DNA from: Alphaproteobacteria bacterium
GTDB lineage: Bacteria > Pseudomonadota > Alphaproteobacteria > Puniceispirillales > Puniceispirillaceae
DNA: 48,004 nucleotides
Direction: 5' to 3'
Assembly (NCBI GenBank): GCA_018666135.1
Contig: JABJAN010000109.1
Coordinates: 1 to 48,004, forward strand
Part shown: in pieces, positions 1 to 48,004 of the stretch
Layout of the letters: the number at the start of each line of letters is the position of its first letter
Position numbering within the stretch: position 1 is the stretch's first letter
Notes under the pieces: generated by a model
What the model was told of the DNA's origin: nothing
The model's input: the letters and a program-made list of their open reading frames with translations, nothing else
The model's database searches: none
Translations under genes and position numbers: made by a program

Positions 1-1010
1 AGCAATAATAATGGCGGCTTTTTTAATCTATCTGATTGCAAATGAGCATGTGCTAAAATAAAGCTGATAAGTAGCGCTTTTTGCTCTCCTGTTGAGGCTT
101 CTTCTGCAAATTGGTTTTTTTGAATGTGCGTTACCCTTATATCAGATGCGTGTGGACCCATCATTGAGGGATCGCCTGCCTCGCGATTTTGTTTGGCATT
201 TTGCCTAATTTTATCTTCAAGTTCCAGCGCTGGCGTGGTTGCCAAAAGGTCTGAGCCACCCCCTGTCAGGCGCGCTGAAAATTTTGGAAATTCGGTAATC
301 ATATGATGCATGGTGCGGTTCAGATCTTCAATCAAGGCATGCCGTGTTGCCATAATAGCGACCCCTGTTTCAGCTAACAGATTTTCATTTATATTAAACC
401 ATGCTGAATCGTTAATCTCATCAGACAACATCCTATTTCGCTCTCGATAATATTTATCAAATCGAGATAATCTGCCAGAATGAGCTGGGTCAAAGGCAAT
501 TGCCAACCTATCAATAAACCTACGTCTTGCTGATGGGCTATCTAAGAACAAACCATCCATTTGCGGCGTTAGCCAAGATACTGCACAAATTTGAGCTAGC
601 ATTGCTTGTGATTCTGTTTGCTGATTAATTTTTACTATTCTTTGCTTGCCTTCCTCAAGAATGCCAGTGCCAATTTGCCAGTCGCTAGAATGTACCTTCA
701 TCCTAGCTGAAAGAGCCCAAATTTTTGATGACACCTGATTATTCGCTGGATATTTACAGCTTATCTCTTCTTTATTTGCACGCCGCAATCCACGACCAGG
801 GGCAAGTAAAGAGATAGCCTCCAATAAATTTGTTTTTCCAGTTCCATTTTTTCCAACCAGAACAACAGGTGTTTTATTTATATCAAAATCTAATTCTTGA
901 TAATTACGAAAATTTGATAGACGAATATGGCAAAGCCAATGGCTAATTTCGGTATTAGTCCCTTTTGACACAGAAAGCGTTTGAGAACGCAAAGTGGAAG
1001 TTAAAGCCAT
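1..1010 (-). CDS. recF: RecF recombination/replication repair ATPase, C-terminus cut by window edge
   Basis: RecF is an SMC-like ATPase that binds gapped DNA and helps load RecA at stalled forks. The frame is open from ATG at 1010 down to base 1, giving about 336 residues. Walker A GKNGTGKT lies at residues 53-60, preceded by the typical LSNFRNY strand. Near the window edge the ABC signature region STGEQKALL can be read, followed by a run of leucines that leads into Walker B. Walker B itself and roughly the last 50-60 residues lie outside the window. It starts 11 bp after the dnaN stop, so the two are probably co-transcribed. It is not a pseudogene as far as can be seen. Confidence 0.95.
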   Translation of the reverse strand, partial: MALTSTLRSQTLSVSKGTNTEISHWLCHIRLSNFRNYQELDFDINKTPVVLVGKNGTGKTNLLEAISLLAPGRGLRRANKEEISCKYPANNQVSSKIWALSARMKVHSSDWQIGTGILEEGKQRIVKINQQTESQAMLAQICAVSWLTPQMDGLFLDSPSARRRFIDRLAIAFDPAHSGRLSRFDKYYRERNRMLSDEINDSAWFNINENLLAETGVAIMATRHALIEDLNRTMHHMITEFPKFSARLTGGGSDLLATTPALELEDKIRQNAKQNREAGDPSMMGPHASDIRVTHIQKNQFAEEASTGEQKALLISFILAHAHLQSDRLKKPPLLL

Positions 1011-1021
1011 TGAACTGTTTA

Positions 1022-2125
1022 CTAAACTCGCATCGGCATAAGAACAAAAATATTGGCATCATCTTCTGGATCGCGAAGCAGACTTGGTGAACCTGAATCA
1101 GCTAATTCAATAGCTATTGTCTGCCCTTGTATCTGAGTTAGAATATCCATTAAATATTTTGCGTTGAAGCCAATATCTATCGCATCCCCATCATAGTCTA
1201 TTTCCACCATTTCAGTAGCACTTGAAGCATCAGGATTAGATGCTGACAATACTAATTGCCCCGAGCTGATATTAAGTTTTATAGCTCGCGATTTATCAGA
1301 AGCAATAGTTGAAACGCGGTCTGCTGCTGCGCTTAACAGGCTTACATCAATTGACGCTATTTTATCATTACCTGCTGGTATAACTCTTTTATAATCTGGA
1401 AAGGAGCCATCTATTAATTTTGTTGTAAGCCTTACATCTCCGACTATAAACTCAGCGCGTGTTTCAGATAACCTAATATCTATTTCTTGTGGTTCGTCAT
1501 CCAAAAGTTTTCTTAGCTCAGTGACTGCCTTACGAGGCACAATAACTGGCGGCATAATTTCCGAGCCAGCTGGCGCTTTCATTTGAGACAAGGCAAGCCG
1601 ATGACCATCTGTCGCAACTGCTGTTAAATTAGTTGTATCTGCAAAATGCAGATAAATGCCATTTAGATAATATCTTGTTTCTTCTGTCGATATCGCAAAT
1701 TTAGTAGTATCAATTAAATTTCTCAAATCAGGCGTAGTTAGCGAAAACCTAACAGGCAAATCAGAGCTATTAATCGCCGGAAAATCTTCAACAGGTAATG
1801 TAGGTAATTTAAAGCTCGATCTGCCAGCGCTTATTTGCGCATGACCATCTGCTACCTGAATCTGAACTTCTGCTCCATCTGGTAATTTTTTTACTATCTC
1901 AAAAAGCAAGTGAGCTGGTATTGTTGTTGCCCCTTCGCTTGATATCGAACATGGTGTTGTTGTAACAATATCCATATCCATGTCAGTTGCTGTAAATGAT
2001 AGTTTACCCGATGCTGCGCGCAAAACAACATTGGATAAAATAGGAACTGTATTTCGACGCTCAACTACTGAATTAATGTGACCAAGCGGACGCAACAAGT
2101 TCATCCGATCTATCGCTATTTTCAT
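1022..2125 (-). CDS. dnaN: DNA polymerase III beta subunit (sliding clamp)
   Basis: DnaN is the ring-shaped processivity clamp of the replicative polymerase and the docking hub for DnaE, MutS and others. The protein of about 367 residues matches the family length and ends in LMPMRV, the typical clamp C-terminus. Characteristic segments are PILSNV near residue 32, the YYLNGI strand in the middle domain and DGSFPDY at the interdomain region. I chose ATG 2125: the strong ribosome site GGTGGAGG lies 5-6 bases upstream. An upstream TTG in the same frame (2140) would place that site inside the coding region. It sits between dnaA and recF in the usual order. Confidence 0.97.
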   Translation of the reverse strand: MKIAIDRMNLLRPLGHINSVVERRNTVPILSNVVLRAASGKLSFTATDMDMDIVTTTPCSISSEGATTIPAHLLFEIVKKLPDGAEVQIQVADGHAQISAGRSSFKLPTLPVEDFPAINSSDLPVRFSLTTPDLRNLIDTTKFAISTEETRYYLNGIYLHFADTTNLTAVATDGHRLALSQMKAPAGSEIMPPVIVPRKAVTELRKLLDDEPQEIDIRLSETRAEFIVGDVRLTTKLIDGSFPDYKRVIPAGNDKIASIDVSLLSAAADRVSTIASDKSRAIKLNISSGQLVLSASNPDASSATEMVEIDYDGDAIDIGFNAKYLMDILTQIQGQTIAIELADSGSPSLLRDPEDDANIFVLMPMRV

Positions 2126-2160
2126 TTCTACCTCCACCAAAAAAAACGGTGATTTTCTCT

Positions 2161-2189
2161 ATTTTGACATACAAAATGTTGTATGCCAA
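2161..2189 (-). promoter_or_regulatory. Candidate dnaN promoter with dyad in the spacer
   Basis: On the minus strand TTGGCA (2184-2189) and CAAAAT (2161-2166) are 17 bases apart, a plausible sigma-70 type promoter ending about 35 bases upstream of the dnaN start. The spacer is largely filled by a perfect 7-bp inverted repeat with a 4-base loop (CATACAA-N4-TTGTATG on the plus strand, 2168-2185). Such a dyad could be an operator. No regulator can be assigned from sequence. Confidence 0.35.
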
Positions 2190-2240
2190 TCCCTTTATAT
2201 AACAAGATGTCGTTAATTTTATAAAGCTAGATGAAGGTTT

Positions 2241-3701
2241 TTAATTATCTGAAAGTAAGGAGCGCAACAACTCTACATCATCACTAAATTCACTATCATG
2301 GGTTATTAGCTCTTCTACTTTTTTTACAGCATGCATGATAGTGGTATGATCCCGACCGCCAAATTTTCTTCCTATCTCAGGATAAGAGGATGTAGTTAGG
2401 TTTTTGGCTAAATACATAGCAATTTGACGAGGTCTTGCAATTGATCTTGCGCGTCTGGCAGAAAACATATCAGAGATTCTTATAGAAAAATGCTTAGATA
2501 CCTGTTTTTGAATATCATCAATTGTGACCCTGCGGCTTGACGCTCTAATTAAATCAGCCAATGTTTCGCGAGCCATTTCCACTGTAATGCTTCGCCCTAC
2601 AAGACTTGCATGAGCTGCAATGCGGTTAAAAGCTCCTTCTAATTCACGAATATTACTAGTTATTTTATGGGCAAGAAATTCCAGCACAGCATCAGGGACA
2701 TTTACAGAAACCGATTCGCGCTTAGAAATAAGAATGCTATATCTTAGCTCATAAGTAGTTGCATGAATATCTGCTACCATGCCCCATCCTAGCCTACTTC
2801 TGAGTCGCTCTTCCATACCTGATAAATCTGTAGGAGATTTATCAGCTGATAATATCACCTGCTTACCTTCATCTACTAATGCATTAAAGGTATGAAAAAA
2901 TTCTTCTTGAGTGGAATCTTTGCCAGAAATAAACTGCACATCATCAATCATCAACACATCTACTGAACGGAATTGCTCTTTAAATGCCATTGTATCTCGG
3001 TGTCTTAATGCTTGTATAAAACGATACATAAATTTCTCAGCAGACAGATACATAACCTTACGTTCGGGCTGACGTGCATTAATTTCCCATGCAATAGCAT
3101 GCATCAGATGTGTTTTACCAAGTCCTACGCCGCTATACAGAAATAAGGGGTTAAAAGCAGCAGTTGCACTCTCGACTACGCGGCTGGCTGCGGCAAATGC
3201 TAATTGGTTGGGTTTATCTACAATGAAATTTGCAAATGTAAAACGGGCATCTAACCCATGCGTAGAAGATATAGCGCTGGTTTGTTTGCCAGCTTCTTGC
3301 ATTTTTGTGATTCGAGGTGCATCAGCAACAGATGTGATCGGCATATCCAGCGCCAGCGATTTTTCTGTCCATTCAATCTCAAAACCAGTTACTGGAAGCG
3401 ACTGGCTCTTTGCTATGAGGCGTAATTTGTCAGAGTAATGTGATTTTACTCTGTCCCTAACTAATTTACTTGTTGTTGTAAGCTCGATTATATCATTTTC
3501 TAAGCCAGAAAAATGCAGCGGCTTAATCCAGTTTCGCCAGGCAGTATCGCCAATATCCTGGCGAATTTGACTTTCTATTTTGACCCATAATTGCTCAGCA
3601 ACAATCGAAGAACATATTTGCGTATTATCACTATTATCTTCACTAGTTGCTTGTCTGGCTAACTTAGAAAATCCATCTTTGTAATTAAAGTCGTTTTTCA
3701 A
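2241..3701 (-). CDS. dnaA: Chromosomal replication initiator DnaA
   Basis: DnaA is the AAA+ ATPase that binds DnaA boxes and opens the origin. The 486 residues contain domain I (about 35-110), a linker, the AAA+ module with Walker A GVGLGKTH at 191-198 and Walker B MIDD at 251-254, the arginine-finger segment around 298-307, and domain IV with the DNA-binding signature GGRDHTTIMHA at 448-458. No ATG or GTG lies in frame upstream of domain I. The start is therefore the TTG at 3701, with AGGAA about 8 bases upstream. The first 30 residues before domain I are unusual and could be non-essential. It precedes dnaN after a 115-bp gap. Confidence 0.97.
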   Translation of the reverse strand: MKNDFNYKDGFSKLARQATSEDNSDNTQICSSIVAEQLWVKIESQIRQDIGDTAWRNWIKPLHFSGLENDIIELTTTSKLVRDRVKSHYSDKLRLIAKSQSLPVTGFEIEWTEKSLALDMPITSVADAPRITKMQEAGKQTSAISSTHGLDARFTFANFIVDKPNQLAFAAASRVVESATAAFNPLFLYSGVGLGKTHLMHAIAWEINARQPERKVMYLSAEKFMYRFIQALRHRDTMAFKEQFRSVDVLMIDDVQFISGKDSTQEEFFHTFNALVDEGKQVILSADKSPTDLSGMEERLRSRLGWGMVADIHATTYELRYSILISKRESVSVNVPDAVLEFLAHKITSNIRELEGAFNRIAAHASLVGRSITVEMARETLADLIRASSRRVTIDDIQKQVSKHFSIRISDMFSARRARSIARPRQIAMYLAKNLTTSSYPEIGRKFGGRDHTTIMHAVKKVEELITHDSEFSDDVELLRSLLSDN

Positions 3702-3752
3702 AGGTTATTCCTGACCAACAATTTGAGATTTCAAGATAGGTGAATGCCCATC

Positions 3753-3783
3753 ATTATATCCGTTAAGGATACTCATTTTACAA
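3753..3783 (-). promoter_or_regulatory. Candidate dnaA promoter
   Basis: A perfect TATAAT (minus strand, 3753-3758) sits about 50 bases upstream of the dnaA TTG start. The best -35 partner is TTGTAA at 3778-3783 with a long 19-base spacer (TGTAAA with 18 is the alternative). The -10 is convincing; the -35 is weak. Confidence 0.4.
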
Positions 3784-3947
3784 ACATATGATCAAGCTAG
3801 AATCTGACTCTGAAAGACAAATATATTTTTTTAATTCGCAAGAAACGTCTTGACATACATTTGCCCCATTTTTTAATAATTATGGTTTTTTTCGAAGATT
3901 CAAGCTGTTAGAAATTCGAATCAGTTTTAATTCAAATATGACCTCAT

Positions 3948-3971
3948 AAAAAAAGAGGGCTTTCGCCCTCT
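3948..3971 (-). terminator. Rho-independent terminator of rpsT
   Basis: A 7-bp perfect GC-rich stem (AGAGGGC / GCCCTCT, 3954-3971) with a TTTC loop is followed on the minus strand by a run of seven T (plus-strand A run 3948-3954). It lies about 40 bases beyond the rpsT stop, between rpsT and dnaA, and should isolate dnaA transcription from rpsT. Confidence 0.85.
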
Positions 3972-4013
3972 CAAAAAAAATTATGTTTATAATGACTCTA
4001 AACTGGCAAATAA

Positions 4014-4289
4014 TTATGCCGCATTCACCGATATCTTTTTCACGCTTGCTGCGAGTCGGGACATTTTTCTAGAAGCTGTATTTTTGTGAAGAACACCCTT
4101 ACTGACACCGCGCATAATTTCAGGCTGGGCTTCTTTTAAAGCCTGATTAGCTGCTGGTGCGTCTCCAGATCCGATAGCTGATTCGACCTTCTTAATAAAG
4201 GTACGGATTCTGCTTACACGCGATTTATTTATTTCCGCTCTGGCTTGGTTTCTGCGTATTCTTTTTTTCGATGACTTATGATTCGCCAT
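4014..4289 (-). CDS. rpsT: 30S ribosomal protein S20
   Basis: S20 is a primary 16S rRNA-binding protein of the small subunit. The protein is 91 residues and very basic, beginning [15 protein letters not shown], with the [21 protein letters not shown] segment that marks S20 in the second half. It is monocistronic: a strong promoter lies just upstream (4325-4354) and a hairpin terminator just downstream. Its position next to dnaA is the usual one in Alphaproteobacteria. Confidence 0.98.
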
Positions 4290-4324
4290 TGGATACCTTT
4301 CACGCCGACATAATTTGAGATTGG

Positions 4325-4354
4325 TGTATAAGGCTGAACACAGGGCTAAGTCAA
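4325..4354 (-). promoter_or_regulatory. rpsT promoter
   Basis: TTGACT (minus strand, plus coordinates 4349-4354) and TATACA (4325-4330) are separated by 18 bases, close to the sigma-70 consensus. This places transcription start about 30 bases upstream of the rpsT ATG. The -35 box abuts the end of the hairpin that follows the upstream gene. Confidence 0.6.
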
Positions 4355-4377
4355 GCCAAAAATACCGTTTTTTGGCT
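4354..4377 (-). terminator. Hairpin after the small anchored protein
   Basis: A perfect 9-bp inverted repeat (AGCCAAAAA / TTTTTGGCT) with a 6-base loop begins 12 bases past the stop of the gene at 4390. Its T-rich arm is inside the stem and no separate T run follows, so it is an imperfect terminator. It may mainly separate that gene from the rpsT promoter. Confidence 0.4.
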
Positions 4378-4389
4378 GATTATAGGGAG

Positions 4390-4809
4390 TTACTGTATCG
4401 TGACAGGGGTTATACTTAATCGCCAGATCACTTGTTCGGATTTATTTGAGGATACTAATTTAAAAATCTCTCTACCCCGGGTAAATCCAGCTTCTGACAA
4501 CACCCATCCAAGCTGCGGCATAATATCTTGATAAAAAGCATTTATAGCTTGTCTATCCTCGCTAGAGGAAACAAATAACATAATTACTCTTCCTGATGGA
4601 GAATCGAAGCTGAAACTAAATTCAGGCTCAATCTCCATAGTCACCATCACAGGAATTTCTTCAATAAATTTAATAGATTCTGCTTGCTCAGAAAGCGCTA
4701 GCTTCGACCAACTCACACAGATAAGCAATGCAAATGATAGCATCACAAAATGAGGGTAAAAATTCATTTTTAAATTTGATAAAGCCTTCGATATAACAAT
4801 CATATCCAT
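4390..4809 (-). CDS. Small membrane-anchored or secreted protein of unknown function
   Basis: I do not recognise a named family. The 139-residue product has one hydrophobic segment (about residues 16-34, YPHFVMLSFALLICVSW) followed by a polar stretch ending KLALSEQA, which looks like a signal peptide or anchor. The mature part of about 95 residues appears to be a compact alpha/beta domain: a strand with VIMLFVSSS, a helix AINAFYQDIMPQLGW, then paired strands ending in WRLSITP. The start is uncertain: ATG 4809 and ATG 4803 share an AGGA site. It sits 34 bp after mutM on the same strand and 100 bp before rpsT. In many alphaproteobacteria I would expect an enoyl-CoA hydratase gene at this spot. 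Confidence 0.75.
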   Translation of the reverse strand: MDMIVISKALSNLKMNFYPHFVMLSFALLICVSWSKLALSEQAESIKFIEEIPVMVTMEIEPEFSFSFDSPSGRVIMLFVSSSEDRQAINAFYQDIMPQLGWVLSEAGFTRGREIFKLVSSNKSEQVIWRLSITPVTIQ

Positions 4810-4843
4810 AATTCCTATTCAAGATGCCTATTTATAACTCTAA

Positions 4844-5665
4844 TCAACGTTGACAAATGCCACAATAAAAACTTGTGCGACCTGATTGTTTTAGCACTCG
4901 AATCGCTGCGCTACAATTAGGGCATGATTCTCCACCCCTACCATACATCTGCAAGGATTGCACAAAATATCCAATTTCACCCCCTGGCTGAATATGGTCA
5001 CGCAGACTAGTCCCCCCAGCTTCGATCGCTTTTTTAAGAATCACCTGAATGGCTGGAACCAATCTTTCAGCACGTTTTCCTTTTATTGTTTTTGCTTGTC
5101 TTTTAGGGGATATTCCTGCCTTAAACAAAGCTTCAGATGCGTATATATTGCCAATCCCAGCCACCTTAGTCTGATCTAAAAGAAATGACTTAATGGAACA
5201 GGTTTTATGTTCTACCTTTTTTGATAGATACTCTGGTGTAAATTCCTCTGAAAGAGGCTCAGGTCCTAGAATCTTTAATAATCGGTGGGAAGTAATGTCA
5301 GAATTTGCAAATAAATCTATATAGCCAAATCTTCTAGGATCAGAAAATACCAGCCATCCATTTCCCTCAAAACCAATCGCGAAATGGTCATGCTTTTGCA
5401 AATTAGGGCGATTTGGATAAATTCTAATAGAACCAGACATACCAAGATGTAATAGAAGAGTTTGCTCATCTCCAATGGGAATTAATATATATTTTCCACG
5501 CCTGTATGGGGCATGGCAAATTGCCTTACTAAGTTGACTCTCAAGACAGACAGGTAGTGCCCAGCGCAAGTCTTTTCTGCCAACAAATACGTGCGTAATT
5601 TGATTACCTGTTATTAGCGGTCCAATAGCTCGCTTGACTGTTTCTACCTCTGGTAATTCTGGCAA
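4844..5665 (-). CDS. mutM: Formamidopyrimidine-DNA glycosylase
   Basis: MutM (Fpg) removes 8-oxoguanine and formamidopyrimidines and nicks the abasic site. The 273-residue protein starts MPELPEVETV: Pro2 is the catalytic N-terminal nucleophile and Glu3 the general acid. The central helix-two-turn-helix carries the KVAGIGNIYASEALF segment. The C-terminal zinc finger has CPNC and CGIC pairs (final residues). All key residues are present and the length is normal. It is divergent from ubiE across a 128-bp gap and probably co-transcribed with the downstream small anchored protein. Confidence 0.97.
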   Translation of the reverse strand: MPELPEVETVKRAIGPLITGNQITHVFVGRKDLRWALPVCLESQLSKAICHAPYRRGKYILIPIGDEQTLLLHLGMSGSIRIYPNRPNLQKHDHFAIGFEGNGWLVFSDPRRFGYIDLFANSDITSHRLLKILGPEPLSEEFTPEYLSKKVEHKTCSIKSFLLDQTKVAGIGNIYASEALFKAGISPKRQAKTIKGKRAERLVPAIQVILKKAIEAGGTSLRDHIQPGGEIGYFVQSLQMYGRGGESCPNCSAAIRVLKQSGRTSFYCGICQR

Positions 5666-5793
5666 TCTTCAGTTTCCCCTTTTACCGTTATCCTGCTATA
5701 ACAACATCAGATGATATGTTATCTCTTATAAAGATAATTACCATCACATTATAATATAACTCAATCTATGATTCTTTTCAGGACCTTTGATGA

Positions 5794-6570
5794 ATGAATA
5801 CAGATAATCAAAACACCCCGCATCAGCCGTCTGATAAGCAAATTGATTTTGGCTTTCAATCCGTACCGCTAGGTCAGAAACAGAATTTAGTAAATGACGT
5901 ATTTGATTCCGTGGCATCATCATATGATATTATGAATGATTTGATGAGTGGCGGCGTGCACCGTTTATGGAAAGAAAATTTGCTAGATTGGATGGCACCT
6001 CGCCCTAGTCAAATTTTAGCTGATTTGGCAGGTGGGACAGGGGATGTTTCTCTTCGCTTTCTGAAAAGAGGCGGGAAATTTGCGCATGTGATTGATATCA
6101 ATGAGCAGATGCTTGCCGCAGGTAAAAAGCGTAAAATTATGAACCCCTATTCAGATAGACTTAATTGGATGGTAGGGGATGCACAATTAATTCCACTTGC
6201 AGACAATAGCGTAGACAGAGTTACCATCGCTTTTGGACTAAGAAACGTGCCTGATAGAATGGCTGCATTAAAGCAGATTAAGCGTATTTTGAAACCGGGC
6301 GGGCGGTTTTGTTGTCTTGAATTCTCACACGTAAATAATAAGCTATTATCTAAAATCTATGATGGATGGTCTTTTAACGTGCTGCCAAAGCTTGGTCAGC
6401 TTGTCGCTGGTGATGCCCAATCCTATCAATATTTAGTTGAATCTATTCGCAAGTTTCCCTCTCAAGCTGAACTTTCCACGATGATGGCTGATGCAGGATT
6501 AGTGCAAATAAAAGTACGGAGCTTATCTGGTGGCATAGCTGCAATCCATTCTGGGTGGAAAATAGATTAA
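5794..6570 (+). CDS. ubiE: Ubiquinone/menaquinone C-methyltransferase
   Basis: UbiE is the SAM-dependent methyltransferase that adds the ring C-methyl group in ubiquinone (and menaquinone) synthesis. The 258 residues include the UbiE signature YDIMNDLMSGGVHRLWK near residue 45, the SAM-binding LADLAGGTGDVS motif near 75, and AFGLRNVPDR with LKPGGRF after it. ATG 5794 has AGGACC about 8 bases upstream; an ATG four bases earlier leads at once to a stop. The gene ends in a TAATG overlap with ubiB, which implies translational coupling of the two ubiquinone genes. Confidence 0.97.
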   Translation: MNTDNQNTPHQPSDKQIDFGFQSVPLGQKQNLVNDVFDSVASSYDIMNDLMSGGVHRLWKENLLDWMAPRPSQILADLAGGTGDVSLRFLKRGGKFAHVIDINEQMLAAGKKRKIMNPYSDRLNWMVGDAQLIPLADNSVDRVTIAFGLRNVPDRMAALKQIKRILKPGGRFCCLEFSHVNNKLLSKIYDGWSFNVLPKLGQLVAGDAQSYQYLVESIRKFPSQAELSTMMADAGLVQIKVRSLSGGIAAIHSGWKID

Positions 6571-8081
6571 TGCAATATATCTTAGCCATTTTAAGATTGC
6601 CTTATATTGGGTTTGTACTCGGCAGAGCAGGCGTGCTTGGACATCTTGGCAGACTTGCGCCATTACCTGCTTGGCAAAAATCTCTTTTTAAATTTGTGAA
6701 TTTTCTAATAGCTGGCAGAAACAGTAAAAAGAATGCTGGTGAAGCATTGTGCATTGCTTTGCAAAGACTTGGACCTGTTTTTATAAAATTTGGTCAAGCC
6801 CTCTCAACACGGGCAGACCTGCTTGGACCAGATATTGCACGCGGATTAGTATCCCTTCAAGATAGTCTTCCTGCATTTTCATCTCGCCTTGCCAAACAGA
6901 TGATAGAAAAAGAAACAGGCAAACGAATAGACCAAATTTTTGTGTTTTTCGATGAAGTGCCAATCGCTGCTGCGTCTGTAGCACAAGTCCATAAGGCACA
7001 ACTTATTGATGGTCGTGATGTTGCTGTGAAGGTCCTGCGACCGCATATACACAAAAAAATGGCAACTGATATCGCCCTGTTTGGCGCACTCGCTAGAATT
7101 ATAGAGTTTTTGGCACCAAGAGTGCGCAGATTAAGATTGGTAGTGGCTGTTGAACAATTTAAGCAATTATCCGAAATTGAGCTAGATATGCGGATGGAAG
7201 CTGCTGCTGGTAGGAAATTACGCGAAAATCTGGCGGAAGATCACGGAATTCATATTCCTTGGGTTGAACAAAGTCTTACGAGCGAAAACATACTGGTTAG
7301 CGAATGGATTACTGGGCTTCGAATTGATGATGTGGATGGTCTTAAGGCTGCTGGTCATAATATTGATAAGGTAACAGAGCAAGCAGCAACAAGCTTTTTT
7401 AATCAAGTATTTAGAGATGGATACTTTCATGCCGATATGCACCCAGGGAATATCTTTATAACGTCAGATGGAACCCTTGTGCCAATAGATTTTGGGATTA
7501 TGGGCAATCTTCAATCCGAAGATAGGTTCTTTCTTGGCAGCCTTCTACTTGCTTTGCTAGAAAGAGATTATGACAAGGTAGCACTGTTACATCTCAATGC
7601 AGGAATGCTACCAGAAACAACCTCTCTTGCTTTGTTTGCACAAAATTTAAGGGCCCTTGTAGATCCTATCATGGATAAACCTATCGGCGAAATAGAACTA
7701 AGTGCAGCATTAGGGCAAATCTTACAAATTTCTTCACGGTTTGATATATTTGTGCAGCCGCAATTTAATTTATTACAGAAAACTATGGTGATGGCAGAGG
7801 GCGTTGCTCGCTCTCTTAACCCTCAGGCAAATATGTGGCATTTGGCCAAACCTTTGGCATCTGAGTGGATACAGGCACAAACCGGCTTCACATTGAAAAT
7901 ACAACAAATCCTAACCGATATAGAACATACCTTGCGAATATTACCTAAATTTCTTGCTGAATATGAGCACACACAAAAAGAAAAACAGAATCAGCTCAGA
8001 CCCAGAAAAATCAATTTTATTTCCAACTTAGGCTGGCTCATAGCAGGGATTGCAATAACCATTGCTTTCATTCAATTTTGA
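6570..8081 (+). CDS. ubiB: Atypical kinase UbiB, ubiquinone biosynthesis
   Basis: UbiB is a membrane-anchored protein-kinase-like ATPase of the ABC1/ADCK family needed for ubiquinone synthesis. Visible motifs are the family-specific KxGQ segment (FIKFGQALSTRADLLGPD), the alanine-rich nucleotide loop AAASVAQVH in place of the glycine loop, the DGYFHADMHPGN catalytic loop, and DFG within PIDFGIMG. The last about 20 residues form a hydrophobic tail (GWLIAGIAITIAFIQF), the expected C-terminal membrane anchor. I use ATG 6570, overlapping the ubiE stop by one base. A GTG at 6555 would add five residues. It sits 35 bp before coaBC. Confidence 0.96.
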   Translation: MQYILAILRLPYIGFVLGRAGVLGHLGRLAPLPAWQKSLFKFVNFLIAGRNSKKNAGEALCIALQRLGPVFIKFGQALSTRADLLGPDIARGLVSLQDSLPAFSSRLAKQMIEKETGKRIDQIFVFFDEVPIAAASVAQVHKAQLIDGRDVAVKVLRPHIHKKMATDIALFGALARIIEFLAPRVRRLRLVVAVEQFKQLSEIELDMRMEAAAGRKLRENLAEDHGIHIPWVEQSLTSENILVSEWITGLRIDDVDGLKAAGHNIDKVTEQAATSFFNQVFRDGYFHADMHPGNIFITSDGTLVPIDFGIMGNLQSEDRFFLGSLLLALLERDYDKVALLHLNAGMLPETTSLALFAQNLRALVDPIMDKPIGEIELSAALGQILQISSRFDIFVQPQFNLLQKTMVMAEGVARSLNPQANMWHLAKPLASEWIQAQTGFTLKIQQILTDIEHTLRILPKFLAEYEHTQKEKQNQLRPRKINFISNLGWLIAGIAITIAFIQF

Positions 8082-8097
8082 CGTTAAATTCATTTAT

Positions 8098-8110
8098 GTG
8101 AAGTGTTCAC
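8098..8110. promoter_or_regulatory. Short dyad upstream of coaBC
   Basis: A perfect 5-bp inverted repeat with a 3-base centre (GTGAA-GTG-TTCAC) ends 7-16 bases before the coaBC start codon, and a third GTGAA half-site follows at 8117-8121. It could be an operator for the helix-turn-helix carried by the CoaBC protein itself. It is short enough to be chance. Confidence 0.25.
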
Positions 8111-8116
8111 TAAATT

Positions 8117-9628
8117 GTGAAAATTATGAAATATCAAGAATCTTTAACTTATTTAATTGAAGCCTTTGGTGGTTCAGACAACCTACAAAAAATACTTGGC
8201 GTTGGTCCAAGTGCTTTAAGTAATTATCGGCGCCGAGAGCATCTTCCATTTAATCAAGCTCAGAAATTATCAGAGTTAGCACCAGATTATGGATTTAATC
8301 TTGATCCTTATAGCCTGAGAATTAGCCCTGTAAACAAGAAAGCTAAATTAGAAATATTACTTATAATTACGGGAGGAATTGCTGCCTATAAATCGTTAGA
8401 GCTGATTCGCAGATTACAGGATTTTGAATTTTCTGTTACTGCTGTAATGACAGAATCGGCACATCAATTTATCACTCCTTTATCTGTATCAGCCCTTACT
8501 GGCAATAAGGTATATTCTGATTTATTTGACTTAACAGACGAGCAGGAAATGGGTCATATACAGCTCGCTCGGAAAGCTGATTTAGTTTTGATAGCGCCAG
8601 CAACAGCAAATTTTATCAGCAAGATTGCACATGGATTAGCAGATGATCTTGCAAGTACCATTTGTCTTGTCACTGATGCTCCCATTTTTGTAGTACCTGC
8701 TATGAACCCGCATATGTGGGCAAATCTAGCCACACAAGAAAACTGTCGCATATTAAGGAATAGAGAAATTACCTTCATTGGACCAGATGATGGCGATACT
8801 GCTTGCGGGGAGAATGGGTCTGGGCGATTTGCCGAGACTTCATTCATTATTTCTATAATTCAGAAAAAACTGCTTAGTAACGAAAACCTGAACATTTTCT
8901 TCGAAAATAAAAGCCAACAGAAGCATCTGATTGCAAAACCACTCGCAGGAAAACGCATATTGATTACTGCTGGACCTACATTTGAGCCAATAGACCCCGT
9001 GCGATTTATCGGCAATCGCTCATCTGGCAAGCAAGGATATGCAATTGCAGCTGCCTGTGCACTTGCTGGGGCTGAAGTTTGCCTTGTTTCTGGACCTGTT
9101 AATCTGGCTGCGCCGTCAGATACTCGCCTTATTAATATAGAAACAGCGGAGCAAATGCAGCAAGCTTGCGCAAGTGAGCTGCAAGTGGCAAATGGGCTAC
9201 AAATAGATTGTGTGATTTGCGCAGCAGCAGTTTCAGACTGGCAAATGGTTGAACTAGGTGATTTAAAACTAAAAAAATCAGATTCAGGTCCTCCTCAGCT
9301 TCGGTTGAAAGAAACACCTGATATTTTATCTTGGGTTGGACATCACCCTTCTCGTCCAAGATTAGTAATAGGGTTTGCCGCAGAAACAGATACGCTAAAA
9401 CAGAACGCACAAAGCAAAAGAATGCGCAAGAATGCGGACTGGATTCTAGCTAATTCTGTTATTCAATCTGGCGAAACTGTATTTAATTCAGACAAGAATG
9501 AGATTTTATTTATATCCGAAACAAAAGAAGAAGCATGGGCAGCTGATAATAAACAAGCCATTGCCCAAAAACTAGTCGTCCATATCAGTGAATATTTTTC
9601 TTCCACCGACCTAGATAGAAATTGTTAA
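8117..9628 (+). CDS. coaBC: Bifunctional CoaBC with an extra N-terminal helix-turn-helix
   Basis: CoaBC joins cysteine to 4'-phosphopantothenate and decarboxylates the product, two steps of CoA synthesis. The CoaC flavoprotein part (about residues 78-255) shows His147 in [14 protein letters not shown] at 194-201 and the active-site Cys230 in ACGENGSG. The CoaB part (about 278 onward) shows Asn300 in [15 protein letters not shown] and LKLKK. Residues 1-75 are extra: an FGG-(helix)[14 protein letters not shown] pattern at 17-40 that looks like a YdaS/Cro-type DNA-binding helix-turn-helix. There is no internal Met near the usual CoaC start, so the fusion is read continuously. The start is GTG 8117 or ATG 8126; neither has a good ribosome site. 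Confidence 0.93.
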
Positions 9629-9638
9629 AAGAGGCCAT

Positions 9639-10103
9639 ATGAATACGCCCTTATATATTGATATTGAAATTTTGGAACATGCAAAATCCCTTCCTATTCC
9701 TGAATATCAGACGATGGGTTCTGCTGGAATGGATTTATATGCTGCATTAGCACAGCCTTTAGAATTAAGCCCCTTTGAGAGATGCCTAATTCCAACAGGA
9801 TTGAAAATTGCGCTGCCAGTTGGAACAGAGGCTCAGGTTCGACCTCGCTCTGGGTTAGCCTTAAAATATGGCGTAACTGTGCTAAACTCGCCTGGAACAA
9901 TAGATAGTGACTATCGAGGTGAAATTAAAATTTTACTCATAAATTTAGGCACAGACTCTTTTAGAATCGAACATGGCTTGCGAGTCGCTCAATTAATTAT
10001 TGCGCCTGTTCAACACGCCATTTTAATGCCAAAGAAAAATCTTGATAATACCAAACGAGGTGACGGTGGTTTTGGTTCCACAGGTCAAAAGAGTGACTCA
10101 TAA
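9639..10103 (+). CDS. dut: dUTP diphosphatase
   Basis: Dut hydrolyses dUTP to dUMP, keeping uracil out of DNA and feeding thymidylate synthesis. The 154-residue trimeric-type enzyme shows all five motifs in order: GSAGMDL, RPRSGLA, a [10 protein letters not shown] segment with the catalytic Asp, RVAQLI, and the C-terminal [10 protein letters not shown] arm that closes on the phosphates. ATG 9639 has AGAGG just upstream. It begins 10 bp after coaBC, and its stop TAA is immediately followed by the ATG of the next gene. The coaBC-dut pairing is widespread in proteobacteria. Confidence 0.97.
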
Positions 10104-10868
10104 ATGACCATTAGCGATACCCAGCTACACAGATATGCACGGCAAATCATAATGAAAGAGATTGATGAAGAAGGTCAAAATGCTCTTTTATCGTCTAAAG
10201 TAGCTATTTTAGGTGCTGGCGGATTAGGTGCGCCTGTGATTGCAAATTTAGCTGCAGCAGGCGTTGGAGAACTTTTGATTTGTGATAACGACACTGTTGA
10301 TCTTAGTAATCTTAATCGCCAGTTTATCCATCGCATGCAAGATATAGGAAACCTAAAAACACAGAGTGCAAAGCGCTTTATAGAAGAAATTAATTCAGAT
10401 GTTACAGTACGTACAATGCAACAGACGATGGACGAAAATTCTTTGTTCCATATTTTGGCAGATTGCGATGTTCTAATAGATTGCGCTGATCAGTATCAGA
10501 CAAAATATAATGCGGCAAAAGCTGCTTTTAAAAGAGGCATTCCGCATATTTTTGGAGGGGCCATACGTTTTGACGGTCAAATAGCCTCTTTTTTAGCAGG
10601 CGTTGATGGATTTGATACATCTCCCTGCTTCGCGTGCCTTTTTCCAAAAGGGGCAGAGGTAGAACAAGCACCTAATTGCGCACAAGCTGGAATATTATCA
10701 CCAATAACAGGTGTAATAGGAAATCTGCAAGCACTAGAGGCAATTAAATGGATTACTAAGTCACATCAAATCAATGGCAATACTTTATTAATATTCGACG
10801 GATTTACGCCTTCATTTACATCAATCAAAACCAGTATCCAGCCTGATTGTTCAATCTGTTCTAAATAG
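10104..10868 (+). CDS. MoeB/ThiF-type E1 adenylyltransferase
   Basis: Enzymes of this family adenylate the C-terminal glycine of a small ubiquitin-like sulfur carrier (MoaD in molybdopterin, ThiS in thiamine synthesis). The 254 residues contain the nucleotide loop GAGGLGAP at 37-44, the NLNRQF segment with the conserved Arg, and a zinc site made of CFAC (175-178) and CSIC (249-252). Cys192 (APNCAQAGILSP) is the candidate catalytic cysteine. There is no C-terminal rhodanese domain, so it is the short MoeB form. No sulfur-carrier or other cofactor genes are nearby, so MoeB and ThiF cannot be told apart from this window. It is abutted directly by dut. Confidence 0.9.
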   Translation: MTISDTQLHRYARQIIMKEIDEEGQNALLSSKVAILGAGGLGAPVIANLAAAGVGELLICDNDTVDLSNLNRQFIHRMQDIGNLKTQSAKRFIEEINSDVTVRTMQQTMDENSLFHILADCDVLIDCADQYQTKYNAAKAAFKRGIPHIFGGAIRFDGQIASFLAGVDGFDTSPCFACLFPKGAEVEQAPNCAQAGILSPITGVIGNLQALEAIKWITKSHQINGNTLLIFDGFTPSFTSIKTSIQPDCSICSK

Positions 10869-10900
10869 GCGTTTGTTACAGAATCTTAATAAGGATTGCT

Positions 10901-11878
10901 TTATAACATCGCTGGAACAACCCTATCTGGGGGGGTGTGTCCATCCAAGAACGTTTGAATATTTATAATTACTTTATCGCCCATTGCGTGTCTGCCTTCA
11001 ATAGTAGCAGAGCCAATATGAGGTAATAGGACAACATTTGGCAAATCAATCAAATCAGATGTTACAGATGGCTCATGCTCATATACATCTAACCCTGCTC
11101 CAGCAATTTTATTTTCGCTTAATAAATCTATTAAAGCTTTTTCCTCAATTACATCCCCTCTGCCTGTATTAACAAGATAAGTATGAGGCGATAATAGGCT
11201 CAATCTCTGTTTGTTTAAAAGATGATGTGTTGCTGGTGTGCTAGGACAATTCACAGATAAGATATCTATCCGTGGAAGCATTTGCTCAACCGTTTCCCAA
11301 TAGGTTGCTTCTAATTCTAATTCCGTTGATTGATGGACAGGCTTTCTATTATGATAATGGATAGACATCCCAAAGGCTTTTGCCCTCCGAGCAATCGCTT
11401 GTCCGATAGAACCCATGCCAATGATGCCAAGCCTTTTTCCATTAATACGGTGACCTAACATACCTGTGGGTGACCAGCCATGCCACTGTCCTGAACGAAT
11501 TTTTGCATCACCTTGCACGATTCGGCGAGGAACTGCCAGAATAAGAGCCAATGCCACATCTGCTGTATCTTCACTCAATACACCTGGCGTATTGGTAACA
11601 GTTATTCCTTTTTCCCTAGCGGCTTTAACATCTATATGGTCAACCCCAGTTCCAAAGGAGGCTATAAGACGCAATTGAGGACCTGCCTTCTCAATGATAG
11701 AAGCATTTAGATTATCTGTTACCGTTGGCACCAATACTTCGGCTGTTTTTACAGCCTCTATCAGCTGTTTTTCGGTAAAGGGCTGATCTGTTTGGTTTAA
11801 AGTTGCATCAAACAGCTCACGCATACGCGTTTCAACTGAGTCAGGTAATCTTCTAGTTAGTATAATTTTAGTCTTCAT
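10901..11878 (-). CDS. D-isomer specific 2-hydroxyacid dehydrogenase (glyoxylate/hydroxypyruvate reductase-like)
   Basis: This NAD(P)-dependent enzyme reduces a 2-oxoacid such as glyoxylate or hydroxypyruvate. The 325-residue protein shows the Rossmann motif GMGSIG at 154-159 and the catalytic trio Arg240 (NTGRGDVIEE), Glu269 (YEHEP) and His287 (LPHIGSAT). A basic HNRKP after the second strand suggests NADPH may be preferred, but this is inference. Substrate cannot be read from sequence. It converges on the E1 gene with a 32-bp gap lacking a clear terminator and is divergent from the SH3 gene. Confidence 0.93.
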   Translation of the reverse strand: MKTKIILTRRLPDSVETRMRELFDATLNQTDQPFTEKQLIEAVKTAEVLVPTVTDNLNASIIEKAGPQLRLIASFGTGVDHIDVKAAREKGITVTNTPGVLSEDTADVALALILAVPRRIVQGDAKIRSGQWHGWSPTGMLGHRINGKRLGIIGMGSIGQAIARRAKAFGMSIHYHNRKPVHQSTELELEATYWETVEQMLPRIDILSVNCPSTPATHHLLNKQRLSLLSPHTYLVNTGRGDVIEEKALIDLLSENKIAGAGLDVYEHEPSVTSDLIDLPNVVLLPHIGSATIEGRHAMGDKVIINIQTFLDGHTPPDRVVPAML

Positions 11879-11942
11879 GTAAATTAAACCTTATGTATTT
11901 TTACCAATATTTAGAAGATTCTCGTATTGTAACCAGCATATC

Positions 11943-11951
11943 TGTTATAAT
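11943..11951 (+). promoter_or_regulatory. Extended -10 promoter element for the SH3 gene
   Basis: TGTTATAAT is a full extended -10 (TGn plus TATAAT) in the 100-bp divergent gap, 27 bases before the first possible ATG of the SH3-domain gene. No good -35 box precedes it, which is tolerable for extended -10 promoters. Confidence 0.35.
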
Positions 11952-11978
11952 GTCTTAAATAGTTTTTATACTATTTCT

Positions 11979-12653
11979 ATGCTTTACATAACTTTAAATT
12001 TGCTTTTTCCATGCGTCCAGATTTATTTTTTACATAACAAACGATATAAAACCATTATGCTACTAAAAAAAATGCTGCCTTACACTCACCTATGCCTTTT
12101 TATTAGATCGGCAATAAAAGCACTCTCTAAATCAGTGTCTATTTTGATTTACTCTTTGCTATTTTGCATCCTTATGCCATCGAGTTGGCCTTTGCCTAAT
12201 ACCACAGAAGCACAAGATATCAGAGTTGTTGTTCGTGGATCTGGATATGATGTCCCACGGTTTCTCTCTTTGAAATCAAATAAAGCAAATATGAGAGTTG
12301 GACCTGGCAACGAATATCCGATTGCATGGGTTTATAATCGCAAAGGTCTGCCTGTGAAGGTAATTGCAGAATATGAAGTTTGGCGAAAGGTAGTAGACCA
12401 TGAAGGAACTACTGGATGGATGCACACAAATTTGCTGACAGGTAGAAGAACTGCCTTAATAACTGACCGAATTGTAAAACTCTATAAATCTAATGAAGAC
12501 AATTCTGATGTCGTAGGTTACGCTGAAAGAAATGTACTGATGGAGTTGCAATATTGCAAAGCTCGGTTTTGCCGCGTTGCCGATCCTTCGTTAAAAGGAT
12601 GGTTAAAGCGCAATGACTTCTGGGGTTTGCTAGAAGATGAGAATTTAGACTGA
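11979..12653 (+). CDS. Exported SH3-domain protein of alphaproteobacterial type
   Basis: The mature part carries two SH3-like repeats (about residues 95-145 and 150-215). The first has the bacterial SH3 hallmark NMRVGPGNEYPIAWVY and ends in GTTGWMH; the second ends in GWLKR. Such domains bind peptidoglycan or peptides in the envelope. An N-terminal hydrophobic segment (about residues 50-70, ILIYSLLFCILMPSSWPL) followed by NTTEAQD looks like a signal peptide. The start is uncertain: ATG 11979, ATG 12057 or ATG 12072; none has a clear ribosome site, and one of the later two gives a more normal signal peptide. Similar proteins often sit beside a 2-hydroxyacid dehydrogenase gene in Alphaproteobacteria, as here. 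Confidence 0.85.
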   Translation: MLYITLNLLFPCVQIYFLHNKRYKTIMLLKKMLPYTHLCLFIRSAIKALSKSVSILIYSLLFCILMPSSWPLPNTTEAQDIRVVVRGSGYDVPRFLSLKSNKANMRVGPGNEYPIAWVYNRKGLPVKVIAEYEVWRKVVDHEGTTGWMHTNLLTGRRTALITDRIVKLYKSNEDNSDVVGYAERNVLMELQYCKARFCRVADPSLKGWLKRNDFWGLLEDENLD

Positions 12654-12729
12654 GTAGCGTAAAAATTACTTATAGGTTATTTATACATAACACAACATAA
12701 TGGGTTCGACCGCTAATAAAGGAATATCA

Positions 12730-13245
12730 ATGACTCTTAACCAACAATCCAGTTTTTCGTATGACCAATTAATTTCATGTGCCAAGGGCGAATTATTTGG
12801 ACCTGGAAACCCTCAACTACCGATGCCACCAATGTTAATGTGTGACCGAATTACCTCAATTTCTAATACAGGTGGCAACTATGATAAAGGCGAAATTATT
12901 GCTGAATTTGATATACATCCTGATCTTTGGTTTTTCGAGTGTCATTTTGAAAATGACCCTGTAATGCCTGGTTGTCTGGGCATGGATGCACTTTGGCAGT
13001 TAGTCGGTTTTTATCTTGGCTGGTCAGGCGGGCAAGGTAGGGGAAGAGCTATTTCTGTTGGCCAAGTAAAATTTTCAGGTCAAATTTTGCCAAGTGCAAA
13101 AAAACTGACATTTAAACTAAATATGAAGCGTGTCATTCTGCGCAAATTAGTCTTGGGTATTGCAGATGGCGAAGTTTTATGCGACGGCGAGTCCGTGTTT
13201 GAAGCAGAAGATATTCGTGTTGGGCTATTTGGATCGGAGGTTTAA
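12730..13245 (+). CDS. fabA: 3-hydroxydecanoyl-ACP dehydratase/isomerase
   Basis: FabA dehydrates 3-hydroxydecanoyl-ACP and isomerises the trans-2 product to cis-3, the branch point to unsaturated fatty acids. With ATG 12730 the protein has 171 residues, matching the family. The active-site His72 lies in [13 protein letters not shown] and Asp86 in GMDALWQ. I chose this start because AAAGGA lies 6 bases upstream; ATG 12700 in the same frame has no ribosome site. It begins the fabA-fabB-fabI cluster, with a two-base gap to fabB. Unlike many relatives, no Fur-family irr gene precedes it. Confidence 0.96.
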
Positions 13246-13247
13246 TT

Positions 13248-14486
13248 ATGAGACGAGTTGTTATAACTGGTGTTGGTGTTGTGTCCTCTATTGGCAATAA
13301 TGCAGATGAAGTTACACAATCTTTAATGAATGGTACCTCTGGAATAGTAGCGGCACCAGATTATGCTGAACTTGGCTTTCGCTCTCAGGTAAAAGGAACA
13401 GTTAAGCTTGATGTAACTGAACATATTGACAGAAAACAAATGCGATTCATGGGAGAAGGGGCTGCCTATGCTGTTCTATCTATGGAACAAGCCATTTCTG
13501 ATTCTGGCTTAGAAGAAACAGATATATCTAATCCTAGAACAGGTCTTATTGCAGGATCTGGCGGTCCATCCACAGCTAATCTAGTGCAGGCTGCAGACAT
13601 TGCACGGGAAAAAGGACCAAAACGAATTGGCCCTTATATGGTACCAAGATGTATGTCTTCTACAGTGTCTGCCTGCATTGCAACATTTTTCAAAATTAAG
13701 GGTATTAACTATTCTATTACATCTGCTTGTTCAACTTCTGCACATTGTATTGCTGCAGGAACAGATGCTATTCGATATGGAATGCAAGATATCGTATTTG
13801 CTGGTGGCGGGGAAGAATTAGATTGGTCTTTATCCTCACTATTTGACGCTATGGGCGCGATGTCTTCAAAATATAATGAGACACCTGAGCTAGCCAGTCG
13901 CGCCTATGATTCTGATCGAGATGGATTTGTAATTGCTGGCGGCGGCGGTATGCTTGTATTAGAAGAATATGAGCATGCTAAAGCAAGGGGTGCTAAAATT
14001 TATGCAGAAGTCGTAGGATATGGCGCCAATTCAGACGGATATGATATGGTTGCTCCTTCAGGCGAGGGCGCAGTAAGATGCATGCAGCTGGCACTAGACG
14101 GTTTCAACGGAAACGGATTGCCAAATGACGTTGTTTATATTAATGCGCATGGCACTTCCACACCAACAGGTGATGCAAAAGAACTCGCAGCTGTTAGCGA
14201 AGTGTTCAGTCCACTTGGTAAACTTCCATATCTCTCATCTACTAAATCATTAACTGGGCATTCACTTGGTGCAACTGGTGTTCAAGAGGTAATTTATACC
14301 TTATTGATGATGCAACATAATTTTATTGCTGCCTCTGCTAATATTGAAACGCCTGACCCTGATATTGGCGATTTGCCTGTGGTGACAAGTCGGATAGATG
14401 ACGTTGATGTTTCGGTTGCTTTATCAAATTCATTTGGATTTGGCGGTACTAATGCAACTGTAGCTCTAGCGAAAGTGATAACATAA
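13248..14486 (+). CDS. fabB: 3-oxoacyl-ACP synthase I
   Basis: FabB condenses malonyl-ACP with acyl-ACP and is specifically needed to elongate the cis-3-decenoyl-ACP made by FabA. The 412-residue protein is a thiolase-fold enzyme with the Cys-His-His triad: Cys161 (SACSTSAHC), His301 ([11 protein letters not shown]) and His338 ([11 protein letters not shown]), plus Lys333. The [10 protein letters not shown] and glycine-rich FGFGGTNAT segments are intact. It starts two bases after fabA, with the GGAGG ribosome site inside the fabA end. It was called FabB rather than FabF mainly from partnership with fabA. Confidence 0.95.
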
Positions 14487-14492
14487 ATTAAA

Positions 14493-15275
14493 ATGACGAT
14501 TTTATCTGGAAAACGCGGCTTAATAATGGGCGTGGCGAATGAAAGTTCAGCCGCGTGGGGAATTGCTAAAAAAGCTTCTGAGCTAGGGGCTGAGTTAGCT
14601 TTTACCTATCAGATGCCTGCCTTTGAAAAGCGTCTTGCTCCATTAGCAGACTCTATTGGCGCTGATATTTTGATACCTTGTGATGTAAGTGAAGAGAATG
14701 CCAGCAAAATTGCTATGGAGCAGCTATCCAAACATTGGACAGAAATAGATTTTGTTGTTCATGCAGTTGGGTTTTCAGATAAACAGCAATTGCGAGGTGC
14801 CTATTATAATACAACTCGCGATAATTTTAAACAAACGATGTTAATATCTACTTTTTCATTTACTGAATTAGCTCAAGCAAGCTCAATGATGATGCCAAAT
14901 GGCGGCTCTCTTTTAACACTAAGTTATTTAGGAGGTGTTAAAACGACACCAAATTACAATGTAATGGGTGTTGCAAAAGCTGCATTAGAAGCATCTGTCA
15001 GATATTTAGCCGTGGATCTTGGTGGCCGTAATATTAGGGTAAATGGTGTTTCTGCAGGACCAATGAAAACTCTTGCAGGGGCTGCAATAAGCGGGGCGAG
15101 GGGCATATTTCGACATAGCGAGCAAAATGCTCCATTAGGGCGAAACCCTGATATATATGAAGTTGGCAATGCTGCTTGTTATTTACTATCAGATTTATCG
15201 AGTGGTGTTACTGGCGAGATTCATTATGTCGATGGCGGGTTTAATAATGTTGGCGTGCCTGCAAGTGATGTTTAA
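14493..15275 (+). CDS. fabI: Enoyl-ACP reductase (NADH)
   Basis: FabI carries out the last reduction of each fatty-acid elongation cycle and is the triclosan target. The 260-residue short-chain dehydrogenase shows the FabI-type cofactor loop GVANESSAAWGIAK at 13-26 and the active-site pair Tyr155 and Lys162 spaced Y-x6-K (YNVMGVAK), with Tyr145 upstream as in FabI proteins. It starts six bases after fabB without an obvious ribosome site, suggesting coupling. The C-terminal VTGEIHYVDGG strand is typical. Confidence 0.95.
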   Translation: MTILSGKRGLIMGVANESSAAWGIAKKASELGAELAFTYQMPAFEKRLAPLADSIGADILIPCDVSEENASKIAMEQLSKHWTEIDFVVHAVGFSDKQQLRGAYYNTTRDNFKQTMLISTFSFTELAQASSMMMPNGGSLLTLSYLGGVKTTPNYNVMGVAKAALEASVRYLAVDLGGRNIRVNGVSAGPMKTLAGAAISGARGIFRHSEQNAPLGRNPDIYEVGNAACYLLSDLSSGVTGEIHYVDGGFNNVGVPASDV

Positions 15276-15303
15276 TCTGCATTAAATTATGCATAATAAA
15301 ATA

Positions 15304-15354
15304 TAGGGTATGCACCCTAGTGATAAGACAAAGCCAGCAAAATGCTGGCTTTGT
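15304..15354. terminator. Double hairpin between convergent fabI and pnp
   Basis: Two stem-loops stand in tandem: a 6-bp stem TAGGGT/ACCCTA at 15304-15319, then a perfect 12-bp stem (ACAAAGCCAGCA with its complement, AAA loop) at 15328-15354. The second is followed on the plus strand by a T-rich stretch (TTATTC) and on the minus strand by CTTATC. It probably ends fabABI transcription and may also end pnp transcription. Confidence 0.7.
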
Positions 15355-15391
15355 TTATTCAAATTCATTTTTTGCTTCTAATTTCTAGTAT

Positions 15392-17524
15392 TTATTCAGA
15401 TACTTCTTCATCTACTTCACTAGTGGCTAGTTCAAGGTCTTCACCTGTTTCTTGGTTAACTCTCTTCATTGATAGTTTAACTTTTCCCCTATCATCAAAG
15501 CCAATTACTTTAACCTGAACGCTGTCCCCTTCTTTGCAAACATCTGTTGTCTTTGAGACTCGCTCTTCCTTCATTTCAGATATATGAACAAGACCGTCTT
15601 TTGGTCCAAGGAAATTCACAAATGCGCCAAAATCAACTGTTTTTACAACTGTTCCAGTATAAATCACACCAAGTTCTGGTTCTGCTACGATATCTCTAAC
15701 ACGGCCAATCGCTGCGTCTGATGATTCTTGTGTAGAAGCTGCGATTGATACGGTACCATCATCTTCGATATCAATTTTTGCGCCTGTTAGCTCACAGATC
15801 TCTCTGATGACTTTGCCGCCAGGACCAATAATATCTCTAATTTTGTCTACTGGTATTTTCAGTGTCGTGATTTTTGGCGCTGTATCTGATAAACTATCTC
15901 TAGCTGAAGTGAGTGCTTTGCTCATTTCCCCTAAAATATGTAATCTACCGTCTTTTGCTTGATCCAAAGCAATTTCCATGATCTCAGAAGTGATGGATGT
16001 AATTTTAATATCCATCTGCAATGAAGTGATACCGTCTTTTGTACCAGCCACTTTAAAGTCCATATCACCAAGATGATCCTCATCACCAAGTATATCTGAT
16101 AGAACTGCAAAGGAATCACCTTCTTTAATAAGACCCATGGCAATACCAGCAACAGGGCGCTTTAAAGGAACGCCCGCATCCATCAACGACAAAGAAGTGC
16201 CACACACAGTTGCCATTGAAGATGAACCGTTTGATTCTGTTACTTCTGACACGGTACGAAGCGTATAAGGAAACTCTTCTTTTTCAGGTAGCACTGGATT
16301 TATTGCACGCCATGCTAGTTTTCCATGCCCAACTTCACGTCTTCCAGGACTGCCGACCCTGCCAGCTTCTCCAACTGAATAGGGCGGGAAGTTATAATGA
16401 AGCATAAATCTTGAACGTGACTCTCCTTCCAGAGAATCAATAATCTGCTCATCTTGACCTGTACCAAGGGTTGTTACAGCTAATGCTTGTGTTTCACCTC
16501 TTGTAAACAGCGCCGAGCCATGCGTTCTAGGCAATAATCCAACCTCTGCAACGATTGGGCGAACCGTTTTTGTGTCTCTGCCATCAATACGCATACCTGT
16601 TTTTAAAATGGCTGAGCGAACAACATCTGATTCTAGCTCTTTCATAATACCACCAACAAGCACGCCATCTGCATCTTCACCAGCAAGCTCAACTGCTTTT
16701 GCTTTTACAGATGAAAGTGCTTCTTGTCTTTGCGTTTTATCGGAAATTGCATACCCTTTTTCTACCTCTGGCCTAAGAGATGACAATGTGTTTCTCATTG
16801 CTTCTGCCTCTGGCGCTTCTTGTGGAAGATCTCTTGGGTCTTTAGCTGCAGATTCTGCTAACTCAATAATTGCGTTAATCGCTGTCTGGATATGCTCATG
16901 TCCAAATTTTACAGCATCAAGCATAACTTTTTCGGATAACTCACTTGCCTCTGATTCAACCATCAACACACCTTCAGATGTGCCCGCCATCACCAAATCC
17001 AAAGACGAGCTTTCCATCTGAGATTTTGTTGGGTTTAATACCAAATTACCATCAAGCATGCCAACTCTTGCAGCTCCGATAGGACCAAAAAATGGAACAC
17101 CAGAAATAGTAAGTGCAGCAGAAGCGCCAATCATTGCTACGATGTCTGGTGCATTTTCCATATCATGTGATAACACTGTACAAATTACTTGTGTCTCACA
17201 CTTAAACTCTTTTGGAAATAGAGGTCTTATTGGTCTATCAATTAATCTACTAACGAGTGTTTCATTTTCAGATGGTCTGCCTTCACGTTTGAAAAACCCA
17301 CCAGGGATTTTACCAGCAGCAAATGCTTTTTCTTGATAATTTACAGTTAATGGGAAAAAATCTTGACCAGGCTTAGCTGTTTTTGCAGCAACTGCTGTAC
17401 ATAAAACAGTTGTTTGACCCATTGAAGCTAAAACAGCTCCATCAGCTTGTCTGGCAATTTTACCTGTCTCTAATACGACAGTTTTATCGCCCCATTGAAA
17501 TTCTTTCTTATAGATTGTGAACAT
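15392..17524 (-). CDS. pnp: Polyribonucleotide nucleotidyltransferase (PNPase)
   Basis: PNPase is the trimeric phosphorolytic 3'-to-5' exoribonuclease of mRNA decay and a degradosome partner. The 710 residues show the full layout: two RNase PH domains with a helical linker between them, then a KH domain ([21 protein letters not shown]) and an S1 domain ([22 protein letters not shown]). The active-site region [19 protein letters not shown] is intact. The C-terminus is a short acidic tail after S1. It follows rpsO in the usual order, but with a terminator and a 250-base leader between them. Confidence 0.97.
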
Positions 17525-17646
17525 TCATTACTCCGTTCGTTCATCATGTTAGCCACTTACAAATAATTGGCTGAAGAATCACGTAAACTTGAACGAAGTT
17601 CCTATGGTTTCGAATTAACATTCTAAAATATAGGTAATATTCAAAC

Positions 17647-17674
17647 TGAACAACAATCTCTGTCTGGTTGTTCA
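17647..17674 (-). repeat. Inverted repeat in the pnp upstream region
   Basis: A perfect 8-bp inverted repeat (TGAACAAC / GTTGTTCA) with a 12-base loop lies about 120 bases upstream of pnp. If transcribed it could form a leader stem-loop like the RNase III-cleaved pnp leader of enterobacteria. If the promoter candidate beside it is real, it overlaps the -35 and would act as an operator instead. Confidence 0.4.
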
Positions 17675-17783
17675 AAATGCTTGCTCGGTCAAGCGCCCGC
17701 ATATCTCCATCTTTTGCGGCAAATAGTTGTTTTCACTTTTGTATGCTGGCTGTATGACATGGGCACTGCCGAATTGCAACAAT

Positions 17784-17813
17784 AAAAAAGCCCACTTAAT
17801 AAATAAGCAGGCT
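17784..17813 (-). terminator. Rho-independent terminator after rpsO
   Basis: On the minus strand, 38 bases beyond the rpsO stop, AGCC and CTTA pair with TAAG and GGCT around a 2x2 internal mismatch (17789-17813). A T run follows (plus-strand A run 17784-17789). Partial read-through into pnp is possible because the stem is imperfect. Confidence 0.65.
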
Positions 17814-17851
17814 GATTATGATGCTCAATTAGCACTGGTTTATTTCGAGAT

Positions 17852-18121
17852 TTATCGACGCAGGCCAAGTGTTGCAATTAATTCTTTATAATCACTTTCC
17901 TTGCGTGATTTAATATAATCGAGAAGATGGCGTCTTTGACCAACCATCATTAACAACCCTCTGCGAGATCCAAAATCTTTTTTATGTATTTTTAGATGCT
18001 CAGTTAAATTAGCAATTCGTTCTGTTAAAATAGCAACCTGTACCGCAGCAGAGCCTGAATCCTTGTCATTCGAACCAAATTTAGTAACTAACTCCGATGT
18101 TTTTTCTTTTGTTATCGACAT
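17852..18121 (-). CDS. rpsO: 30S ribosomal protein S15
   Basis: S15 binds the central domain of 16S rRNA and contacts 23S rRNA across the subunit interface. The 89-residue protein has the S15 pattern [27 protein letters not shown] and [21 protein letters not shown] 18121 lies six bases after a strong AAGGAGG site; the in-frame TTG just before it is not needed. It follows truB by 24 bp and is followed by a terminator and pnp. Confidence 0.98.
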
Positions 18122-18145
18122 CAAATACCTCCTTGCCGATTATGG

Positions 18146-19060
18146 CTATAAGTTAAAAACCCTAACAGGATGAATAATCCCCAAATCTAGTGTTATTAAT
18201 GCAATCGGGCTCCCGTCACAGATAGCAACACATATCTGGTTTTCAAAGGTCTTGTTCCCAAAATAAGGGACACGTTGACCCATTCTTATTCGACCTGCTT
18301 CTTCAGGTGTTATTGACAGTGCCGGGATGTCGTCTAGCGCTGCCGTTAGTGGAATTACATATTTATATGCGTCGGCACTATCTCTCAAACTTGTAAGAAA
18401 ATCCAGTGAAATCGCATCATTAGTCGAAAATTTCCCTACAGATAGACGCTTCAGGTTAGAAATATGCCCTGCTGCTCCTAATCTGCGACCTAAATCTCTT
18501 CCTAACGCACGAATATACGTACCTTTTCCGCAAAACACCGTAAATGTAGCATCATCATCTGTAATAGACTTAAGAGCTAAGTGATGAATTTCTACTTCAC
18601 GCGGCTCTAATATTAATGAGGTGTCACCGCCATTTGTCTCAGACGAACGCGCGATTGAATAAGCGCGCTTACCAGAGACTTTTACAGCTGAATAAATAGG
18701 TGGGGTTTGTTGAATACGTCCCACAAATTCTGGGATACATTCTTCTATCTCATTTTTTGTTGGCTTTTTATCTGAAGTTCGTGTTGGCTCACCTTCCAGA
18801 TCATCAGTCGAAGTTTCATACCCCCACTTTAGCGTAAACTCATATGTTTTTTCGCTATTCATAACATAGGAAACCGTTTTTGTTGCTTCCCCCAATGCTA
18901 TGGGCAACACGCCGGCTGCCAGCGGATCCAAAGTACCCCCATGCCCTATTTTATGACAATTTAAATGCTTTCGGATAATAGCCACCGCTTTAGCAGAACT
19001 AATTCCAACAGGTTTGTCGAGATTTATCCAGCCATGTATTATGACCTTTTCAGATTTCAT
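18146..19060 (-). CDS. truB: tRNA pseudouridine-55 synthase
   Basis: TruB isomerises U55 in the T-loop of almost all tRNAs. The 304-residue protein has the catalytic Asp45 in GGTLDPLAAGVLPIALGEATK, the YEFTLKWGYETSTDDLEGE segment and the GTYIRALGRDLG strand. A C-terminal PUA-like extension of about 50 residues follows. It lies 13 bp after rbfA and 24 bp before rpsO, in the standard operon. Confidence 0.97.
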   Translation of the reverse strand: MKSEKVIIHGWINLDKPVGISSAKAVAIIRKHLNCHKIGHGGTLDPLAAGVLPIALGEATKTVSYVMNSEKTYEFTLKWGYETSTDDLEGEPTRTSDKKPTKNEIEECIPEFVGRIQQTPPIYSAVKVSGKRAYSIARSSETNGGDTSLILEPREVEIHHLALKSITDDDATFTVFCGKGTYIRALGRDLGRRLGAAGHISNLKRLSVGKFSTNDAISLDFLTSLRDSADAYKYVIPLTAALDDIPALSITPEEAGRIRMGQRVPYFGNKTFENQICVAICDGSPIALITLDLGIIHPVRVFNL

Positions 19061-19073
19061 AATAAAATCACTC

Positions 19074-19538
19074 TTAGGATTCTGACGTTTGCGAAATAGT
19101 ATCTAACCGCTCGTCTAACTCTATCTCATCACTATTATTGAGCGTTAATGGCTGGTTTTCTTTATCTGATAAGGTGTTAAATAAGGAGTTCATTTTATCC
19201 ACATGATCAAAACTGCCATCTACTAGAAACTTTAGCTTTGGCATACGTCGCAAATGCACTTTTTGGGACACGTGATGCGCAAAAAAAGGAGCCGTTTTAT
19301 TTAATACAGGAAGAATAATTTCTATGTCTTGACCACCTAAAGGCATTACAAACACCTTGGCATTTGACAAGTCTGGACTAACAGATACCTCGCTAACCGT
19401 AATTGAAATACCGCGCAATTCCTCAATATATGTGTCTTGCCTTATAAAAATACCTGCCAGAACGTGACGTATTTCTTCCCCAACGCGCAATTGTCGTTTG
19501 GTTGGTGGTTTTGCAGCTGCATTAGATTTTCTCGACAT
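19074..19538 (-). CDS. rbfA: Ribosome-binding factor A
   Basis: RbfA is a KH-fold protein that helps mature the 5' end of 16S rRNA in late 30S assembly. The core (about residues 12-125) shows RQLRVGEEIRHVLAGIF, a VSVSPDLSNAKVFVMPLG strand pair and HHVSQKVHLRRMPKLKFLVDGSFD. The last about 30 residues are a polar acidic tail. Length 154 is slightly above average owing to that tail. The gene follows infB after 55 bp. Confidence 0.95.
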   Translation of the reverse strand: MSRKSNAAAKPPTKRQLRVGEEIRHVLAGIFIRQDTYIEELRGISITVSEVSVSPDLSNAKVFVMPLGGQDIEIILPVLNKTAPFFAHHVSQKVHLRRMPKLKFLVDGSFDHVDKMNSLFNTLSDKENQPLTLNNSDEIELDERLDTISQTSES

Positions 19539-19593
19539 TTACTTTGCTCGATCTTTGGTCGAAATAATGATGGTTTTTGGATTCATGCCTTAA

Positions 19594-22191
19594 TTATAAA
19601 GTACGGGCTACCTCTTTTATTTCAAAACATTCGATCACATCGCCTTGTTGAATATCAGAATAGTTTTCAAATGCCATGCCGCATTCAGTGCCATCTTTCA
19701 CTTCTTTTACTTCATCTTTAAAGCGCTTAAGTGTTTTAAGAGCTCCTTCATGAATAACTACATTATCTCTTAGAAGACGAACCTTACAACCACGACGGAT
19801 AATACCTTCCGTTACATAACACCCTGCAACTTTTCCAAGCTTAGAAACAGAGAACACTTCTCTGATTTCTGCATATCCAATAAAGTCCTCTTGCTGATCT
19901 GGGCTTAATAAACCGCCCATTGCAGACTTAATTTCATCAATTAATTCATAGATGATTGAATGATATCTAATATCAACACCATCCCGGCGGGCTAAGTCAC
20001 GTGCCTGTGGGATTGCTCTTACATTAAAGCCGACAACAATCGCCTGAGATGCCGCTGCAAGTGATATATCTGATTCAGATAATGCTCCTACACCGCCAGT
20101 TAATATTCGCACTTTAACCTGCTCTGTTGCAAGCTTATCAAGCGCCACTTTAATAGCTTCCAAAGAACCATGAACATCTGTTTTGATAACAACAGGAAGC
20201 TCTTCTGCTTCTCCTGCTGCAATGGCAGATAACATTTGTTCAACTGAGCCACGTGCTGTAACCGCAGCCTCTTTATCACGTGCCTGTCTACTTCGATAAT
20301 CAGCTATTTCACGAGCACGCGCATCTGTCTGGACCACCACAATTTGATCACCAGCCATTGGCGTGCCGTTTAAACCTAGTACTTCTATTGGTTGACCTGG
20401 GAGCGCCTCTTTTAGATTTGCACCTCTATCATTTAATAACGCCCGAACCTTTCCATGTTCTGCGCCAACCACAAAAATATCCCCAACTCTCAGGGTCCCT
20501 TTTTGTACCAAAACAGTAGCAACAGAACCTCTTCCGCGTTCTACTTTTGCTTCAATAACAGACCCTTCTGCAGGTCTATCTGGATTTGCTTTTAGCTCCA
20601 GAATTTCTGCCTGAAGCATCATTGCCTCTTCTAACTTTTCAAGACCAATTCCTGTATGGGCAGATACGTCTATGCATTGTATATCGCCGCCAAAATCTTC
20701 GGTGATGATTTCATGTTGAAGCAAATCACTTCTTACACGCTGTGCATCTGCTTCTGGCTTATCACATTTATTTACCGCAACGATAATTGGACAATTTGCT
20801 GCTTTTGCATGATTAATCGCTTCAATTGTTTGCGCTTTAACAGAATCATCTGCTGCTACCACAAGTACAACTATATCTGTGGTGGAAGCTCCTCGCAAAC
20901 GCATTTCTGTAAATGCTTCATGTCCAGGAGTATCGATGAATGTTATGATATTATCTGCTTTTGTTTTTATTTGATAAGCGCCAATATGTTGGGTAATACC
21001 GCCTGATTCACCTCCAGCAACATCCGTTTGCCTAATAGCATCCAATAAGCTTGTCTTTCCATGGTCCACATGTCCCATGATAGTTATCACTGGCGGTCTT
21101 GCCTTTAAACTATCTTGCGAATCTTCTTCACCTTCCAGCCCGATTTCGATGTCTGACTCAGAAACACGCAAAGCCTTGTGACCAAATTCGATAGTTACCA
21201 GTTCAGCAGTTTCAGCATCAATAGTCTGAGTAGCAGTGACCATGATACCCTGCTTCATTAATTCTTTTACCACATCTGCAGCACGCTCAGCCATTCTATT
21301 AGCAAGCTCAGACACGGTGATTGAATCTGGGATAATTACATCTCTTACCTGTTTAACCTGTTGCTGTGCCTCTTCACGCATCCGTGCTTTTTCGCGCTGA
21401 CGCCTAACAGAAGCCAAAGAACGTTGACGACCACCTTCAGAGCCAGACAATGCTTCAGAAATAGTTAGTTTTCCTTGCCTTCTTGTATCTAAATCACGGC
21501 CTCGCCCAGGCGACCTTTTCGGTTGCTCAACATCATCTTCGCGCTTGCGTCTATTAGTTGGGGATTCATTTGGTCGTTTTATCTGAGGCGCTTCTTTTAC
21601 AATATCAACAGGAGCAGGATTAGCTTGTTGACGCTTCTGATTTTCTGCTTCAATTTTGGCTATTTCTTGTTCTTTTTTTGCTCTTGCCTGCGCTTCTATC
21701 TCTTCTAATTCAGCCAATTCGGCACGACGTCTAATAGATAGTGGATCTTTTGGTTTTTCTGGCTCACTCGCAACATCATCAGAACTATCTGCACCTTGTT
21801 GATCTAGCATGCCCGCATTTTGATCTTCATCTTTTAACGCTGCAACAGAATCTTCCGAGCGCTTAATTCCTTGTTTTAAAACAGCGATTCGATTCGCACG
21901 TTCTGTTGCTGTAAGACCGTCTTGTAGTTGAGTTGTTACTTCTTCACTCTCAGTCTGAGCTGGCGTTAAAGCTGGCGCTGGTGTCGGCTGAGTTTGTCCT
22001 GCAGGAACAGAGGATGTTCTTTGTATCTGGCTAGCAGGTGCCCGTTTTCTGCGCACTTCAACCTGTACTGTTTTACCTCTTCTGGCACCTACCTCAGCAC
22101 CTCTACGAGGGGGGGAGTCCAAACCACCAAGGGACAATTTGCCACTTCCTGACAAACTTAAAGTCTTGGTCTTGTTCGTTTCGTCACTCAT
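19594..22191 (-). CDS. infB: Translation initiation factor IF-2
   Basis: IF2 is the GTPase that delivers fMet-tRNA to the 30S subunit and promotes subunit joining. The 865 residues begin with the [13 protein letters not shown] motif common in alphaproteobacterial IF2. A long charged, coiled-coil-rich N-terminal region with [14 protein letters not shown] (about 150-200) follows, then the IF2N domain (about 285-340). The G motifs are GHVDHGKT (373-380), DTPGH (420-424) and NKCD (474-477), with domains II-IV after them. All catalytic motifs are intact. The ATG follows AAGGG closely. Confidence 0.97.
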
Positions 22192-22230
22192 TATACGCCC
22201 TTTTTGTTTTCTTTAAAGCCTGATTAGCTT

Positions 22231-22857
22231 TTAACCTTGCTCGTTGATACACCCGTCAGTGCCCTCATGACAAGAGATCACGTGAATAAATGGCTTCCAT
22301 CGGTGAAAAGAATGTTTGATAGCACTTCCATCAAACTGCGATTTGCCCTCTTTTATACCAAGGATACCTACATAAGCTATAGCATGCCTGCCAAATGCCC
22401 CTCCAAGAGTCTCCGCTGGAATCTCTCGCATTACCCAATTTGGGTTAGTTGCAGATTCTAGCTGTCGTGACTCTCGAACTGACGCATCATTAGCTATTAA
22501 AAGACCTACCAGAGATGCGTTATCTTTTAATTTTCCAGCCCCAGCAATAGCACAGCCATATTTACGTGCTAAACTAAGTTGCTGAATAAATCTTTTTTCC
22601 AACAAATGGGCAACTGACAAAATAAATGTGTCTATTTCCAGATCTGATAATTTTTTTTGAAAGCCGATATGCTTAGCAAATTTGGTTTTTTTCAATGCCT
22701 CACGCACACTTTCAGGTCGTGGTTCTACATATGCTCCGCGACCTGGCAATTTTTCAGCCAAGTCGAGCGTAAGTAGCCCATCTGGACTTACAACAAATCT
22801 TAAAAGATTTGATGATTCATCTGTCTTGCCTGATATGATACATGTTCGCATTGCCAT
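22231..22857 (-). CDS. YlxR-L7Ae fusion, RNA-binding protein of the nusA operon
   Basis: Residues 1-80 form a YlxR (DUF448) domain with CIISGKTDES, LLRFVVSPDG and the PGRGAYV signature. Residues about 90-185 resemble the L7Ae/L30e RNA-binding fold (QLSLARKYGCAIAGAGK, LVGLLIANDAS). The two-domain form is the usual alphaproteobacterial version of this gene. It is thought to bind RNA and act with ribosome or transcription factors, but its exact job is not settled. It lies 18 bp after nusA and 39 bp before infB. Confidence 0.92.
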   Translation of the reverse strand: MAMRTCIISGKTDESSNLLRFVVSPDGLLTLDLAEKLPGRGAYVEPRPESVREALKKTKFAKHIGFQKKLSDLEIDTFILSVAHLLEKRFIQQLSLARKYGCAIAGAGKLKDNASLVGLLIANDASVRESRQLESATNPNWVMREIPAETLGGAFGRHAIAYVGILGIKEGKSQFDGSAIKHSFHRWKPFIHVISCHEGTDGCINEQG

Positions 22858-22875
22858 ATAGAGTCGTTTTCATAC

Positions 22876-24429
22876 CTATTGACCTGATGATTCAGAAGTA
22901 TCTGCTACAGAATCATCCTCAGACACTGGCTCATCTTCAAACCAATGTGCCCTTGCAGCCATAATTATATTTCCTGCTTCTGATTCATCATCAAGACCAA
23001 GGTCTCCGATAAGGCTCATTAGCTCTTCGCTATCTAACTCTGCCAAGTCATCAAGACTAATAACCTCGTTTTCAGCAAGCTTTAACATCATCGGGAGTGA
23101 GAGATATTCAAACTGACGCAGATCATCTGAGATTTTTAATCTAGCAAGCTCGCTTTCTATTCGCTTATTTTCAACATCAACAAACTCTGATGCACGATTA
23201 TGAATTTCAGTCGCAATATCAATGTCAAATCCTTGGATTTCAGAAAGTTCTTCAATATCAGTAACGACGATATCTTCAACCATCACAAATCCTTCTGCAA
23301 CTAGAAGATGGGCAATAACATCATCAATATTCAGTGCTTCAATAAAGCGATCTGAACGTGTTTTAATTTCTTCTTGTCGTTTTTCTGACTCTTCTGCTTC
23401 TGTCAAAATATCGATGTACCAACCAGTAAGCTGAGAGGCAAGGCGTACATTTTGACCCCGTCTACCAATGGCAAGACTAAGCTGGTCATCTGGAACCACA
23501 ACTTCCATTCTGCTTGCTACCTCATCCATCAAAACCTTAGAAACCTCTGCTGGTGCTAACGCATTAACAACAAAACCTACCGGATCCTCTGAAAAAGGAA
23601 TTATTTCTATTTTCTCTCCCTGCAGCTCACCTACAACTGCTTGTACTCTACTTCCGCGCAATCCCACACACGCACCTACAGGGTCGATACTAGTATCACG
23701 AGAAACTACTGAGATTTTTGCTCTACTTCCAGGCTCTCTTGCAACTGCTTTTATTTCAATAATTCCATCATAAATTTCTGGAACTTCTTGTGTAAATAAT
23801 TTAGCCATAAATTCATTTGCTGCTCTTGATAGAAAAATCTGAGGTCCTCTTACTTCTTCTCTTACCTCTTTAATATAAGCTCTAATTCTATCTCCCTGGC
23901 GTAAATTCTCCCGAGGTATCATCTCTTCACGTCTGATTACGCCTTCTGCTCTGCCAAGATCTACCGTGATGGAATAGCTTTCAGCTCGTTTGATTGTGCC
24001 AACAACAATTTCACCAACTCTATCTTTATATTCTGCATATTGTCTTGCACGCTCAGCGTCTCTGACTTTTTGAGAAATTACTTGTTTGGCTGTTTGCGCG
24101 GCTATTCTGCCAAATTCTATTGGGGGTAATAACTCTTTTAAAAACTCACCTAATTCAAGCTGATGTTTTTTTCCTTCCTCAACAGACATTTGGGTTGCAT
24201 CATCTTCAACTTCTTCAGCAACTTCGGTCCATCTCTCAAGACTAATAGTACCTGACTTTCTGTCAATCATTGCTCGGATATCATGCTCTTGACCATATTT
24301 TGATCTACCAGCTTTTTGGATAGCTTCTTCCATCGCGCTAATAACCTGTTCACGGTCAATTGATTTTTCACGGGCAACCGCATCTGCTATTTGAATAAGC
24401 TCTAATCCAGGAACTGATGATGTATCCAT
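22876..24429 (-). CDS. nusA: Transcription termination/antitermination factor NusA
   Basis: NusA binds RNA polymerase and nascent RNA and modulates pausing, termination and antitermination. With ATG 24429 the protein has 517 residues: N-terminal polymerase-binding domain (1-105), S1 (about 115-180, VGEIVVGTIKRAESYSITVDLG), tandem KH domains (GACVGLRGSRVQAVVGEL; AIGRRGQNVRLASQLTGW), and a C-terminal acidic repeat region. I chose this start over the in-frame 24492 because MDTSSVPGLELIQIADAV is the typical beginning and GAGAG precedes it; the longer form would overlap rimP. Confidence 0.96.
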   Translation of the reverse strand: MDTSSVPGLELIQIADAVAREKSIDREQVISAMEEAIQKAGRSKYGQEHDIRAMIDRKSGTISLERWTEVAEEVEDDATQMSVEEGKKHQLELGEFLKELLPPIEFGRIAAQTAKQVISQKVRDAERARQYAEYKDRVGEIVVGTIKRAESYSITVDLGRAEGVIRREEMIPRENLRQGDRIRAYIKEVREEVRGPQIFLSRAANEFMAKLFTQEVPEIYDGIIEIKAVAREPGSRAKISVVSRDTSIDPVGACVGLRGSRVQAVVGELQGEKIEIIPFSEDPVGFVVNALAPAEVSKVLMDEVASRMEVVVPDDQLSLAIGRRGQNVRLASQLTGWYIDILTEAEESEKRQEEIKTRSDRFIEALNIDDVIAHLLVAEGFVMVEDIVVTDIEELSEIQGFDIDIATEIHNRASEFVDVENKRIESELARLKISDDLRQFEYLSLPMMLKLAENEVISLDDLAELDSEELMSLIGDLGLDDESEAGNIIMAARAHWFEDEPVSEDDSVADTSESSGQ

Positions 24430-24448
24430 TGTAATCTCTCTTCTTGTT

Positions 24449-24952
24449 TTATGATGACCTTGCTGGGGTCGAAAAATATTCACTTGGGTCAATTCGAGTT
24501 GATTCTAACTCTGATAGCCTAAGTTTAATCTGGCCAAATCCTGTCTCGAAAATGATGTTTTCATCTTCATCAATATCAGCAATCTTACCTCTAAACCGCT
24601 TTCTGCCTTCTTGCATAAACCGCATACGCACTTTAACCAATTCTCCCTTAAACCTTATAAAATCAGAGAGTTTGGTCAGCGGTCTATCAATACCAGGAGA
24701 GCTAACCTCAAGATTATAAGCATCTTGAATAGGGTCTTCTACATCTAAAACCGTTGCAACATGTCGACTGATCTTCGCACAATCCTCTACTGTCATTTCA
24801 GATAGATCAGAAGGTTCAGCCATAATTTGTAAGCTTCCACGCATTTTTTTATTTTTTTTATCCACAGGTACAGAGTAATGCAAACGCACTAACATATAGC
24901 CAATATCGGCAAGGGCTGGTTCAATAATTTCTGTCAGTTTTTGATACGACAT
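24449..24952 (-). CDS. rimP: Ribosome maturation factor RimP
   Basis: RimP assists 30S assembly around S19 and S12. The 167-residue protein shows the N-terminal domain (EPALADIGYMLVRLHY), the central signature CAKISRHVATVLDVEDPI and YNLEVSSPGIDRPL, and a C-terminal SH3-like domain (KGELVKVRMR, GKIADIDEDENIIFET). It heads the rimP-nusA-ylxR-infB-rbfA-truB-rpsO run and is separated from nusA by 19 bp. Confidence 0.95.
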   Translation of the reverse strand: MSYQKLTEIIEPALADIGYMLVRLHYSVPVDKKNKKMRGSLQIMAEPSDLSEMTVEDCAKISRHVATVLDVEDPIQDAYNLEVSSPGIDRPLTKLSDFIRFKGELVKVRMRFMQEGRKRFRGKIADIDEDENIIFETGFGQIKLRLSELESTRIDPSEYFSTPARSS

Positions 24953-24985
24953 TTATCTCTGCATTATTCTTTGTTTTTAACCAAT

Positions 24986-25009
24986 AAAAAAGGCGGGCAT
25001 TTGCCCACC
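24986..25009 (-). terminator. Terminator after trmB
   Basis: A 7-bp stem with one C/A mismatch (GGCGGGC / GCCCACC, ATTT loop, 24992-25009) is followed on the minus strand by six T (plus-strand A run 24986-24991). It lies about 130 bases after trmB and about 35 bases before the rimP start, so the rimP promoter must overlap or lie very close to it. The rest of 25010-25137 shows only AT-rich sequence. Confidence 0.7.
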
Positions 25010-25137
25010 ACATAATTTTCCACGTGAATTTGTAATAGAAATATCACGATTTTTGTGATTTATCAAGTATTTTGGCAAATGAAGCGATAATCACTATTTA
25101 ACAAATATTATGTATCATAAAATAATAATTTGAATAG

Positions 25138-25815
25138 TTAAATTGATAATCTTTTAAACTTAAACCAAGCTGGCTTTCGGCCCTCCTCTATAGCCTTTTT
25201 CATGTATCTAGTTTCAGGCCATTGGATTGGTTTTACACGCCAATCATCTGGATGCTCAACAGACCAGCTGAAATGAGGGTTTGCCATAATGCCAGAAAGA
25301 ATCCAATTTTTGGCAGATGCATGGTCACTAGCCATTCGCAATTCACCGCCTTCTTTTATAAGTCTTGCAAACTCAGCTAAGTTTTCTTTGTTTATGATTC
25401 GCCTGCTGGCATGTCTTGACTTTGGCCAAGGGTCAGGAAACATAATGAAAATGCCATCTAAACTTGCTATAGGCCAAGCAGCAAGTTGCAAGCGTATATC
25501 ATCAGGCCAAATTCTTACATTATCTAATTTTTTATCGCTGCAATGTTTTAATAGAGAGCCTACCCCATTTAAAAATGGTTCTGCTCCAATATACCCATTT
25601 TGCGGCGCATTTTTTGCTTCCTTTGCTAAATGCTCACCACCACCAAAACCAATTTCTAAAAATATTTTTTCTGGCTGATGAGAAAATAAAGATGTCAGAT
25701 TATGCAGGCTTTTAGGAATTAAGTATTTTGGTAAATCTTCTTCTAATAATCGCCTTGCTGTATTCCGCAAGGGTCTGCCTTTTCTGCGACCATAAAAAGG
25801 TATAAAAGCTTCCAT
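25138..25815 (-). CDS. trmB: tRNA (guanine-N7)-methyltransferase
   Basis: TrmB methylates G46 in the variable loop of tRNA. The 225 residues contain the SAM-binding EIGFGGGEHLAKEA and GAEPFLNGV segments, and the family-specific FPDPWPKSRHASRR with its catalytic Asp. The C-terminal SWSVEHPDDWRVKPIQWPETRYMKKA is typical. The N-terminal FYGRRKGRPL is also usual in alphaproteobacterial TrmB. It follows metK by 40 bp without an evident ribosome site. Confidence 0.95.
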   Translation of the reverse strand: MEAFIPFYGRRKGRPLRNTARRLLEEDLPKYLIPKSLHNLTSLFSHQPEKIFLEIGFGGGEHLAKEAKNAPQNGYIGAEPFLNGVGSLLKHCSDKKLDNVRIWPDDIRLQLAAWPIASLDGIFIMFPDPWPKSRHASRRIINKENLAEFARLIKEGGELRMASDHASAKNWILSGIMANPHFSWSVEHPDDWRVKPIQWPETRYMKKAIEEGRKPAWFKFKRLSI

Positions 25816-25855
25816 AATTTTATTTCTTTTATAAGGACCTTCTAAAACAAGCTTA

Positions 25856-27031
25856 TTAAATAGCCGATTTTAGGGACTCTATTAGATTTACATTTTCCCA
25901 AGTAAATGTGTTTTTACCCATTTCTTCAAAATTACGGCCGAAATGACCATATGCAGAAGTACACGCATAAATAGGGTTATTCAGCTTTAAATGTGTGCGA
26001 ATGCCTTTAGGGGACAGATCCATTACCTGTCTTACCGCATTCTCAATTTTGATACTACTAAACTGACTAGTGCCATGAGTATCTACTGAAATTGATACTG
26101 GTTGAGACACACCTATTGCATAAGCCACCTGTATCGTACATTTTTCTGCGATACCAGCTGCAACTATATTTTTTGCAAGGTATCTTGCCGCATAGGCAGC
26201 TGACCTATCAACCTTGGTTGGATCCTTTCCAGAAAAAGCGCCGCCGCCATGTGGCGCAGCACCACCATATGTATCTACAATTATTTTTCTGCCAGTAAGA
26301 CCCGCATCCCCGTCTGGTCCGCCAATTTCAAATTTACCTGTTGGATTAACTAATAAATTTTCTTTTGAAACCATCCATCCATCAGGCAGTATATCAGCAA
26401 TTATGGGCGTTACCAGCCCACGGATTTCTTCAACAGACACATCTTTTTTATGTTGGGTAGATAAAACAATTGTCTCAACACCCATAATTTTTCCATCATC
26501 GCTATATTTCAGTGTAAGTTGAGATTTTGCGTCTGGTCCTAAGATCGTTTCTGGGTCTTGTTTCCGAATAAGTGCAAGCGTTTTCAAAATAGCATGAGAA
26601 TAGTGAATAGCGGCAGGCATCAATGATTCTGTCTCACGGCAGGCATAACCAAACATTAATCCTTGGTCACCTGCACCCTCGTCCTTCTTAGAATCAGCAT
26701 CAACCCCTTGGGAAATATCTACGGATTGTTCGTGAAGATAGTTTTGAAAATCAAAATGTGCATGGTGAAATTTTTCTTGCTCATAGCCAATTTCTTTTAC
26801 CGCGGCGCGAACTGCAGGCTCGATTTTTTTCATGATGACAGGCAATATTTCTTCTGTTGCCCTAACCTCGCCAGCTAATATTACTCTGTTAGTGGTGGCT
26901 AAAGTCTCACAGGCAACGCGCGCTTCAGGCTCATGCGTTAGAAATAAATCAAGGATGGTATCAGATATCCTATCACAAATCTTATCAGGATGCCCTTCAG
27001 AAACAGATTCAGATGTAAAAAGATACGGCAT
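25856..27031 (-). CDS. metK: S-adenosylmethionine synthetase
   Basis: MetK makes SAM from methionine and ATP. The 391-residue protein begins with the signature [20 protein letters not shown] and contains [12 protein letters not shown] and the phosphate-loop-like [22 protein letters not shown]. All three domain repeats are present. It lies 27 bp after lnt, too close for an upstream SAM riboswitch of the kinds often found before metK in Alphaproteobacteria, so it is expressed with lnt. SAM made here feeds UbiE, TrmB and MiaB in this same window. Confidence 0.97.
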
Positions 27032-27058
27032 AGCAATTTTTCCAACAAAAATTAAATG

Positions 27059-28624
27059 TTACGGTTTTTGCCTTTTTATAAATATCAGGTCAAGCAAAAC
27101 CGCAGTTGTACTAATTAAAAAAACAATAAAGATAATGATTATCCATCGAAATTGGCTGTAAATGGTTATTTGCTGATGTAATGGGAGCGCTACATCTAAA
27201 ACCCCTTTCTCTAAAAGACCTATTTTACCAAGCATTTCACCTTTGTAATTGAATGCCGCAGAAATACCCGTATTTGCTACTCTTACAAGCGGCAAACCTT
27301 CTTCAATTGCTCTAATACGGGATTGACTTAAATGCTGATACGGACCGAACGTATTTCCAAACCAGGCATCATTGGTAAGATTTATAATTACATCTGGTCT
27401 CTCATGCGATGAGAGCAAATTCGGAAATATAATTTCATAACAGATAAAAACACGTAATGCTATGTTATCTCTCGTATAAATCAATCCTTTATTAGGCCCT
27501 GCGCTTATATCTATTGCGTTTCCAAATATCTTTAATTTTTGAAATAAAAAATTATTTCTAAACGGAATATATTCGCCAAAAGGAACCCGTTTCTGTTTGT
27601 CTGATTTTGCTATTAAGGACCCGTTATCACTAAATAATAAGGCTGAGTTATATAACTTCTTCTCTTGGCCAAATCGCAGCATTCCAGTGAGTAGTTGTTC
27701 GTCATCTGATATTACAGATTGAGCAGATTGTAAAAATTGTTTTTCTACATTTGGCCAAATAGCTGGATAAGCAGCCTCTGGCCATATTATGAGTGAAACA
27801 GGTGCCGCCTTTGACATTGAAAGAGCAAACAAATCTTCTATTTGCTTATCTTTAAATTCTGCCTTCCAGCGTTGGCTCTGTTGCACGTTCGGCTGAACTA
27901 TTCGGATCAGCATTTCAGAGGTTTTTTTTGTATCCAAATGAGACATTGGCACTGAATGATCAAGCCGCCAGACACCAAATCCAAAACTTATCATAAATGG
28001 TAACAAGATTATCAAACCTGTTTTCCAAAATCTAAGATATAAAAAGCAAAATGCAACAAGTGTTAATAATACCAGAAAACTAGCGCCATTTTGCCCAATC
28101 ACAGACGCAATTTGTGATAAATACTCATTAGCTAAAATAAGATGCGCTGGTGCATTCCAAGGAAAGCCGGTCAGTAAAATAGACCTGAATATTTCAGCCA
28201 CCCCTATCCAAAGAGCACAGAAAACTAACCTTGAGACGACTGTACGACCAGATAAAAAAACTAAAATTCCTGCACAACCCCAAAATAGCGACAAGAAAGC
28301 AGGAAGCGCAAATAAGCTAAAGGGTAATATTAATATTTCCCATGATATATCTACAAATAACGATGCAGAAATCCAATAAAGAGAGGCCGTAAACCAGCCA
28401 AAGGCAAAACTCCAGAAAATGATAGCTGATTGCCATACAGTTTTTGCTTTTGCCGCTGTAATTAAAAACGGAATAAATGCAGCTGCCGCTAGCAACATAA
28501 ATGCAGGGGGCAGTGCTAATGAAGCAACCACCCCTAAAATAGACATCAGGCAAATTTGTAAAAATAAGCTTTGCTGATTGAAGTCACTATATAGCCTGAA
28601 TATGTTTGAGATGACTTTTTTCAC
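27059..28624 (-). CDS. lnt: Apolipoprotein N-acyltransferase
   Basis: Lnt adds the third acyl chain to lipoproteins in the inner membrane. The 521 residues show an N-terminal bundle of hydrophobic helices (about 20-220), a periplasmic nitrilase-like domain with the Glu-Lys-Cys triad (Glu283 in IIWPEAAYP; Lys343 before VPFGEYIPF; Cys395 in VFICYEIIFP), and a final transmembrane helix. This window encodes a lipoprotein that could be a substrate (47240-47944). It lies 33 bp after corC and shares the operon with metK. Confidence 0.95.
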   Translation of the reverse strand: MKKVISNIFRLYSDFNQQSLFLQICLMSILGVVASLALPPAFMLLAAAAFIPFLITAAKAKTVWQSAIIFWSFAFGWFTASLYWISASLFVDISWEILILPFSLFALPAFLSLFWGCAGILVFLSGRTVVSRLVFCALWIGVAEIFRSILLTGFPWNAPAHLILANEYLSQIASVIGQNGASFLVLLTLVAFCFLYLRFWKTGLIILLPFMISFGFGVWRLDHSVPMSHLDTKKTSEMLIRIVQPNVQQSQRWKAEFKDKQIEDLFALSMSKAAPVSLIIWPEAAYPAIWPNVEKQFLQSAQSVISDDEQLLTGMLRFGQEKKLYNSALLFSDNGSLIAKSDKQKRVPFGEYIPFRNNFLFQKLKIFGNAIDISAGPNKGLIYTRDNIALRVFICYEIIFPNLLSSHERPDVIINLTNDAWFGNTFGPYQHLSQSRIRAIEEGLPLVRVANTGISAAFNYKGEMLGKIGLLEKGVLDVALPLHQQITIYSQFRWIIIIFIVFLISTTAVLLDLIFIKRQKP

Positions 28625-28657
28625 CAGATATCATTTCTGAAATTAGGGTTTGGCGCC

Positions 28658-29494
28658 TTAAGATGTCTTTACCGATTGAATTCCTTCAATTTTTATTAAA
28701 GTAATGCGACGAGGATCTCCTTCGAGCACCTCAAATTCCAATCCAGATGGATGACGTATTACCTCTCCTCTTACAGGCACCCTACCAGCAAGGGAAAACA
28801 CCAGACCAGCTACTGTATCAATTTCTTCTCGGTCATCACCATCTACTAACAAACCAACCAACTTTTCAAGATCTTCTAACTCAAGTCGAGCGTCTGCAAT
28901 AGCAGAATCATCATCGATTAATTCAAATCGTGGCACTTCCAATGCATCGTGCTCATCTTCAATTTCTCCCACAATTTCTTCTACTAGATCCTCAATCGTA
29001 ATCAGACCATCAACTCCTCCAAATTCATCTACCACCAATGCAAGGTGGCGTCTTTTTAGCCTCATCTCATGAAGAAGATCCATCACCCAAATCGAAGGTG
29101 AGACGAATAATACAGGTCGCATTAATTGTAATAAATCGGGTTTTGAACCAGATAGTAGATGTGGCATCAAATCCTTAATGTGAATCATACCCTGTATCAC
29201 ATCCATCGAGCCATTATGAACTGGCAGCCTGCTATGGTTTGCATCGCAAATATGCGCCATCACGCTATCAAGATCATCATTTAAATCGATTGATACAATA
29301 TCAGCCCTTGGCACCATCAGACTTTCTGCTGTGAGGTCCTTTAGATTTAAAATATTCCTTAATAAGGTGCTTTCGTGATTATCAAAGCTGTCTTTTCTAT
29401 TTATCGAATTTTCTATTAATTCTGATATTTCATCACGAACAGATTGTTTTCGAAAGGTAAAGGGCCCCATTTTTAAATTCTTTAGGAAAGTCAT
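28658..29494 (-). CDS. CBS-domain protein of the CorC/HlyC family
   Basis: The protein has a tandem CBS pair (about residues 60-180: AESLMVPRADIVSID, RLPVHNGSMDVIQGMIHIKDLM, FGGVDGLITIEDLVEEIVGEI) and a C-terminal CorC/HlyC transporter-associated domain (ADARLELEDLEKLVGLL to the end). It lacks the DUF21 transmembrane domain of the longer relatives. Such proteins bind nucleotides and have been linked to magnesium or cobalt efflux, but the role is not firm. I use ATG 29494 with AGGA 11 bases upstream; a GTG at 29512 overlapping the ybeY stop by four bases is equally possible. In operon with ybeY and lnt. Confidence 0.92.
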   Translation of the reverse strand: MTFLKNLKMGPFTFRKQSVRDEISELIENSINRKDSFDNHESTLLRNILNLKDLTAESLMVPRADIVSIDLNDDLDSVMAHICDANHSRLPVHNGSMDVIQGMIHIKDLMPHLLSGSKPDLLQLMRPVLFVSPSIWVMDLLHEMRLKRRHLALVVDEFGGVDGLITIEDLVEEIVGEIEDEHDALEVPRFELIDDDSAIADARLELEDLEKLVGLLVDGDDREEIDTVAGLVFSLAGRVPVRGEVIRHPSGLEFEVLEGDPRRITLIKIEGIQSVKTS

Positions 29495-29508
29495 AATCTG
29501 TTTATTCC

Positions 29509-30111
29509 TCACAACGAATAAGGGTCTGGAATATGGAAAAATAATAATATTTCTGTCTCTTTTTGCTCCATTATGTGCGCCTGTTGCTCTTCTTCATGGT
29601 CATAACCAAGAAGATGTAGGACACCATGCACTAGCAGATGCAAAAAATGGTTTTTCAGAGGAATGTTTTGCTTTTCTGCCTCTGATTTAACAATCTCATA
29701 ACCAAGAAATATATCGCCAAGATGATACTCATCTTCTGTAACTTGTTGCACGCCATCTGGAAATGACAATACATTCGTTGGCATTTTCTTGTGTCTAAAA
29801 TCAAAGTTTAATTGCTGCATATGTGCATTATCCGAAGCGATAATTGCAAGGGAAATTCCCCTATCTGGCAGATGATTTGGATGTGGTCCCGAAATAAGCG
29901 TTTTTTCAATAATATCTTTAATCAAAAACCGATCTATTTGCTGAAAAATTTCGCTCCAACGCATATCCAACAACGAAAAACACGCTTCGCCTGTTGTCAG
30001 CTCTACAACTGCGAATGTACCATCATCGTCAAAATTTAAACTATTGCTCGTCGGGTCAGGCTCAGGACTGTCAGGGTCTTCTGACGCGTCTTCTATAAAT
30101 TCAATATGCAT
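29509..30111 (-). CDS. ybeY: Endoribonuclease YbeY, rRNA maturation and quality control
   Basis: YbeY is a zinc-dependent endoribonuclease involved in 16S rRNA 3'-end maturation. The zinc signature H-x3-H-x5-H (HGVLHLLGYDH) gives His162, His166 and His172 for the 200-residue form from ATG 30111. The TNVLSFP and LGDIFLGYE motifs precede it. The first about 45 residues contain an acidic proline-rich stretch (DASEDPDSPEPDP) that is not part of the core fold. A TTG at 30144 would add 11 hydrophobic residues and is unlikely. Position between phoH and corC is standard. Confidence 0.93.
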   Translation of the reverse strand: MHIEFIEDASEDPDSPEPDPTSNSLNFDDDGTFAVVELTTGEACFSLLDMRWSEIFQQIDRFLIKDIIEKTLISGPHPNHLPDRGISLAIIASDNAHMQQLNFDFRHKKMPTNVLSFPDGVQQVTEDEYHLGDIFLGYEIVKSEAEKQNIPLKNHFLHLLVHGVLHLLGYDHEEEQQAHIMEQKETEILLFFHIPDPYSL

Positions 30112-30234
30112 TTTATATCTAAAAAAATTTAACAATAATAACAAGATGCTATAAAAAAAGAATGTTTGTCCAGCAAATTAAATAGCAAAAACAAAATTTA
30201 TTAATTCTTTTTAATAAAAATCCAATCTATTGCT

Positions 30235-31203
30235 CTAGTCTGAATCATACGCTTTTAAAATTCTAGCTACAATAGGGTGTCTTACAACATCTTCCCCTGT
30301 TAATCGATAAATTCCTACACCTTCAATATCCCTTAATCTAGCTGTTGCATCTGCAAGACCAGACAGTTGATTTGATGGCAAGTCAACTTGCGATAAATCT
30401 CCCGTTATTACCATACGGGAATCTTGTCCTAACCGCGTTAGAACCATTTTCATTTGAATGGATGTTGTGTTTTGTGCCTCATCAATAATAACAAAGGCAT
30501 TGCTTAATGTTCGACCCCGCATAAAGGCTAAAGGGGCAATTTCAATTTCACCATTAGCAATCATTCTCTCAACCTTATCAGCAGGCATCATATCATAAAG
30601 AGCATCATATAAGGGTCGCAGGTACGGATCGACTTTTTCTTTCATATCTCCTGGTAAAAACCCTAATCTTTCTCCTGCCTCTACTGCTGGACGTGATAAA
30701 ATTAGCTTTTCAACTTTCTTGGCTTTGAGATGATCAACAGCCATCGCAACTGCCATATAGGTTTTACCTGTGCCTGCTGGACCTAATCCAAAGACTACTT
30801 CATTTTTTCGCATTAAGTTAAAATATTCAGATTGGCCTTTTGTGCGTGCGAAGATTTTTTTCCGCCAAGTTGCGGCAAACACCTGTTCTTGGACTGGCGA
30901 TTTTGTCAGATCATGTCCATATTCAACTAAACGTAAAATATCATCAATCAATGGACCACTTGCAGTGGATTTTGGATCTGGATCTGTTGCTAGCTGTTTA
31001 AAAAGACGCTGAATAACATCACCAGCGGTTTTCGTTTGCTCTGCATCCCCTTTGATTCTCAGTTCATTTCCAAAACTATCAATTGATACATCTAGTGTCT
31101 TTTCAATTTTTGCAAGATTGACATTATGTTGTCCGCACAACAAAAGTAAAATATCATTATCATCAAATGATAATCTTACAGATTTAGTGTCGTCGCTAGC
31201 CAC
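30235..31203 (-). CDS. PhoH-family ATPase
   Basis: PhoH-like proteins are P-loop ATPases with an RNA-related role, often encoded with ybeY. The 322 residues show an N-terminal KH-like segment (CGQHNVNLAKIEKTLDVSIDSFGNELRIKG), Walker A GPAGTGKT at 141-148, Walker B AFVIIDEAQNT and VITGDLSQVDLP as sensor motif. The start is GTG 31203, immediately after the miaB stop, implying translational coupling. It is followed after 123 bp by ybeY. The exact substrate is not known for most members. Confidence 0.95.
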   Translation of the reverse strand: MASDDTKSVRLSFDDNDILLLLCGQHNVNLAKIEKTLDVSIDSFGNELRIKGDAEQTKTAGDVIQRLFKQLATDPDPKSTASGPLIDDILRLVEYGHDLTKSPVQEQVFAATWRKKIFARTKGQSEYFNLMRKNEVVFGLGPAGTGKTYMAVAMAVDHLKAKKVEKLILSRPAVEAGERLGFLPGDMKEKVDPYLRPLYDALYDMMPADKVERMIANGEIEIAPLAFMRGRTLSNAFVIIDEAQNTTSIQMKMVLTRLGQDSRMVITGDLSQVDLPSNQLSGLADATARLRDIEGVGIYRLTGEDVVRHPIVARILKAYDSD

Positions 31204-32556
31204 TTAGACAGCCTCTTTATGGTGAATTATGTCAGCTGAAAGAGAATTCTGTCTCGCATCTGAAATTTTAACTTTTACAATTTTACCTATCAAACTGTCA
31301 TGTCCTTCGAAATATACCGATTGCATATATGGTGTTCTGGCATTTAGCTGACCAGCTCTGCCAGCCTTTTGTTCAACCAGCACGTCAAAAACTGTGTTTT
31401 CACACGTTTTGTTAAACCTAAATTGCTGCGAGTCTAATAATTGTTGTAGCGACATTAAGCGGTCAGATTTCACCTGCTCAGGCACCTGCTCTGTTTTGTC
31501 TGATGCAGGGGTTCCTGGACGCATACTATATTTGAAGGAATATGCGGACGCATACCCTACCTTATCAATAAGTTTCAATGTATCTGCAAAATCTGCATCT
31601 GTTTCACCAGGGAATCCAACAATAAAATCCCCTGACATAGCGATATCTTCTCTAGCAGTTCGCAATCTATCAATGATTTTTAAATAATCTGCAGATGTAT
31701 GACGCCTATTCATAGCGTGCAATATTTTATCAGAACCAGATTGAATTGGAAGATGCAAATATGGCATTAATTTATCCACCTCTGCATGCGCCCTGATTAA
31801 TTCATCATCCATATCTAACGGATGAGATGTAGTATATCGTATGCGCTTGAGATCTGGTAACTCTGCCAATTCATATATCAGCCTTCCCAGCCCCCATTCA
31901 CGTCCATCAATACCATCGCCATGCCAAGCATTCACATTCTGACCAAGCAATGTTAATTCTCTGGTTCCAGAGGAAATTAATTGTTTTGCTTCATCAATAA
32001 TTGTTTTTGCTGTTCTAGAAAATTCTGCCCCTCGCGTATAAGGAACAACACAAAAACTACAAAATTTATCGCATCCTTCTTGCACAGATAAAAAGGCGGC
32101 TGGTCCCCGCTTGCCTAGCTGTTCTGGCAGAAAATCAAATTTCACCTCTGCAGGAAACTCCGTATCAATCAGACGGTTTCGTTCAATTGGATCTAGCTTT
32201 GCAACCAAATCTGGAAGTCTATGATATGTTTGTGGGCCGACCACTATATCAACCCAAGGAGCACGCCTTGTAATTTCCTCTCCTTCAGCTTGTGCAACAC
32301 ATCCAGCAACCACTATTTTTACATCACGGTTTTGCTCATCCGCAGCACGCTGTTTGACTTTTCGTAAACGTCCAAGTTCTGAGAAAACTTTTTCAGACGC
32401 TTTTTCTCTGATATGACATGTATTCAAGACGATCATATCTGCATCTTGTAGATCAGGATTTTCTTGATAACCAAGAGGGGCTAGGGAATCCTTCATTCTA
32501 TCAGAATCATAGACATTCATCTGGCAGCCATAGGTTTTTACGAACAGGTTTTTCAT
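31204..32556 (-). CDS. miaB: tRNA-2-methylthio-N6-dimethylallyladenosine synthase
   Basis: MiaB is a radical-SAM methylthiotransferase acting on i6A37 of tRNAs. The 450-residue form from ATG 32556 has the N-terminal MTTase cluster cysteines Cys11, Cys47 and Cys86, and the radical-SAM CxxxCxxC at Cys162, Cys166 and Cys169 (GCDKFCSFC). A C-terminal TRAM domain follows (residues about 380-445, FDVLVEQKAG). A TTG two codons upstream is less likely. In many alphaproteobacteria a fur gene lies between rimI and miaB; here there is only a 60-bp gap. Confidence 0.96.
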   Translation of the reverse strand: MKNLFVKTYGCQMNVYDSDRMKDSLAPLGYQENPDLQDADMIVLNTCHIREKASEKVFSELGRLRKVKQRAADEQNRDVKIVVAGCVAQAEGEEITRRAPWVDIVVGPQTYHRLPDLVAKLDPIERNRLIDTEFPAEVKFDFLPEQLGKRGPAAFLSVQEGCDKFCSFCVVPYTRGAEFSRTAKTIIDEAKQLISSGTRELTLLGQNVNAWHGDGIDGREWGLGRLIYELAELPDLKRIRYTTSHPLDMDDELIRAHAEVDKLMPYLHLPIQSGSDKILHAMNRRHTSADYLKIIDRLRTAREDIAMSGDFIVGFPGETDADFADTLKLIDKVGYASAYSFKYSMRPGTPASDKTEQVPEQVKSDRLMSLQQLLDSQQFRFNKTCENTVFDVLVEQKAGRAGQLNARTPYMQSVYFEGHDSLIGKIVKVKISDARQNSLSADIIHHKEAV

Positions 32557-32616
32557 AAACAAACAATCAATAATATCAAAACATTCATAAGATTTTTAAA
32601 GGGTGAATACGTCAAG

Positions 32617-33117
32617 TTATAAACCAGTGCAAGTTGAATTAACAGGATTGTTTTTTATAGCGTTTACGTTCTTACAATATGAATTGCCATCAATATAAAA
32701 ACCATTTTGGGAATAATAATTTTTTCGTAGCCCAATTCTATCAAATCCTAACTTTTCATATAAACTAATCGCGGCAGCATTATTTTGAGCTACTTCTAGG
32801 AAGACTTTTTGCATCTTACGCTCAATGCAAAATAACTGAAAGTAGGAGAGTAATTTAAAAGCAACTCCTCTGCGCCGAAAATTTTCTTTAACTGCTAGTT
32901 CAATAATATCTATTTCATCAAGAACAGCATTTGCCAATAAAAAACAAATTGCTTGATTGCCTTGATATCCACAAAGACCGAAAAAAGACGGCTTATCAAT
33001 AAGGTGCGCAATCAGTGATGAATGGTTCTGTTTTGAATAAATTTCGTTATAAAGACGCAAAATATCAGATTTATTTTTCTGGGTTAATTCTTCAAAATAA
33101 ATTTCATTATCCGACAT
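32617..33117 (-). CDS. rimI: GNAT acetyltransferase, RimI-like
   Basis: RimI acetylates the N-terminus of ribosomal protein S18. The 166-residue protein has the GNAT acetyl-CoA loop (FRRRGVAFKLLSYF) and the RimI-type stretch LEVAQNNAAAISLYEKLGFDRIGLRKNYY. It lies 13 bp after tsaB, the usual tsaB-rimI pairing, which supports RimI over other acetyltransferases. The last about 20 residues are an unconserved polar tail. Actual substrate is inferred. Confidence 0.85.
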   Translation of the reverse strand: MSDNEIYFEELTQKNKSDILRLYNEIYSKQNHSSLIAHLIDKPSFFGLCGYQGNQAICFLLANAVLDEIDIIELAVKENFRRRGVAFKLLSYFQLFCIERKMQKVFLEVAQNNAAAISLYEKLGFDRIGLRKNYYSQNGFYIDGNSYCKNVNAIKNNPVNSTCTGL

Positions 33118-33130
33118 AAACAGGTGCCCT

Positions 33131-33856
33131 CTACCACAAAGCCTTTTTAGCTTTATTTACCTTTGCAGGCGCTAAATATAAGGGGGTAGCAGGTGACAAG
33201 GAAATGCCGGTTTGCACCTGCCATCCAGCAAAATTTGCTATAATGGTTGCATCTAGATCTTCACGAAGAAAGGTTACTTTATTTACCCATTCCTGCCTTT
33301 TATGGTGTTGTTCATCCAACATCAAACGCTCAATTTCAAATGCACCAATTATATAAACAGCATCATTTAATTCTGCCAAAAGGCTTATTTTATTTTGCAA
33401 GTGAGCTAAATCTAGGTCTTCTATATTGTCAGTCATTGGTTTTTCAGAGGAGAAATGCTGACAATAATATGAGCTGCGTCTTGTATCAGATAGAGATAAG
33501 ATAGCTATGCTTTGATTGCTAAGAGCATTATATTTCAACTTCTGAAAGCAAGAAAAGCCGATTGCGGATAAACCGTTAACACCAAAAACCTGCGAATCAG
33601 CAACGATACCAAATCCTGTGATAGCCGCAAGACAGGTTCTAATGCCGGTAAATGACCCAGGTCCTCTGCCGCCTATAAAAAAATCTATCTGTTCAAGTTT
33701 TATCTCAGCTTGTGTTATCACTTTGTGTGCTTGACTAACAATTCTCTCTGCGTGGCCATATTGTCCTTCCACAAATTCATGCGAAAGGATATTACCGTCT
33801 TGCCAAATAGCAGCAGAACTAGACCCAGCGGATGATTCAAGTGCAAGTAAAATCAT
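33131..33856 (-). CDS. tsaB: TsaB, tRNA threonylcarbamoyladenosine complex subunit
   Basis: TsaB is the scaffold partner of TsaD in making t6A37 of ANN-decoding tRNAs. The 241 residues show the ASKHA-fold start MILLALESSAGSSSAAI, HAERIV and the GGRGPGSFTGIRTCLAAITGF segment that defines TsaB. The C-terminal domain is degenerate, as usual. TsaD is not in this window. It is divergent from the deacetylase gene across 55 bp. Confidence 0.93.
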   Translation of the reverse strand: MILLALESSAGSSSAAIWQDGNILSHEFVEGQYGHAERIVSQAHKVITQAEIKLEQIDFFIGGRGPGSFTGIRTCLAAITGFGIVADSQVFGVNGLSAIGFSCFQKLKYNALSNQSIAILSLSDTRRSSYYCQHFSSEKPMTDNIEDLDLAHLQNKISLLAELNDAVYIIGAFEIERLMLDEQHHKRQEWVNKVTFLREDLDATIIANFAGWQVQTGISLSPATPLYLAPAKVNKAKKALW

Positions 33857-33911
33857 AATTTATATCTCATTTATCTTTTTTTTTATTTTACAGATACGAA
33901 GAGGGGTTTTT

Positions 33912-35003
33912 ATGCCAATTAATTATGATATAAAGCAAAAAAATATAAAAGAAACTGTAATCCCTATGTACTTCACACGCTTTATTTTAGCTTTTTTAAT
34001 TTTTGAGCTTATTTCAATCGGATATCATACGCCTGCAATAAGCCAAGAGCGTTCTGTTGAGAAACAGGATTATGCAACCATTATTATGTATCATCGTTTT
34101 GGCGAAAGTCGATATCCATCCACAAATGTGACTGTAGAACAGTTTGAATCACATTTAGAATTTATAGCAGAAGGCGATTATACTGTTGCACCATTATTAG
34201 ATATTATTGAAACATTACAATCTGGCGGTACTTTAGCAGATAAAACCTTAGCAATTACCATAGATGATGCCTATTTATCGGTTTATTTGGAGGCATGGCC
34301 ACGTTTAAAAGAATATGGCTTTCCTTTTACTATTTTTATAGCAACTGACCCAGTTGATAACGGAATTAAATCCTATATGAACTGGGACCAAATACGCGAA
34401 TTGCAGGAAAATGGGGTTACCATTGGATCACAAACCAAATCTCATCCCCATATGCATAGATTATCATCTATAGAGGTAGAGCAGGAAATAGAGCTTTCAA
34501 ACAACCGGTTTTTAGAGGAAATAGGTCAATACCCTCAGCTTTTTGCTTATCCTTTTGGGGAATATTCATTGAATGTTATCAGGGCTGTTAAGGATGCTGG
34601 GTTCATAGCCGCTTTTGGTCAGAATTCTGGTGTGTTATTTGCCAGCGATGATATGTTTGAATTACCAAGATTTGCCTTTAATGAAAATTATGGATCTATA
34701 GATAGGCTTAAATTAGCACTTGATGGAAAACCATTAAGAGTTTCTGACATTACCCCCCAAGATATGGTTTTAACGGATAATCCGCCATCATTTGGATTCA
34801 CCGTTGATGATATGCTTACTCCGATCAGCCAATTGAGATGTTTTTCAAGTGAGTATGGTCAGCTATCCGTACAAATCTTAGGACCAAGAGCAGAAATACG
34901 ACTTCCAGGAGCTGTCAAAGGACCAAGAACACGTATTAACTGTACCATGCCTGCAGAAGATGGTCGCTGGAGATGGTTTGGCAGACAATTTTTAGTCAAT
35001 TAA
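33912..35003 (+). CDS. Exported polysaccharide deacetylase (NodB fold)
   Basis: NodB-fold enzymes remove acetyl groups from N-acetylated sugars in cell-wall or exported polysaccharides. An N-terminal hydrophobic segment (about residues 20-45) precedes the domain, consistent with export or anchoring. Motif 1 is TIDDA (Asp118, Asp119) instead of the usual TFDDG; the metal site continues with SHPHMH (His178, His182) and YPFGEYS at 213-219. About 95 C-terminal residues form an extra domain with two Cys. ATG 33912 has a good GAGGGG site. The gene converges on the glucosaminidase gene and overlaps it by 8 bp. Substrate is unknown. Confidence 0.9.
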   Translation: MPINYDIKQKNIKETVIPMYFTRFILAFLIFELISIGYHTPAISQERSVEKQDYATIIMYHRFGESRYPSTNVTVEQFESHLEFIAEGDYTVAPLLDIIETLQSGGTLADKTLAITIDDAYLSVYLEAWPRLKEYGFPFTIFIATDPVDNGIKSYMNWDQIRELQENGVTIGSQTKSHPHMHRLSSIEVEQEIELSNNRFLEEIGQYPQLFAYPFGEYSLNVIRAVKDAGFIAAFGQNSGVLFASDDMFELPRFAFNENYGSIDRLKLALDGKPLRVSDITPQDMVLTDNPPSFGFTVDDMLTPISQLRCFSSEYGQLSVQILGPRAEIRLPGAVKGPRTRINCTMPAEDGRWRWFGRQFLVN

Positions 35004-35005
35004 CC
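34988..35005. repeat. Palindrome in the overlap of two convergent genes
   Basis: GTCAATT and AATTGAC, perfect 7-bp arms around AACC, contain both stop codons of the convergent deacetylase and glucosaminidase genes. Both proteins end in LVN as a result. There is no T run, so terminator function is only a possibility. Confidence 0.4.
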
Positions 35006-35943
35006 AATTGACTATAATCAAATCGCAAAAGCTGATTCTGCAAAATTAGATCTTTTATTACAGCAATATAATGCTCCCCTATTTCTGCATAAGGATGCAT
35101 AGAGGGCGCTAAGTCAATACCGTTTGGCCATTTTTCTTTTTCAATATAGCTCCATCTGAGCTTCCTGAAATCTTCGTAGGCATTATGTGTATTTAAATTT
35201 TTCATATAGGATTTAACAGAACCTTGCAAATTTGAAAACCGCCTAATAACTGCCCTATTATTTGATGCGTCTAACGGTTTAATACCTGCTTCTGCAGACC
35301 ATGCCCATTGCCCAAACAAGGCATTACCTTCCATGCTAAACCGAGATGTTCCCCAACCAGATTCAATTGCTGCCTGCGCCAAAGCAAGAGAAGTTGGCAC
35401 AGGCAGAACTCGATGCTCTGCAAGGGTGATAATTTCGTCCATATCTTTTTCGTCTGTATTAATAGCATATTTACCAGCAATCCTTTTGATGGTTTCAAAA
35501 TCGTCTTTTTTCTGAGCCATATAAAGAGTCTGGCGCTGCTTCCAAATTTCTTCATTAGATTTTAGAATGAGAGGTAACATAAATCTTACAAATATCGCTT
35601 TTTTCTCTCCACTTGGTAGTTTTTCAAGATCTGTAGGCACAGATTTAACGAATATGCTTTGAATTTCCAACACGTCAGAAGACGAATATAAAATCGGCTC
35701 AAGCTTATCTGGAAGAAATTGGGTTATTATTTCTGATGATGTCAGCTCAAACCAATCTATTCTATAATCAGATAATGGTGAATTAGATAATTTCTTTTCA
35801 AAAACTGCACGAGCAAAATCAGTTTCAACTTCAGTTTTTTGCACAAAAAAGCGAGGTTTTTTAGAAATAGACGGTATCAGTTGACCAATAACAACTACTA
35901 GCAATAACGTTACTAATATTATAGGCTGGAAAAACCGATTCAT
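34996..35943 (-). CDS. Bax-like glucosaminidase-domain protein
   Basis: The C-terminal half (about residues 175-310) is a FlgJ/Bax-type glucosaminidase domain with the catalytic Glu194 in AQAAIESGWGTSRF, then ALFGQW and the YAEIGEHYIAVIKDLI end. It should cleave beta-1,4 bonds in peptidoglycan. Residues 7-25 are a hydrophobic segment (IILVTLLLVVVIGQLI), so the enzyme is probably anchored in the inner membrane facing the periplasm. The N-terminal 150 residues are unassigned and resemble the Bax arrangement. It lies 42 bp after nfu on the same strand and tail-to-tail with the deacetylase. Confidence 0.9.
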   Translation of the reverse strand: MNRFFQPIILVTLLLVVVIGQLIPSISKKPRFFVQKTEVETDFARAVFEKKLSNSPLSDYRIDWFELTSSEIITQFLPDKLEPILYSSSDVLEIQSIFVKSVPTDLEKLPSGEKKAIFVRFMLPLILKSNEEIWKQRQTLYMAQKKDDFETIKRIAGKYAINTDEKDMDEIITLAEHRVLPVPTSLALAQAAIESGWGTSRFSMEGNALFGQWAWSAEAGIKPLDASNNRAVIRRFSNLQGSVKSYMKNLNTHNAYEDFRKLRWSYIEKEKWPNGIDLAPSMHPYAEIGEHYIAVIKDLILQNQLLRFDYSQLVN

Positions 35944-35985
35944 TTTTATTTTTCTTCAAGATAAGAGTTTAATAATATCATGGAA

Positions 35986-36540
35986 TTAAGTATTAGCCGG
36001 TCTCACTTCTTTAACCTCGGGGATATAATGACGAAGCATATTTTCAATTCCCATTTTTAAGGTTGCAGCACTACTAGGGCAGCCCTGACACGCCCCACGC
36101 ATTTGCAAGGTGACAATGCCGTCTTCATAGGATGAAAAAATAATATCGCCGCCATCCATAGCAACAGCAGGTCTTACTCTTGTATCAATTAGATGCTTTA
36201 TCTGCTGTACTGTCTCACTATCTGTTTCATTAGATTGTGAAGATACCTCATCTAAAATCTCTATTACTGGTAAACCAGATGCATAATGCTCCATTATACC
36301 AGCAAGAAGTGCTGGCTTTAGTGAAAACCATTCTAATGATTCTATTTTTGTGACAGCAATAAAATCGAGACCAAGAAATACTGACTGCACCCCATCTATT
36401 TGAAATAGGCGTCTTGCAAGAGGAGCATTTTTTGCTTCTTCCACGGAATTAAATTCTGCATTTCCGGCACTCATTACATCAACACCAGGAATAAATTTTA
36501 ATGTTGCTGGGTTTGGCGTTTCTTCTGTTTGAATAAACAT
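35986..36540 (-). CDS. Nfu-type iron-sulfur cluster carrier
   Basis: Nfu proteins hold and deliver Fe-S clusters to enzymes. The 184-residue form from ATG 36540 has an Nfu N-terminal domain (MFIQTEETPNPATLKFIPG to about 90) and a NifU C-terminal domain with Cys151-x2-Cys154 (RGACQGCPSSAATLKMGIE). The AVAMDGGDI loop is intact. The in-frame TTG 36567 would swallow the AGGAG site and is rejected. It may serve MiaB and other Fe-S enzymes encoded nearby. It sits after trpS with its own promoter. Confidence 0.95.
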   Translation of the reverse strand: MFIQTEETPNPATLKFIPGVDVMSAGNAEFNSVEEAKNAPLARRLFQIDGVQSVFLGLDFIAVTKIESLEWFSLKPALLAGIMEHYASGLPVIEILDEVSSQSNETDSETVQQIKHLIDTRVRPAVAMDGGDIIFSSYEDGIVTLQMRGACQGCPSSAATLKMGIENMLRHYIPEVKEVRPANT

Positions 36541-36576
36541 TATATTTAAATCTCCTCGCCTAAGCAAATAGTTCGC

Positions 36577-36606
36577 ATTTTACACTAGCTGTATTTATGA
36601 TATCAA
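36577..36606 (-). promoter_or_regulatory. Candidate nfu promoter
   Basis: Minus-strand TTGATA (36601-36606) and TAAAAT (36577-36582) are 18 bases apart, placing a start about 30 bases before the nfu ATG. A further TTGACT (36611-36616) lies just upstream. Confidence 0.45.
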
Positions 36607-36651
36607 GTCTAGTCAACAGTGCAATTTGCTATCCTTTATATTTGATACGAA

Positions 36652-37662
36652 TTAACTAGTGGATTGGACGAATCCCATTACATTTTTACATGCTCGTAAA
36701 ATTGGTTCTGCTATGACAGCTGCTCTTTTGCTTCCTTCTGATAAGACATTATCTAAGTGATTTGTGTCTGCTAGTAATTTATTCATTTCTGTTCTAATTG
36801 GAGAAATTGAACCTATTAAACTTTCTGCTAATATTGGTTTAAATTTTCCGAATCCTTGCCCTGAAAATTCAACTAATACTTCTGCATCACTCTGGTTTGT
36901 TAATGCAGCATAAATGCCAACAAGGTTTCTTGCTTCTGGTCTATTTTCAAGTTCTTCAACTGTTTCCGGTAATGGTTCAGGATCTGTTTTTGCCTTTTTT
37001 ATTTTTTGTGCAATTAAGTCATCTTCGTCATTTAAATTAATTCGTGTGAAATCTGAATCATCAGACTTGCTCATCTTAGATGAGCCATCCCTTAAACTCA
37101 TAATACGTGCAGCCGTTTTCTGAATAACTGGCTCAGGAAGTGGAAAAAATTCTTCCCCAAACATAGAGTTAAACGCAGTAGCAATATCTCTTGTTAGTTC
37201 TAAATGTTGTTTTTGGTCATCCCCAACTGGGACATGCGTTGCCTTGTAAGCAAGTATATCTGCTGCCATCAGAGTTGGATATGCGTATAGCCCTACAGTT
37301 GCATTTTCCCTGTTTTTGCCTGCTTTTTCTTTGAATTGGGTCATTCTGTTTAACCAGCCAAGACGCGCAACACAGTTAAAAAGCCACGCTAATTCTGCAT
37401 GTTGTGATACCTGCGACTGATTAAATAAAATAGAATTATTAGTATCAATTCCAGAAGCAATAAGACAGGCAGCCACCTCTTGAGTCGCTTTTTTTAATAG
37501 CTGAGGTTGTTGCGGAACAGTAATAGCATGTAAATCAACGATACAATAAATTGTCTCGTGATCCTGTTGCAATCCCACCCAATTTTTTATTGCCCCTAGG
37601 TAATTTCCTAAATGCAGATTGCCTGTTGGTTGAACACCTGAAAACACACGCCCTTTAGACAT
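36652..37662 (-). CDS. trpS: Tryptophanyl-tRNA synthetase
   Basis: TrpS charges tRNA-Trp. The 336-residue class I synthetase has the HIGH-like motif [11 protein letters not shown] at 14-24 and KMSKS at 196-200, and the TrpS specificity segment [18 protein letters not shown] 37662 has AGGA 7 bases upstream. It lies 112 bp after murJ with its own promoter candidate. The murJ-trpS-nfu order is a common alphaproteobacterial arrangement. Confidence 0.97.
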
Positions 37663-37696
37663 TATTTATTCCTGATTCTTTAATTTTGATACTATG

Positions 37697-37720
37697 TAGA
37701 TTTTATAGTAGATTTTATAG
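37697..37720. repeat. Tandem 12-bp direct repeat upstream of trpS
   Basis: TAGATTTTATAG is repeated exactly twice with no spacing. On the minus strand each copy contains TATAAAAT, so a -10-like element is duplicated 35-60 bases before the trpS start. Confidence 0.85.
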
Positions 37721-37733
37721 ATGAGTATTTCAA
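37705..37733 (-). promoter_or_regulatory. Candidate trpS promoter
   Basis: Minus-strand TTGAAA (37728-37733) and TACTAT (37705-37710) are 17 bases apart; the -10 falls at the junction of the tandem 12-bp repeat. A second TATAAA-like box is supplied by each repeat copy. Confidence 0.45.
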
Positions 37734-37774
37734 TATATCATGCAATCACATAAAGATTATTTCGAATATTTATT

Positions 37775-39337
37775 TCATACTGTTTTCAATAATCCAGACG
37801 GCCAAAAACCTGCAATCCGAGCCATGCCAAAATAAACACATAGCCCAGCAATAACTAAAATAATTACGATATAAATATCTGTCTGAAATATGGTGGTAAG
37901 CCAAATATTTAATAGCTTTAAAATAACAGCCATTAAAATGCAGGAAAGAATTATCGGCAGCAGCTTGGGGAAACTTTTTGCACTAAGATACTGATCTTTA
38001 AATAAGAGAATTGCTTGGCAAAAAACCCCCAACCAGATTGCTATTGAGGTACCTAATGCCAAGCCAATATGACCAAAATACTGCATTAAAATCACACTCA
38101 AAATTATGTTAACAGCAACAGTGGCAAGGCTAATTCGAAGTATAATAGCTGGTCGGTTCGATGCATAAAATACGGATTGAAATAGTTTTTGCGCAACAAA
38201 AGCAGGCAACCCAATACCATATGCAATTAATGCAGATGCTGTTGCGCCAACATCTGTTGAATCAAACGCACCATATCCGAATATACCAGAAATTATAATT
38301 GGGGATAAGACTAACAAAGCAGCGGTGGCTGGAAGTGCAAAAAAGCCCCCAAGATATAACGAATTACTTAATGATTTTGCCATTTCCTGTCTCTCACCTT
38401 TGGCGTGTAATCGCGAGAGGTGTGGCAATAATGCTGTACCAAGTGCAATTCCTATAATGCCAAGTGGAAGCTGAGTTATTCTATCCCCATAATATAACCA
38501 GGAAATCGCCCCAATGGGGAGGGTAGACGCCAGAATCATATCAACAAAAATATTTATTTGAACGCTACCAGCACTGAAAGCTGCTGGTACGAAAGAACGC
38601 CACATTTTTTTGCTAGCATCACTTATGCCGCGCCATCGCCAAGATGGCATTAACTGATGCTTAACCAGAATTATTTTTAAAAACAAAAGTTGCAGGAAGC
38701 CCGCAATTACAACAGAAACAGCTAATGGCAATGTTAGTGATAATAATGTCTTATCTGTCAATTGCCCTGCTGAAAAAAACACCCCGCCAGCGCCTACAAT
38801 CAAGGCTAAATTTAGAAGGATTGGCGCTGCGGCACCAGGCCAGAATATTCGATGCGTATTCAACAATGCAGACCATAAAGCCACAAGCGATATCATTACC
38901 AGATAAGGCATGGTAATTCTTGCAAGTAAAATAGCTGTCTCTAGTCTATCTGCTGTTGCTTTAAAACCAGGAGCAAGAAGCGGGATTATGTACGGCATTA
39001 ACAGCTCAAATACTATCACTAAAAAGGATAAGCTTAACACAAGCAAAACCTGTACTTCAGTAACTAGCTGCAGAGCTGACTTTTCATTTTTGTTGGCTGC
39101 CACAGTTTCATATGCCGGCAGAAATACGTTAGTTAAAGCACCCTCTGCTGTTATTCTACGAAAAAGATTTGGGAGTTTGAGCGCTACTAAAAAAGCATCT
39201 GAAGCTGCACCTGCGCCAAGTACTAATGCAAATAAAATATCTCTTATAAGACCCAAAATACGGCTAATGCCTGTAAAGAATCCAACTTGTCTAAAGCCTC
39301 TCATGACGGGGTTTATAGAGAGTTCAACCTTTGTCAT
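37775..39337 (-). CDS. murJ: Lipid II flippase MurJ
   Basis: MurJ flips lipid II across the inner membrane during peptidoglycan synthesis. The 520-residue protein is almost entirely hydrophobic helices (14 expected) and has the family landmarks GFFTGISRILGLIRDILFA, GAASDAFLVALKLPNLFRRITAEGALTNVFLP and YGDRITQLPLGIIGIALGTALLPHLS. The ATG overlaps the glnD stop by four bases (ATGA), indicating translational coupling in a mutS-glnD-murJ operon. Confidence 0.97.
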   Translation of the reverse strand: MTKVELSINPVMRGFRQVGFFTGISRILGLIRDILFALVLGAGAASDAFLVALKLPNLFRRITAEGALTNVFLPAYETVAANKNEKSALQLVTEVQVLLVLSLSFLVIVFELLMPYIIPLLAPGFKATADRLETAILLARITMPYLVMISLVALWSALLNTHRIFWPGAAAPILLNLALIVGAGGVFFSAGQLTDKTLLSLTLPLAVSVVIAGFLQLLFLKIILVKHQLMPSWRWRGISDASKKMWRSFVPAAFSAGSVQINIFVDMILASTLPIGAISWLYYGDRITQLPLGIIGIALGTALLPHLSRLHAKGERQEMAKSLSNSLYLGGFFALPATAALLVLSPIIISGIFGYGAFDSTDVGATASALIAYGIGLPAFVAQKLFQSVFYASNRPAIILRISLATVAVNIILSVILMQYFGHIGLALGTSIAIWLGVFCQAILLFKDQYLSAKSFPKLLPIILSCILMAVILKLLNIWLTTIFQTDIYIVIILVIAGLCVYFGMARIAGFWPSGLLKTV

Positions 39338-42189
39338 AGCGTCTCATTTTCAGAATGTGACAGCACCTCCAATAGGTTTCCTCTGATTTTCTCAATCATT
39401 TTTTCTGTTTCGACCTTCATCCCAAAAATATCTTTTACATAAAACACATCAACTGCCCTATCTCCGTAGGTGGATACAGAAGCAGAATTTATTTGAAGTC
39501 CTAATTGTGCAATTTTACGGGTGATATCATATAGTAATTTTGGTCTGTCTGGGCCAGATATCTCTAACACAGTGTGCGAATTACTCATTTTATTTGTAAC
39601 AGATACCCTTGATGCCGTTATCATAGCTTTTTGTCTTTTAGATATCGATTTTGTTTTTTCGCCAAGTTGTTCTGTTAATATGAATTTACCCGCTAGTGTA
39701 TCATCTATCATTTGCCTGATTCTAGTTAGGGCATCGGCGTCTTTAACCGCAGATTTATCTACAGTTTGAATCATAAACTCATCAAGAATAGTGCCATCTT
39801 TTCGGGTATTAATTCGTGCATAAACAATCTGACAACCCGCCATAGCAACAGCGCCTGCAATTCTGCTAAACAGCCCCGCATGGTCTTGGGTTATAATAGT
39901 TAACATAGTTGATTTGCTGTCTTCTCTTACTGTGAGATCAAGACAAAGAGGATTATTACTATTATAAAATCTCTCAAGTAACTCACAATGCAATATATGA
40001 GTCTGCCTATCAAATGTAGACCAATAAGAAGGGTAAAACATAGCCTGATAGTCATCAATTTTCTGATCACTCCAATTCAGTTCTTGCTGAATTGCGTTTT
40101 TGGTTCTTAGCTTTTCCTGTTCTGCTAAACCATCTTCATCATAAGTTGGTGCCAGTCCCCCAAGCACCCTTTCTGCTTCATGAAACAAAACTCTCATAAG
40201 GCTTGCTTTCCACCCATTCCAGATATTTGGTCCCACCGCCCTAATATCAGCTACAGTTAGAACCAAAAGAAGTTTCAATCTCTCAAGAGATTGAACATCA
40301 GCGACAAAATTTTGAATGGTTTTAGGGTTATTCAAATCATAACGAAACGCTACTTTGCTGATAAGTAGGTGCCACCTAATTAGCCATTTTACCGTATCTG
40401 TTTCATCGTCAGAAAAGCCAAACCAAGGACATAGTGATTGTGCTATTTCTGCTCCTAATATGGAATGGTCACCGCCTTTACCTTTGGCAATATCATGCAA
40501 AAAGACCGCCATATATAAAACACGTCTTGCATCTGTTTGATGGATTAATCTGCAAGCAAGCGGGGCCTCATTTTTTATTTTGCCTGTTTCAATTTCATTC
40601 AGAATTTCGACTGCCTTAATGGTATGCTCATCAACTGTATAGCTATGATACATATCGAATTGCATCATGCCTACAATATGCCCAAATTCAGGTATAAATT
40701 TACCCAGAAAGCCAGAATCATTCATCAGCCTTAGGACCCGTCCAGCAGATTCTTTTGCCGTTAGAATCTCAAGAAATAAGCGCTTAATTTCCTCTGTTTG
40801 TACCTCTTGTACAGAACAAGATTTTATTGCCCTTGTCATTCGCCGAAAAGTGTCTGGATGAATATCTGATTTTAAAAATTGAGCATGGTGAAATAAACTA
40901 ATAATTAATTCGGGATTTTGTCTGAATCGGATAGTAGGTGGCAAGCTTAGTCGATTTTTCATTATCACAAAGGGTGCCAATTTAGATTGATTATAGAAAT
41001 TAGCAAAATTTAATATTCTACCTAATCCAAATATACCCTTATTTTCAAAATCACTCTCGATGGCAGAACAAAAAATTCTGGTTAATGTGCCAACTTGTCT
41101 TGCTGCTAGGAAGTAGCGTTTCATAAACCGCTCAACACCTCGTAAGCCAGCCCGTCCAGAAAAACCCATCAATGGCGCCAAATCTAATTGGGCATCAAAT
41201 GTAAGACGGTCATCTTCCCGCTTTGCACGCAAATGCAGAAAACAGCGCACAGTCCATAAAAATCGTTGTGAGGACGCAAACGTTTTTGCTTCTGAAACAC
41301 GCAAAACACCGCGCTCAACTACCTCTTCAACTGAATTTACTTTATAGGCAAATTTAGCAATCCAAAATAATGTATGAAGGTCTCGAAGACCCCCTTTCCC
41401 TTCTTTGATTTGTGGCTCCACCATATATCGTGTTGCCCCATGCTGGTTGTGTCTTGCATCTCTTTCCTGAAGTTTTTGTGCTACAAAATGCGATATTGAT
41501 TGGCTTGCTAACCAACTTTGAAAATGCGATTGGAAATTTTTAAATAACCGCTTATCGCCGTCGATTTTTCTGACCTCTAAAAGAGTCGTCATTATAGTTA
41601 CATCGTCACTAGCTGCTTTCAAGCATTCGGCTATATTTCTAGTGGCATGACCAACTTTCAAACCAAGGTCCCATAGAAGGTAGAGAATATATTCAATTAT
41701 TTTTTGATGCTTTGGTAAATTATCTTCATCATATAAAAATAACAAATCAATATCACTATGCGGCGCTAACTCCCCTCTGCCATAGCCGCCAACAGCCAAG
41801 ATAGTCATTCCATTTATTTGTGTTTGAGTGTTTTTTTGTTGAGATGTTTCAGCACATTTAGAAACAGCTACAGAATAAATTATTGAAATTAATTGATCCA
41901 TTGCGATGGCGCAACCGCCTGCATATAATACCCCGTTTCTGGTTTCATGTAGCTCTTCTGCTAAAGCTATTTTAGCATTAAAAAGAGCCTCTTTTAGCAG
42001 CTGTAAAAATAAGTTTCGATATGTTGTCTCGTCTGTTTCAGACTCGATTTTTTTAAGGTTAGTTTTCAGTGTTCTTAAATCTAAAAATTTTTTCTTTTGA
42101 GATTGTACAATTTGCATCGGTGTTTGCAGAGATACTGGTACGATAATATTTTTTTGTTTGCCAGAAATAGGGGCTTTGCTCACTGTCAT
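39334..42189 (-). CDS. glnD: Bifunctional PII uridylyltransferase/uridylyl-removing enzyme
   Basis: GlnD senses glutamine and adds or removes UMP on PII proteins. The 951 residues contain a nucleotidyltransferase domain with GGYGRGE at 134-140 and Asp146/Asp148 (HSDIDLLFLYDE), and the GlnD-specific middle. An HD phosphohydrolase domain follows (VFLHDIAKGKGGDHS). Two C-terminal ACT domains (TIITQDHAGLFSRIAGAV; LEISGPDRPKLLYDITRKI) bind glutamine. All domains are complete. It overlaps mutS by one base (TAATG) and murJ by four. Confidence 0.97.
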   Translation of the reverse strand: MTVSKAPISGKQKNIIVPVSLQTPMQIVQSQKKKFLDLRTLKTNLKKIESETDETTYRNLFLQLLKEALFNAKIALAEELHETRNGVLYAGGCAIAMDQLISIIYSVAVSKCAETSQQKNTQTQINGMTILAVGGYGRGELAPHSDIDLLFLYDEDNLPKHQKIIEYILYLLWDLGLKVGHATRNIAECLKAASDDVTIMTTLLEVRKIDGDKRLFKNFQSHFQSWLASQSISHFVAQKLQERDARHNQHGATRYMVEPQIKEGKGGLRDLHTLFWIAKFAYKVNSVEEVVERGVLRVSEAKTFASSQRFLWTVRCFLHLRAKREDDRLTFDAQLDLAPLMGFSGRAGLRGVERFMKRYFLAARQVGTLTRIFCSAIESDFENKGIFGLGRILNFANFYNQSKLAPFVIMKNRLSLPPTIRFRQNPELIISLFHHAQFLKSDIHPDTFRRMTRAIKSCSVQEVQTEEIKRLFLEILTAKESAGRVLRLMNDSGFLGKFIPEFGHIVGMMQFDMYHSYTVDEHTIKAVEILNEIETGKIKNEAPLACRLIHQTDARRVLYMAVFLHDIAKGKGGDHSILGAEIAQSLCPWFGFSDDETDTVKWLIRWHLLISKVAFRYDLNNPKTIQNFVADVQSLERLKLLLVLTVADIRAVGPNIWNGWKASLMRVLFHEAERVLGGLAPTYDEDGLAEQEKLRTKNAIQQELNWSDQKIDDYQAMFYPSYWSTFDRQTHILHCELLERFYNSNNPLCLDLTVREDSKSTMLTIITQDHAGLFSRIAGAVAMAGCQIVYARINTRKDGTILDEFMIQTVDKSAVKDADALTRIRQMIDDTLAGKFILTEQLGEKTKSISKRQKAMITASRVSVTNKMSNSHTVLEISGPDRPKLLYDITRKIAQLGLQINSASVSTYGDRAVDVFYVKDIFGMKVETEKMIEKIRGNLLEVLSHSENETL

Positions 42190-44852
42190 TATTTTCGACC
42201 TTCTTGATACATTCTATGCAGGTCATATAGCACATTTAGCGCATTTTTTGGGGATAATTCATCTGGCTGGAGCGCTTTTAATAAAGCCAATAAATCTTCA
42301 TATTCTTGCTTATTTGTGTCTGGTAATTGAGCCTTTGGCGCTTGACTAAACAAAGGTAAATTCACACTATTATCTGCCAGACTTTGCTCTTCATGCCATC
42401 TTTGTGTCTCAAGTTCTAACAGCAAATCTTTTGCTCTGTCGATAACTGAATCTGGTAATCCTGCCAACTTAGCCACATGAATTCCATATGATCTCCCAGC
42501 CCTACCTTTAGCAACTTGATGAAGAAAAATTACCTGCTGATTCCACTCTTTAATTAACATATGGTAACTTTCAACATCTACAAGTGTGTCTTCTAAAATA
42601 GTAAGCTCATGATAATGGGTTGCAAATAAGGCGCGGCATTTGTTTTGATTATGTAGATGCTCCAAAGTTGCATGCGCTATAGCCAGACCGTCATAGGTAG
42701 AGGTTCCACGACCAATTTCATCCAATATTACCAACGAATTTGATGTTGCTTGGTTTAAAATTGCTGCTGTTTCAACCATTTCGACCATAAAAGTAGACTG
42801 TCCCCTTGCTAGGTCATCAGATGCACCAACACGGCTAAATAATTTATCAACAACTCCCATTTTAGCGTATTTCGCTGGAACGAATAATCCAGCTTGAGCC
42901 AAAATAACAAAATGAGCATTCTGCCGAAGGAAGGTTGATTTACCCGCCATATTCGGACCTGTAACTAGCCAAATCTTTTGACCCTTTGATAGGTCGCAGT
43001 CATTTGCCATAAAAGGTGTGTCTTGGTCAGCTTTAGTTTCCACTACGGGGTGTCTTCCAGCTTCTATATTAAATTGAGTGTCCTCTGTTATTTCAGGTCT
43101 GATATAATGGTTTTGTTCAGCTAGCATAGCAGTTGCGATTGCCACATCTATCTGTGCCAAGGAGGAAGCACAATGGGCAATTGATGCTTGGCATTGCAAC
43201 GTATCTTCCACTAATTTCTCGAACAACGCTAACTCAATGGCAATTGCTCTGTCTGCTGCCGTTGATAGTTCTCTTTCTAATTCGGCAAGGGCAGTTGTGG
43301 TGAAACGGATTGCTTGTGCTGTTGTTTGTCTATGGATAAATGCCTCATCTGACATCAGCTTATCAGCATGATTTGTCCGAACTTCTATATGATAGCCAAG
43401 CACATTATTATGTTTTACCTTGAGAGAGTTAATGCCTGTCTGCTCACTATAATTTTGTTGTAACAAGGCAATATGGCGCCTACTTTCATCACGTAATTCG
43501 CGCAATGAATCAAGAGCGGAATCATAATGAGGTCTAATAAATTGACCGTCTCTTGCTAGTAACGGCAGGTTTTCCCCCAACGCATCTTTTATTTTTAATG
43601 CAAGGGTAACTGGCTCTTTGACTAACTCACTCAACTCAGCAAGGAGTGCGGGGCTGGTAAGTGTCACCGCCTGTTCAATCAATTGAGAAATTTGATGTGC
43701 TTTTTCAATACCTGTTGCTAGCGCATATAAATCTCTTGGACCACCTCTTCCAAGAGACAACCGAGACAGAGATCTCTCAAAATCTGGTACCCCTTTAAAA
43801 TTCTCCCCAATTTCTGACTTTATTAAATTCTCATTTAGAAACCAGCTAACTAAATCAAGCCGCTTATCAATTTCTGTTTTTACAGCTAATGGGGATGCTA
43901 TTCTGCTTGCTAGAAGTCGGGCACCAATGGCTGTCTTAGTCTTATCAATCGCATGTAATAAGCAGCCTTTTTTCTCTCCAGATAAAGTCCTAGTAATCTC
44001 AAGTGACCTGCGAGTAGCTGGATCAATTTCCAATATTTTGTTTTTTTCAATATGAACTGGCGGCAGTAAGAATGGCTTTTTTGCCAGCTGTGTTTGACTT
44101 AGGTAATTTAAAATCCCATTGATAGCTGATAATTGAGAGCGTGAAAATTCTGTTATTGAACATTCTGTTGAGAAAAATTCTGCTATATTTTTTTGAGATG
44201 TCACACTGTCAAAATTTTCTGGTGATACCGCAAATGCACTCGGATGTTCTTTTACCATAGATACAATAAAATCCACCCCGTCTGGGTAGAGTAATTCTGC
44301 TGGGTTCAGCCTTTCAATCGTAGTTAATATAGAACTCTCATTAATAGGTTGAACCTGAAATATGCCAGTTGACATATCAGCCCAAGCCATAGCTAAGTCA
44401 CCATTTGCGTGACCTATGGCTGCCAGAAAATTATTTTGACTAGGGTCAAGCAGCCCATCTTCACTCAACGTGCCAGCTGTAACCACACGAACCACAGCAC
44501 GAGGCAAGGGACCTTTTCCACCCTGCTTTTTAAAATTTTCAGGTGTTTCTGCCTGCTCACAAACCGCCACACGATGTCCAAAACGGATTAGTTTTTCGAG
44601 ATAACCATCCATTGCATGAACAGGGACACCGCACATAGGTATATCATCCCCATTCATCTGGCCTCTTTTGGTCAACGCAATACCAAGTGCTTCTGATGCG
44701 ATTTCCGCATCGTGGAAAAACATTTCATAAAAATCACCCATACGATAGAAAAGCAAAAAATCCTGATAGTGTGATTTAACATCAAGGAATTGCGCAATCA
44801 TTGGGGTTGGCTTAGATGACATACACACGCTCTTTTTTTGTGATTGTGACAT
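42189..44852 (-). CDS. mutS: DNA mismatch repair protein MutS
   Basis: MutS recognises mismatches and recruits MutL. The 887 residues contain the mismatch-wedge Phe-x-Glu (Phe41-Tyr-Glu43 in GDFYEMF), connector, lever and clamp domains, Walker A GPNMAGKST at 632-640 and Walker B LDEIGRGTST. No ribosome site is obvious before ATG 44852; ATG 44822 (ten codons in) has a weak GAG site and is a possible alternative. The C-terminal tail after the ATPase is short but otherwise typical. First gene of the mutS-glnD-murJ operon. Confidence 0.97.
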   Translation of the reverse strand: MSQSQKKSVCMSSKPTPMIAQFLDVKSHYQDFLLFYRMGDFYEMFFHDAEIASEALGIALTKRGQMNGDDIPMCGVPVHAMDGYLEKLIRFGHRVAVCEQAETPENFKKQGGKGPLPRAVVRVVTAGTLSEDGLLDPSQNNFLAAIGHANGDLAMAWADMSTGIFQVQPINESSILTTIERLNPAELLYPDGVDFIVSMVKEHPSAFAVSPENFDSVTSQKNIAEFFSTECSITEFSRSQLSAINGILNYLSQTQLAKKPFLLPPVHIEKNKILEIDPATRRSLEITRTLSGEKKGCLLHAIDKTKTAIGARLLASRIASPLAVKTEIDKRLDLVSWFLNENLIKSEIGENFKGVPDFERSLSRLSLGRGGPRDLYALATGIEKAHQISQLIEQAVTLTSPALLAELSELVKEPVTLALKIKDALGENLPLLARDGQFIRPHYDSALDSLRELRDESRRHIALLQQNYSEQTGINSLKVKHNNVLGYHIEVRTNHADKLMSDEAFIHRQTTAQAIRFTTTALAELERELSTAADRAIAIELALFEKLVEDTLQCQASIAHCASSLAQIDVAIATAMLAEQNHYIRPEITEDTQFNIEAGRHPVVETKADQDTPFMANDCDLSKGQKIWLVTGPNMAGKSTFLRQNAHFVILAQAGLFVPAKYAKMGVVDKLFSRVGASDDLARGQSTFMVEMVETAAILNQATSNSLVILDEIGRGTSTYDGLAIAHATLEHLHNQNKCRALFATHYHELTILEDTLVDVESYHMLIKEWNQQVIFLHQVAKGRAGRSYGIHVAKLAGLPDSVIDRAKDLLLELETQRWHEEQSLADNSVNLPLFSQAPKAQLPDTNKQEYEDLLALLKALQPDELSPKNALNVLYDLHRMYQEGRK

Positions 44853-44860
44853 GATATGTT

Positions 44861-44920
44861 ATGAGTTTATTAAAAATTTTTATGCATTTTAAAATAGTTA
44901 GAATTTAGTATTAAACTCAT
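44861..44920. promoter_or_regulatory. Inverted repeat in the mutS/maeB divergent gap
   Basis: ATGAGTTTA (44861-44869) and TAAACTCAT (44912-44920) are perfect 9-bp inverted copies in the 119-bp gap, 42 bases apart. The arrangement could bring a dimeric regulator to two sites between the promoters. A plus-strand TATAAT at 44945-44950 is the likely maeB -10. Confidence 0.4.
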
Positions 44921-44971
44921 CTATATAGTTTATTCCATCAAATATATAATATCAACATAAGTAGGAAAATA

Positions 44972-47233
44972 ATGAGCGATAAAATTAACACTTTAAAAGA
45001 AGATGCAATGGCCTTTCACACTATGGGAAGACCTGGAAAACTTGAAGTAGTTCCTACTAAGCCTCTGAATACCCAACGTGATTTATCACTCGCATATTCG
45101 CCTGGTGTAGCAGAGCCGTGCATCATTATTAATAAAGATCCTGAAACAGCCTATGATTATACAGCAAAAGGAAATCTTGTTGCTATTATCTCAAACGGCA
45201 CAGCTGTTTTAGGGTTAGGCAATATTGGTGCAATTGCATCAAAGCCTGTCATGGAAGGAAAAGCCGTTTTATTTAAAAAGTTCGCTGACCTAGATGGTAT
45301 TGATTTAGAAATTGATACAGAAGATCCGGATAAATTTATTGAAGCTGTGTCCTTATTAGGTCCGTCATTTGGCGGAATCAATCTTGAAGATATAGCAGCC
45401 CCTGAATGTTTTATCATTGAACAACGCCTGCGGGAAATTATGGATATACCTGTATTTCACGATGACCAACATGGAACTGCTATCATTACTGCAGCAGGTT
45501 TAATGAACGCACTTCATTTAACAGGACGTGAATTTAAAGATATTAAAGTTGTATGTAACGGTGCTGGATCTGCTTCAATTGCGTGTGTTGAGCTTATCAA
45601 AGCCATAGGCGTACCGCATAATAATATCATCTTAGTAGATAGAACAGGAGTGATATATCAAGGTCGCGAAAAGGGCATGAATCAATGGAAGTCTGCTCAT
45701 GCGGTAAAGACAGATGCTCGCACTCTAGAAGAAGCTATCGAGGGTGCAGATGTATTTTTGGGTCTTTCTGCTGCTGGTGCAGTAAGCAAAGAGATGGTTA
45801 AAAAAATGGCAAATGAGCCCATTATTTTTGCTATGGCCAATCCTGATCCTGAAATCTCACCTGAAGACGCAAAAGAAGCAAGGTCAGATGCAATCATTGC
45901 AACTGGGCGCTCTGACTATCCAAATCAGGTAAATAATGTTCTTGGCTTTCCATATATTTTCCGCGGCGCCTTAGATGTTCGCGCGTCAGCAATCAACGAA
46001 GAAATGAAAATTGCTGCTGCTAATGCGATTGCTATGCTTGCCAGAGAAGATGTGCCAGATGAAGTGAATAATGCTTACTCAGGTCAGCCTCTTAAATTTG
46101 GCAGAGATTATATAATTCCAGCACCATTTGACCCGCGTCTCATATCTGCAATTTCAAGTGCCGTTGCGCAAGCAGCGATGGATACAGGAGTTGCACGCAA
46201 ACCAATTAAGGATATGCAAGCCTATAAAAACGAATTATCAGCGCGTCTCGACCCAACAGCGTCATTCTTACAAGAAATCTATGACCGCATCTCTCCTAAA
46301 AACGCAAAAGTTGTTTTTGCAGAAGGGGAAGAAGAAGTTGTTATTCGTGCTGCACTTGCCTTTAGAAATAGTGGGTACGGGCAGCCTATACTTGTTGGTC
46401 GCGAACATAGAATAAAACAAGCTATTGAAAATCTTGGGCTTGATGGCGCAGATGATTTGCCGATCACAAATGCAAAAATATCAGAACAAAATGATGTATA
46501 TACAAACAGCCTTTATAATCGACTTCAACGGGATGGATATCTTTATAGAGATTGCCAGCGCATGGTAAATTTGGATAGAAATATCTTTGGGGCGTGCATG
46601 GTGGTAAATGGCGAAGCTGATGCAATGGTAACTGGCGTTACACGCTCTTTTAAAGCTAGCTTTGAGCATGTTAAACGGGTTATCGACACCAAGGAAGGTG
46701 AAATATTCGCCTCCTGTTCTATGCTAATTTCCAAAGGACGCACTGTTTTTCTTGGTGATACCTCTATTTATGAACGCCCAACATCAGAGCAATTGGCTAA
46801 AATAGCAATTGCTGTTTCTGCTCAGGCAAAATTAATGGGGCATACACCACGCGTTGCCTTATTATCCTTTTCAAATTTTGGTGCTCCTTCTGGACCATCA
46901 ACTGACCATATTGTTGAGGCAATAAAAATACTTGATTCAATGAATGTTGACTTTGAGTATGATGGTGAGATGAGTGCCGAAGTTGCATTAAATTACGAAT
47001 TGCAAAGGAAACGCTATCCATTCTGTAGATTAACTGGAGCTGCTAATATTTTGATAATGCCAGGATTACATTCTGCCAATATTTCATTCAAATTAATGCA
47101 ACAGCTTGGTGGCGGTTCTGTAATTGGCCCTATGTTAATTGGATCTCAACATCCATTCCAAATTGTACAAATGGGCGCACAGGTAAATGATATTGTTAAT
47201 GCTGCTGCAATGGCTGTTTATGAAACACTTTAA
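44972..47233 (+). CDS. maeB: NADP-dependent malic enzyme with phosphotransacetylase domain
   Basis: MaeB decarboxylates malate to pyruvate, yielding NADPH. The 753-residue protein is the long form. Residues 1-430 are malic enzyme (YSPGVAEPC, FHDDQHGTAI, VCNGAGSASIACVELI, GLSAAGAVSKEMVKKM). Residues about 430-753 resemble phosphotransacetylase (KVVFAEGEEEVVIRAA to MALTGVTRS-like and final GPMLIGSQHPFQIVQ). In this fused form the second domain is usually regulatory, not catalytic. ATG 44972 has AGGA 6 bases upstream. It is followed by the lipoprotein gene after six bases. Confidence 0.96.
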   Translation: MSDKINTLKEDAMAFHTMGRPGKLEVVPTKPLNTQRDLSLAYSPGVAEPCIIINKDPETAYDYTAKGNLVAIISNGTAVLGLGNIGAIASKPVMEGKAVLFKKFADLDGIDLEIDTEDPDKFIEAVSLLGPSFGGINLEDIAAPECFIIEQRLREIMDIPVFHDDQHGTAIITAAGLMNALHLTGREFKDIKVVCNGAGSASIACVELIKAIGVPHNNIILVDRTGVIYQGREKGMNQWKSAHAVKTDARTLEEAIEGADVFLGLSAAGAVSKEMVKKMANEPIIFAMANPDPEISPEDAKEARSDAIIATGRSDYPNQVNNVLGFPYIFRGALDVRASAINEEMKIAAANAIAMLAREDVPDEVNNAYSGQPLKFGRDYIIPAPFDPRLISAISSAVAQAAMDTGVARKPIKDMQAYKNELSARLDPTASFLQEIYDRISPKNAKVVFAEGEEEVVIRAALAFRNSGYGQPILVGREHRIKQAIENLGLDGADDLPITNAKISEQNDVYTNSLYNRLQRDGYLYRDCQRMVNLDRNIFGACMVVNGEADAMVTGVTRSFKASFEHVKRVIDTKEGEIFASCSMLISKGRTVFLGDTSIYERPTSEQLAKIAIAVSAQAKLMGHTPRVALLSFSNFGAPSGPSTDHIVEAIKILDSMNVDFEYDGEMSAEVALNYELQRKRYPFCRLTGAANILIMPGLHSANISFKLMQQLGGGSVIGPMLIGSQHPFQIVQMGAQVNDIVNAAAMAVYETL

Positions 47234-47239
47234 CAGGCA

Positions 47240-47944
47240 ATGTATGTGAAGATTTTTTTAGCTATTATTAAATTAAACAGACATTACTTTTCTATTTGCT
47301 TGGCAACTATTCTACTTTCAGCCTGTAATGGGCTTCCTAATACTATTGGGAAGCCTATTATTACGAACAGCAGTCAGACTAAAAATTTATCTGAAACAAA
47401 ACCTGTTAATAGCGTTTTATCACCTGCAGAAAAACCCGAGCCAACCCCACCAATAATAGAACAAGCCACACAATCAGATACAGCGGTAGCAGCTAAAACA
47501 ACAGGTGAGGGAGAACAAGCAGTAGCAAATATCAACAACACTAATTTGCCTTTAAAAGAAGAGGTAAATGAAATAGATGATTCTACTGAACAACAGCGTG
47601 ATCCAGAACCGACGATAGCTTCATTAGAAAAGCCTAATGAGGCACAAGATATAATTGCTCTCCAATCTGTTATTACACCCATAGAGCCAATCAAATTAGA
47701 TAGTCTAATCAGCAAAAATATGGCAGAGCTTGAGACCCTGTTAGGGCCTCCAAAATTTATAATTGAAGAACAGAAAATGCGTGTTTGGCAATATGCAGCA
47801 GGAGAATGTATTTTTGATTTTTTTCTGTATCTAGAGCAAGGAAATTTTATCGTAACATATACTGATTTTCGGGCAAAAATGTTGAATCAAACAATCGAAA
47901 AATCACTATGTGAATATGCATTAGCACACGCACAAACGCCTTAG
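47240..47944 (+). CDS. Predicted lipoprotein with conserved C-terminal domain, unknown function
   Basis: The N-terminus is a lipoprotein signal: a basic and hydrophobic stretch ending in the lipobox LLSAC, so Cys29 would be acylated. A long low-complexity, proline- and acid-rich linker (about residues 30-150) follows. The C-terminal 80 residues form a compact domain with MAELETLLGPPKFIIEEQKMRVWQYAAGECIFDFFLYL, a pattern I associate with uncharacterised alphaproteobacterial proteins carrying a leading LLGPP turn and a WQY strand. Two Cys (in ECIF and LCEY) may form a disulfide. It starts six bases after maeB, with AGG just before the ATG. Function unknown. Confidence 0.85.
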   Translation: MYVKIFLAIIKLNRHYFSICLATILLSACNGLPNTIGKPIITNSSQTKNLSETKPVNSVLSPAEKPEPTPPIIEQATQSDTAVAAKTTGEGEQAVANINNTNLPLKEEVNEIDDSTEQQRDPEPTIASLEKPNEAQDIIALQSVITPIEPIKLDSLISKNMAELETLLGPPKFIIEEQKMRVWQYAAGECIFDFFLYLEQGNFIVTYTDFRAKMLNQTIEKSLCEYALAHAQTP

Positions 47945-48004
47945 ATTATTTAAGTATTTATTAGTCTTGCATCCTATTTACTTATAAATTCTTTTCTGAA
48001 AATA

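Follow-up and report, generated by a model that had tools for sequence, protein, structure and literature searches.

A Cro-type helix-turn-helix fused to the CoA-synthesis enzyme CoaBC in the SAR116 order, with a putative operator upstream of its gene

The window, i.e. the whole stretch of DNA analysed (48,004 nucleotides), carries on its + strand the genes ubiE, ubiB, HTH-coaBC, dut and a ThiF-family gene, in that order. The ABC1 kinase-like gene ubiB (6555..8081, +) is followed by the fusion gene (8126..9628, +), encoding 500 aa from an ATG at 8126, and by the dUTPase gene dut (9639..10103, +), which begins after a 10-bp gap and is likely co-transcribed with coaBC. The frame is uninterrupted from 8117 to 9628 (+) and would give 503 aa when counted from an alternative GTG start at 8117, but the ATG appears the better start because the similarity to every relative starts at this codon and not at the GTG. 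Within the protein, the CoaC domain (phosphopantothenoylcysteine decarboxylase; 8351..8875, +; approximately residues 76-250) matches Pfam Flavoprotein with an E value of 2.3e-32 and can be aligned to the mycobacterial structure 6TGV, and the CoaB domain (phosphopantothenate-cysteine ligase; 8945..9595, +; approximately residues 275-490) matches Pfam DFP with an E value of 2.5e-63. The CoaBC part is thus full length, with the flavoprotein domain preceding the ligase domain; conserved CoaBC sequence blocks are present and the TIGR00521 profile is matched at E 1e-121 (406.7 bits against a cut-off of 219.7). The gene product is a CoaBC enzyme, with its activity predicted from these domains. The preliminary description had noted the lack of an internal Met in this frame. 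The window gene contains no in-frame ATG, GTG or TTG between the helix-turn-helix (HTH) and CoaC; a start codon of some kind occurs at this place in 57 of 67 relatives, being an ATG in 25.

The segment preceding CoaC consists of a Cro-type HTH domain (residues 1-55; 8126..8290, +), followed by a short β-hairpin and a variable linker (residues 56-75; 8291..8350, +) which is poorly conserved, shows a higher pN/pS and differs in length among relatives. Profile searches of the N-terminal 75 residues against Pfam and NCBIfam returned matches to HTH families only. AlphaFold2, supplied with an alignment of 13 homologues, produced a confident helical domain with a β-hairpin (mean pLDDT 91.3) and placed the HTH at residues 17-37, with a first helix at approximately residues 17-24 (8174-8197, +) and a recognition helix at approximately residues 28-37 (8207-8236, +). 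The full-length model (mean pLDDT 83) showed the same domain ahead of CoaBC, its least confident parts being the linker around residues 70-72 and the stretch joining CoaC to CoaB. The nearest solved structure was the Xfaso1 Cro protein (3bd1), both by sequence profile (E 5.5e-7) and by fold, for which Foldseek gave a probability of 1.00 and a TM of 0.64 but an E value of 0.03. Invariant GG, L, S, N and P columns run through the HTH of 67 fusions. A chance resemblance to an HTH was ruled out by the AlphaFold2 model, the profile match to 3bd1 and these conserved residues; a match to the TALE-like BurrH was discounted, as it comprised no significant single stretch.

The family best matched by the HTH alone is NCBIfam NF046037, 'carph-isopro' (E 9e-7). 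Since the window HTH scores 29 bits against a curated cut-off of 38, which is reached by 6 of 46 relatives, the domain is described here as related to this family and is not filed as a member of it. Further profile matches, to P22_Cro, Xre-like HTH and YdaS, were weak. The preliminary description had spoken of a YdaS/Cro-type HTH; the family closest to the domain is carph-isopro/Cro and not YdaS. The entry for NF046037 gives no function; its name may be short for carbamoyl-phosphate and isopropylmalate, after enzymes of these pathways, and if so NCBI curators had noticed the fusions.

An HTH in frame with CoaC was found in 108 of 136 genomes of the SAR116 (Puniceispirillales-like) order, spanning four families (f1-f4) and 20 genera, and one more MAG (L043) also carries the fusion. 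SAR116 has been described as comprising four families (PMC8547437), in agreement with this distribution. Most of the remaining genomes of the order, which are mostly incomplete, gave no match at all, and in one (G126) only a 35-residue fragment was matched. Loss of the HTH was ruled out in G058 and G060, whose coaBC genes are both cut by contig ends; the only other HTH-less CoaBC in the order is a second copy in G008 (contig C79), a bin with 7% contamination, so that no assessable loss was seen among the order genomes. A search of 289 genomes from across the class, all outside SAR116, returned no CoaBC fusion of this kind, and we propose that it arose in the ancestor of SAR116. Within the order, the NF046037 HTH occurs once per genome, in CoaBC, with the exception of a short stray in G022. 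Within the genus, pN/pS was 0.17 in the HTH and 0.15 in CoaC, as compared to 0.30 both in CoaB and in the stretch following the HTH, indicating that the HTH is under purifying selection and constrained to the same extent as the CoaC core. A sequencing or frameshift artefact was ruled out, since many independent genomes carry this fusion with its frame open. The earlier claim of an HTH ahead of CoaBC is thus upheld by the open frame, the HTH-only profile matches, the structural model and conservation across four families.

Upstream of the fusion gene, a triple operator of the form GTGAA-N3-TTCAC-N6-GTGAA (8098..8121, +; GTGAAGTGTTCACTAAATTGTGAA) lies directly before the start codon and is conserved. 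The dyad pointed out in the preliminary description is real and corresponds to the first two half-sites, GTGAAGTGTTCAC at 8098-8110, to which a GTGAA is added at 8117-8121. A possible fourth, degenerate half-site, TTCAT (8089..8093, +), was read from the sequences of the genus, where most congeners have TTCA[AT]. A weak candidate -35 element (8078..8083, +; TTGACG/TTTACA) overlaps the end of ubiB and has a similar hexamer in congeners, but a consensus scan that included this candidate gave no clear promoter at the operator. Among relatives, the flanking sequence diverges while the half-sites stay.

Half-sites were counted over the 100 bp preceding the start codon, with expectations derived from dinucleotide shuffles. 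GTGAA/TTCAC occurred 143 times upstream of 68 fusion genes against 12.7 expected, and 27 times against 15.1 expected, i.e. near background, upstream of 106 HTH-less alphaproteobacterial coaBC genes; these upstream sequences are related by descent and the counts are not independent, so the HTH-less controls and the changes of geometry between families provide the safer argument. By hand tally, each of the 16 genera in f1-f3 is represented by one or more members that carry at least two half-sites. In an unguided 6-mer count against mononucleotide shuffles, TGTGAA was the top word in 39 of 40 regions in f1 and in 13 of 13 in f2 and f3 together, and not in controls. The arrangements favoured in f1 are GTGAA-N3-TTCAC and TTCAC-N6-GTGAA, and that favoured in f2 and f3 is TTCAC-N5-GTGAA, whereas in genus g2 the half-site is directly repeated three times with a 10-bp period, typically at -40/-30/-20, which places the sites on one helix face and supports binding by protein subunits along one face of the DNA. 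Genus g4, of the same family as the window (L195, L197, L198, L030), keeps HTH-CoaBC with weak or altered upstream half-sites, and the array is likewise weak or unrecognised in part of f4. The recognition helix of f4 is IKPSA(I/V)SNW as compared to VGPSA(L/I/V)SNY in the other families, and the half-site is ATGAA/TTCAT instead of GTGAA/TTCAC. Recognition helix and half-site thus appear to change together, but this is a weaker point because in f4 the first half-site shares bases with the ubiB stop codon and no clear array is seen in the smaller genera. An enrichment of CCTGAA in f4 was ruled out as an operator, being ubiB coding sequence.

Across 46 genomes searched, the triple operator was found without mismatch only at coaBC; allowing one mismatch gave three strays elsewhere, and a reversed control pattern gave two matches. 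Single TTCAC-N6-GTGAA and GTGAA-N3-TTCAC palindromes occur elsewhere in the genus, and those inspected lay in coding sequence, bar one where no ORF was called; a wider regulon is therefore not supported.

Together, these data suggest that CoaBC with a Cro-type HTH is a single-target self-repressing enzyme, coaBC being autoregulated through the upstream array, a reading we consider likely; in general terms, the enzyme very probably regulates its own synthesis. Assembled HTH-CoaBC would bind the TGTGAA/TTCACA half-site array between ubiB and coaBC, before the start codon, and would repress transcription of its own gene and probably also of dut and the ThiF-family gene. The solved homologue of CoaBC is dodecameric, and several HTHs could therefore engage the three to four half-sites together. 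Repression would rise with the enzyme level and may be tuned by CoaBC ligands such as CoA thioesters, the latter being a guess at the metabolite signal. The analysis itself shows a predicted HTH fold, the conservation of domain and operator, and the dedication of each to CoaBC; that the protein binds DNA, that it represses and does not activate, and that ligands control it are inferred. The preliminary description had envisaged an enzyme that could regulate its own operon or act as a trigger enzyme, for which the predicted fold, conservation across the order and an operator that is conserved and confined to coaBC all argue: a catalytic and a predicted DNA-binding domain are conserved in one chain, and comparative genomics places a putative operator at a target gene of the enzyme's own pathway, coaBC itself. 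Its suggestion that the protein regulates its own operon holds for coaBC and the genes after it but not for the whole ubiE operon, as the operator lies in the ubiB-coaBC gap. Counted against self-repression were the position of the CoaC core inside the dodecamer in 6TGV, which might leave an N-terminal HTH unexposed, the weak arrays in g4 and part of f4, the overlap with the ubiB stop in f4, the negative promoter scan, and the upstream palindromes of several other HTH fusions, which are not significant alone.

The half-sites TGTGAA/TTCACA resemble those of CRP/FNR-type regulators (TGTGA-N6-TCACA), and the array could belong to another regulator, for example one of this type, leaving the fused HTH as a relic or as an oligomerisation device only. 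This is improbable, as the spacing is N3, N5, N6 or that of 10-bp direct repeats and not the fixed spacing of CRP, the triple site is confined to coaBC, unlike the sites of a global regulator, and the array accompanies the fusion and is absent from HTH-less alphaproteobacterial coaBC genes; in addition, the core residues of the HTH are conserved and the half-site differs where the fused HTH differs. The inverted repeats, located roughly 4-40 nt before the start codon, could also form short RNA hairpins controlling translation, with or without binding of CoaBC. We regard an RNA element as very improbable: no hairpin is possible with the 10-bp-phased direct repeats of g2, the half-site remains constant between families while its orientation and spacing vary, and the fused domain has a Cro-type DNA-binding fold.

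Autoregulation by the fused HTH might instead take the form of activation, or extend to further genes in trans. The sign of regulation is not readable from sequence, and in some cases the operator stands 20-40 bp upstream of the start; in the window's genus, however, the array extends as far as the start codon, a placement that would favour repression, and control in trans is at odds with the lack of further perfect triple sites and with the location of most other examined palindromes inside coding sequence. Little probability is given to either variant, and repression of coaBC by its own product is the preferred reading.

In a class-wide search with the family, this HTH also turned up at the N-terminus of HisZ, ArgH, ArgB, CarA, PyrB, the NAD(P)HX epimerase/dehydratase NnrE, the pyruvate dehydrogenase E1 alpha subunit PdhA, a crotonyl-CoA reductase-like enzyme and TorD-like proteins. 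Pfam confirmed ArgH, the NAD(P)HX enzyme, CarA, PyrB, HisZ and the zinc-dehydrogenase-type enzyme, the other partners being named by reading the sequence. HTH-HisZ (ATP phosphoribosyltransferase regulatory subunit) occurs in two other alphaproteobacterial families (L209, L214, L217, L224, L227, L228, L300-L302), one of which has TTCATA/TATGAA palindromes twice upstream; the other enzyme fusions, ArgH, NnrE and CarA among them, are at L272, L294, L316, L317, L305, L237, L303, L230 and L311. Several have long inverted repeats before the gene, and one CarA has TGGGAA-N5-TTCCCA twice. In support of self-repression by HTH-CoaBC, palindromes also lie upstream of two independent fusions of this HTH, HTH-HisZ (ATTCATATTATATGAAT) and HTH-ArgH (AACGTATTAAATACGTTTAATACGTT); shuffle p values were 0.005 to 0.02 for ArgH, NnrE, PyrB and TorD and 0.03-0.1 for HisZ of family f53, and the others were not significant. 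The most frequent partner class-wide is a Mic60/HemX-like membrane protein, found in many Alphaproteobacteria (L223, L231-L236, L268-L271, L274-L293), its gene sometimes following hemD or being in frame with that gene. An inverted repeat with arms of 14 bp stands before a stand-alone 68-residue gene of this HTH family (L315; G316:C1:2961800-2962900). TACGT/ACGTA words stand before HTH genes with another recognition helix, of the TTVQGWK type (L286, L295, L233, L296, L236), and TACGT was counted 21 times against 6.2 expected, in 10 of 36 loci, which partly supports, and weakly overall, a general TACGT half-site for such HTHs. It is conceivable, and on balance we lean slightly towards it, that Alphaproteobacteria repeatedly fused one Cro-type HTH to biosynthetic enzymes (CoaBC, HisZ, CarA, ArgH, ArgB, PyrB, NAD(P)HX repair and pyruvate dehydrogenase E1), each with a private operator, as a class of single-target self-repressing enzymes, of which CoaBC would be the best documented example.

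SAR116 is a major group of ocean bacteria, and for streamlined genomes a 60-residue domain and a 24-bp operator would represent a cheap added gene control, using a module that seems to be reused on other biosynthetic enzymes. Both elements are delimited with single-base precision, which makes the proposal directly testable. Among known systems, NF046037 is similar in that its domain also stands N-terminally on long proteins, including enzymes, in other Alphaproteobacteria, but most CoaBC-fused members fall below its curated cut-off. The phage Cro proteins (Xfaso1 Cro, P22 Cro) include the closest solved structures but are stand-alone phage repressors, whereas the HTH described here is a domain of a chromosomal enzyme. 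NadR is an enzyme with a DNA-binding repressor role. As an enzyme and putative repressor of its own pathway, HTH-CoaBC resembles the trigger enzymes PutA and NadR, whose DNA-binding folds, enzymes and pathways differ from its own. PutA also represses transcription of its own pathway (PMC6978683). BirA, the biotin ligase that represses the bio genes, is likewise a cofactor-linked enzyme with an N-terminal DNA-binding HTH; this domain is present in only a subset of BirA proteins, which control biotin synthesis genes and are autoregulated only in some groups (PMC5343134), whereas HTH-CoaBC has a Cro-type HTH, belongs to CoA synthesis and apparently has a single, self-directed target. A literature search, with most subscription journals outside its scope, returned no paper on HTH-CoaBC, its private operator or the HTH domain; DNA-binding enzymes such as BirA, PutA and NadR are known, and CoaBC as one of them, with a Cro-type domain and a private operator, is new with respect to that search. 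The control of bacterial CoA synthesis has so far been described mostly as enzyme inhibition. The CoaBC of Mycobacterium smegmatis (6TGV) is the same enzyme over residues 73-495 (E 2e-62) but is without the HTH; mycobacterial CoaBC is a dodecamer, and its known control is direct inhibition by CoA and acyl-CoA thioesters (PMC7794376).
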